The position numbers were made by a program, and so were the translations under genes. Shown one piece after another: positions 1 to 36,833 of a stretch of 36,833 nt of DNA. Each line of letters starts with the position of its first letter. The stretch's first letter is position 1. The DNA comes from Patescibacteria group bacterium (GTDB taxonomy: Bacteria; Patescibacteriota; Patescibacteriia; Patescibacteriales; GWC2-42-12), in contig JAQTVB010000010.1 in the NCBI GenBank assembly GCA_028707005.1, forward strand, positions 1 through 36,833. The letters run 5' to 3'. The notes beneath the pieces are model-generated. The model had not been told where the DNA came from, searched no databases, and saw only the letters and a list, made by a program, of their open reading frames with translations.

Positions 1-944
1 AAATCATCATAGCTTAAAATATGCCGGCCCAGCTTTTGCACGTTGGCCAGGATGTCTTTGGCGCTTTCTTCAATCTGCAAGGCTCTTAGCCCCTGCAGCA
101 CGGTTTGCAAATAAGCCAAAAACGAGGTCGGCGAAACGATAATGACATGACGCTCCTTAAAAGCGTATTCAATCAGATCGCGCGTATTGATCTGCACCGC
201 GCCCACTTTATTGATTAACAGATCATAATAAATCGCTTCGGAAGGAATAAACATGAAAGCAAAATCCATGGTTTTTTCCGCCGGCTTGATATATTTGGAA
301 GTTTCATCAATGCGGGTTTTCAGATCCACTTTAAAAAGTTTTTCAAATTTTTCCCGCGTGGCCGCGTCGCCGGCGTTTAAAATCTTTTCATAATTTTCCA
401 AGCTGAACTTTGAATCCACCGGGATAACCTTGCCTTTGACAAAAATCACCGCGTCCACGATCGTGCCGTCCTTGAAGCCGTATTGCATCTGGTAGCCGTT
501 GGGCGGCAAAACATTTTTTAAAGTTTCTTCCAAAAAATATTCGCCCAACACGCCGCGCTGCTTGGGATTTTTTAAAATATCCTGCAGGTTGGCCAGCTGG
601 GCGGAAAAATTCACCACCTGCTTATTGGTTTCATCCAGCTTAACCAATTTTTCGGTGACCTCGCTGATTAATCTGGCTGATTGGCCGGTAATGCCCTGAA
701 TTATCTTGGTCGTCTCGCGAAACTGTTCCTGATTCGCCCGATGCGTTTCCGCCAGCTTGCCGTCAATGGCTTGGCGCAATTCGCTATTTTGCTCCCCCAG
801 TCCATGCAAGCGCTCCATCATGGCCGCCAATTTTTCATTGTCAGCCGACGGCTCCACGGTCTTTTTTCTGATCAACAAAAAAATCACGGCCGCCAGGCCA
901 ATGATCAGTAAAATTAGCAAAAAAACAATCCATTGATTAAGCAT
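1..944 (-). CDS. rmuC: DNA recombination protein RmuC, 3' end outside window
   Basis: Read on the minus strand from the ATG at 944 and still open at base 1, so about 314 residues are present and the C-terminus is missing. Residues about 4-26 form one strongly hydrophobic segment (WIVFLLILLIIGLAAVIFLL) followed by RKK, an N-terminal membrane anchor. A helical, coiled-coil-like stretch follows (about 35-110). The RmuC core then begins, with KNPKQRGVLGEYFLEETL, then GTIVDAVIFVKGKVIPVDSK and FMFIPSEAIYYDLL, all typical of the family, which has a PD-(D/E)XK nuclease-like fold. RmuC limits inversions at short inverted repeats in E. coli, which is of interest in a genome this rich in palindromes. 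It is divergent from the small plus-strand units to its right. Family assignment is firm; the biochemical role is known only from other bacteria. Confidence 0.93.
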   Translation of the reverse strand, partial: MLNQWIVFLLILLIIGLAAVIFLLIRKKTVEPSADNEKLAAMMERLHGLGEQNSELRQAIDGKLAETHRANQEQFRETTKIIQGITGQSARLISEVTEKLVKLDETNKQVVNFSAQLANLQDILKNPKQRGVLGEYFLEETLKNVLPPNGYQMQYGFKDGTIVDAVIFVKGKVIPVDSKFSLENYEKILNAGDAATREKFEKLFKVDLKTRIDETSKYIKPAEKTMDFAFMFIPSEAIYYDLLINKVGAVQINTRDLIEYAFKERHVIIVSPTSFLAYLQTVLQGLRALQIEESAKDILANVQKLGRHILSYDD

Positions 945-1041
945 AAATCTTCACTAAGATAAATGTTTTTATAAGTTAAGTTTATCAATTTAAACTGAAT
1001 AGCGCAACTCCATCAGCTGATATAACAAAATTTACCAACGC

Positions 1042-1070
1042 TTGACTTTTAATTAATAATGTACTATACT
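1042..1070 (+). promoter_or_regulatory. sigma-70 type promoter of small-protein unit A
   Basis: TTGACT at 1042-1047, a 17-base spacer, and TATACT at 1065-1070. Transcription should start near 1077, just before the leader stem. The same arrangement recurs at 1516-1544. Confidence 0.8.
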
Positions 1071-1076
1071 TTAGCC

Positions 1077-1178
1077 AGCATCAATTAAGACACCTGATTT
1101 GGCTTGTTGCCAGAAAAGGCTGCAGAAGCAAGGGCTGCACAGGCCCTGTCCTGATTGATTCAATAGAAGGATAATACT
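1077..1178 (+). ncRNA. structured 5' leader A, paired with leader B
   Basis: About 100 nt lie between the predicted start of transcription and the GTG at 1179. Bases 1080-1092 pair with 1147-1159 (12 of 13 positions, one G-U), closing a domain that holds GCC/GGC around an AGAAAA loop and a CAAG that can pair back to CTTG. Leader B (1551-1653) has the same order of blocks: a closing stem containing TAAGAC/GTCTTA, GAAAAGG in the centre, AAGCAA, then the 3' arm and a purine-rich ribosome site. The shared stem tolerates different bases at several paired positions. I do not recognise a known riboswitch class; cyclic-di-GMP, preQ1, fluoride and T-box signatures were looked for by eye and not found. 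It may be a regulatory leader or a stabilising 5' structure. Confidence 0.5.
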
Positions 1179-1412
1179 GTGAAGAAAAAAACAGTAGAAT
1201 TCTCTTTCCTGGATTTCAGGTACGTTTTCAGCCGCGCGGAATTTGCAACTCTCTGCGCGGTTACGGCAGTTATTTTGACCGCTGGCGCTCTCTATACGTG
1301 GAACGGGTTGACCGTGCAAGATCAACAGAATGTCGCAGCCGCCCAGAGCGCCGGCGCAACTAACTTATGGCCAGGCCCGTCCGGCGCCATAATCAACGCG
1401 GTCGGCCGCTAG
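1179..1412 (+). CDS. small single-pass membrane protein, unknown function
   Basis: 77 residues from a GTG start preceded by AGAAGGA about eight bases upstream. The N-terminus is MKKKTVEF, then a hydrophobic segment at about 22-43 (EFATLCAVTAVILTAGALYTW) and a short outside tail rich in Ala, Gly and Pro. It has no Gly-[FW]-x3-Glu prepilin motif, so it is not an obvious pilin. It shares its promoter layout, leader and terminator with the pseudopilin unit that follows, which suggests common regulation or descent. The gene stands alone between its own promoter and terminator. No family was recognised; an opposite-strand frame at 1071-1325 looks like its shadow. Confidence 0.6.
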   Translation: MKKKTVEFSFLDFRYVFSRAEFATLCAVTAVILTAGALYTWNGLTVQDQQNVAAAQSAGATNLWPGPSGAIINAVGR

Positions 1413-1466
1413 GCCAACCTACCCTATGGAACTCGCCCCATAAAAGAGCGAGCAGTCAGATCAAAG

Positions 1467-1499
1467 CTAGAGGCATCCCCTCTGGCTCTATTTTTTTTA
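1467..1499 (+). terminator. Rho-independent terminator of unit A
   Basis: AGCTAGAGG pairs with CCTCTGGCT around a short loop and is followed by CTATTTTTTTT. The stem resembles that of the unit B terminator. Confidence 0.85.
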
Positions 1500-1515
1500 A
1501 ATAACCCGCCAGCGC

Positions 1516-1544
1516 TTGACTTCGGGCTAATAATATAATAAACT
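1516..1544 (+). promoter_or_regulatory. sigma-70 type promoter of pseudopilin unit B
   Basis: TTGACT at 1516-1521, 17-base spacer, TAAACT at 1539-1544. The surrounding GCTTGACTT and the bases after the -10 box match unit A. Confidence 0.75.
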
Positions 1545-1550
1545 TTGGCC

Positions 1551-1653
1551 AACAACACCAACTAAGACGCCTTGCTCGGCTGGCCGCCGAAAAGGTTGTA
1601 AAAGCAAAGGCCATAAACCCGGCTTTGTCTTAATTGGCTTAGGAGAGAAAAAA
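1551..1653 (+). ncRNA. structured 5' leader B, paired with leader A
   Basis: Bases 1558-1569 pair with 1626-1637 (one C-A mismatch), enclosing CCTTGCT which can pair with AGCAAAGG, and a CC-GAAAA-GG hairpin. Block order and several short motifs match leader A, although overall identity is moderate. AGGAGAG lies just upstream of the TTG start. Function unknown. Confidence 0.5.
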
Positions 1654-2010
1654 TTGAAAAAAAAGATCCATGGAAGAAGGGCTGGCTGGAGCTGGATAGA
1701 AATCTTAATCATCGCCGCCATTCTCAGTATGTTGGCCGCTATCGCCATACCTGGAATTTTTGGTGAAGGATGGTTTCGCCCAGGCTGCATCGCTAACCTG
1801 CAGATGATCGAGAAAGCTAAGACAGAGCTTGTTTACCGGCGTGGCCTGACCAATGGCGCTCCCGTATCAACACAAGACATCTACGGCTACATCAACTCAA
1901 GCCCACAGCTATTCTGCCCGGCCGGCGGCAAGTACACCATCAACCAGGTCGGCGTCAGACCTACCTGTTCTATTGCCAGCCACGTCGTTCCGGACGCAGA
2001 AAAGCCGTAA
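1654..2010 (+). CDS. type IV pilin-like (pseudopilin) protein
   Basis: 118 residues from a TTG start behind AGGAGAG. The N-terminus is a short basic leader (MKKKIHGRRAG) followed by WSWIEILIIAAILSMLAAIA, the class III prepilin signal: cleavage after Gly11, Glu at mature position 5 and a hydrophobic helix. Trp replaces the usual Phe or Met at mature position 1. The C-terminal part carries the CPAGGKYTINQVGVRPTCSI pattern, where two cysteines flank a small sheet, as in pseudopilins of many uncultured bacteria. The protein should be processed by a prepilin peptidase, whose gene is not in this window, and inserted in a pilus or secretion pseudopilus. It is monocistronic. Confidence 0.85.
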   Translation: MKKKIHGRRAGWSWIEILIIAAILSMLAAIAIPGIFGEGWFRPGCIANLQMIEKAKTELVYRRGLTNGAPVSTQDIYGYINSSPQLFCPAGGKYTINQVGVRPTCSIASHVVPDAEKP

Positions 2011-2028
2011 AAACGGCCTGATCCTTGC

Positions 2029-2060
2029 TAAGAGCCAGAGGCGCCCCCTCCGGCTTTTTT
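2029..2060 (+). terminator. Rho-independent terminator of unit B
   Basis: AGCC-AGAGG pairs with CCTC-CGGCT and is followed by seven T. It closes the pseudopilin unit. Confidence 0.8.
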
Positions 2061-2130
2061 TATCCGCTTTAGCCGTCTGCCTTGCCAAGACCGATTTTTT
2101 GATGTACAATGAACTGCATTATTAAACATT

Positions 2131-2317
2131 GTCATTGCGAGGAGCGCAAGCGACGAAGCAATCTCCTATAACGCCTTATTAAATCTTAGAATTCAAACTC
2201 TTCTGGCCGAACTTATTGTTTTCATCAAAGTCATTTCCTTATTCTCGTTATTCTTTCTAACCATAGATTGCTTCGTCATTCCTCCGCCAGTTGGCGGATC
2301 CATTCCTCGCAATGACA
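2131..2317. repeat. intergenic element bounded by inverted repeats (GTCATTGCGAGG type)
   Basis: The left end reads GTCATTGCGAGGAGCGCAAG and continues CGACGAAGCAATCTC. The right end (2266-2317) is its inverse, GATTGCTTCG to CCTCGCAATGAC, and holds a nested palindrome (CCGCCAGTTGGCGG). The centre is A+T-rich and empty. A second copy lies at 12131-12344. Its right end overlaps the first possible ATG codons of uvrA, so a start at 2291 is unlikely. Confidence 0.75.
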
Positions 2318-2326
2318 TTTAACACT

Positions 2327-5248
2327 ATGTCTTCCTCCATAAAAATTAAGGGTGCGCGCGTGCATAATCTAAAGAACGTTGATGTGGAAATTCCGCGCGA
2401 CAAACTGGTCGTCATCACCGGCCTGTCCGGCTCGGGCAAGTCGTCCCTGGCCTTTGATACAATCTACGCCGAAGGCCAGCGCCGCTATGTTGAATCTTTG
2501 TCCGCTTACGCCCGGCAATTCATCGGCCTGATGGACAAGCCGGATGTTGACTCTATTGACGGCTTATCGCCGGCCATTTCCATTGACCAAAAATCCACCA
2601 CCCATAATCCCCGCTCCACGGTCGGCACGATCACGGAAATTTATGATTACCTCCGCCTGCTCTATGCCCGCATCGGCCATCCTCATTGTCCGATCTGCGC
2701 TCAGCCGATTGAACCCATGTCGCTTGATGAAATTGTCAAACAAATCATGGCTAATTTTTTAAACAAAGATATTACCATCTTCGCCCCCATCATTAAGGAT
2801 AAAAAGGGCGAACATAAAAGCGTCTTGGAGGGCATAAAAAAAGCCGGCTATTCACGCCTGCGTTTTGATAATGTGATCTATGCTTTGGAAGAATTTGAAG
2901 ATTTGAACGTGGATAAACAAAAAAAACACAGCTTGGACATCCTAATTGACCGGCTGACAGCTTCCAAGGATAAAGAAGATCTGGCGCGCTTATCCGAAGC
3001 GGTGGAAAAAGCCCTGGAATACGGCAACGGGCTGGTAACTATAAACCCCCTTGATAAAGGGGGTTTGGGGGATTTAAAAGATGCAGGCAAAAAAAATCCC
3101 CCTTCATCCCCCTTTGTCAAGGGGGAAACAACCAATAACACTACCTATTCCAAACTGCTGGCCTGCCCCAAGTGCGGCATCAGTTTGCCCGAGCTGGAGC
3201 CGCGAAATTTTTCTTTTAATTCGCCGCACGGCGCCTGCCCGGACTGCACCGGCTTGGGTACTAAACTGGAAATTGATTCCAAGCTAATAATTAATCCTAA
3301 TTTGACCATTGCCCAAGGAGCGATCCGTCCCTGGGCACATAGCCCGGCCACCGGACAGGGCTGGCTGATGCGCATTCTGGGCACGGTCGCCCTTAACCAT
3401 GGTTTTGACTTGAACACGCCGATCAAGGACTTGACCAAAAAACAACTGGACATTGTGCTCTATGGCTCGGGTGAAAAAAACTATAATATCAATTATCAAA
3501 GTGAGCGTTTTTCCGGCGAATTGACCACTGAATTTGAGGGCGTTATTCCTAACCTGGAAAGGCGCTTCCAGCAGACCGAATCCGATTATGTAAGAAAGGA
3601 AATTGAACAATACATGCGCGTTTTGATCTGCCCGACCTGCGGAGGCAAGCGCTTAAAGCCGGAAATCCTGGCGGTAACCATCGCCGGCCAATCCATTTAT
3701 GATCTTACCGCTAAGACCATCGACCAAACCAAAAAATTCTGCTCCGAGTTAAGCAGTTCTGCCGGCTTGACCGGACGCGAGAAAAAAATCGCTTCACGCC
3801 TGCTTAAAGAAATCTGCTCGCGGCTGGAATTCCTTTCCGATGTGGGGCTGGATTATCTTACTTTGGAAAGGCCGGCCAATACTTTGTCCGGCGGTGAAGC
3901 CCAGCGCATCAGGCTGGCCACGCAAATCGGTTCGGCTTTAATGGGCGTAATTTACATTTTAGACGAGCCGTCTATCGGCTTGCACCAAAGAGATAATAAT
4001 AAATTAATCGGCACCTTGAAGCGGCTGCGCGATTTGGGCAATACGGTGATTGTGGTTGAACATGATGAAGCCACCATGCTGGCCGCCGACTGGCTGATTG
4101 ATGTCGGGCCGGGCGCGGGCGAACATGGCGGGCAAATCGTGGCCGCCGGCGCGCCGGAGCAGATTAAAAAGAATGCCAAATCTTTAACCGGCCAATACTT
4201 AAGCGGAAAAAAAATGATCGCTACGCCGACTCGCTATCGCCAAGGCAACGGCAAAGCCCTGGCCATTATCAAAGCCAATGAACATAATTTAAAAAATATT
4301 GACGTTGTTTTCCCGTTAGGCAAGTTTATCGCCATCACCGGTGTCTCCGGTTCGGGCAAATCAACGCTGATGACCGACATTTTAGCCAAGGCGCTCAACC
4401 AAAAACTCTACCGCGCCAAAGAGGCGCCGGGCAAACATGAGCGCATTGACGGCTTGGAAAATATTGATAAGGTCATTGATATCGACCAATCGCCGATCGG
4501 CCGCACCCCGCGCTCCAACCCCGCCACCTACACCGGCGCTTTCACGCCGATCCGCGATTTATTCGCCTCTTTGCCCGAAGCCAAAATCCGCGGCTATAAA
4601 TCCGGCCGTTTTTCTTTCAACGTTCCGGGCGGACGCTGCGAAGCCTGCGGCGGCGATGGAGTGGTAAAAATTGAAATGCAATTCTTGCCGGACATTTACG
4701 TGGAGTGCGATGTCTGCCAGGGCCGGCGCTATAATCAGGAAGTCCTGGAAATACACTATAAGGATAAAAACATCTCCGAAGTTTTAAATATGACCGTGGA
4801 AGAAGCCATGAATTTGTTTAAAAATATCCCGGCCATCTACCAAAAATTGGCCACCCTGAACGAAGTCGGCCTAAGCTATGTCAAATTGGGCCAATCGGCC
4901 ACCACCCTGTCCGGCGGCGAAGCGCAACGGGTCAAACTGGCAACCGAATTATCCCGCCGCGCCACCGGCAAGACCCTTTACATTCTGGACGAGCCCACCA
5001 CCGGCCTGCACTTCGATGATATAAAAAAACTGCTCCAAGTTCTCGGGCAGTTAGTTGACAAAGGCAATACGGTATTAATTATTGAGCACAATTTAGATGT
5101 CATTAAATCCGTGGACTGGGTTATTGATCTGGGCCCGGAAGGCGGCGATAAGGGCGGCCAAATCGTGGCCCAAGGCACGCCACGGGAAATCGCCAAAAAT
5201 AAAAAAAGCTATACCGGGCAATACCTAAACAAAATACTCAAAAAATAA
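2327..5248 (+). CDS. uvrA: excinuclease ABC subunit A
   Basis: 973 residues from the ATG at 2327; upstream in-frame ATGs at 2291 and 2312 lie in or at the edge of the repeat element. UvrA is the damage-recognition ATPase of nucleotide excision repair. First Walker [10 protein letters not shown] at 32-39, Q-loop region [19 protein letters not shown], zinc-module pairs CPKCG and CPDCTGLG, first signature [16 protein letters not shown] with Walker [14 protein letters not shown]. The second half has GVSGSGKST, the C-terminal zinc finger (CEACGGDG to CDVCQGRRY), [18 protein letters not shown] and [10 protein letters not shown]. All motifs are intact. Residues about 240-267 are encoded by an in-frame palindromic repeat. 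The gene ends at a strong terminator. No uvrB or uvrC is nearby. Confidence 0.97.
3044..3125. repeat. palindromic repeat inserted in frame in uvrA
   Basis: Bases 3044-3075 (AACCCCCTTGATAAAGGGGG and on) and 3094-3125 (ending CCTTTGTCAAGGGGG) are near-perfect inverted copies. Translated in the uvrA frame they give [13 protein letters not shown] and [12 protein letters not shown], a peptide typical of such repeats when read through. It has no stop, so uvrA stays open. Confidence 0.85.
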
Positions 5249-5259
5249 ATTTCTATTTA

Positions 5260-5302
5260 AAAATGAAGGCGAGAAAACGTTTTCTCGCCTTCATTTTTAT
5301 TT
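5260..5302. terminator. bidirectional terminator between uvrA and the nucleotidyltransferase gene
   Basis: AATGAAGGCGAGAAAACG and its complement form a perfect stem with A-runs on the left and T-runs on the right, so it can stop both convergent genes. The core GGCGAG-AAACGTTT-CTCGCC recurs at 29930-29955. Confidence 0.88.
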
Positions 5303-5310
5303 TTCCAAAT

Positions 5311-6072
5311 CTAGCGTATAGAAAAATCTTCTGAATCAAATTTAATTCTATTTTCCTTCATAAAATTCAATATTTCTTCAAAAAGTTTTTTTACTACTTC
5401 ATTAATCCTCTCAACGTCCTTAATTTCTCCTTTTAATAGCATTTCTCCTAATTTTCTGAACGAAACAAAATTAATAGTCAGAGCCATTGAATCTTTAGCT
5501 CTATTCGCGGCGCTCCCATAATATGCTTTATTAATTAATCCGACAAATCCAATCAGCTTGTTAAACAAATGAAAAGATAAAAAACGAATTTGTTCCTCAC
5601 TACCATTTTCCACAATATTAAAAAATTTTCCAAACTGCTCATAAATATCATTGATGAAAACTTGTCTGATATATTTTTTAAAATCCTGTTTTACCAACTT
5701 AACAAACTCTCTTTTAAATTTACTAAATATCTGAGCTGAGTCGTAAACAGGTTTGACATCAAGATAAATTCCAAGGTATAGAGGCCAATCGATATTTACA
5801 TTATATATTTCTTCAATTGCCCTATCTTCGCTTACAACATCAACTTCCCATTTTAGCCCTTTGTACATTCCTTCATAACTCTGATCGATCATTGCGCCTT
5901 TAATAACCGCCAACATTTCAATATCTGAATAATCCATATCCTCGCCTCTTGTTACCGAGCCATAGATGCCTACCGCTAATAATTTATCTTTATATTCAAC
6001 CTTAAGTTTTTCTAGTATTTTTTCAGAAAATATCAGTCTTTCTTTGTTTGTTATTCTAATTGGGTACTGCAT
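5311..6072 (-). CDS. kanamycin nucleotidyltransferase-like protein (ANT(4')-type fold)
   Basis: 253 residues, about the length of the classic kanamycin nucleotidyltransferase (KNT), and alignable by eye over most of it. GIYGSVTRGEDMDYSDIEM at 35-53 matches KNT GVYGSLGRQTDGPYSDIEM. The metal-binding acids fall at Asp50 and Glu52, with a third acid at Asp78 (WEVDVV). The C-terminal domain has YEQFGK with Glu145 and Lys149, the catalytic base and ATP-contacting lysine in KNT. The substrate motif DWPL and PVYDS are also shared. Known members transfer AMP from ATP to an aminoglycoside hydroxyl. Codon use is more A+T-rich than in neighbours, which fits acquisition from elsewhere. Substrate is unproven; many such proteins are antitoxins or housekeeping transferases. 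Confidence 0.8.
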   Translation of the reverse strand: MQYPIRITNKERLIFSEKILEKLKVEYKDKLLAVGIYGSVTRGEDMDYSDIEMLAVIKGAMIDQSYEGMYKGLKWEVDVVSEDRAIEEIYNVNIDWPLYLGIYLDVKPVYDSAQIFSKFKREFVKLVKQDFKKYIRQVFINDIYEQFGKFFNIVENGSEEQIRFLSFHLFNKLIGFVGLINKAYYGSAANRAKDSMALTINFVSFRKLGEMLLKGEIKDVERINEVVKKLFEEILNFMKENRIKFDSEDFSIR

Positions 6073-6099
6073 AATTATTTTGGTTATTTTCCAGCCTCC

Positions 6100-6127
6100 T
6101 TGACATTAACATCGGCTATGATATACT
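6100..6127 (+). promoter_or_regulatory. strong extended -10 promoter
   Basis: TTGACA at 6100-6105, 16-base spacer, TATACT at 6122-6127 with an upstream TG one base away (TGATATACT). It points right, away from the nucleotidyltransferase gene, into a stretch with no plus-strand protein. Confidence 0.75.
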
Positions 6128-6133
6128 AATATT

Positions 6134-6190
6134 TAGAAAAAGGCTTTCGGCCGGGGTTTATAAGCCCCAACTTGGCGGAGGGTCTTTTTT
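6134..6190 (+). ncRNA. candidate short RNA of about 57 nt
   Basis: The promoter at 6100-6127 would start a transcript near 6134 that reaches a T-run at 6184-6190. Within it GGC-TTTCG-GCC and GGGG-TTTATAAG-CCCC are adjacent hairpins, and a later GGCGGAGGGTC precedes the T-run. There is no ATG with an open frame in it. It could be a small regulatory RNA or a leader of a lost gene. The terminator stem is not obvious, so the 3' end is a guess. Confidence 0.4.
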
Positions 6191-6285
6191 GTTTATTGTC
6201 CAATTGGAAATACGGAAATCAACCATTTTTCTCCCGTTCTTTTGTCATTGCCGCCCGCTTCGTCAGAGCTTCCGGGTCAAAACAA

Positions 6286-6309
6286 CTAAATCGTGATATC
6301 ACGGTTTAG
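6286..6309. repeat. short palindrome
   Basis: CTAAATCGTGATATCACGGTTTAG is self-complementary apart from one base pair. It lies between the short RNA candidate and the end of the small gene at 6334. Confidence 0.5.
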
Positions 6310-6333
6310 CCATTTTATTTGGAGGATTGAAAA

Positions 6334-6591
6334 TTAATTATGTTCGTTTCTTCTTGCCTCTATCTTTCGACGTGATTCATCGCCAAACTTTAAAGATAAA
6401 GCCGCCAATTCTTCCTCTTCATTTACCGACATTGCTCCCAATAAATTATTTAAAACTATTAGCGCGGCCCTAGTTTCTTCTGTTTCAGGAGTTTCGTTTG
6501 ATAGCCGTTCAAGCTCTTTGAATAACTTTTTTCTTTCTCCTCCTTGCTCAGGGCCTATTTCGGAAGATCCTGCGAATTCTCTTTTTGGCAT
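6334..6591 (-). CDS. small hydrophilic protein, unknown function
   Basis: 85 residues starting MPKREFAGSSEIGPEQGG, charged and probably mainly helical (KKLFKELERLSNE, then ALIVLNNLLGAMSVNEEEEL). It begins 23 bases after the glyS stop on the same strand, so it is likely co-transcribed with glyS. No Cys, no membrane segment and no recognised motif. The reverse frame is a shadow. Confidence 0.5.
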   Translation of the reverse strand: MPKREFAGSSEIGPEQGGERKKLFKELERLSNETPETEETRAALIVLNNLLGAMSVNEEEELAALSLKFGDESRRKIEARRNEHN

Positions 6592-6614
6592 AATATTTTT
6601 AGTAAATTATTAAA

Positions 6615-7985
6615 TTATTTCAATTTCTTCCCAAACCACTCCCCCAATTTTTCAATCTTCACCCTTTCCTGCTTCATAGTGTCGCGGTTTCTGACGGTTA
6701 CATCGCCCTTCTCCAAAGTGTCAAAGTCCACGGTTAAGCAGAAAGGCGTGCCGATTTCGTCCTGGCGGCGATAGCGCTTGCCGATATTGCCGTTATCATC
6801 AAACTCGCAATTATATTCGGATTTCAGTTGGTTAAACACGGCTTTGGCTTTCTTCACCAGCTCGGGCTTGTTTTTTAACAGAGGAAAAACCGCGATCTTG
6901 ACCGGAGCCAGCCAATAGGGAAACTTCATCACCGTTCTGATGTTTTCTTCTCCCTTCTCCCGCGAAGAATGAGCGGGGGAGGGGTTGGGGGCGGGGGTAG
7001 TTTCTTCACAATACGCCGCGTAAAGCACAGCGAGTACCGTACGCTCCACTCCTAGCGACGGTTCAATTACGTGCGGCACGAACTTATCGCCCTGCTCATC
7101 GGTGCAGAATAAATCCGCGCCGGAAAATTTGGCATGTTGCTTTAAATCATAGTCGGTCCGATAAGCCAAACCGTATAATTCTTTCCGGCCGAAAGGAAAC
7201 TGATATTCAAAATCAATGGTCTTTTTGGAATAATGCGCCCGCTCGCCGTCCGGCACATTAAGCTCGTAGACGTCATGCTTGACGTTTAGCCCCAGCTCGG
7301 CCATCCAGTTCAACATTTCCTTGCGCCACATCTCGAACGCCGTCTGCCAATCTTTATCTTTCTTCGGCGGCGCGATAAAATATTCTATTTCCATCTGTTC
7401 AAACTCACGCGTCCTAAAAATGAAATTGCCCGGCGTGATTTCGTTGCGGAACGCCTTGCCGATTTGCCCGATGCCGAACGGCAGTCTGGGCCGCATCGTA
7501 TCCATGATATTTTTAAAATTCACAAAAATCCCCTGCGCGGTTTCCGGCCGTAAATAAGCGATATTAACGCTTTCCTCGGCCGGCCCAATAAAAGTTTTAA
7601 ACATCAGATTAAACTGCCGCGGCGCAGACATTTGACCGCCGCAATTCGGGCACTTGCCGGCTTCTTCCAGCTGGTCGGCCCGAAAACGATTTTTGCATTT
7701 TTTGCATTCCACCAGCGGGTCAGAAAAATTATCAAGATGCCCCGAAGCTTTCCAGGTTTCCGGATTCATAATGATAGCCGCGTCCTGGCCGACCATATCT
7801 TCCCGCTCTTGCACGAATTTTTTCCACCATCTTTGCTTAATATTATTTTTCAATTCCACGCCATACGGGCCGTAGTCCCAGGCGTTGGCCAAACCGCCGT
7901 AAATTTCCGAATCAGGGAAGATAAAACCTCTTCGCTTGCACAAAGAGACGATTTTTTCCATGGAAACATTATTCTTGTTAGTCAT
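6615..7985 (-). CDS. glyS: glycyl-tRNA synthetase, single-chain dimeric type
   Basis: 456 residues of the alpha2 class IIa GlyRS type found in archaea, eukaryotes and many bacteria, not the alpha/beta GlyQ-GlyS type. The start SLCKRRGFIFPDSEIYGGLANAWDYGPYG is diagnostic. A Cys pair (CKKCKNRFRADQLEEAGKCPNCGG) follows, then YLRPETAQGIFVNF, the motif 2 region FRNEITPGNFIFRTREFEQMEIEYF, the motif 3 region VIEPSLGVERTVLAVL, and an anticodon-binding domain from WLAPVKIAVFPLL onward. Residues about 330-346 (TTPAPNPSPAHSSREKGEE) are a repeat-derived insert encoded at 6947-7000. The ATG at 7985 gives MTNKNNVSMEKIVSLC. A small unknown gene follows it. Confidence 0.96.
   Translation of the reverse strand: MTNKNNVSMEKIVSLCKRRGFIFPDSEIYGGLANAWDYGPYGVELKNNIKQRWWKKFVQEREDMVGQDAAIIMNPETWKASGHLDNFSDPLVECKKCKNRFRADQLEEAGKCPNCGGQMSAPRQFNLMFKTFIGPAEESVNIAYLRPETAQGIFVNFKNIMDTMRPRLPFGIGQIGKAFRNEITPGNFIFRTREFEQMEIEYFIAPPKKDKDWQTAFEMWRKEMLNWMAELGLNVKHDVYELNVPDGERAHYSKKTIDFEYQFPFGRKELYGLAYRTDYDLKQHAKFSGADLFCTDEQGDKFVPHVIEPSLGVERTVLAVLYAAYCEETTPAPNPSPAHSSREKGEENIRTVMKFPYWLAPVKIAVFPLLKNKPELVKKAKAVFNQLKSEYNCEFDDNGNIGKRYRRQDEIGTPFCLTVDFDTLEKGDVTVRNRDTMKQERVKIEKLGEWFGKKLK
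6947..7000. repeat. repeat insert inside glyS
   Basis: TTCTCCCTTCTCCCGCG and GAGCGGGGGAGGGG form an imperfect inverted repeat that stays in frame. It lies between the class II core and the anticodon-binding domain, a position where a surface loop is tolerated. Confidence 0.65.
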
Positions 7986-7997
7986 ACAATATATCTG

Positions 7998-8130
7998 TCA
8001 TGGCGGCCTCCGAGCCGCCATCCAGGGGCAAGAGGCACGAACATCTTAATATACACAACCATGTTCCTTCTCTTACCTCTGGATTGCGGGTCCCATGCCT
8101 ACCGGCAGGCAGGAAGCCCGCAATGACAAA
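7998..8130. repeat. palindromic intergenic elements between dedA-like gene and glyS
   Basis: TGGCGGCCTCCGAGCCGCCA is a hairpin at the right of the glyS start, and GGATTGCGGG to CCCGCAATGAC encloses a second palindrome (CCTACCGGCAGGCAGG). Same general style as the other GTCAT-ended elements. No gene is seen here. Confidence 0.55.
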
Positions 8131-8154
8131 TTAATAATTTTTAATTTTGCATTG

Positions 8155-8805
8155 TCATTTTTCATTTTGAGATTTCAACTTTAAATTTTTTACGTGCCTT
8201 CTTACATACCAAACCACTCCCATCAATATAACAATTCCTATCACGAAGTCAAACTTATGAAAATAGACGCCCAGGGTATCCCAGTGATCGCCCAGGGTTT
8301 TGCCAATATACGCTAAAGCCCAGCACCAGGGCCAAGAGCCTAAAAAAGTGTAAATTACAAATTTGCTAAAGTTCATTTTGGCGATGCCGGCCGGCAAGGA
8401 AATGAAAGTGCGCACAATCGGCAACAGCCGGGAAAAGAAAATCGCGGCCGAGCCATAACGATTAAAAAATCTGTCAGCCAGTTCCAGGTCGTGTCGAGAA
8501 ATTAAAATATATTTGCCGTATTTTTCAATAAACTCGCGGCCGCACCACAGGCCGACCGCGTAAGCCGCTAAAGAGCCGACCACGCAGCCGATAGCGCCGG
8601 CCAGGCTTACACCCAGCAAGCTGAACCTGCCTTGCGCCGCTAAAAAGCCGGCGAATGGCATGATCACTTCCGAGGGCAAAGGAACGCAGGCGCTCTCAAT
8701 CGCCATCATCACGCCAACGCCTAATAAACCAAGTGAGGAAATATTGCTAATTATAAAATTTGTTACTAAACTGATAATCGCACTAATCATAATAATCATT
8801 ATCAC
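8155..8805 (-). CDS. DedA-family membrane protein
   Basis: 216 residues with four to five hydrophobic segments. The N-terminal part has GVGVMMAIESACVPLPSEVIMPFAGFLA, the DedA signature with conserved Glu and Pro-Ser-Glu. FFSRLLPIVRTFISLPAGIAKM follows, the arginine-bearing motif F-x-R-x3-R-x3-PAG, then FLGSWPWCWALAYIGKTLG. DedA proteins are inner-membrane transporters; several act as undecaprenyl-phosphate or phosphatidyl-lipid flippases or support proton motive force. The N-terminal MIMIIM run offers several starts; ATG at 8805 is the longest. The repeat-like TTTTCATTTTGAGATTTC near the stop is also found near 36285. Confidence 0.9.
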   Translation of the reverse strand: MIMIIMISAIISLVTNFIISNISSLGLLGVGVMMAIESACVPLPSEVIMPFAGFLAAQGRFSLLGVSLAGAIGCVVGSLAAYAVGLWCGREFIEKYGKYILISRHDLELADRFFNRYGSAAIFFSRLLPIVRTFISLPAGIAKMNFSKFVIYTFLGSWPWCWALAYIGKTLGDHWDTLGVYFHKFDFVIGIVILMGVVWYVRRHVKNLKLKSQNEK

Positions 8806-8854
8806 CCCGCCCGCCTACCGGACAGACGAGCGGACGGATTAGAATTCAAATTTT

Positions 8855-9220
8855 TTATTCGACTTCTTCCCATCTAATACCGGAATTTAAAATATCATCT
8901 GCCCAACCATATGTTGTTCCTCCGGTTGGGTCAGAGCCGTATCTTTGTTGTGCGGTGGCTCGGACAACAGCGATTCTTCTTTGTGCTCCTGTCTCGCCCA
9001 TCCTAAAACTCTTTACAGAAATAGCCTGCCGTCTAAATTCTTTTTTATCTTTAATTTTACTTAAATCAACTATCAATAAAAGCTGCTTTTCGCCTTCCAA
9101 AGTAAGTATAAACTCACTCCACAAACGACTTTTGTTCTCTCCGGCCATTATTCGACTATAATCCGCGCTAATATCTCGAGGCTTCGGTTCTTGTTCAATT
9201 TTTTGTTCTGGTTTTTCCAT
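8855..9220 (-). CDS. conserved-looking small protein, unknown function
   Basis: 121 residues: a charged N-terminus (MEKPEQKIEQEPKPRDISADYSRI is cut here after residue 20 in quoting: MEKPEQKIEQEPKPRDISAD), then a compact domain with LWSEFILTLEGEKQLLLIVDLSKIK, FRRQAISVKSFRMGETGAQR and a C-terminal GTTYGWADDILNSGIRWEEVE. It looks like a small alpha/beta fold. No Cys, no membrane segment, no signal peptide. It sits between argS and the DedA gene on the same strand and may be transcribed with them. No family recognised. Confidence 0.55.
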   Translation of the reverse strand: MEKPEQKIEQEPKPRDISADYSRIMAGENKSRLWSEFILTLEGEKQLLLIVDLSKIKDKKEFRRQAISVKSFRMGETGAQRRIAVVRATAQQRYGSDPTGGTTYGWADDILNSGIRWEEVE

Positions 9221-9269
9221 AACTCATAATTTTTTACCTGCCAGTCGGCAGGCAGATTCATAATTAATT

Positions 9270-11021
9270 TCACATCTCTTCCACCGTCTCAATCCCTAAA
9301 AGTTCCAGGCCATTGGCCAGCGTCTGCTTAACCGCCATAATCAGCGCCAACCTGGCCTGCTTAATTTCAGTCTTGGCTTTAAGCACGGGAACGGCATGGT
9401 AATAATCGTTAAAGCCTTGCGCCAGCTCAAACAGATATTTAGCCAACTCGCTCGGATCATAATTTTCAGCCGCCAGCCGCACCATCTCCGGATACCTGGC
9501 CAGCTTATTCACTATCCCATTCTCCTTCGGTTCGGTCAAATTATTATAAGTTATTTTCTGGGGTTTGAGGCTTGGAATTTGTTTGGCGCTTGAAGTTTGG
9601 GGCTTGGGATTCGCTTTCTTCATTATGCTGCCTATTCTGGCGCAGGTATATTGCAAATACGGCCCTGACATGCCGGAAAAACTAATTGACTCTTCTAAGC
9701 TAAAAGCGATATCCGTGTTGATGCCGCTTTTCAAAATAGAATATTTCACCGCGGCCAAAGCGATTTTTTCCGCCACCTCGTCTTTATTTTTCAGGCTTCT
9801 CTTGCCTTTCATGATTTTTAATATTTCTGTTTTGGCTTCATCCAAAAGCCACTCGCCCAAAACCACGTTGCCCAGGCGCGAACTCATCTTGCCTGCTTTA
9901 AGCCTTACCCAGCCATAAGGCAAATGCCGCTCGCGGCCTTTGGTCTCGGGCAGAATCAACTCCAGCGCTTTGATGATTACTTTAAAATATTCAACCTGCT
10001 CCGGGCCGACTAAATGAATAATCTTGGCGGGGTTGAATTCCGCGAATTGCAGTTTGGCCAGCCCCATATCCTTGGCTTCATAGGTCGGGTTGCCTTCGGA
10101 ATTAATGAACACCCGAGTGTGCAAGCCGTATTTTTCGCCTTCAAAAATAACCGCGCCGTCGCTTTTCTTGAAAATTTGTTTTTCCAAATTTTCTAAAACC
10201 ACCTCTCGGCCGCGTTGGAATACTTCCGACTCAAAATAGAGCCGGTCGAACTTGGTGTTCAACCGCTTGTAAATGCCGCCAAAATAATCCAGGCTCCATT
10301 TCCTGGTAGTCTGATATAATCTTTTAACGCTTTTATCCTGGCTGTAAATTTTTTTATTAAGTTCAACGATTTCCTTTTTTATTTGTTCATCTTCTTCATA
10401 GAATTTGCTGCCGAGCGCGTAAGCGCGGCCCAAAAATTCCGCCTTGGCTTTTACGCCTTGCCCGACCATCTCTTTATATTCGGTCGCCAGCTGGCCGATG
10501 CCCCAAAGGCATTTGGCGATATGCAGGCCGATGTCGCCCTGATAATTGGCGCGGATGATTTTATAGCCGTTGGCTTGTAAAATCCTGGAAACCGCTTCGC
10601 CGGTTAAAATATTCCTTAGGTGGCCGATATGAAAAGCCTTATGGGTGTTGGGGTGGGCGAACTCGACCATTATTTTTTGACCGCCGCCGCTGTCATTCAA
10701 GCCATACTGATTTTTGGCCAGTGCAATCTCGCTTAGCACGCCTTGCGCTAAGGTTTGCTTGTTGAAAGTAAAATTAATAAATGGACCGATGGCTTTGGTG
10801 CCGCTGATGGTTCCGCCCAAGGCCACTTCGCCCACTAAAAATTCAGCCATTTCTACCGGGCTTTTCTTAAAACTTTTCGCCAGATTATAGCAAGGCAGGC
10901 TGATGTCGCCGAATTCCGGCTTGGGCGGATAGACCAAATCAGCGGATTGCACTATCTGCTGTTTTAACGCCGCATTAATGGAATCGGCAATGTTTTGTTT
11001 TATTTTATCTAAAGTAGACAT
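9270..11021 (-). CDS. argS: arginyl-tRNA synthetase
   Basis: 583 residues, class Ia. N-terminal additional domain at 1-100 (PEFGDISLPCYNLAK), HIGH motif in HPNTHKAFHIGHLRN with HIGH at 131-134, the KMSK-like loop KMSSRLGN, and the ArgRS helix motif GMSGPYLQYTCARIGSI before the anticodon-binding DALR domain, which ends in ALIMAVKQTLANGLELLGI. Residues about 468-488 (NPKPQTSSAKQIPSLKPQK) interrupt the start of the DALR domain and are encoded by a low-complexity repeat at 9556-9617. The gene starts at the ATG 11021 and is followed by the small gene at 8855. It charges tRNA-Arg. Confidence 0.97.
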   Translation of the reverse strand: MSTLDKIKQNIADSINAALKQQIVQSADLVYPPKPEFGDISLPCYNLAKSFKKSPVEMAEFLVGEVALGGTISGTKAIGPFINFTFNKQTLAQGVLSEIALAKNQYGLNDSGGGQKIMVEFAHPNTHKAFHIGHLRNILTGEAVSRILQANGYKIIRANYQGDIGLHIAKCLWGIGQLATEYKEMVGQGVKAKAEFLGRAYALGSKFYEEDEQIKKEIVELNKKIYSQDKSVKRLYQTTRKWSLDYFGGIYKRLNTKFDRLYFESEVFQRGREVVLENLEKQIFKKSDGAVIFEGEKYGLHTRVFINSEGNPTYEAKDMGLAKLQFAEFNPAKIIHLVGPEQVEYFKVIIKALELILPETKGRERHLPYGWVRLKAGKMSSRLGNVVLGEWLLDEAKTEILKIMKGKRSLKNKDEVAEKIALAAVKYSILKSGINTDIAFSLEESISFSGMSGPYLQYTCARIGSIMKKANPKPQTSSAKQIPSLKPQKITYNNLTEPKENGIVNKLARYPEMVRLAAENYDPSELAKYLFELAQGFNDYYHAVPVLKAKTEIKQARLALIMAVKQTLANGLELLGIETVEEM

Positions 11022-11034
11022 AATCTTGGGTTTG

Positions 11035-11307
11035 TCATCCCCGCGAAAGCGGGGATCCAGAATTATTTTTTTGCTTATTATCTATTAAAACATTCTCTTT
11101 AGGGTAGCAACATAAAATATTATCCAGGTATTCCACGCCACAAAAAAATTTGCAGATAGACACATTCTTTACGGCACATTTATGGATATTCGTATTCTCC
11201 ACTTCATTCCAAGGGCACTTCATTTGCTCCCAGGAAGTTTGCTCTTGAGAAACTAAATCAATATCCATATTAGCGCCATCTAGCCTTTTTATGTTATCTT
11301 GATTCAT
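11035..11307 (-). CDS. small cysteine-rich protein, unknown function
   Basis: 90 residues with a compact Cys cluster: MKCPWNEVENTNIHKCAVKN followed by VSICKFFCGVEYLDNILCCYP. The seven cysteines and one His suggest a metal-binding or iron-sulphur module. Small proteins with this CPWNEVE...HKCAVKN pattern are familiar to me from Patescibacteria genomes, without a known function. The last ten residues (NNSGSPLSRG) and the stop codon come from the palindromic repeat TCCCCGCGAAAGCGGGGA at 11038-11055, so the original C-terminus was probably different. It lies 8 bases after murI and 13 bases before argS, suggesting one operon. Confidence 0.7.
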   Translation of the reverse strand: MNQDNIKRLDGANMDIDLVSQEQTSWEQMKCPWNEVENTNIHKCAVKNVSICKFFCGVEYLDNILCCYPKENVLIDNKQKNNSGSPLSRG

Positions 11308-11315
11308 AATTAAAA

Positions 11316-12137
11316 CTACAGAATAACCTTCTCAACCCCATCGATGTTCTTGCCCAAAAATCTCTGCCCCAGCTCTTTAAATTTGGCCGGGTTATCAGTC
11401 GTATAAAAGATTACTTTGCCGTTTTTCATTAGTTTTTTTTCAATTTCCTTGTGCCTCTTAAGATAATCCGCTAATTTTTCCGCCGCCGCCTCGGCCGGAT
11501 TAACAATCTTCACGTTCTTGCCCATAATGCGGCTGATATCTTTTATGAGCAGCGGATAATGCGTGCAGCCCAGGATTAAAGTGTCGATTTCCTTGACTTT
11601 CAGCGGCCGCAAATATTTCTTTAAAATCATTTTAGTCTCCGGTTTATCCAGCCAGCCCGCTTCCACCATGGGCACCAATAAAGGGCAAGCCTGATGGAAA
11701 ATTTCCAAATCACCTCTCAATTTCTCCACCTCTTTTTTATAAACGCCGGAATCGATGGTGGCGTTGGTGCCGATAATGCCCAAACGATGACCACGACTTA
11801 ACTGCACCGCTTCTTCCACCATGGGCACAACCACACCCAACACTCTTTTACCTTGATGATTTTTCAGCAAAAATTCCTGTTGGATTCTTCTTAAGGCTTT
11901 AGCCGAGGCCGTGTGGCAAGCGATAATCACCAACTCACAGCCGGCCTTGAATAAAAAATCAACCGCTGCTCGGGTATATTGATAAATCGCTTCATCCGAT
12001 TTATCGCCATACGGCGCGCGAGCGTTGTCGCCTAAATAAGTATAATCATAGCTCGGCAGTACGCGCAAAAATTCCTTTAGCACGGTAAGTCCGCCAAAGC
12101 CTGAATCAAAAACTCCAATCATGAATTTTTCTGTCAT
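11316..12137 (-). CDS. murI: glutamate racemase
   Basis: 273 residues. It converts L-glutamate to D-glutamate for peptidoglycan. VFDSGFGGLTVLKEF at 9-23 and YLGDNARAPYG at 34-44 are the family motifs. The two catalytic cysteines are Cys74 in ACHTASA and Cys191 in GCTHYPLL. The usual Asn after the first Cys is His here. Further motifs are GVVVPMVEEA and GIIGTNATIDSGVY. The first ATG (12137) lies in the end of a palindromic element; an ATG at 12122 (MIGVFDSG) is an equally likely start. It heads a minus-strand group with the Cys-rich gene and argS. Confidence 0.95.
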   Translation of the reverse strand: MTEKFMIGVFDSGFGGLTVLKEFLRVLPSYDYTYLGDNARAPYGDKSDEAIYQYTRAAVDFLFKAGCELVIIACHTASAKALRRIQQEFLLKNHQGKRVLGVVVPMVEEAVQLSRGHRLGIIGTNATIDSGVYKKEVEKLRGDLEIFHQACPLLVPMVEAGWLDKPETKMILKKYLRPLKVKEIDTLILGCTHYPLLIKDISRIMGKNVKIVNPAEAAAEKLADYLKRHKEIEKKLMKNGKVIFYTTDNPAKFKELGQRFLGKNIDGVEKVIL

Positions 12138-12344
12138 TGCGAGGAGCGCTAGCGACGAAGCAATCTCTGGTTAGAAATGCTAAACTAATCTAAAATTAAA
12201 CCTCTTTGTGCAGAATCTGTCTTGTCAATCAATAGTATTTCATCTCTCTTGTTTTTTCTTGCTCACCGGAGATTGCTTCGCTCCCTCCGCGACCGCTAAC
12301 GCCTAAACGTAGCGATGGCGGGCGGGTCAGTCGCTCGCAATGAC
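12131..12344. repeat. intergenic element bounded by inverted repeats, second copy
   Basis: Left end CTGTCATTGCGAGGAGCGCT through GCAATCTC, right end GAGATTGCTTCGCTCCC to GTCGCTCGCAATGACA (12269-12344), same design as 2131-2317 with a different A+T-rich centre. It fills most of the murI-tyrS gap of just over 300 bases; the rest is a small GTCATTCCCGCGCAGGCGGG hairpin (12418-12437 onward). Confidence 0.75.
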
Positions 12345-12417
12345 AATATAATTTTACTTTTTAATTATTCTGACAAATCCCCTTTTGCCTCTTTGCAATA
12401 ATACGCCATTATTTTCT

Positions 12418-12446
12418 GTCATTCCCGCGCAGGCGGGAATCCAGAA
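12418..12446. repeat. palindromic GTCATTCCCGC element after tyrS
   Basis: GTCATTCCCGCGCAGGCGGGAA is a hairpin followed by TCCAGAATT. It lies just beyond the tyrS stop on the minus strand and shares its form with 11034-11064 and 34555-34590. Confidence 0.65.
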
Positions 12447-13658
12447 TTATTTTTTAACCACTTTCACAAATTCCCTCTTACCTTTTTGTAATATTTTACC
12501 TTCTTTTGTTATTGTGACACCTGTATTTATATCTCTAATTACCTCCCCATCATATTTAATACCACCTCCCCAAATTAATCTCCTCGCTAATCCATTGCTT
12601 AAAGAAAGTCTTGTGGCTATCACCAGTTGCAAAATAGTCATTTTGTCTTGTGCTACTTCTTCAACTCTTATCTCTTCCGGCACTTCTTTCTTCTGCACCG
12701 TCTTTATAAAATACTCCTGCGCCAAAGCCGCCTTTTTCTCCCCATGATAAATTCTGGTTATCTCGTAAGCCAGGCGCATTTTTATGTCGCGCGGATTAAT
12801 TTTATTTTCCGCCAATTCTTTTTTAATCTTTTCCACTTCCACCGCCGGAACGTTCGAGCAAATTTCAAAACCCACGCTGATTAACTCATCCGGCCAGGAC
12901 ATGATTTTACCATACATCTCTTTAGCCACTTCATCCAAATTTATCATATTGCCCTCGGTTTTACCCATCTTCTTGCCACTCGGGTCGGTAAGCAACTTTG
13001 TAGTTAAAACAAATTTTTCTTTATTTTTCATTTTCTTCATTAGCGTCCGGCCGGCCAGCATGTTAAACGTCTGGTCATTGCCGCCAATTTCCATGTCCAC
13101 ATCCATAGTTACCGAATCATAGGCCTGAAAAACTGGATATAAAAATTCATGAAGATAAATTTCCCTACCCTCTTTCAACCGGTTTTGAAACATGTCCCGC
13201 TCCAACAGACGAGAGACCGTAAAATTTGAGGCCAGCTCCAACATATCTTCCGGCTTTAATTTATTGGTCCATTCCTCATTATGCAAAAATTTAACATTGG
13301 CTTTTTTTAAATCTAATATTTTACCGATTAATTCTTTATAGTCAAACGCGTTCTTTTCCACCTGAGCTTTGGTCAATTTTTTTCTGGTAGCTGATTTATC
13401 GGTCGGATCGCCGATGCGGGCCGTGAAATCACCGATTAAAACGATAACTTCATGGCCCAAGTCCTGAAACTGGCGCAATTTTTTTAAAACCACGCTATGC
13501 CCGATATGCAGTTTTCCGGTCGGGTCAATGCCATTGTAAATTCTTAACTTTTTCCCCGACAACAAAACCTTCTCTAACTCCTCGCGGCTGGGGTAAATTT
13601 TCTCCACTCCGCGCGTTAAAACTTCATTAATTTTCTCTTGGTCAGTAATGATTTTCAT
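12447..13658 (-). CDS. tyrS: tyrosyl-tRNA synthetase
   Basis: 403 residues, class Ic. YNGIDPTGKLHIGHSVVLKK places HIGH at 51-54. GDFTARIGDPTDKSATRK is the TyrRS signature of the TyrZ-like branch. The tyrosine-binding region has EFLYPVFQAYDSVTMDVDME and GGNDQTFNMLAGR; the KMSKS loop is KMGKT at 230-234. A C-terminal S4-like RNA-binding domain ends the protein (LARRLIWGGGIKYDGEVIRD). It starts only five bases after the valS stop, so valS and tyrS form an operon. Confidence 0.96.
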   Translation of the reverse strand: MKIITDQEKINEVLTRGVEKIYPSREELEKVLLSGKKLRIYNGIDPTGKLHIGHSVVLKKLRQFQDLGHEVIVLIGDFTARIGDPTDKSATRKKLTKAQVEKNAFDYKELIGKILDLKKANVKFLHNEEWTNKLKPEDMLELASNFTVSRLLERDMFQNRLKEGREIYLHEFLYPVFQAYDSVTMDVDMEIGGNDQTFNMLAGRTLMKKMKNKEKFVLTTKLLTDPSGKKMGKTEGNMINLDEVAKEMYGKIMSWPDELISVGFEICSNVPAVEVEKIKKELAENKINPRDIKMRLAYEITRIYHGEKKAALAQEYFIKTVQKKEVPEEIRVEEVAQDKMTILQLVIATRLSLSNGLARRLIWGGGIKYDGEVIRDINTGVTITKEGKILQKGKREFVKVVKK

Positions 13659-13663
13659 ATATT

Positions 13664-16555
13664 TTATCTATGTTTTAAACTTTTTAATTCCGCTTGCCGG
13701 CCGGCCAATTTCTCCCTTTCTTTTTTCACTACCGCTTCCGGCGCCTTATCCACGAATTCCTGATTGGCCAGCTTGCCTTCAATTGCTTTGATTATTTTTT
13801 CCAGATTGATAATTTCTTTTTCCAGTCTGGCCTTTTCTTTGGCCGCGTCCACAGCCCCGACCAAGTATATTTCTATCTCGCCCACGGCCGCGTAAATCGC
13901 GTCCGACAGTTTCTTGCCGCCATCTTTCACCTCCAGTTCGCTTATTCCGGTGCGCAGATTTTTTATCAGCTCGGCCTGCGCTGCAAGCAATTTTTTATTT
14001 TTGCCGGCGTAAATCACGGCTTGAACTTTCTGCCCCGGCTCAATTTTATTCTCGGCGCGGGCGTTGCGAATAGCTATCACGATATCTTTTATCACTGCAA
14101 AATTACCGGCCGGCTTGCCCGCCGAAGCTTTTGCCTCGGCAAAAGCGTGGGCGGGCCACTGCTCCACCATCAGCATTCGGTCCTTGCCCATTTCAGACCA
14201 AATCGCTTCTGTCACAAACGGCATAAACGGATGCCAAAGCTTTAATAAATTTTCCAAAATGCAAGATAGGATCTTCGGCTTATCGCCGCTTTTTTCAAAT
14301 TTACAGACTTCCAAATACCAATCCGCCAGATCATTCCAAGTAAAATCCCGCAATTTTTCTCCGGCTTGAGAAAATTGGTACTTGTCTAAATCGCCGGTCA
14401 CCTCTTTAATCAATTTTTCCAATTTCCCCAATATCCATTGATCCGCCGAGGTTAGTTCTTTATAATTTAATTCGTAATTCGTAATTCGTAATTCGTAATT
14501 CGTAATTATGTATCTCGCCACATTCCATAGCTTATTAACCAAATTCCTGGCGCCTTCCACCTTTTCCTCGTAAAACTTTGAGTCATTCCCCGGCGCGATG
14601 CCGGCGATCACGCTTAAACGCAAAGCGTCTGTGCCGTATTTTTTAATAATTTCCAACGGGTCAATATTGTCTCCGGACGATTTGGAAAATTTCTTGCCCT
14701 GCTCATTTCTTAGAATGCCGTGAATGTAGACATCTTTAAACGGAATCTGGTCAAGCGCGTAGGTAGACATTAAAATCATGCGCGCCATCCAGAAAAATAA
14801 AATTTCATAACCCATCTGCATCCAGCTGGTGGGGTGAAAAGTTTGTAAATCATTTTTCTTTTTAGCGGGTTTACCCGCCGAAGCTTCAGCGTAGGCGGGC
14901 CACCCCAAAGTACTAAAGGTCCATAAGCCGGAGGAAAACCAGGTGTCCAATGTGTCTTCATCCTGAATCCAACCTATACCTTTAGGTGGTTCTACCCCAA
15001 CATGCCTTTCTGGCTCCCGACTTGGATGATCTAACCTATTTTTCTCTATCCAATATTCATCAATTAATCTCCGATCCTTTAACTCACGGATCAGTTCTGC
15101 GCCAATTCCAATAATTTCCGAACTATCCGCATAATCATCGTTTTGCCATTCTATAGTTTTTTTTATAAAATCTTGATCAGATCCTATATTAATTTTTGAA
15201 TAAAAATCCTTTTTATTAAAACGCGCAGCTTGTTTTTTTGCCCCTAAACTTCTTTTTTCCCAAACGGGTATTCTGTGCCCCCACCAAATCTGGCGCGAAA
15301 TGCACCAATCGCGCAGATTATCTATCCAATGCAAATAAACTTTTTCAAATCTTTCCGGCGTGATTTTAACTTTTTGCTTCTTATCGCCCTGATGCCCGGT
15401 CGTTACCGCCTCGCGCATCAAATCTTTCAGGCTTTTCTTCTTGCCCGGAATTATTTTATTAACATCCACAAACCACTGCTCTTTTATCTGCGGTTCGACT
15501 AAGCCATTACTGCGGTCGCCTTTAGCCACCCGATGCAAATAATTTTCTTCCACCTTAACCAACAAACCCTTGGCTTGCAATCTGGCCACGATTTTCGGCC
15601 TGGCCGCCAGTATGTCCATACCGGCAAATTCGCCGGCAATGGGCATGAGCTTGCCGTTAAAATCAATAATTTGCTCCCCGCTTAGCTTGTGCCTCTCGGC
15701 AATTTCAAAATCAACCATGTCGTGCCAAGGCGTAATGGTCATGACACCGGTGCCGAATTTCATGTCAATGGCTTCATCCTTGATTACCGTGGCCGTAACC
15801 TTGCCGTTAATCCATTCACATTCAAATTTATCGCCATGCTTATACTTTTTATACCTTTTGTCATCCGGATGCATGACCACATATTTATCCCCGAATTTTG
15901 TTTCCGGTCTGGCCGTGCTAATGATAAAAGGTCCATATTTTAAATAATAATATGGCGCTTTTTCTTCTTGCCAAACGATTTCATCATCGGAAATCGTGGT
16001 AGCGAGTTTCGCGTCCCAATTGACAATCCTCTTGCCTTTATAGATCAGCCCGTCATGATACATTTTTACAAAAATTTCATTCACCGCCCGATTGCGCACC
16101 TCATCAAAAGTATAGGCCAGCCGCGACCAATCGCAAGAAGTGCCCATTTTCCTGATTTGTTTTAAAATCGTGGACTTAGAATTTTCCGCATATGTCCGGA
16201 TTTCTGCTAGCAATTTTTCCCGCCCCAGTTCTTGGCGCGGATGCTCCACGCCTTTTTCCATTAAAACCTTTTCTACTTTGGCCTGCGTGGCCACGGCCGC
16301 ATGATCAGTGCCGGGCAACAGCAAAACTTTTTTGCCCTGCATTCTTTGGTAGCGCGCCATGATATCCATTAATGAACTTTCCAAAGCATGGCCTAAATGC
16401 AGCACGCCGGTGACGTTGGGCGGCGGCATCATGATGGCATAAGGGTCGCCTGTTAATTTGTCCGGATTAAAAAATCCCGACTTTTCCCATTTGGCATAAA
16501 TCTCATCCTCATAATCGCCCGGATTATATGTTTTAGGCAGTTCTTTATCGGGCAT
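13664..16555 (-). CDS. valS: valyl-tRNA synthetase
   Basis: 963 residues, class Ia. HLGH at 53-56 in PPPNVTGVLHLGHALESS; editing (CP1) domain with ISTARPETKFGDKYVVMHP, TGVMTITPWHD; WCISRQIWWGHRIPVW; DEDTLDTWFSSGLWTFSTLG; KFSKSSGDNIDP near residue 621; an anticodon-binding helical domain and a C-terminal coiled coil (EKARLEKEIINLEKIIKAIE) as in bacterial ValRS. Three repeat-derived inserts stay in frame: PAYAEASAGKPA (about 551-562), a run of ITNYEL units (about 682-696) and AHAFAEAKASAGKPAG (about 800-815). The latter two lie in the tRNA-binding half. First gene of the valS-tyrS operon. Confidence 0.97.
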   Translation of the reverse strand: MPDKELPKTYNPGDYEDEIYAKWEKSGFFNPDKLTGDPYAIMMPPPNVTGVLHLGHALESSLMDIMARYQRMQGKKVLLLPGTDHAAVATQAKVEKVLMEKGVEHPRQELGREKLLAEIRTYAENSKSTILKQIRKMGTSCDWSRLAYTFDEVRNRAVNEIFVKMYHDGLIYKGKRIVNWDAKLATTISDDEIVWQEEKAPYYYLKYGPFIISTARPETKFGDKYVVMHPDDKRYKKYKHGDKFECEWINGKVTATVIKDEAIDMKFGTGVMTITPWHDMVDFEIAERHKLSGEQIIDFNGKLMPIAGEFAGMDILAARPKIVARLQAKGLLVKVEENYLHRVAKGDRSNGLVEPQIKEQWFVDVNKIIPGKKKSLKDLMREAVTTGHQGDKKQKVKITPERFEKVYLHWIDNLRDWCISRQIWWGHRIPVWEKRSLGAKKQAARFNKKDFYSKINIGSDQDFIKKTIEWQNDDYADSSEIIGIGAELIRELKDRRLIDEYWIEKNRLDHPSREPERHVGVEPPKGIGWIQDEDTLDTWFSSGLWTFSTLGWPAYAEASAGKPAKKKNDLQTFHPTSWMQMGYEILFFWMARMILMSTYALDQIPFKDVYIHGILRNEQGKKFSKSSGDNIDPLEIIKKYGTDALRLSVIAGIAPGNDSKFYEEKVEGARNLVNKLWNVARYIITNYELRITNYELNYKELTSADQWILGKLEKLIKEVTGDLDKYQFSQAGEKLRDFTWNDLADWYLEVCKFEKSGDKPKILSCILENLLKLWHPFMPFVTEAIWSEMGKDRMLMVEQWPAHAFAEAKASAGKPAGNFAVIKDIVIAIRNARAENKIEPGQKVQAVIYAGKNKKLLAAQAELIKNLRTGISELEVKDGGKKLSDAIYAAVGEIEIYLVGAVDAAKEKARLEKEIINLEKIIKAIEGKLANQEFVDKAPEAVVKKEREKLAGRQAELKSLKHR
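14110..14157. repeat. palindromic GCCCGCC repeat inside valS
   Basis: GGCTTGCCCGCCGAAGCTTT and GTGGGCGGGCC are inverted, with a nested TTTTGCC-TC-GGCAAAA hairpin. It encodes the FAEAKASAGKPA peptide on the minus strand. Confidence 0.8.
14468..14508. repeat. AATTCGT tandem repeat inside valS
   Basis: Five units of AATTCGT/ATTCGTA type in a row, translated as ITNYELRITNYEL. The same unit is scattered in gaps at 17829-17870, 20812-20936 and 23930-23982. Confidence 0.8.
14864..14902. repeat. second palindromic GCCCGCC repeat inside valS
   Basis: AGCGGGTTTACCCGCCGAAG and GTAGGCGGGCC belong to the same family as 14110-14157, encoding PAYAEASAGKPAK. Confidence 0.8.
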
Positions 16556-16581
16556 GATATCTTTTCTTTGGTGTCTTCATC

Positions 16582-16611
16582 CGTAGGGGCGAACGGCCGT
16601 TCGCCCCTACG
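16582..16611. repeat. 30-base perfect palindrome
   Basis: CGTAGGGGCGAACGG joined to its exact complement. It lies 26 bases upstream of valS and could act as a stem in its leader or simply be a mobile palindrome. Confidence 0.75.
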
Positions 16612-16671
16612 ATGTTAATTCCGAATATTTTATATTTTAAGATTATCAAAATTATCCTTATTTTGCAAGAA

Positions 16672-16712
16672 AAAAAAGACCCTGGCTATGGCTAGTCAGG
16701 GTTGTTAGCCGG
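16672..16712 (-). terminator. terminator of dapA
   Basis: On the minus strand CCCTGACTAGCC-ATA-GCCAGGG is followed by TCTTTTTTTTC. It closes the dapA unit. Confidence 0.88.
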
Positions 16713-16759
16713 CTTTGCCGGCGCAGATTTCGTCAGTAAGTAACATTGGCCCGAGGCGC

Positions 16760-17713
16760 TCAGGGCCTCCGCTCCAGATCACTGTCTTTGGACAGAGGTT
16801 CAACTAAACCGTATTGCTCCAACACTACCCGTAGCTTCGCCTGGTTTTCCGGCGCCATCGGCACCAGCGGCGAGCGAAAGACCATCTTGACTTGCTCCGG
16901 ATACATCATGGCCAGAGCGGTTTTCACCGGAATGGGGTTGGTTTCCAGGAACATGGCGCGCATCAGAGGTAGCAACTTAAAATGCCGACGCCGGGCTTTA
17001 GACTGCATGCCGATGTCTCTCAATCGGCTTTCATACACCAGCCCTGTTATCTCTCGAGGAACCAAATTACTGGCTACGGAAATAACCCCATTAGCGCCCA
17101 GACACATGGCTGGATAAGTCAAATTGTCGTCGCCGGACATCAACCGAAAATTTTCCGGTCGATCTGACAGCACGTCTTGAAGCTGATCCAGGTTGCCCGA
17201 AGCCCACTTCAGGCCGCAAATTGTGCCCTCGCGCGCCAGCTCCAAAATAATCTGAGCCGGAACCATGGCGCCGCCGCATCGGCCGGGGATATCGTAGAGC
17301 ACTACCGGCAAGCCGACCTTGGCCACTTGGCGGTAATAGTCTTTAATCCCGTCTGGGGTGGGCTTATTGTAATAAGGCATCACCGCTAAAACGCCGTCGG
17401 CACCGAATTTTTTAGCGGCGATAGTCAGGCTCACGGCCTCTGCCGTGGAATTTGAACCCGTACCGGCCAATACCGGCACTCGGCCATCTACCTCTTTAAT
17501 TACGCGCGCTATGACCTCTTGATGTTCGGCATGGTCCAGGGTCGGCGATTCGCCCGTGGTACCGCAAGGCACCAGGAAATTAACACTGCCATTAATCTGC
17601 TTCTCTACCAAGAACTTAAATGCCGGGTAACAAACCGCACCATTTTCCCTAAATGGTGTAATTAAGGCCGTACCTACCCCGGCTAACCATTCAATTGATC
17701 TTTTAATGTTCAT
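16760..17713 (-). CDS. dapA: 4-hydroxy-tetrahydrodipicolinate synthase
   Basis: 317 residues, class I aldolase TIM barrel. The enzyme condenses pyruvate with aspartate semialdehyde in the diaminopimelate/lysine pathway. PCGTTGESPTL holds the substrate-binding Thr pair (52-53). YDIPGR gives the proton-relay Tyr140 and Arg145, and GLKWASG the Schiff-base Lys169. MPYYNKPTPDG and DDNLTYPAMCLGANGVISV are also typical. The last 15 residues (EPLSKDSDLERRP) extend the usual end. No other lysine-pathway gene is in view. It has its own promoter, a short 5' stem-loop and its own terminator. Related lyases (N-acetylneuraminate, KDG aldolase) share the fold, but the TTGES and Tyr-Arg pattern favours DapA. 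Confidence 0.88.
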   Translation of the reverse strand: MNIKRSIEWLAGVGTALITPFRENGAVCYPAFKFLVEKQINGSVNFLVPCGTTGESPTLDHAEHQEVIARVIKEVDGRVPVLAGTGSNSTAEAVSLTIAAKKFGADGVLAVMPYYNKPTPDGIKDYYRQVAKVGLPVVLYDIPGRCGGAMVPAQIILELAREGTICGLKWASGNLDQLQDVLSDRPENFRLMSGDDNLTYPAMCLGANGVISVASNLVPREITGLVYESRLRDIGMQSKARRRHFKLLPLMRAMFLETNPIPVKTALAMMYPEQVKMVFRSPLVPMAPENQAKLRVVLEQYGLVEPLSKDSDLERRP

Positions 17714-17764
17714 GATACTCTTTATTGTTGTTTTGTTTTTATTAACGATTCATTCGTTGTCCGT

Positions 17765-17793
17765 ATCCTAGCATAACCGGCTAATCTTTGCAA
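17765..17793 (-). promoter_or_regulatory. promoter of dapA
   Basis: Minus strand TTGCAA (17793-17788), 17-base spacer, TAGGAT (17770-17765). The transcript would begin with a small hairpin, AACGA-ATGAA-TCGTT. Confidence 0.6.
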
Positions 17794-17877
17794 TAATACT
17801 AATTTACAAATAAAAATGGCATGCTTGAATCTATAATTCGTAAATTCGCAATAAATTCGTAATTCGTATTATCCGCC

Positions 17878-17906
17878 TTGACACCAAAAAATATTTGAGA
17901 TATATT
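17878..17906 (+). promoter_or_regulatory. promoter of the DHH-family gene
   Basis: TTGACA at 17878-17883, 17-base spacer, TATATT at 17901-17906, 27 bases before the ATG. AATTCGTA repeats lie just upstream (17829-17870). Confidence 0.75.
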
Positions 17907-17933
17907 GATTAATTGATTAAATAAATTTACGCC

Positions 17934-19097
17934 ATGTTAACTCAAGAGCAGCAAATTTTTGAACAAATCAAAAAAGCTTCCAATATTTTAATCACTTTTA
18001 AATGGAGCGGCGACGCTATCGCCTCGGCTTTGGCCCTGTCTTTATTTTTAAAAAAATTGGATAAAAACGTGGAAGTCGTGGCGGAAAAATCCGGACCGGA
18101 AAAACTGCTTGCCATCCTGCCCGGCTACGCAGAGATAAAAAACAGCCTGGACAACCTGCGCAACTTCATTATCTCTTTGGATATCACCAATACCAAGGTA
18201 AGCCAGATAAAATACCAGCGCGGAGAAAATAAATTGAACTTCATCATTTCCCCGAAAGACGGCTGGTTCACCGAAGACGATATTGATTCCGGCACCAGCG
18301 GCTTCAGGCATGACTTGATTATCGTTTTGGATACGCCGGACTTAGAAACGCTAGGCAGAGTCTACGATAACGACACGGAATTTTTTTACCAGACGCCGAT
18401 TATCAACCTTGACCATAATTCCACCAATGAAGGCTTCGGACAGATCAACTTTGTGGAATTGACCGCGGTTTCCACCTCGGAAATAGTTTTTTCCCTGATT
18501 GACAGCTACTCGCGCGACCTGATTGATGAAGACATCGCCACCTGCCTCTTGGCCGGCATGATCGCGGAAACCAAAAGTTTTAAAACCAACAACGTCACGC
18601 CGCGCGCGCTTTTAACCGCCTCGCAACTTATGTCTTTGGGCGGCCGGCGCGAAGAAATCGTCAACCACCTTTACCGCTCCAGAAGCCTGAACATTCTGAA
18701 GCTTTGGGGCCGGGTTCTGGCCCGCCTACTGGCCACGAGCGACAACCGGCTGGTCTGGTCTACCTTATCCTCCGCCGACTTCGTAAAAACCAATTCTACG
18801 GAAAAAGACTTAACCGATGTGATTGATGAACTGATCATTAGTATCCCGCAAGCCAGAGTAATTGCTCTGATTTACGAAACCGAAACCTCGCCTGACGGAC
18901 AAAGCGAAACCAAGAAAAAAAACACCAACCTGCTGCTCTATGCCACCAAAAATATTGATGCTTTAGCCTTAAGCAAAGAGTTTAATCCAACCGGCTCCAA
19001 GTACTTAGCCAAAGCGACCGTCCCGGCGCCTATTATTGAGGCGGAAAAAACCATTATCATAGCCCTGGAGGATAAACTTAACAAATTACCCCTATAA
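17934..19097 (+). CDS. DHH-superfamily phosphoesterase-like protein with altered motifs
   Basis: 387 residues. The layout is that of DHH/DHHA1 enzymes (NrnA, pAp phosphatase, RecJ): an N-terminal motif I ITFKWSGDAIASALALSLFL, a motif II DLIIVLDTPDLETLGRV, motif III INLDHNSTNEGFGQINFV, then TAVSTSEIVFSLI, and a C-terminal domain. Two ligands usually needed for metals differ: the first motif has SGDAIAS for the usual PDGDAIGS, and DHH is DHN (160-162). Asp27 and Asp160 are kept. The protein may keep weak phosphoesterase activity or be a non-catalytic binder of short nucleotides. It is transcribed alone from a clear promoter and ends before a tRNA pair. Confidence 0.75.
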   Translation: MLTQEQQIFEQIKKASNILITFKWSGDAIASALALSLFLKKLDKNVEVVAEKSGPEKLLAILPGYAEIKNSLDNLRNFIISLDITNTKVSQIKYQRGENKLNFIISPKDGWFTEDDIDSGTSGFRHDLIIVLDTPDLETLGRVYDNDTEFFYQTPIINLDHNSTNEGFGQINFVELTAVSTSEIVFSLIDSYSRDLIDEDIATCLLAGMIAETKSFKTNNVTPRALLTASQLMSLGGRREEIVNHLYRSRSLNILKLWGRVLARLLATSDNRLVWSTLSSADFVKTNSTEKDLTDVIDELIISIPQARVIALIYETETSPDGQSETKKKNTNLLLYATKNIDALALSKEFNPTGSKYLAKATVPAPIIEAEKTIIIALEDKLNKLPL

Positions 19098-19143
19098 CCG
19101 GCAAAGCGGCTTGAAAAAATCTCCGCCTAGTGTTAGATTGATA

Positions 19144-19170
19144 AAAAGGATTAAGTCCTTTTTTATTTTA
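19144..19170 (+). terminator. terminator after the DHH-family gene
   Basis: AAAAGGA-TTAAG-TCCTTTT followed by TTATTTTA. The stem is short but the T-run is good. The tRNA pair begins six bases later, so read-through could also supply the tRNAs. Confidence 0.6.
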
Positions 19171-19175
19171 AAGTA

Positions 19176-19249
19176 GCGCGTGTAGCTCAGCTGGTGAGAG
19201 CACGGCTCTTATAAAGCCGGGGTCGATGGTTCGAATCCATCCACGCGCA
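19176..19249 (+). tRNA. tRNA-Ile, anticodon UAU
   Basis: A full cloverleaf: acceptor GCGCGTG/CACGCGC, D arm GCTC/GAGC, anticodon stem CGGCT/AGCCG around CTTATAA (positions 34-36 read TAT), variable GGGTC, T arm GATGG-TTCGAAT-CCATC, discriminator A. The 3' end continues CCT, so CCA is added after transcription. TAT reads AUA. Most bacteria read AUA with a CAU-anticodon tRNA modified to lysidine by TilS. Confidence 0.93.
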
Positions 19250-19286
19250 CCTAGGGATACAGTTTACGTCTTGCGGGATAGTATAT

Positions 19287-19360
19287 GGACAATTAGCTCA
19301 GTTGGTTAGAGCGCCACATTGACATTGTGGAGGCCAGAGGTTCGAGCCCTCTATTGTCCA
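19287..19360 (+). tRNA. tRNA-Val, anticodon GAC
   Basis: Acceptor GGACAAT/ATTGTCC, D arm GCTC/GAGC, anticodon stem CCACA/TGTGG around TTGACAT, variable AGGCC, T arm AGAGG-TTCGAGC-CCTCT, discriminator A, no encoded CCA. It is 37 bases after tRNA-Ile and shares a terminator. Confidence 0.95.
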
Positions 19361-19372
19361 CCGAAAAGAATA

Positions 19373-19406
19373 AACACTCCGCTTTAAAGGAGTGTTTTGT
19401 TTTTTT
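19373..19406 (+). terminator. terminator of the tRNA-Ile/tRNA-Val unit
   Basis: AACACTCC-GCTTTAAA-GGAGTGTT followed by TTGTTTTTTT. Confidence 0.9.
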
Positions 19407-19645
19407 AAAACAATGGCTTCCTGCCTAAGAAGATGCCGATCTTAATTTCGACGGAAGAAGCAGCCGAAGACGAACTGGCCGAAACCTAGCCGCCAACACG
19501 CCTGAAAATGGCGTTTGAACTTTTCAACCCAGTCCCCTTGAACGGTAACTCGCTCAAGGGGATCTTTTTTATCTATCAATGCTTTCTGATGATTATTTGT
19601 AATATTAGTAATCAATTTGTAATATTCGCATTATACATTTGTAAT
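19407..19645 (+). other. intergenic stretch with a possible 18-codon reading frame and a terminator
   Basis: No recognisable gene. At 19433-19489 a short frame reads MPILISTEEAAEDELAET, an acidic peptide with a weak purine stretch upstream. It is followed by a strong terminator at 19533-19570. No promoter is apparent, so this may be a short transcript fed by read-through from the tRNAs, or the 3' remnant of an older gene. Confidence 0.2.
19533..19570 (+). terminator. Rho-independent terminator without an evident gene
   Basis: TCCCCTTGA and TCAAGGGGA are exact inverted arms around a 12-base loop, followed by TCTTTTTTA. A strong terminator here implies transcription on the plus strand between 19407 and 19533. 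Confidence 0.85.
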
Positions 19646-19678
19646 AAAAAAACTACCGCTGATCCTCCGCGCGGTAGT
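19646..19678 (-). terminator. terminator of the large RNA unit
   Basis: Minus strand ACTACCGC, loop, GCGGTAGT, then TTTTTTATTAC. Confidence 0.9.
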
Positions 19679-20252
19679 CAAAAAGTCGGCCAGAGAGAAT
19701 ACACCTCCTTGAATACTCACGCATTAACTTGTTGTTTGGGCCCAACAAGCAAATGGTGAACGCTGATTTCCTCTCTGGCTCTGAAAAAAGATGTACCGGA
19801 CAAGCGGGCCACCACTTAGCGCGTACAGCACGCGCCAGAATGCCACCGACAACAAAACAGCAGACGCTCGACCAAACGTCTTTGAGCTAATTTGTTGCAG
19901 TGAAGACAGCCAGGGAAACAAACACCCTGGCTATTGCGCCAAGCAATCTTGCTCCACTGCCCTACCCGGTACAAAATTAACAAAGTTCTAGACTATAAAG
20001 GAAGAGAGAGGAGGCGCGCTTTGCCCCATCGGTAACCAGAGCCATTGAATGGAAATTTCGTTGACACTCTGGGCGGTGGACACAACGGCGCACCCACCTC
20101 TCTCTCCTGCATGGCTCAAACAATCAACAAAAGCGCAACCGCTAGCGAGGATAATGCCGGCTGATTGACCATGGACATGCGCGGATCACGCCTCCTTGTC
20201 TGGGTACATAGCGCACGTCTTGTTGGTTGTCTGAAAACAAACGCTTTTAAGC
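19646..20252 (-). ncRNA. candidate large structured non-coding RNA, about 607 nt
   Basis: A consensus promoter at 20286-20259 and a strong terminator at 19678-19646 bound a minus-strand transcript with no convincing protein. It is full of long-range and local stems: CATGGTCA (20176 region) with TGA-CCATG near 20115; GGAGAGAGAGG (near 20105) with CCTCTCTCTTCC (near 20010) enclosing CCAGAG/CTCTGG and CCAT-TCA-ATGG; GCAGTG-AG (near 19960) with CT-CACTGC (near 19900) enclosing AGCAA/TTGCT and AGCCAGGG/CCCTGGCT; AGACG/CGTCT; GCGCGT/ACGCGC; and GCCAGAGAG (near 19780) with CTCTCTGGC (near 19692) enclosing a CTTGTT/AACAAG hairpin. Size and ornate folding, next to tRNA genes, recall OLE, ROOL and GOLLD RNAs, but I see no specific match. 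RNase P, tmRNA and 6S landmarks are absent. Two AAGGAGG sequences are present (near 20195 and 19709) without good frames behind them. Confidence 0.6.
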
Positions 20253-20258
20253 ATATTT

Positions 20259-20286
20259 AGTATAGTCTTTTTACCACGTTTGTCAA
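20259..20286 (-). promoter_or_regulatory. promoter of the large RNA unit
   Basis: Minus strand TTGACA (20286-20281), 16-base spacer, TATACT (20264-20259). A close consensus match, consistent with strong transcription. Confidence 0.85.
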
Positions 20287-20312
20287 GTTATTAACTGCTA
20301 GGTTATGTCCAT

Positions 20313-20344
20313 AAAAAAGGACCGCGAAGATAAACTCCGCGGCC
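20313..20344 (-). terminator. terminator of the 87-aa gene
   Basis: Minus strand GGCCGCG, loop, CGCGGTCC, then TTTTTTATGG. Confidence 0.88.
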
Positions 20345-20372
20345 ATGAAACCCCCTGGCTAAAAAATGCCAG

Positions 20373-20636
20373 CTATTCTCCGGGCTGCTTTGCCCGCGTC
20401 CCTCTTCGCTCGGATGCGCGCCTTGCCGCCATAACCAGAGCAATAATTCTGCGCATTTCTAACAACTCTGCTCCATCTTGTCCATAGCATTGATCTGCAA
20501 AAAGCCTTACGGCCAAAGACCAGCCAACTTTCTGCAGACTTACGCAACCACCATCTTTAGCCACCGATTGCAGCTGTTTTTCCCTGGCCGCCAAAATTTC
20601 GGGCGGTATGATGACCGTCGGAAAACGTCGAGCCAT
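20373..20636 (-). CDS. small helical protein, 87 aa, unknown function
   Basis: The start at 20636 is set by AAGGAGGAGGGT directly before the ATG; an in-frame start further up at 20678 would ignore this site. Sequence begins MARRFPTVIIPPEILAAREK and is then helical: QSVAKDGG, SLQKVGWSLAVRLFADQCYG, ELLEMRRIIALVMAARRASE, ending in a basic tail. VIIPPEILAAREK has the look of a short strand-turn-helix DNA-binding start (RHH-like), but the rest does not follow that fold closely. It has its own promoter, a 5' stem-loop and a terminator. G+C is higher than in the A+T-rich gaps around it. No family recognised. Confidence 0.7.
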   Translation of the reverse strand: MARRFPTVIIPPEILAAREKQLQSVAKDGGCVSLQKVGWSLAVRLFADQCYGQDGAELLEMRRIIALVMAARRASERRGTRAKQPGE

Positions 20637-20736
20637 ACCCTCCTCCTTTGGTTGAATTTTTTCCAGCGCGTTTAGCACCAGTTTGCTTTCGAATCCCTGA
20701 AAACTACTGATTCAAAAGAACTAGGCAAACAATAAT

Positions 20737-20766
20737 ATTATAGCCCCCTTTCTCGCTTATAGTCAA
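20737..20766 (-). promoter_or_regulatory. promoter and 5' stem of the 87-aa gene
   Basis: Minus strand TTGACT (20766-20761), 18-base spacer, TATAAT (20742-20737). The transcript begins with GTTTGC and TTTTGAATC, which pair with GATTCGAAA and GCAAAC downstream (about 20732-20682). Confidence 0.8.
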
Positions 20767-20811
20767 CGATTTTTATTTGCTTTTTTTGGTTAGGTTTAGT
20801 AAAATTAATAA

Positions 20812-20936
20812 TACGAAGGAAATACGAATTACGAATCTTATACGAATTTACGAATACTGATATCCACGCCATTTGCCTTGATTATGTTTTGCATTGCATT
20901 TATTCGTAAATTCGTACAAGATTCGTAATTCGTATT
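20812..20936. repeat. ATTCGTAAT-type degenerate repeats upstream of pheS
   Basis: TACGAATTACGAATCTTATACGAATTTACGAAT and its inverse ATTCGTAAATTCGT...ATTCGTAATTCGTATT (given in parts: TACGAATTACGAAT, ACGAATTTACGAAT, ATTCGTAAATTCGT, GATTCGTAATTCGTATT) make a large inverted arrangement across the gap. No gene here; a clear pheS promoter was not found. Confidence 0.6.
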
Positions 20937-20945
20937 GTTTATTTT

Positions 20946-21980
20946 ATGCTAGAAACTAAAATAAAAAATCTTTTAGCTGAACTTAAAAATAAGCTTAACC
21001 AGGCCCAATCTTTGCGTGATATAGCCGCGCTCTGGCGCCAGTATCTTGGCGACAAGGGCGTGATTAAGCTTGGTTTAAAAGAAATTAAAAATTTAACGGC
21101 CGAAGAAAAAAGAACGCAGGCGCCGACTCTGCAAAAACTCTTTCAGGAAGCTAATGAAACTTTTAAAGCCAAGGAGAGCGAATTAAAAAATAGCCTGGCC
21201 GGCCAAAGTCTGAAAACCGAAGCCGAGGCGCTGGCTTTCACTACCCCGAAAATCGGCCATCTTCATCCCCTTACAAAAACCATCAGGGAAATCAACCAGT
21301 TATTTATCAGCCTGGGTTATAGTATTATGGATGGCCCGGAAATAGAAGAAGACGAATATTGCTTCCAAAGGCTGAATGTGCCGCTGGATCATCCGGCTCG
21401 CGACATGCAAGACACAATCTATATTAAAGAACCCAATTTTCTTTTAAGGACGCAAACCTCTTCTATTGAGGCGCGCACCTTAGCCGATTTCCCTCCGCCT
21501 TTTAAAATTGTTTCGCCCGGACGGGTCTACCGCAACGAAAGCGTCAATAAAAGCAACCATTTCATTTTCCATCATTACCAGGGCGTAGTGGTGCAAAAAA
21601 AAGTTAGCTTAAAAGACTTGTTCGGCACCTTTGACGCTCTATTCAAAAAAATGTACGGCCCGCAAGTCGTAACCAGGTACCGCAACAAATATTATCCGGA
21701 AGTTGAACCGGGCGTCGGCCCGGACATGCAATGTTTTAACTGCGCCGGCCAGGGCTGTTCCGTCTGCAAAGGCGTGGGCTGGATTGAAATGGGCGGCGCC
21801 GGGATTATTCATCCCAATGTTATGCGCCAAGCCGGACTAGACCCAAAACAATGGATGGGCTTTGCTTTTGGTTTGGGACTGGACCGCTGGGTGATGGCCA
21901 AATATAATATTACCGACATCAGAACTTTGCTCGGCGGCAATTTAAGCTATAAATATTACCAAGATGAAACTGCTATATAG
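20946..21980 (+). CDS. pheS: phenylalanyl-tRNA synthetase alpha subunit
   Basis: 344 residues, class IIc catalytic subunit. An N-terminal coiled coil (about 1-90) binds tRNA-Phe. GHLHPLTKTIREINQLFISLGY starts the core, DMQDTIYI and LLRTQTSSIEART are the motif 2 region, FKIVSPGRVYRNESVNKSNHFIFHHYQGVVV follows, and GFAFGLGLDRWVMAKYNITDIR is motif 3. A Cys-rich loop (CFNCAGQGCSVCKGVGWIE here quoted in part: NCAGQGCSVCKGVGW) is seen in many PheS proteins. It overlaps pheT by 17 bases, consistent with translational coupling. Confidence 0.97.
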   Translation: MLETKIKNLLAELKNKLNQAQSLRDIAALWRQYLGDKGVIKLGLKEIKNLTAEEKRTQAPTLQKLFQEANETFKAKESELKNSLAGQSLKTEAEALAFTTPKIGHLHPLTKTIREINQLFISLGYSIMDGPEIEEDEYCFQRLNVPLDHPARDMQDTIYIKEPNFLLRTQTSSIEARTLADFPPPFKIVSPGRVYRNESVNKSNHFIFHHYQGVVVQKKVSLKDLFGTFDALFKKMYGPQVVTRYRNKYYPEVEPGVGPDMQCFNCAGQGCSVCKGVGWIEMGGAGIIHPNVMRQAGLDPKQWMGFAFGLGLDRWVMAKYNITDIRTLLGGNLSYKYYQDETAI

Positions 21981-23922
21981 CCAACTTAAAGAATTGATCC
22001 CTGCTTTAAAAGCCAGCCCCAAAGAAGCCGGCCGGGTTTTAACCATGGTCGGCTTCATGATGGATAGCTTAAAAGAAGTTAAGTTTAACCATGGTCCCGA
22101 TTGGCTGATGAGTTTTGAAATTAGGCAAAATCGCGCTGACTGCTTGTCGGTTTTCGGCTTGGCGCGCGAATTAGCCGGCTATTATGGCTTGAAAATTAAT
22201 TGGCCGAAAATTGCCAAACTTGCTTTCAGTAAAGACCGGCTGGAGATTAAAGTTGAGGCGGCCGGCGCGGTCAAAAGAATTTCTGCCGTAAAAATGACCG
22301 GCCTGAAAAATACCCAATCGCCCGCTTGGCTTAAGGATTATCTGGAACTCCAAGGCATCAACAGCGTCAATTTATTGGTTGATTTATCAAACTATGTGAT
22401 GTTTCTAACCGGCTATCCCTCGCATTTAATCGACGTGGAAAAAATGACTGGCAATTTGCGCTGGTCGCTTAATAAAGAGTTTAACCGGGTCACGACTTTA
22501 TTCGGCACGGTGGTGCCGCTTAAAAAAGACCAAGAGCTGATTATCCGCGACGATAAAAATATCATCGCCACCGCCTTGGTCGGCAGCCGGGCGGCGGAAA
22601 TTTCCTTAGCCACCACGGAAGTGATCGCGGAAGTAGCGACCTATGACCGGGCGGTCATCAGAAAAAATTCCCGCGACTTAAATATCGTTACCGAAGCCAG
22701 CCATCGCCTGGAAAAAGAGCTTGACCCCAACGGCACCCGCGCGGCGCTGGAATTGCTGATCGGCCTGATAAAAAAATCTGCCGGCGGCGAGGTAGCTAGC
22801 GCGCTCTTTGACTATTATCCGAAAAAATACGCTTCGCCGGCCATTAAATTTGATCCGCGCCTGCCCGGCCAGTTCGCCGGCGTAGCAATTGCCCCGAGCC
22901 AAGCCATAAAAATCCTTAAAAACTTGAATTGCGCTCTTAAAAAATCCGGGGCCGGCTATTTGGTTACCCCGCCGACCTACCGCCAAGATTTGAATTTGGC
23001 CGAAGACTTGGTGGAAGAAGTAATCAGGCTGTTCGGCTATGAAAAAATTGTCGCCGAAAAAATCCCCAGTCTGGAAGTGGCGCCCAACATCACTCCTAAA
23101 AATATTATTTTAGCCGAAAAGGCCCGAGACATTTTAACCAGTCTGGGCTTTGATGAAATTTTATCCTGGCCGTTAACCAAGCATGAGGCCAATAGCCAAA
23201 CCAACTATTTGGCTTGGCAGGAAATCGCCACGCAAAATTCCATCAACGACCTCTGCCCCGACTTAAGGCAATCCATGGCCACCGGCCTGTTTAACCAATT
23301 GGCCGAATATGAAAAAAATAATGTTGAAGCCATAAAAATTTTTGAAATCGGCAAAATTTTCGGCCAAATCGGGAAAAAATATTTAGAAGATGAATCGTTG
23401 GGCCTGTTGTCGGCCGCCACCCAGCGCTCGCTTGACGAATTCAAAAATCAGCTGGAAATTCTTTTGCGCTCGCTCGGCTTAACCGACCTAAAATATTTTA
23501 CTGCGGCTCATGGCCCGGCCGCGGCCAATCCTGAATCTTGCTGGGAAATTTTGGCGCAGGGCCAAGCGATCGGCCTGATTTACAAACTAAAGCCGCGCGC
23601 CAATAAATTAAACGTTTATTTCGCGGAAATTAATATCACCTCAATCACCGCTTTATTAAAAAAGGTTAAAAACTACCCGGTCGTTGAACTTACGCGCAAA
23701 TTGATCTCTTTGGATGCCAACGTGGAATTAGCTAAAAACGAATCAATCTATAAATATTTAACCGGGTTGGAAAAAAAATTGGACAAAGATCATTTGTTCA
23801 GCTTAAACATAAGCGATGTTTTTCCTTTAACCGACAAAGTAAGATACACTATCAGGGTGGTCTACAAAGAATTGTCCGACCAGGAAGCCAAAAAAATCCA
23901 TTTGCAGGCATTTGGCTTATAA
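21964..23922 (+). CDS. pheT: phenylalanyl-tRNA synthetase beta subunit, short form
   Basis: 652 residues, against nearly 800 in E. coli. MKLLYSQLKELIPAL leads straight to the conserved B-domain stretch, so the OB-fold tRNA-binding domain that usually sits after the first 40 residues is missing. B1/B5 and editing B3/B4 features follow (SFEIRQNRADCLSVFGLARELAGYYG; SNYVMFLTGYPSHLID; REVIRLFGY-like EEVIRLFGYEKI). The C-terminal anticodon-binding FDX-ACB domain is present (YPVVELTRKLISLDANVELA to VRYTIRVVYKELSDQEAKK). The ATG overlaps the pheS end. The protein forms the alpha2beta2 enzyme with PheS. Confidence 0.95.
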   Translation: MKLLYSQLKELIPALKASPKEAGRVLTMVGFMMDSLKEVKFNHGPDWLMSFEIRQNRADCLSVFGLARELAGYYGLKINWPKIAKLAFSKDRLEIKVEAAGAVKRISAVKMTGLKNTQSPAWLKDYLELQGINSVNLLVDLSNYVMFLTGYPSHLIDVEKMTGNLRWSLNKEFNRVTTLFGTVVPLKKDQELIIRDDKNIIATALVGSRAAEISLATTEVIAEVATYDRAVIRKNSRDLNIVTEASHRLEKELDPNGTRAALELLIGLIKKSAGGEVASALFDYYPKKYASPAIKFDPRLPGQFAGVAIAPSQAIKILKNLNCALKKSGAGYLVTPPTYRQDLNLAEDLVEEVIRLFGYEKIVAEKIPSLEVAPNITPKNIILAEKARDILTSLGFDEILSWPLTKHEANSQTNYLAWQEIATQNSINDLCPDLRQSMATGLFNQLAEYEKNNVEAIKIFEIGKIFGQIGKKYLEDESLGLLSAATQRSLDEFKNQLEILLRSLGLTDLKYFTAAHGPAAANPESCWEILAQGQAIGLIYKLKPRANKLNVYFAEINITSITALLKKVKNYPVVELTRKLISLDANVELAKNESIYKYLTGLEKKLDKDHLFSLNISDVFPLTDKVRYTIRVVYKELSDQEAKKIHLQAFGL

Positions 23923-23987
23923 AAAAGATCTACGAATTTTATTTGTAGTATTCGTGCCTAATTCGTAATATTCGCATTATATTATTT

Positions 23988-24027
23988 AAAAAAGAGCCCC
24001 CTCCGGAATTTTTCCAGGGGGGCTTTT
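23988..24027. terminator. bidirectional terminator between pheT and the 84-aa gene
   Basis: AGCCCCC-TCCGGAATTTTTCCA-GGGGGGCT with A-rich bases to the left and TTTT to the right. It can serve pheT (plus) and the small gene at 24108 (minus). Confidence 0.8.
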
Positions 24028-24107
24028 GCAATTCTTGGGGGGCAGTCTAACTGCCACGATTGAGGCTAGTCAAACTAGCCGCGGCAATCAGGCAAGGGCG
24101 GCCTGGC

Positions 24108-24362
24108 TTAATGGTCAGCCTGCTGTTGCCGTGCCACCCTATCGGCTTCTTCTGCGCGCCGGCAAGCCGCATAAGCCATCGCCGCCAAACCGCCAGACTG
24201 ATCTGAAACCGCATCCTCCTTGGGGTCCGCGCTGTGATTCGCCCTGCTCGCTTGAGAGCGCCAAGCAGGTTGAACAGTGACTCGCTGGCTGGTTGCAGTC
24301 GACGGTCCTGCATTAGTAGCTCGGATGGAGGTGAAAAAACCAGTAGTTCGTTGATCGTGCAT
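24108..24362 (-). CDS. small hydrophilic protein, 84 aa, unknown function
   Basis: Starts MHDQRTTGFFTSIRATNAGP and ends CRRAEEADRVARQQQADH; rich in Ala, Arg, Ser and Gln, with a helical C-terminal part (LAAMAYAACRRAEEADRVARQQQ) and a disordered middle. The ATG at 24362 has a weak GGAAG site; a TTG at 24383 in frame is an alternative. A second long frame (24047-24313) overlaps in another phase and has a very Arg-rich product, less protein-like. Promoter, a 5' hairpin and terminator mark this as a unit, but the frame itself is only moderately convincing and the transcript could be mainly RNA. Confidence 0.4.
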   Translation of the reverse strand: MHDQRTTGFFTSIRATNAGPSTATSQRVTVQPAWRSQASRANHSADPKEDAVSDQSGGLAAMAYAACRRAEEADRVARQQQADH

Positions 24363-24447
24363 AGTCTTCCGATGAACGCTCAAATTTGGCGTTTTTTTAG
24401 GCGTTTTACCAAGGAACAGACAAAAAATTCTGCCTACGTAACTTTTT

Positions 24448-24475
24448 GTATATCAAGACACCAATCTTGATATAC
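24448..24475 (-). promoter_or_regulatory. perfect inverted repeat at the transcription start of the 84-aa unit
   Basis: GTATATCAAGA-CACCAA-TCTTGATATAC, 11-base exact arms. It lies directly behind the -10 box of the promoter at 24480-24509 (minus), so it is either an operator or a 5' stem-loop in the RNA. Confidence 0.65.
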
Positions 24476-24479
24476 TAAA

Positions 24480-24509
24480 AAAATATCATAAGACGACTTT
24501 CTTTGTCAA
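24480..24509 (-). promoter_or_regulatory. promoter of the 84-aa unit
   Basis: Minus strand TTGACA (24509-24504), 18-base spacer, TATTTT (24485-24480). Confidence 0.65.
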
Positions 24510-24517
24510 TTTTTTTA

Positions 24518-24553
24518 TAAAAACAAGCCCTCCGGAACAAGTCAGGAGGGCTT
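24518..24553 (-). terminator. terminator of the TIM-barrel gene
   Basis: Minus strand AAGCCCTCC, loop, GGAGGGCTT, then GTTTTTAT. Confidence 0.88.
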
Positions 24554-24604
24554 TTGATATTCAATGAACAATACCTGCCATTTCGGCAGGCCGCTGTTTT
24601 GAGG

Positions 24605-26311
24605 CTATTCAGCGGGCAGCCAACGGCTCCGGGCTTTCTTCTTGCCCTTGGGCGTGATTTCATGTCCTGTCTCGGCTGGCGACCCAGTCGCGGCCGGAGC
24701 ACCCGCTTCGGACGCAGGCGCAGGTTCAGCGGCCGGCGGTTGAGTTCCAGGCGCCGGAATTTCGCTCGTGGTCAGACCAACAAAAGCCGGCGGCGTCTGA
24801 ACAAAAGCCGGCAGACCGTCGGAACTTCCAGCAGCGGCCGAAGGCGGTTCTGGCGGCGTAGCCGGTTCAGGCAGGACTCCTATCCTTGACTGTCCGTTCA
24901 ATACCATCGCATCAGACAACGCCGTCGGCGCCGCAGGTGCGGTTGTCGGATTTGAGGGCGGCGGTTCAGCTTCAGACGAAACAATGGCCGGAAAACCATT
25001 AACTCCAGGCACTTCGGCATGAGCGTCGTCGACCGAAGCCGGCGATGGTGCGGAAACTGCTTCTGCTGACGCCTTTTCACGCCTCATGGCGTCAGTGAAG
25101 TGCCCTGTGGGCAATTGAAGGCCGTCCGTTATGCTGCGCAAATATTTCACGCCTTTGGCCGTGACTTCGTTGATGCGGAAAAACGGATTTTCCGCTTCCA
25201 CATGTACCGGCGCAGGCAGACCGCGGCTGAGCCAAAATTCCACCATACCGCTGATGGTTAACGCGCCCAGATATTCCCACATGCTCACGATGCCGGCCGT
25301 ATCGTCAAGAGACGTAAAGGCCATACCGCGCAGGCGGTCATCCATTTGCAGTCCGAGCAGGGGGCGTCCGGAACGAACCACGGCGTTCTTGGCGTGAGCC
25401 AAGCGCACTTTCATGCCGGCCGCGCGGAGCTTGTCCATTGCCTGAAGCCAGGTTTCGCCGTTCCAGAAATGGCTCGGGTCAATGCCGACACAGAAGTTGT
25501 CCGGCTTGCCCAGCATTTCCCAAACCGCGATCAGGTCGTCCGAGGTCATGGCGATAGTGCCGAAGTGTATCTCGTGGCAAAGGCTTACGCCAAATCGCGC
25601 AGCCAATTCCACGAGCGGTCTGACCAAGGCGACGAACTTCTGCCTCATCGCCAGGACATCTGCCGGTGTCTGCGGCGCCCAACCATAAGGCGCGAGATTT
25701 TTCGGCGGACCCCAGAACAGATGCAAGCCAGGGATTCCTAATTGGCCCGCGCCGATGATCATCAGCCCCAACTTGTTGAGGTGCTTTGCGCTCAGATCAG
25801 AAGCCCTGATTTCTTGCCTCATAAACTCCGGCGGAGTGAACATCTGAGCCCGCGAATTGTCCAACACGGCAATGGCCGCGTAGGTGTCACAGTGGATGGA
25901 CACCGAGGTTAAAGGCATCTCGGCTTCCTGGAAAGCATTCCAGACTTCAAGCCGGTAAGCTGCGTCGGTAGCCGCCCGGGCCAGGTCAATGTGATTGGCG
26001 CTGGGCTGGATGACTTGGCAGCCGATGGATTTACCGAAAGCCAGCACCTCGGCCAAACCTTGAGAATATTGGCCGCACTCCATGCCGATGGCGAACACGT
26101 CCTTTTTCCTCGACTGCAGATCAGCCGGGTTCCAAAGCAAACCCTGGGCGAAACTAATCAGAAACTTCTGGCGCGCCGCCAGAACCGCAGGGTTGATCTG
26201 AACTTCGTGCGGATTATCCGGGTTAATATTTCCCAGAACTAACGCCCCGTCTCCAGCTTCACTGGTGATCCGTGTCGTTTTTTGACTATCTACTAACGGC
26301 ATTTCTTCCAT
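24605..26311 (-). CDS. xylose-isomerase-like TIM barrel protein with long disordered C-terminal tail
   Basis: 568 residues. Residues about 60-390 look like a sugar phosphate isomerase/epimerase (AP endonuclease 2 family): VFAIGMECGQYSQGLAEVLA, GKSIGCQVIQPS, a strand LGLMIIGAGQLGIPGLHLFW, then SLCHEIHFGTIAMT, CVGIDPSHFW with NGETW, VRLAHAKNA, and a late Glu in VHVEAENPFF. The Glu, Asp, His and Glu positions suit the family's divalent-metal site. From about 400 on the chain is Pro/Ala/Ser/Glu-rich (TTAPAAPTALS, PPAAEPAPASEAGAPAA) and ends in KGKKKARSRW, a basic tip. Such a tail is unusual for an isomerase. Own promoter, structured leader and terminator. Substrate unknown. Confidence 0.75.
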   Translation of the reverse strand: MEEMPLVDSQKTTRITSEAGDGALVLGNINPDNPHEVQINPAVLAARQKFLISFAQGLLWNPADLQSRKKDVFAIGMECGQYSQGLAEVLAFGKSIGCQVIQPSANHIDLARAATDAAYRLEVWNAFQEAEMPLTSVSIHCDTYAAIAVLDNSRAQMFTPPEFMRQEIRASDLSAKHLNKLGLMIIGAGQLGIPGLHLFWGPPKNLAPYGWAPQTPADVLAMRQKFVALVRPLVELAARFGVSLCHEIHFGTIAMTSDDLIAVWEMLGKPDNFCVGIDPSHFWNGETWLQAMDKLRAAGMKVRLAHAKNAVVRSGRPLLGLQMDDRLRGMAFTSLDDTAGIVSMWEYLGALTISGMVEFWLSRGLPAPVHVEAENPFFRINEVTAKGVKYLRSITDGLQLPTGHFTDAMRREKASAEAVSAPSPASVDDAHAEVPGVNGFPAIVSSEAEPPPSNPTTAPAAPTALSDAMVLNGQSRIGVLPEPATPPEPPSAAAGSSDGLPAFVQTPPAFVGLTTSEIPAPGTQPPAAEPAPASEAGAPAATGSPAETGHEITPKGKKKARSRWLPAE

Positions 26312-26366
26312 AATCAGGTCCTCTAATTGCGTTTGTTTTAGGGCATAGTTTGTTTAAGGTGCTTAC

Positions 26367-26395
26367 CGGAAAACTGTGCCCTGTTCAGTTTTCCG
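26367..26395 (-). promoter_or_regulatory. leader hairpin of the TIM-barrel gene
   Basis: CGGAAAACTG and CAGTTTTCCG are exact arms around nine bases. A second hairpin, ATATCAG/CTGATAT, lies at 26403-26428. Both are in the untranslated leader between promoter and ATG. Confidence 0.7.
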
Positions 26396-26438
26396 ATAAA
26401 TAATATCAGGGCCGGAAAGCTCTGATATATATCAAAAA

Positions 26439-26468
26439 AATCTATCATAATTTACCCCGGTTTGTCAA
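26439..26468 (-). promoter_or_regulatory. promoter of the TIM-barrel gene
   Basis: Minus strand TTGACA (26468-26463), 18-base spacer, TAGATT (26444-26439); TATGAT three to five bases earlier is an alternative -10. Confidence 0.7.
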
Positions 26469-26476
26469 CTGGCTAA

Positions 26477-26510
26477 ATAAAAAAGGGCCGCATGAGTGAA
26501 CATGCGGTCC
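26477..26510 (-). terminator. terminator of the radical-SAM-like gene
   Basis: Minus strand GGACCGCATG, loop, CATGCGGCCC, then TTTTTTATTT. Confidence 0.9.
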
Positions 26511-26551
26511 GTGATGAGGCCGGCAGGCAAGCTTTTTACTTGACGTGCCGA

Positions 26552-28117
26552 CTAATGGAGATATGCTTTTAGTCGGGCAACGTATTCCCGGCTGTTATTC
26601 CTCCTCTGCCACCTGACAAGCAACCGATGGCCGCCATACCTGACGATGTCCCGAAGCCAGCCGTAATGCCAGTGGCTCCAGCCAAAAGCCAGATAATGAA
26701 ACGGAAAAGCAACCGTGCGAAAAGGAATTCTCCAAAAGCTCCATGAACTGTAAAACCATTTCATCAGCTTGATGGGCGTTTCCTGCAGTTCCTCCAATTT
26801 CATGCCATGCGGCTCAAAGCAGGCGTAACTGCCGTCGTATTTGCTCCAAGGTGCGATGGAGCGAGGAAAAATCCTCCCCTCGCTTTCCAGCCTTACCCTA
26901 AGCAATGTTCCAACTAAAGGTACTGGATGCAATACTTGAACACTGCTGATCCTCGCTCGGCGGATGAACGCCTTATAGCGCCTTACCATTTCTTCAACCG
27001 GGAGAGCCAAAGGCTGGTTGTTCGGATAGCCGAAGATAAACATGCCATGCACCCAAAAGTATCGGCGCAGAATCAGCGTCCACTCAATCATTTTTTGGGA
27101 CGACAATCCTTTATGCATGGAGTTGAGGTCTTCGGCGATTGGCGATTCATAGCCAACGCAAACGGTTCTTACACCAGCGCTTTTCATCGCCTCCAACAAT
27201 TCTTTGTCTTCAGCCGCTTTTAGCCTGATTTGAACCGTGAGCCTAAGGCGGCGGCCGTATTTCTCCCGCACCAGCCGTAAAAACGCTAGCAAATTTTCCC
27301 TTCTGGGGCACTTTCCGCCTTCTACCGATCGCTCTTTCTCGTCTGCTTCCAATCGGTCATCAACGATAAAGAAAGACTGAGCCCCCCTGGTTTCAACCAG
27401 CCAATCGACAATATTAAAGACATGCCGCGCCGAAGCCCAGCGCAGCCTGCCGTTGACACTGCGAAATTCACAGCCGAACAAGCAGCCCTTAGTAATGTTA
27501 ATCGGATAAGTTTTGATTTTTCCCGCGTGCCTGATTAAGCTAAAGTCCGGATAAGGCAACTGGTCAAGGTCCGGAATTTCCAGCATCGGCGGCTGATTAG
27601 TAACGACTGCGCCGCCTTGGTCAAGGAAAGAAATCCCCTGGATAGCTGACAAATCGCCGTGCTCTATTAGGGCCTGCAAAATTTGGCCGATCACGGTTTC
27701 TCCATCGCCGTGCGCCACGACATCAATACCGTTGTTAAGCGCTTCTTCTGGGCAATAGTGAACATGCCAGCCGCCGGCAAGATTAACGGCTCTAGCGCCG
27801 CGGTAAAAGCGGGCCAAATCATAAACTCGGTCCATGGTAGAAGTTAGGCCGCAGTAGAAACCAACTATGGCTGCCGGCCGATCTCTTTGCAAAGCCGCGT
27901 GATCCGGCAGGCCGTTGCCGTGGCGCGGACCGCGATAATTGTTTTCGTCAATCACCTCAACTCTTAAGCCTGGAAATTTGTTAGCGGCCGTAGCCACGTT
28001 AATAAGGCCTAAGGGCGTAATTCTGGAGCCGGAAAAAATATTCACTGCCGGATAAGCCGGAGCGATGAAACGGACTAGTGGCCAAAAATCGGCGCTTGCG
28101 GTAGGTATTGTTTTCAT
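26552..28117 (-). CDS. B12-binding-type radical SAM family protein with incomplete cluster motif
   Basis: 521 residues. The N-terminal 160 residues resemble the cobalamin-binding Rossmann domain fused to many radical SAM proteins (PLGLINVATAANKFPGLRVEVIDE, then AIVGFYCGLTSTMDRVYDLA and VNLAGGWHVHYCPEEALNN, DVVAHGDGE). There is no DxHxxG, as in many such proteins. The radical SAM part starts at YPINITKGCLFGCEFRSVNG, where the cluster motif should be CxxxCxxC. Here Cys212 and Cys216 are present but the third position is Arg219 (CGC; a single C-to-T change gives TGC). Later core features remain: FFIVDDRL, VCVGYESP, HGMFIFGYP. A C-terminal domain of about 130 residues with many aromatics follows. 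It may be inactive, bind another ligand, or carry a sequence error. Own unit. Confidence 0.8.
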   Translation of the reverse strand: MKTIPTASADFWPLVRFIAPAYPAVNIFSGSRITPLGLINVATAANKFPGLRVEVIDENNYRGPRHGNGLPDHAALQRDRPAAIVGFYCGLTSTMDRVYDLARFYRGARAVNLAGGWHVHYCPEEALNNGIDVVAHGDGETVIGQILQALIEHGDLSAIQGISFLDQGGAVVTNQPPMLEIPDLDQLPYPDFSLIRHAGKIKTYPINITKGCLFGCEFRSVNGRLRWASARHVFNIVDWLVETRGAQSFFIVDDRLEADEKERSVEGGKCPRRENLLAFLRLVREKYGRRLRLTVQIRLKAAEDKELLEAMKSAGVRTVCVGYESPIAEDLNSMHKGLSSQKMIEWTLILRRYFWVHGMFIFGYPNNQPLALPVEEMVRRYKAFIRRARISSVQVLHPVPLVGTLLRVRLESEGRIFPRSIAPWSKYDGSYACFEPHGMKLEELQETPIKLMKWFYSSWSFWRIPFRTVAFPFHYLAFGWSHWHYGWLRDIVRYGGHRLLVRWQRRNNSREYVARLKAYLH

Positions 28118-28263
28118 GGTTATTCCTAAATTGTAATTGTTAAAAGAACTTTCTTGTTTAAAAAGACAAAGCTACGGCCTGTTTTTATAACCGGTCTAGC
28201 TCCCCCATCTATAACTTATATCACCTCTTTAAAATAAACAAGATGACAGAGCGCTGAAAAAAT

Positions 28264-29460
28264 CTATTTTAATTCCAAATTCGCTTGAGTTTTTAATTTT
28301 TGCCAGGGCGTGAAATTTTTCCCGCGGGCGCGGAAGTAGCCGGCCGCCGCAATCATGGCCGCATTATCTGTGCAATATGATAAGTCCGGCGCCAACAAAT
28401 TGACATAAGCCAAGTCTTGTTTAACCGATTCGGCCAGCCGCTGGCGCAAGGCCTGGTTAGCCGCTACCCCGCCGGCCAATAAAATGGTTTGGCACTCAAA
28501 CGCCCGAGCCGCCTTGATGGTTTTATTAACTAGCACGTCCACAATCGCCTGCTGAAATTCTGCTGCGTATTCGGGAATCCGCTCGCGCCATTTTTTATCC
28601 TCTTGCAAAGCATAGAGCAAAGCGGTCTTTAATCCGGAAAAAGAAAAATCAAAATTTCTGTCTCTAATCATCGGCCTGGGCAAATTAATCTCCCCCCTGA
28701 CAAGGGGGGCAAGGGGGGTTGTTTTTTTCGCGCTAGCGGCCACGGCCGGTCCGCCCGGATAACCTAAGCCTAAAAGCGCGGCCGCTTTGTCAAACGCTTC
28801 GCCGGCCGCGTCATCGCGCGTCTCGCCCAGCACTTGGTACCAGCCATGACCCTTCATTAAAACCAGCATGGTGTGCCCGCCGGAAACCGTTAAAACCAGA
28901 GCCGGAAATTGTATTTGGTATTTTATGTTTTGTTTATTATTATTCGTTGGGATTTTGGGATTTGGAATTTCTCTGGGCGTTGAAATTTGGGATTTGGGAT
29001 TTGGGATTTGTTTAGAAATTAGAAATTGAAAATTAGAAATTATGCTGATTGGCTCCAGCCAATTAGCATAAATGTGCCCTTCAATATGGTTAACCGCCAC
29101 TAAAGGTAAGCGCCAGGCACAAGCTAAAACCTTGGCCGTTTCCACGCCCACTTGCAGCGAAGTAATAAGTCCCGGCCCAATCGTTACCGCGATCGCGTCA
29201 ATCTTCTTTGCCCCCTTTCTCCTGACTAGGAGAGAGGGCTGGGGAGTGAGGCCCGCTTTTGCCAGCGCCTCATTCACTACCGGCAAAATATTCAAAACAT
29301 GCTGGCGCGCCGCCACTTCCGGCACCACGCCGCCGTATTTTTTGTGAATTTCAATTTGCGACGACACTATATTGGATAGCACTCGCACGCTCCGGCCTCG
29401 GCCTTCCACCACCGCGGCCGCAGTTTCGTCGCAAGAAGTTTCCATGCCCAAGATGATCAT
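28264..29460 (-). CDS. tsaD: tRNA N6-threonylcarbamoyladenosine transferase subunit
   Basis: 398 residues against about 340 typical. TsaD transfers the threonylcarbamoyl group to A37 of ANN-decoding tRNAs with TsaB and Tsa[20 protein letters not shown] opens the ASKHA fold, [14 protein letters not shown] and [21 protein letters not shown] follow, HIEGH gives the metal-binding His pair, [13 protein letters not shown] and [20 protein letters not shown] follow, and [16 protein letters not shown] with [14 protein letters not shown] close the core. Three repeat-derived inserts add the extra length, at about 70-84, 140-184 and 247-257. Core motifs are intact, so the enzyme is probably active. It starts at the ATG 29460. 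Confidence 0.96.
28690..28722. repeat. palindromic repeat in tsaD, C-terminal side
   Basis: TCCCCCCTGACAAGGGGGGC followed by AAGGGGGGTT, the same CCCCCTTG/CAAGGGGG family as in uvrA, encoding [11 protein letters not shown]. Confidence 0.75.
28909..29043. repeat. low-complexity repeat in tsaD
   Basis: TTTGGGATTTGGGATTTG-type tandem stretches and AAATTAGAAATTGAAAATTAG give an insert of [20 protein letters not shown] type and on to about residue 184. Similar NPKPQ/IPSLKPQ peptides are encoded in argS at 9556-9617. Confidence 0.75.
29210..29252. repeat. palindromic repeat in tsaD, N-terminal side
   Basis: CCCTTTCTCCTGACTAGGAG followed by AGAGGGCTGGGGAGTGAGG, an inverted repeat encoding [16 protein letters not shown]. 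Confidence 0.7.
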
Positions 29461-29627
29461 AAAAACTCATAAATTAGCAAAGATTATTCCATCTTATCTT
29501 AATTTTTCACAAAAAACAAGACGATTGACTAAATCATTTTTTTATCATATAATCTTTTTAGTCCTCATCTAAAGGACTTTTTTAAATCAAATCGCCAATC
29601 GAAAATCTTAAATTGAAAATGTTTCTT

Positions 29628-29699
29628 GGCCCTATCGTCTAGTGGTTAGGACACCAGGTTTTCATCCTGGTAACAGGGGTCCGATTCCCCTTAGGGCTG
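29628..29699 (+). tRNA. tRNA-Glu, anticodon UUC
   Basis: Acceptor GGCCCTA/TAGGGCT (G1-U72 wobble), anticodon stem CCAGG/CCTGG around TTTTCAT (TTC), T arm AGGGG-TCCGATT-CCCCT, discriminator G, no encoded CCA. Two partial copies of its 3' half follow. Confidence 0.95.
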
Positions 29700-29700
29700 C

Positions 29701-29908
29701 AATTACTGACTGTTAAATTATCTATCAATAGGTTTTTCGGCCCGAGGCCGACCAGCCTTGGGCTGGCATCCTGGTAACAGGGGTCCGATTCCCCTTAGGG
29801 CTGCAATTACTAACTGTTAAATTATCTATCAATAGGTTTTTCGGCCCGAGGCCGACCAGCCTTGAGCTGGCATCCTGGTAACAGGGGTCCGATTCCCCTT
29901 AGGGCTGC
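29701..29908 (+). repeat. two tandem 104-nt repeats, each carrying the tRNA-Glu 3' half
   Basis: Units 29701-29804 and 29805-29908 differ at only two positions. Each ends with 38 bases identical to the tRNA-Glu 3' half from the anticodon loop on (29663-29700, 29767-29804, 29871-29908; exact spacing 104). Each begins with a spacer (AATTACT and on), then two hairpins, CGGCC-CGA-GGCCG and CCAGCC-TT-G-GGCTGG, in place of the tRNA 5' half. GGCCCGA matches the tRNA acceptor start GGCCCTA in six of seven bases. Not CRISPR. Confidence 0.9.
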
Positions 29909-29924
29909 CAACTCTATCCAAATA

Positions 29925-29962
29925 AAATAAAGGCGAGGAAACGTTTCCTCGCCTTTTTTTAT
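29925..29962. terminator. bidirectional terminator between the tRNA-Glu region and the secreted-protein gene
   Basis: AAGGCGAGGAAACGTTTCCTCGCC is a perfect palindrome with A-rich left and T-rich right flanks. Related to the one at 5260-5302. Confidence 0.85.
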
Positions 29963-29974
29963 TTTTTGAATTTT

Positions 29975-32521
29975 CTATTTATTTAACGCCGCTATGGTAA
30001 GAACACCAACATTACCCGTCTGTTTTATGCCTTTGCTTTGCTGATACTTTTTAACCGCAGCCACGGTTGAAGTCAAATATTTGCCATCAATCGCTTCAGT
30101 AAAAAGCCCCGCGGCCACGAGTTTTTTCTGCAACTCTTTAACTTCATTGCCTGATGATCCATAAACCAAGACGTTTTTAAATTTATAAACGGCGGTCGGA
30201 GCGTTTGCCGGGATTACGCCGCCGTAAGAGCATTGCTTAACTGTGTTTTCTACCGGATCGCCAAAAACAGAATTTAAACATGAAATTGAACCGCTATAAA
30301 TGCCGTAGTAATATTTGCCGTTGGCGCCATAACGGACGGTTTTAAGGCCGCTGAATTTGCAAACTTGCTTTTCAGCGGCGCAATTAGTCCAGTCCGCCGC
30401 GTTGGTGTCGCTATCGCCGGCCACGCTGCCGGCCGCATCGGCTCCCGACGGAATGACGCCGCCGTAATAGCATTGCTTGACTACATTCTCAATCGGATCG
30501 CCTAAAACCGAATTGGTGCAACCCACGCCGTTTAGGTAACTGCCATAGACATATTTTCCATTGGCGCCATAGCGGACGGTTTGATAACCGGTAAATTGGC
30601 AAGTCTGCTTTTCATTAGAGCAAAAAGTCCAATCAGCTCCCTGGTTCGTGATTTTCTCTCCGGCCACTTGCTCGGCCGCGGCTACCGCAACCGTTATGGC
30701 GGCGCACTGTCCGACGCTCTGGCAGATGGAAATATTGGTGCTGCCGACGCTTAAAGCGCTGATAGTCACCGTGCCGCCGCTAATGGCGGCGGAGGCGATG
30801 CTGGAATCAGTATTGCTGGAAACCGAATATCCGCCAGCGCCGGAAATTAATATTTTTCCCGTATTGCCGACTCTCAAGACCAAGCTGGTTTGGCTTAAGG
30901 CTAGGGCGGCGGCGTCTCCGGAAACCGCTATCTTCAATACAGCGCACTGTCCGCCGTTCTGGCAAATTGAAACATCGGTCGCGCCGGCAACTAAAGCGTT
31001 TACCGCGACTGAACTTCCGTTGATGGCGGCCGTGGCCACGGTTGAATTGGTATTATAGGCGACAAAATAATTGCCGTTGCCGGAAATTGAAACCGTAACG
31101 CTGGCGCCGGCTTTTAAGGCCAGGCTGGTCTGGCTTAAAGATAAAATTGATGAGGTTTCGGATGAGCTGGAGCCGCTGACCAACACGGCCAAACCGACGC
31201 AGCCGCCGTTGGAGCAAACGTTAACTGTTGCCGAACCGCCGCCAACTCCGGTAATGGTTAAGATATTATTGGTGAAACTGGCTTTCAAAACACTTTCTGA
31301 ATAACCAACCGCGCTGTAAGGCATGGCGCCGCCGGTAACCGTGATGCTTGAAGCTTGGCCAACGAGCAGCCATAAATTATTTTGACTAAGTTTTAAAGAA
31401 CCGCCGGTGGTTGTATTGTAGCTCACGGTTATTACTTCAGGAGCGCAGTTGCCCATAGAAGAACAGACGATTACCGTGGCCACGCCGCCTTCTTTGGCGA
31501 CTAAGATTAAAGCCGTGTCCGACACGCTGGCTGTAACCACATCAGTGTCAGAGTTGGAAAATACGCTGTAACTGCCGCCCGTACCGCCGCTAATGGGCAC
31601 GCTCAAGTTTTGTCCGATCGTCATAGTCGGATCGACGATGCCGAAAGTTAATCCGACGGAACTCACGTTGCCCACTATGGCGTTAATAATGCCGCAAGAA
31701 CTCATGTCTGAAGAACAAATCGTAATGGCTGACGAGCCGCTGGCCGCGGTCGTGCTTAAGGTTAGGGTGCTGGCGCTCAAACTCGCTTGAATGGCGCTGG
31801 CGTTTACATTATTTAATAGAATATAGGCGCCGGTGCCGCCGATAATGTTAACGGTAATCTTTTTATTCGCCGCCACGGTCGGATTATTTTGGCTAAAGGC
31901 TAAAGCAGTACCGCCGGTATTTTGCACCGTGACATAAGCGCTGGCGCAACTCGGCGTTCCCGTGCCGGCGCAAACCGTCACCACGGTTGAACCGAAATTA
32001 AGCGCTTTAAGGTTTACTTTATTGCCTTCAATATTAACGTTCACTACCGGCGGGTTGGAATTGGAAGACAGATAAACAAAGTTAGTGCCGTTGTTATAGA
32101 CGGTCAAAGATGACGTCTGGCTCAAGGGTAAAATAACGCTGGTCTGGCTTAAGGACAAAACGCTGGCCGCGGATAAATAAGGCCAAGCTTCTTCATTTGA
32201 TTTCAAGCCGTTGACCGTGACATAAACTACGGTATCGCCGCTAATACTATAGGCCGACGTGCTCAAACTGGTTGTAAAATTACCGCTGGAATTGGTTTTG
32301 CCCAAATAATTCATCTGTAGGCCGGTGCCGATCTTGGTATAATAGAAGACCACGCTGGCATCGGCGGCGCCGGTAACTGTTAATTGAACCGAATCGCCGT
32401 CCGAAGCGCTGGAAAGCGATAAGGTGGGCGCGGCCGCGTAGGCGTTGGGAGCGGAAAGCAAAGCCGCCATAAACGCCAAAGTTAAAATTACCAAAAACGC
32501 TGCTTTTTTCCAAATTTTCAT
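29975..32521 (-). CDS. secreted repeat protein with C-terminal peptidoglycan-binding domain
   Basis: 848 residues. A signal peptide (MKIWKKAAFLVILTLAFMAA to NAYA, cut near 29) is followed by about six Ig-like repeats of some 75-85 residues, each opening with a line like LSLSQTSLVL and ending in a Cys pair four to six apart (VSICQNGGQCAVLKIAVS). Two Cys-rich modules follow, each with TVRYGANGKYYYG and GDPVENTVKQCSYGGVIP, a motif known from secreted proteins with carbohydrate-active partners. The last 70 residues are a PG_binding_1 domain (GSSGNEVKELQKKLVAAGLF, YQQSKGIKQTG). It is probably anchored at the cell wall and may bind surfaces or glycans. Paired cysteines suggest disulphides outside the cell. 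Confidence 0.88.
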   Translation of the reverse strand: MKIWKKAAFLVILTLAFMAALLSAPNAYAAAPTLSLSSASDGDSVQLTVTGAADASVVFYYTKIGTGLQMNYLGKTNSSGNFTTSLSTSAYSISGDTVVYVTVNGLKSNEEAWPYLSAASVLSLSQTSVILPLSQTSSLTVYNNGTNFVYLSSNSNPPVVNVNIEGNKVNLKALNFGSTVVTVCAGTGTPSCASAYVTVQNTGGTALAFSQNNPTVAANKKITVNIIGGTGAYILLNNVNASAIQASLSASTLTLSTTAASGSSAITICSSDMSSCGIINAIVGNVSSVGLTFGIVDPTMTIGQNLSVPISGGTGGSYSVFSNSDTDVVTASVSDTALILVAKEGGVATVIVCSSMGNCAPEVITVSYNTTTGGSLKLSQNNLWLLVGQASSITVTGGAMPYSAVGYSESVLKASFTNNILTITGVGGGSATVNVCSNGGCVGLAVLVSGSSSSETSSILSLSQTSLALKAGASVTVSISGNGNYFVAYNTNSTVATAAINGSSVAVNALVAGATDVSICQNGGQCAVLKIAVSGDAAALALSQTSLVLRVGNTGKILISGAGGYSVSSNTDSSIASAAISGGTVTISALSVGSTNISICQSVGQCAAITVAVAAAEQVAGEKITNQGADWTFCSNEKQTCQFTGYQTVRYGANGKYVYGSYLNGVGCTNSVLGDPIENVVKQCYYGGVIPSGADAAGSVAGDSDTNAADWTNCAAEKQVCKFSGLKTVRYGANGKYYYGIYSGSISCLNSVFGDPVENTVKQCSYGGVIPANAPTAVYKFKNVLVYGSSGNEVKELQKKLVAAGLFTEAIDGKYLTSTVAAVKKYQQSKGIKQTGNVGVLTIAALNK

Positions 32522-32581
32522 ATGTTTGCAAAAAATATTAAATAAAATTATATAAAATAAAAACGAGCTTTTCTTAAACCT

Positions 32582-32590
32582 ATTATAGCA
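32582..32590 (-). promoter_or_regulatory. extended -10 promoter of the secreted-protein gene
   Basis: Minus strand TGCTATAAT with no good -35. The leader is A+T-rich and about 55 nt long. Confidence 0.65.
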
Positions 32591-32626
32591 TAAAAAAATG
32601 CCTTTAAAAAGCCAGCTATTGATCTA

Positions 32627-32687
32627 TTGAATTTTTGTCTGGCATGATTCATAATGGGACTGTCGCCATGCGCCATCTTCGGCGACA
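32627..32687 (+). promoter_or_regulatory. promoter and leader hairpin of the transporter gene
   Basis: TTGAAT at 32627-32632, 17-base spacer, CATAAT at 32650-32655. The transcript would start near the hairpin TGTCGCC/GGCGACA (32661-32687). A preQ1 riboswitch was looked for, as the gene is a likely queuosine-precursor transporter; none of the known classes was recognised. Confidence 0.55.
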
Positions 32688-32716
32688 ACTCTATTATATG
32701 AATAACCTTTTATTTT

Positions 32717-33352
32717 ATGTCCAATGAAAAAACCAATTTAAAAATCATCATTGCCTTAACCCTTTACCTGGTTTCTCTATTCGCCTCCAACACCCTAGGC
32801 CTGAAAATCATGCCGTTCTTGTTCGGCACTCATCTGTCGGTGGCGGTCTTCTTCTTTCCCTTGGTTTTCCTTACCACCGATGTCATCGGCCAAGTCTATG
32901 GTAAAACCATGGCCAAAAGTTTTGTGTGGGCCGGCTTCCTTTCCGTCGCGCTCTTTCTCGCCTACTCCCTGGTTTCCTTGGCCGCGCCTTGGGCGCGCGA
33001 AGGCCTCTGGGCCAAAGAATCGTTCAACACTATTTTTGCCGTTTCTCTGCGCATGTCTATCGCCTCGTTGCTCGCCTACATTATTGGCGAATATCAAGAC
33101 GTGCTGTCGTTCTTTTTCTTTAAAAACAAGCTCAATGTCCAAGCCTTTTGGCTAAGGTCCAATCTGTCTAATTTATGGTCCCAGGCTTTTGACACGCTGA
33201 TCTTCATGTTCGTCGCCTTCTGGGGCGTCTATTCCCTTAAAACCATTTTACTGATGAGCTTGCCTTGGTATATTTTTAAAGTTATCATGGGACTACTGTA
33301 TACGCCGCTCTCATATTTGGGAATATATATTTTACAAGAAAAATCTCAATAA
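32717..33352 (+). CDS. YhhQ-family queuosine precursor transporter
   Basis: 211 residues with about six membrane segments. Family motifs: SNTLGLKIMPF, VFFFPLVFLTTDVIGQVYGKTMAK, RMSIASLLAYIIGEYQDVLSFF and FWLRSNLSNLWSQAFDTLIF. The Asp-x3-Gln-Val-Tyr-Gly and the Leu-Arg-x-Asn-x3-Ser-Gln-x-Asp patterns are typical of DUF165. In E. coli YhhQ imports preQ0 and preQ1; other members take queuine or related bases. It implies queuosine salvage, although no tgt or queA is seen here. The start ATG follows a leader with a stable hairpin. Confidence 0.9.
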   Translation: MSNEKTNLKIIIALTLYLVSLFASNTLGLKIMPFLFGTHLSVAVFFFPLVFLTTDVIGQVYGKTMAKSFVWAGFLSVALFLAYSLVSLAAPWAREGLWAKESFNTIFAVSLRMSIASLLAYIIGEYQDVLSFFFFKNKLNVQAFWLRSNLSNLWSQAFDTLIFMFVAFWGVYSLKTILLMSLPWYIFKVIMGLLYTPLSYLGIYILQEKSQ

Positions 33353-33515
33353 AAATCAGTCTGGCTCTTGCTGCGAAGAAAAAATTTAAGAGCGTGAGCG
33401 TGGTCATTACTGGAATAGCAAAGTGAAGGCATGAAACTATCTTCTAGCAGTACCTTCGTAAAGTGGAGCGATATTCTCTTGAATTTTTGATGAGCAGCGA
33501 GAGCCAGACTGATTT
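33353..33515. repeat. fold-back element 1, ends 22-base inverted repeats
   Basis: Arms AAATCAGTCTGGCTCTTGCTGC (33353-33373, shown in 20: AATCAGTCTGGCTCTTGCTG) and 33494-33515 match at 21 of 22 positions. Inside, AAATTTAAGAG pairs with CTCTTGAATTT, giving a second nested stem. Total about 163 bases. No coding frame or T-run. It separates the transporter and CofE-like genes. Confidence 0.75.
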
Positions 33516-33538
33516 AATCTTTTTGAGAGACCAACTAT

Positions 33539-34240
33539 ATGCGAATCAAAGCCATAAAAACCAGAATCTTTAAGCCCAGGGAAAAACTTCTACTCTTTAT
33601 TGCAAGCTATTTGCCAAAAATCAAGGACAAGACCATTTTGGTCGTCACCTCCAAGATCGTGGCCTTATCCCAAGGCCGGCTAGTTGATAAGGTCGACGAA
33701 AAAACCAAAATGAGAATTATCAGGCAAGAAAGCGATTTTGTCTTGCCGACAAAATACGTCTGCCTGACGGTTAAAGACGGCCAGGTTATGGCCAACGCCG
33801 GCGTGGACGAAAGCAACGGCAACGGCCGGCTGATTTTACTGCCTAAAGACAGCTTTAAAGCGGCGGCTAAAATCAGAAGTCATTTCAAAAAAAAATACCG
33901 GCTGAAAAATTTAGGCGTAATTATCACCGATAGCCGCTGCCTGCCTCTGCGCTCCGGCATCACCGGCATGGCCATCGGTTACGCCGGCTTCCAGGGGTTG
34001 AAAAGCTATGCCAGGGGCGGCCAAGATATTTTTGGCCGGCTGTTTGAGTATTCGCGGGTTGACGTGGCCGATAGCCTGGCCACGGCCGCGGTGCTACTCA
34101 TGGGCGAAGGCGATGAACGCCAGCCCTTAGCCGTCATCACCGGCGCGCCGGTCGCCTTTTGCAAAAAAACCGATTGGCAGGAACTGAAAATTGATATCCG
34201 GGAGGACATGTACGGCCCGATGTTTAAAGCCTTAAAATAA
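33539..34240 (+). CDS. coenzyme F420-0:L-glutamate ligase (CofE)-like protein
   Basis: 233 residues. KIKDKTILVVTSKIVALSQGR and the later MANAGVDESNGNGRLILLP are CofE motifs; VIITDSRCLPLRSGITGMAIGYAGF is the metal- and GTP-site region (usual form SDTFGRPFREG), and DVADSLATAAVLLMGEGDERQP follows. CofE adds glutamate to F420-0 using GTP. No other F420 biosynthesis gene is present in the window and Patescibacteria rarely make F420, so the natural acceptor may be another lactyl- or phosphate-containing molecule. The gene follows the fold-back element and ends at a terminator. Confidence 0.85.
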   Translation: MRIKAIKTRIFKPREKLLLFIASYLPKIKDKTILVVTSKIVALSQGRLVDKVDEKTKMRIIRQESDFVLPTKYVCLTVKDGQVMANAGVDESNGNGRLILLPKDSFKAAAKIRSHFKKKYRLKNLGVIITDSRCLPLRSGITGMAIGYAGFQGLKSYARGGQDIFGRLFEYSRVDVADSLATAAVLLMGEGDERQPLAVITGAPVAFCKKTDWQELKIDIREDMYGPMFKALK

Positions 34241-34250
34241 TATTTACAAA

Positions 34251-34281
34251 AAAACGCCCGGTCTTACCCGAGGCGTTTTTT
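34251..34281. terminator. terminator after the CofE-like gene
   Basis: AAAACGCC, loop, GGCGTTTTTTC. The A-run to the left makes it usable on both strands. A TTTACTGTTTAC-type simple repeat follows (34283-34326). Confidence 0.8.
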
Positions 34282-34316
34282 CTGTTTGCTGTTTACTGTT
34301 CTCTGTTTACTATTTA

Positions 34317-34559
34317 CTATTTACTACTATTATCTTTCTTCATCCAGCTGCAGCAGCTGTCGCCGCACTTCTTTTTGAGCATTAATAGGCCGGCCGCAAT
34401 TAAGAGAATCGGCCAAACGATTGACCAATCAACGCCCGGAATGATGTTTAAGTTTTCCAGAAGAAAAATCACGCCGAAGACGATTAAAAGCCAAGGAATG
34501 AGCATAAAATTATGTTTAATAATTAATCGTAATCGCGAGCTACTCCTTTCCTTTGTCAT
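34317..34559 (-). CDS. small membrane protein with LiaF/DUF5668-like transmembrane region
   Basis: 80 residues. Two membrane helices with the typical motif: PWLLIVFGVIFLLENLNIIP then DWSIVWPILLIAAGLLMLKK. A Cys-rich tail follows (CGDSCCSW). The motif is the N-terminal membrane region found in LiaF-like and DUF5668 proteins linked to envelope stress in Firmicutes, here alone. The first ATG lies at the edge of a palindromic element; a later Met (MLIPWLL) is an alternative start, as the AGGAG site lies in between. Confidence 0.7.
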   Translation of the reverse strand: MTKERSSSRLRLIIKHNFMLIPWLLIVFGVIFLLENLNIIPGVDWSIVWPILLIAAGLLMLKKKCGDSCCSWMKKDNSSK

Positions 34560-34755
34560 TCCCGAAGCCGAAGGCTATCGGGAATCCAGGGTATAGATAT
34601 AAGAACGACCTCTGCTGATAACTCTCTTTTAAAAAATTCTAATATAATTGAGAGCTTTAAAAAAAATAACCCGTTTTTACTGCTCACTCCTGGATTGCTC
34701 CTCTGTGCCGACCTCGGCGCTAAAAAGGAAAACGGAGTGCTTTCGCGGGAATGAC
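34555..34755. repeat. intergenic element bounded by GTCATTCCCG inverted repeats
   Basis: Left end GTCATTCCCGAAGCCGAAGG, right end CGGGAATGAC at 34746-34755, with CCAGG/CCTGG second-level arms and an A+T-rich centre. No gene seen. Confidence 0.65.
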
Positions 34756-34811
34756 AATTAAAAAATTACCAATCAACTTCGTCGCTCGCTCCTTGCAATG
34801 GCATATGGGCA

Positions 34812-35891
34812 TTATTTACCCAGCTCTTCCTTGAACCAATCCACCCAGGGAATTTTCACCGGATTAACATTGTTAAGCATGGCCAAATAATATGTCACCC
34901 AGCAACCGAATTGCAGCATGGCAAAAGCCTGCTCCAGTTTGGAGGAGCCGGATAATTCATGTTCAAGATACTCTATGTCATTTTTCTTAACTACTTGTTT
35001 GGTAAGCTTGGCGCGTTTTTGCACGCGCGGATGATATAATTTTGAATCAACAAACAAAAAGGTTAAATTATCCCGATTGCTCGTCGGATTAACCAGGCCC
35101 TCCAGGGCATAATGGTTCATATCGGGCAGTTCCAGAAAGGCGGAAAAATTCTTGCTGGTTTCGTTAAATTGGTTGCGCCATATTTTTAAATTGCCGCTCA
35201 AAAATTCCGCGCCAACGATCACCGGAATTTTCTGAACCAGCTTTAAGGCCATTTGCTTGGCCTGATTGTTTTTAACCGGCACGTTCGGCCTAAGTTTTTG
35301 ATCGGATAATTCTAAGTTAGTAATTAATTTTTTTATCTCTTTCTCGGATAATGAAAATAGCCCGGCTTTGGCAAGCAATATGGCCACGCCTAAAACCGAA
35401 TAGCCCAGCCCCAGCCGAGGCTGGCCGCAGGGATTATGCTCCGGCTTAAAGAAATAGGCGGGCAAATTTTCCTTTAAAGCCAGCTGCGCTAATTTACTGT
35501 CGCCTTGCTGGCAAATCGCCATTATTTTGGCTCCCCGGCTTTTAACTTCTTCATAAACGCTTAAGACTTCTTCTGTCGTGCCGGAATACGATGACAAAAG
35601 ATACAGAGTCTGTCTGCCGACCATGGCCGGCACTTCGTAGCCGGCAGTGATGGTAATCGGCAATTTGATCTGATCGCTAAAAACATCTTTAACCAAGCCA
35701 ACGCCGATATTGGAGCCGCCCATGCCGTTAACCACGACGTTGGTCGCCTGGCCATAGCTCACCGGCACCTCTAAAGAAGCCGCTTCCTCCCAGACTTGCT
35801 TCATCTGCCAGGCCAAAGACTCAATTGACTTGGCCACCTGATTGGGGTCTAATTTTTTATAAATTTTTTGTTCGTCTAAATTGTTTATCAT
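34812..35891 (-). CDS. bifunctional phosphoglucose/phosphomannose isomerase
   Basis: 359 residues, SIS-domain family of the archaeal-type bifunctional enzyme. NVVVNGMGGSNIGVGLVKDV and LYLLSSYSGTTEEVLSVYEE are the two phosphosugar-binding loops. The second SIS domain has IPVIVGAEFLSGNLKIWRNQ FNETSK (the Arg and Glu of the active site) and LPDMNHYALEGL, with a conserved His. It interconverts glucose-6-P, fructose-6-P and mannose-6-P, linking glycolysis to sugar nucleotide supply. It ends before the palindromic elements and starts at the ATG 35891. Confidence 0.92.
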   Translation of the reverse strand: MINNLDEQKIYKKLDPNQVAKSIESLAWQMKQVWEEAASLEVPVSYGQATNVVVNGMGGSNIGVGLVKDVFSDQIKLPITITAGYEVPAMVGRQTLYLLSSYSGTTEEVLSVYEEVKSRGAKIMAICQQGDSKLAQLALKENLPAYFFKPEHNPCGQPRLGLGYSVLGVAILLAKAGLFSLSEKEIKKLITNLELSDQKLRPNVPVKNNQAKQMALKLVQKIPVIVGAEFLSGNLKIWRNQFNETSKNFSAFLELPDMNHYALEGLVNPTSNRDNLTFLFVDSKLYHPRVQKRAKLTKQVVKKNDIEYLEHELSGSSKLEQAFAMLQFGCWVTYYLAMLNNVNPVKIPWVDWFKEELGK

Positions 35892-35943
35892 ATTCCGGCT
35901 AGTGATTATATCACTCTATAAATTATGCTAATTATTTGATCTT

Positions 35944-36095
35944 GGCTAGGTTTTATTTAATTTTTGAAGCGAGGATTGTTTGAGCCACTAGAGCTCATGA
36001 ATTGCACGCCAACTGATTTAGTCTGGCCACGAACAATTTCGACACAGCTAGCGGCTGGCGAGTTCCGCAGCAAAAAAATTAAATAAAACCTAGCC
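35944..36095. repeat. fold-back element 2, ends 22-base inverted repeats
   Basis: GGCTAGGTTTTATTTAATTT (from 35944) and its complement ending CCTAGCC at 36095 match exactly over 22 bases. Inside, GGATTGTT pairs with AACAATTT and GCGG with CCGC. Length about 152 bases, like element 1 at 33353-33515, but the arm sequences differ. It fills most of the gap before yebC; a 60-codon A+T-rich frame at 36122-36304 was not accepted as a gene. Confidence 0.75.
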
Positions 36096-36316
36096 TAGAT
36101 TCCACCTTACTAACGAAATCCATGCGCATTTTAATTATAGCATACTTTAGTGGCACAATGAACAAGCAATTATGGCTAAAATTGAGCTTGATTTTTATTG
36201 GGATTTCATGTTATTCTAACTATATAAAATCATATAAAAAATATATAAAAAAACCAGACAGTGAAAATGACTACAATGTGTCATTTTTCATTTTGATTTT
36301 TTAACTTTAAATTTTT

Positions 36317-36833
36317 ATGTCAGGACATTCTAAATGGGCAACTACTAAAAGACAAAAAGCGGTGGTGGACGCTAAGCGAGGGGCGGCTTTCACAAAATAT
36401 GGCAATTTAATCACGATTGCGGCGCGCAAAGGCGGCGACCCGACGTCTAACTTCAGCTTGCGTATGGCGATTGATAAGGCCAGAGGAGCCAACATGCCCA
36501 AAGAAAATATTGAGCGCGCGGTTAAGCGAGGCACGGGCGAATTGGCTGGAGCGCAAATTGAAGAATTGATCTATGAAGGCTTTGGCCCGGCCAAAACGCA
36601 ATTTATTCTCAAGTGCCTTACCGACAACAAAAACCGAACCGCGGCCGAAGTCAGGCATTTGTTTGCTGACGGCGGCGGAGCGATCGGTTCGGTGATGTGG
36701 AATTTTAAATTAAAAGGCGTCGTTTTGATAACCGCCGAGGAATTAGCAAATAAAAAACTGCTTAACGACGATAACTTTGAGCTGGAACTTATTGATGTCG
36801 GCGCCCAGGATTACAAAAAAGAAGAGGCCGGCG
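36317..36833 (+). CDS. yebC: YebC/PmpR family protein, 3' end outside window
   Basis: 172 residues present of about 240. MSGHSKWATTKRQKAVVDAK is the family start; KGGDPTSNFSLRMAIDKARG, NMPKENIERAVKRGTGELAG, EELIYEGFGPAKTQFILKCL and TAAEVRHLFADGGGAIGSVM follow. YebC proteins act as transcription regulators and, more recently, as ribosome-associated factors that ease translation of proline stretches. The gene is cut at the window end. Confidence 0.96.
   Translation, partial: MSGHSKWATTKRQKAVVDAKRGAAFTKYGNLITIAARKGGDPTSNFSLRMAIDKARGANMPKENIERAVKRGTGELAGAQIEELIYEGFGPAKTQFILKCLTDNKNRTAAEVRHLFADGGGAIGSVMWNFKLKGVVLITAEELANKKLLNDDNFELELIDVGAQDYKKEEAG

Follow-up and report, generated by a model that had tools for sequence, protein, structure and literature searches.

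The window analyzed here is a 36,833-nucleotide stretch of DNA, contig C18 of a genome that measures 1.08 Mb and is 95.8% complete; its pheS relatives are Patescibacteria labelled Falkowbacteria or Parcubacteria. Genes for tRNA-Val and tRNA-Ile lie on the plus strand (19176–19362), as does pheST, which starts at 20946. The interval between them contains two units on the minus strand: that of an 87-amino acid open reading frame (ORF; 20766–20320), followed by the RNA unit (20286–19643) that is the subject of this report. The tRNA genes are located on the strand opposite to the RNA at a distance of 0.3–0.5 kb. The 87-amino acid ORF is probably a gene separate from the RNA unit, and its unit is not unusually structured (z −1.3).

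An initial annotation described the RNA unit as framed by a near-consensus promoter and a strong terminator, with no plausible protein between them. All three features withstood closer analysis. The promoter (TTGACA-16-TATACT) agrees with the consensus at 11 of 12 positions, and the terminator, an ACTACCG/CGGTAGT stem followed by seven T residues (19678–19643), is part of the minimum free energy (MFE) fold. A simple terminator scan did not list this hairpin because its loop is longer than 8 nt. The longest sense ORF in the RNA encodes 65 amino acids from a TTG start and has no counterpart in the homologues from genomes G001 and G003 described below; indeed, no ORF is common to the window RNA and its homologues.

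The 607-nt RNA folds with a free energy of −240.4 kcal/mol, which corresponds to a z of −5.96 (0 of 20 shuffles as good); a repeat of the test with 30 shuffles gave a z of −6.6. By comparison, the mean z of 36 equally long control segments taken from elsewhere in the window is −1.1 (sd 1.3, minimum −4.5), which bears out the annotated dense secondary structure. The antisense (plus) strand has a similar z, yet it is 35 kcal/mol less stable; G-U pairs therefore favor the minus strand. The stems named in the initial annotation fared unequally. Two of them, GGAGAGAGAGG/CCTCTCTCTTCC and GCCAGAGAG/CTCTCTGGC, are present in the MFE fold, whereas GCAGTG-AG/CT-CACTGC is absent from it. The latter stem, which we designate P1.1, is nevertheless supported by the G001 homologue, in which 6 of 6 pairs are kept in an alignment made blind to structure. 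The closing helix of the first P1 domain can be forced into the fold at a cost of 2.6 kcal/mol. The predicted domains are listed in Table 1.

Table 1. Features of the two minus-strand units between the tRNA genes and pheST.
Feature	Position	Strand	Elements	Basis
87-amino acid ORF with Shine-Dalgarno sequence	20373..20636	−	Promoter TTGACT-18-TATAAT (20766-20737); terminator (20344-20320)	No match in Pfam
Promoter, sigma-70-type	20259..20286	−	−35 TTGACA (20286-20281); 16-nt spacer; −10 TATACT (20264-20259)	11/12 consensus
Candidate structured non-coding RNA, ~607 nt	19643..20252	−	Two tandem units and terminator	Fold z ~−6; homologues L034/L005 and L181; no match in Rfam
Unit A, P1 domain	20117..20233	−	Closing helix CAGACAACCAACAAGA (20233-20218) with TTTTGTTGATTGTTTG (20132-20117)	Sequence and pairing homologous to G001 P1
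Unit A, P2/P3 domain	20000..20107	−	GGAGAGAGAGG (20107-20097) with CCTCTCTCTTCC (20011-20000)	Aligns with G001 P2/P3
Unit A, inner elements of P2/P3	within 20000..20107	−	AGAGTGTC (20070-20063); ATTCAATGG (20050-20042)	
Unit B, P1 domain	19792..19973	−	TGTACCGGG (19973-19965) with TCCGGTACA (19800-19792)	Blind alignment with G001
Unit B, inner helix P1.1		−	GCAGTGGAG (19960-19952) with CTTCACTGC (19905-19897)	6/6 pairs kept against G001
Unit B, hairpin of P1 domain	19932-19908	−	AGCCAGGG/CCCTGGCT	
U-rich linker, P1 to P2	19779..19791	−	TCTTTTTTCAGAG	Kept in all three homologues (alignments A2, A4, A5)
Unit B, P2 domain	19689..19779	−	GCCAGAGAGGAA (19779-19768) with TTCTCTCTGGC (19699-19689)	Aligns with G003 P2
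Terminator hairpin	19643..19678	−	ACTACCG...CGGTAGT, then TTTTTTTATT	In MFE fold; stem CUACCG/CGGUAG conserved

Homologues and shared plan of the RNA

When the window RNA was used as a BLASTN query against 60 relatives, no match was returned. We located a homologue in genome G001 by reading the regions upstream of pheS in relatives. This 386-nt RNA (L005/L034, MFFY01000049) occupies the same position divergent from pheS, and the gene order (pheS, small ORF, RNA) is that of the window. Its promoter, TTGACA-17-TATATT, matches the consensus at 11 of 12 positions. BLASTN with the G001 RNA revealed a match in genome G003 (L181, LCCP01; E 1.2e-13), which corresponds to a 382-nt homologue beside tsaD. 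The G003 promoter contains an exact TTGACA and lacks a good −10 element at 16–18 nt. Both homologues fold better than their shuffles (z −5.9 for G001 and −4.4 for G003). The similarity of the copies likewise exceeds that of 300 dinucleotide shuffles, with alignment z values of 12.9 for G001 against G003, 8.1 for the 3′ half of the window RNA against G001, and 4.3 for the same half against G003.

Inspection of the surrounding sequence revealed other elements. Between pheS and the promoter of the small ORF, the window contains a long, near-perfect inverted repeat of the CGTAATTCGTA type (20820–20935); a different large inverted repeat occupies the same place in G001 (L034 6794–6957). In addition, a promoter and a short hairpin or terminator lie between the RNA gene and trpS of G001 (L034 ~5640–5500, minus strand), possibly representing another small RNA or the leader of trpS. 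The neighboring ORF was considered as the source of a partner protein and rejected: the 87-amino acid product in the window and the 92-amino acid product at the same position in G001 share no similarity and have no Pfam match, and G003 has no such neighbor.

The RNAs from the window, G001, and G003 share a common plan that comprises a domain closed by P1, a U-rich linker, a P2 domain, and the terminator helix. P1 is formed by GGCAACCGATAAG/CTTATCGGTTGTC in G001, GCGGACACCGGCAGA/TCTGTCGGTTGTCCGC in G003, and TGTACCGGG/TCCGGTACA in the window. The P2 stem, which is of the GAGAGG/CCUCUC type, is formed by CAGAGAGGGGG/CTCCCTCTCTG, CGGAGAGGGGG/CTCCCTCTCCG, and CAGAGAGGAAA/TATTCTCTCTG, respectively. 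The terminator helix is CUACCG/CGGUAG in the window and G001, with a CGGUGG variant in G003. The inner loops vary in both length and sequence among the three RNAs.

The window RNA is longer (~607 nt) because it contains two P1-P2 units in tandem. Its first half (20233–20000) repeats the plan of the second. None of 1000 shuffles aligned as well as the P2/P3 domain of unit A with that of G001 (z 4.7 global, 6.8 local), and the same was true of P2 from unit B and that of G003 (0 of 1000). The two units most likely arose by tandem duplication. The halves are no longer alike in sequence (z ~1–2), so a duplication, if real, would be old or have been followed by fast change. Given that 607 nt results from an apparent internal duplication, the basic RNA belongs to the 385-nt class.

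Two tandem P1-P2 units with an intrinsic terminator directly after them could also be read as a cis-acting leader, that is, a tandem riboswitch or attenuator in which two aptamer-like units and the terminator control a downstream gene. However, the next genes lie on the opposite strand in both the window and G003. In G001, trpS shares the strand of the RNA, but a distinct element that resembles a promoter and a terminator lies between the two. Moreover, the sequence of the terminator helix is itself conserved, and no competing antiterminator pairing has been retained. We regard a leader function as very unlikely. A similarly critical view applies to the possibility that the RNA is an mRNA for one or more short proteins, such as the 20-amino acid hydrophobic peptide MSMVNQPALSSLAVALLLIV that follows AAGGAGG at 20197. 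A Shine-Dalgarno-like sequence does lie 12 nt ahead of the ATG in unit A, but the homologues lack an equivalent peptide (their longest ORFs, of 43 and 49 amino acids, are unrelated), and the structure far exceeds that of coding controls. We find this coding role highly improbable.

Compensatory changes and distribution

Compensatory changes were assessed in A2, a structure-blind MAFFT alignment. The window retains pairing at all 13 positions of the G001 P1 helix, with both bases replaced at 4 of them; when the P1 partner is slid, only 5–6 of the 13 pairs form. P1.1 keeps its 6 pairs and the terminator 8 of 9, while P2 is placed in the wrong register and does no better than slid versions. In alignment A10, which was fitted by a covariance model and so leans towards structure by construction, 92.7% of cells pair and 16 of 52 pairs contain double changes; both values exceed those of all 500 shuffles. 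Over the three genomes, 6 of the 11 P2 pairs are invariant and 3 exhibit double changes. Double changes were also present in 9 of 16 P1 pairs over four hand-aligned units, an alignment that likewise leans towards structure by construction. Because only three genomes carry the RNA, these covariation counts rest on few sequences.

We searched more widely with a covariance model (R2) of the 3′ half, built from three seeds that were partly hand-trimmed and contained N at gap positions. Among 40 relatives, convincing matches were limited to the window genome, G001, and G003, and 381 genomes of the class yielded one additional marginal match (E 0.035). Weak matches of the model in other genomes (E 0.03–0.5) were taken as chance, BLAST matches in G050 and G004 proved to be coding sequence, and a pattern scan of viral contigs gave only chance matches to a short pattern. 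No copy was found in G002, the fourth genome of the genus (98% complete, 1.3 Mb), with either the covariance model or a comparison of 211 intergenic stretches; the RNA is therefore not universal in the genus. In summary, the observed range of the RNA comprises one genus of the Ca. Falkowbacteria group (Patescibacteria), in which three of the four genomes carry it.

Confinement to one genus, together with the different genomic position of the G003 copy, would fit a structure that arose by chance or one left behind by a mobile element. Against this, the RNA is present as a single copy in its own genome and has no match in phage or plasmid records. Furthermore, the compensatory changes and the kept promoter argue for selection. 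We therefore place very little weight on chance or mobile origin.

Known RNA families and possible role

The RNA matched no Rfam family at the gathering score, and the region gave no match to GOLLD, ROOL, or OLE at E values up to 10; the weak scores obtained with hairpin ribozyme (E 0.1) and microRNA models fell well short of the respective cut-offs and were dismissed. Other structured RNAs of this length class were found elsewhere. RNase P RNA (RF00010; G000:C22:921-1343, 200.8 bits) and tmRNA (RF00023; G000:C34:1483-1867, 124.6 bits) of the window genome lie at separate loci. Matches to both that exceed the Rfam cut-offs are likewise located elsewhere in each of the four genomes of the genus, and ARAGORN detected no tmRNA in the window or at the homologues. 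Although close in length to the 385-nt homologues, tmRNA and RNase P RNA differ from the present RNA, which has no tag frame, tRNA-like end, or RNase P conserved regions. These results agree with the initial annotation, which could place the RNA in none of the known families it considered. The RNase P RNA matches themselves (L249–L252 in G000, G002, G003, and G001) span 423–567 nt, compared with a 367-position model, which suggests that RNase P RNA of this genus holds large insertions.

The initial annotation also pointed to a likeness to ROOL and GOLLD on the basis of size and tRNA neighbors. ROOL is a large structured RNA often found near tRNA islands (PMC12286853). GOLLD is likewise large and structured and sometimes lies near tRNA genes; its 3′ region is conserved and its 5′ region less so, and its members, often longer than 800 nt, are found in phages and prophages (PMC12286853). 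The present RNA resembles GOLLD as a large, highly structured, free-standing bacterial non-coding RNA, and ROOL as a large structured RNA with tRNAs near the window copy. Unlike GOLLD, however, it is chromosomal and has a base length of ~385 nt; in contrast to ROOL, the examined window region contains no phage genes. It matches neither family in Rfam, and no tRNA genes were found flanking either homologue. The likeness is thus not supported, and the suggestive size of the window copy reflects the doubling of P1-P2. OLE is comparable in that it is a cellular RNA, large and structured, from one bacterial group, but the present RNA does not match its Rfam model.

A further candidate is 6S RNA, a free-standing, largely double-stranded regulatory RNA. 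The window RNA could be its functional counterpart, with extensive pairing and an ability to bind RNA polymerase: it is rod-like, stable, and free-standing, and the Rfam 6S model (RF00013) found no match in the four genomes of the genus at E values up to 1. The same model failed to detect 6S RNA in 8 of 14 control genomes, so a real 6S RNA may simply have gone unnoticed in these genomes. In addition, the present RNA measures ~385–607 nt rather than ~180 and has a different domain plan, a long central bubble between two helices is not a shared feature of its homologues, and one member of the genus is without it. We consider equivalence to 6S RNA quite unlikely.

CsrB/CsrC-type sponge RNAs carry an excess of GGA motifs in their loops. 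A role as a CsrA sponge was rejected, as GGA counts of 7, 6, and 6 show no excess over the expected 6.8, 5.4, and 5.8. The RNA might alternatively act as a Shine-Dalgarno decoy that binds the 3′ end of 16S rRNA and restrains ribosomes. The window RNA contains two sites, AAGGAGGCGTGATCC (20197–20183) and AAGGAGGTG (19710–19702) on the minus strand, both of which include AAGGAGG and are near-complements of the usual 16S tail. With the general bacterial 16S tail as the test partner, pairing equal to that of the window RNA occurred in 15 of 1000 shuffles. However, the property is not shared by the homologues (for G001 and G003, 55 and 327 of 1000 shuffles, respectively), and the sites are partly paired in the fold. 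A decoy function is accordingly remote.

From the sequence comparisons, the unit very probably represents a real gene for an undescribed family of non-coding RNA, the product of which would be a stable, multi-domain RNA independent of its neighbors. Transcription would start from its own promoter and stop at an intrinsic terminator. The basic form of the RNA, ~385 nt, would consist of a 5′ domain that the long-range P1 helix (13–15 pairs) closes, a U-rich linker and rod-like P2 domain, and the terminator helix. Sequence invariance is concentrated in helices, namely GAGAG/CUCUC of P2 and CUACCG/CGGUAG of the terminator. This combination of invariant helices and variable loops favors, among the roles considered, a trans-acting ribonucleoprotein scaffold or regulator, an assignment that we offer tentatively and at somewhat less than even confidence. 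In such a model, the U-rich linkers and the two helices of fixed sequence, in P2 and the terminator, would provide the binding sites for a partner, leaving the inner loops free to diverge. Genes for translation lie nearby in each case (pheST and tRNAs in the window, pheS and trpS in G001, and tsaD in G003); genes of this kind abound in these contigs, and the neighborhood is only a hint to role.

Small genomes of this kind retain little unused sequence. An RNA of 385–607 nt that has its own promoter and has survived extensive sequence divergence is therefore likely to be useful. Neither the Candidate Phyla Radiation nor Falkowbacteria yielded a paper on structured RNA motifs in a full-text search of the available literature. 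It is possible to speculate, although we think it unlikely, that the RNA exemplifies a lineage-specific modular class in Patescibacteria that grows by duplication of P1-P2 and either takes on a housekeeping role, such as that of an undetected 6S RNA, or builds an RNA or ribonucleoprotein particle. If confirmed, the candidate gene would supply a defined RNA target for metatranscriptome searches and pull-down, for which coordinates and a covariance model are at hand. It would also represent an RNA gene that doubled its working unit within a single genus.
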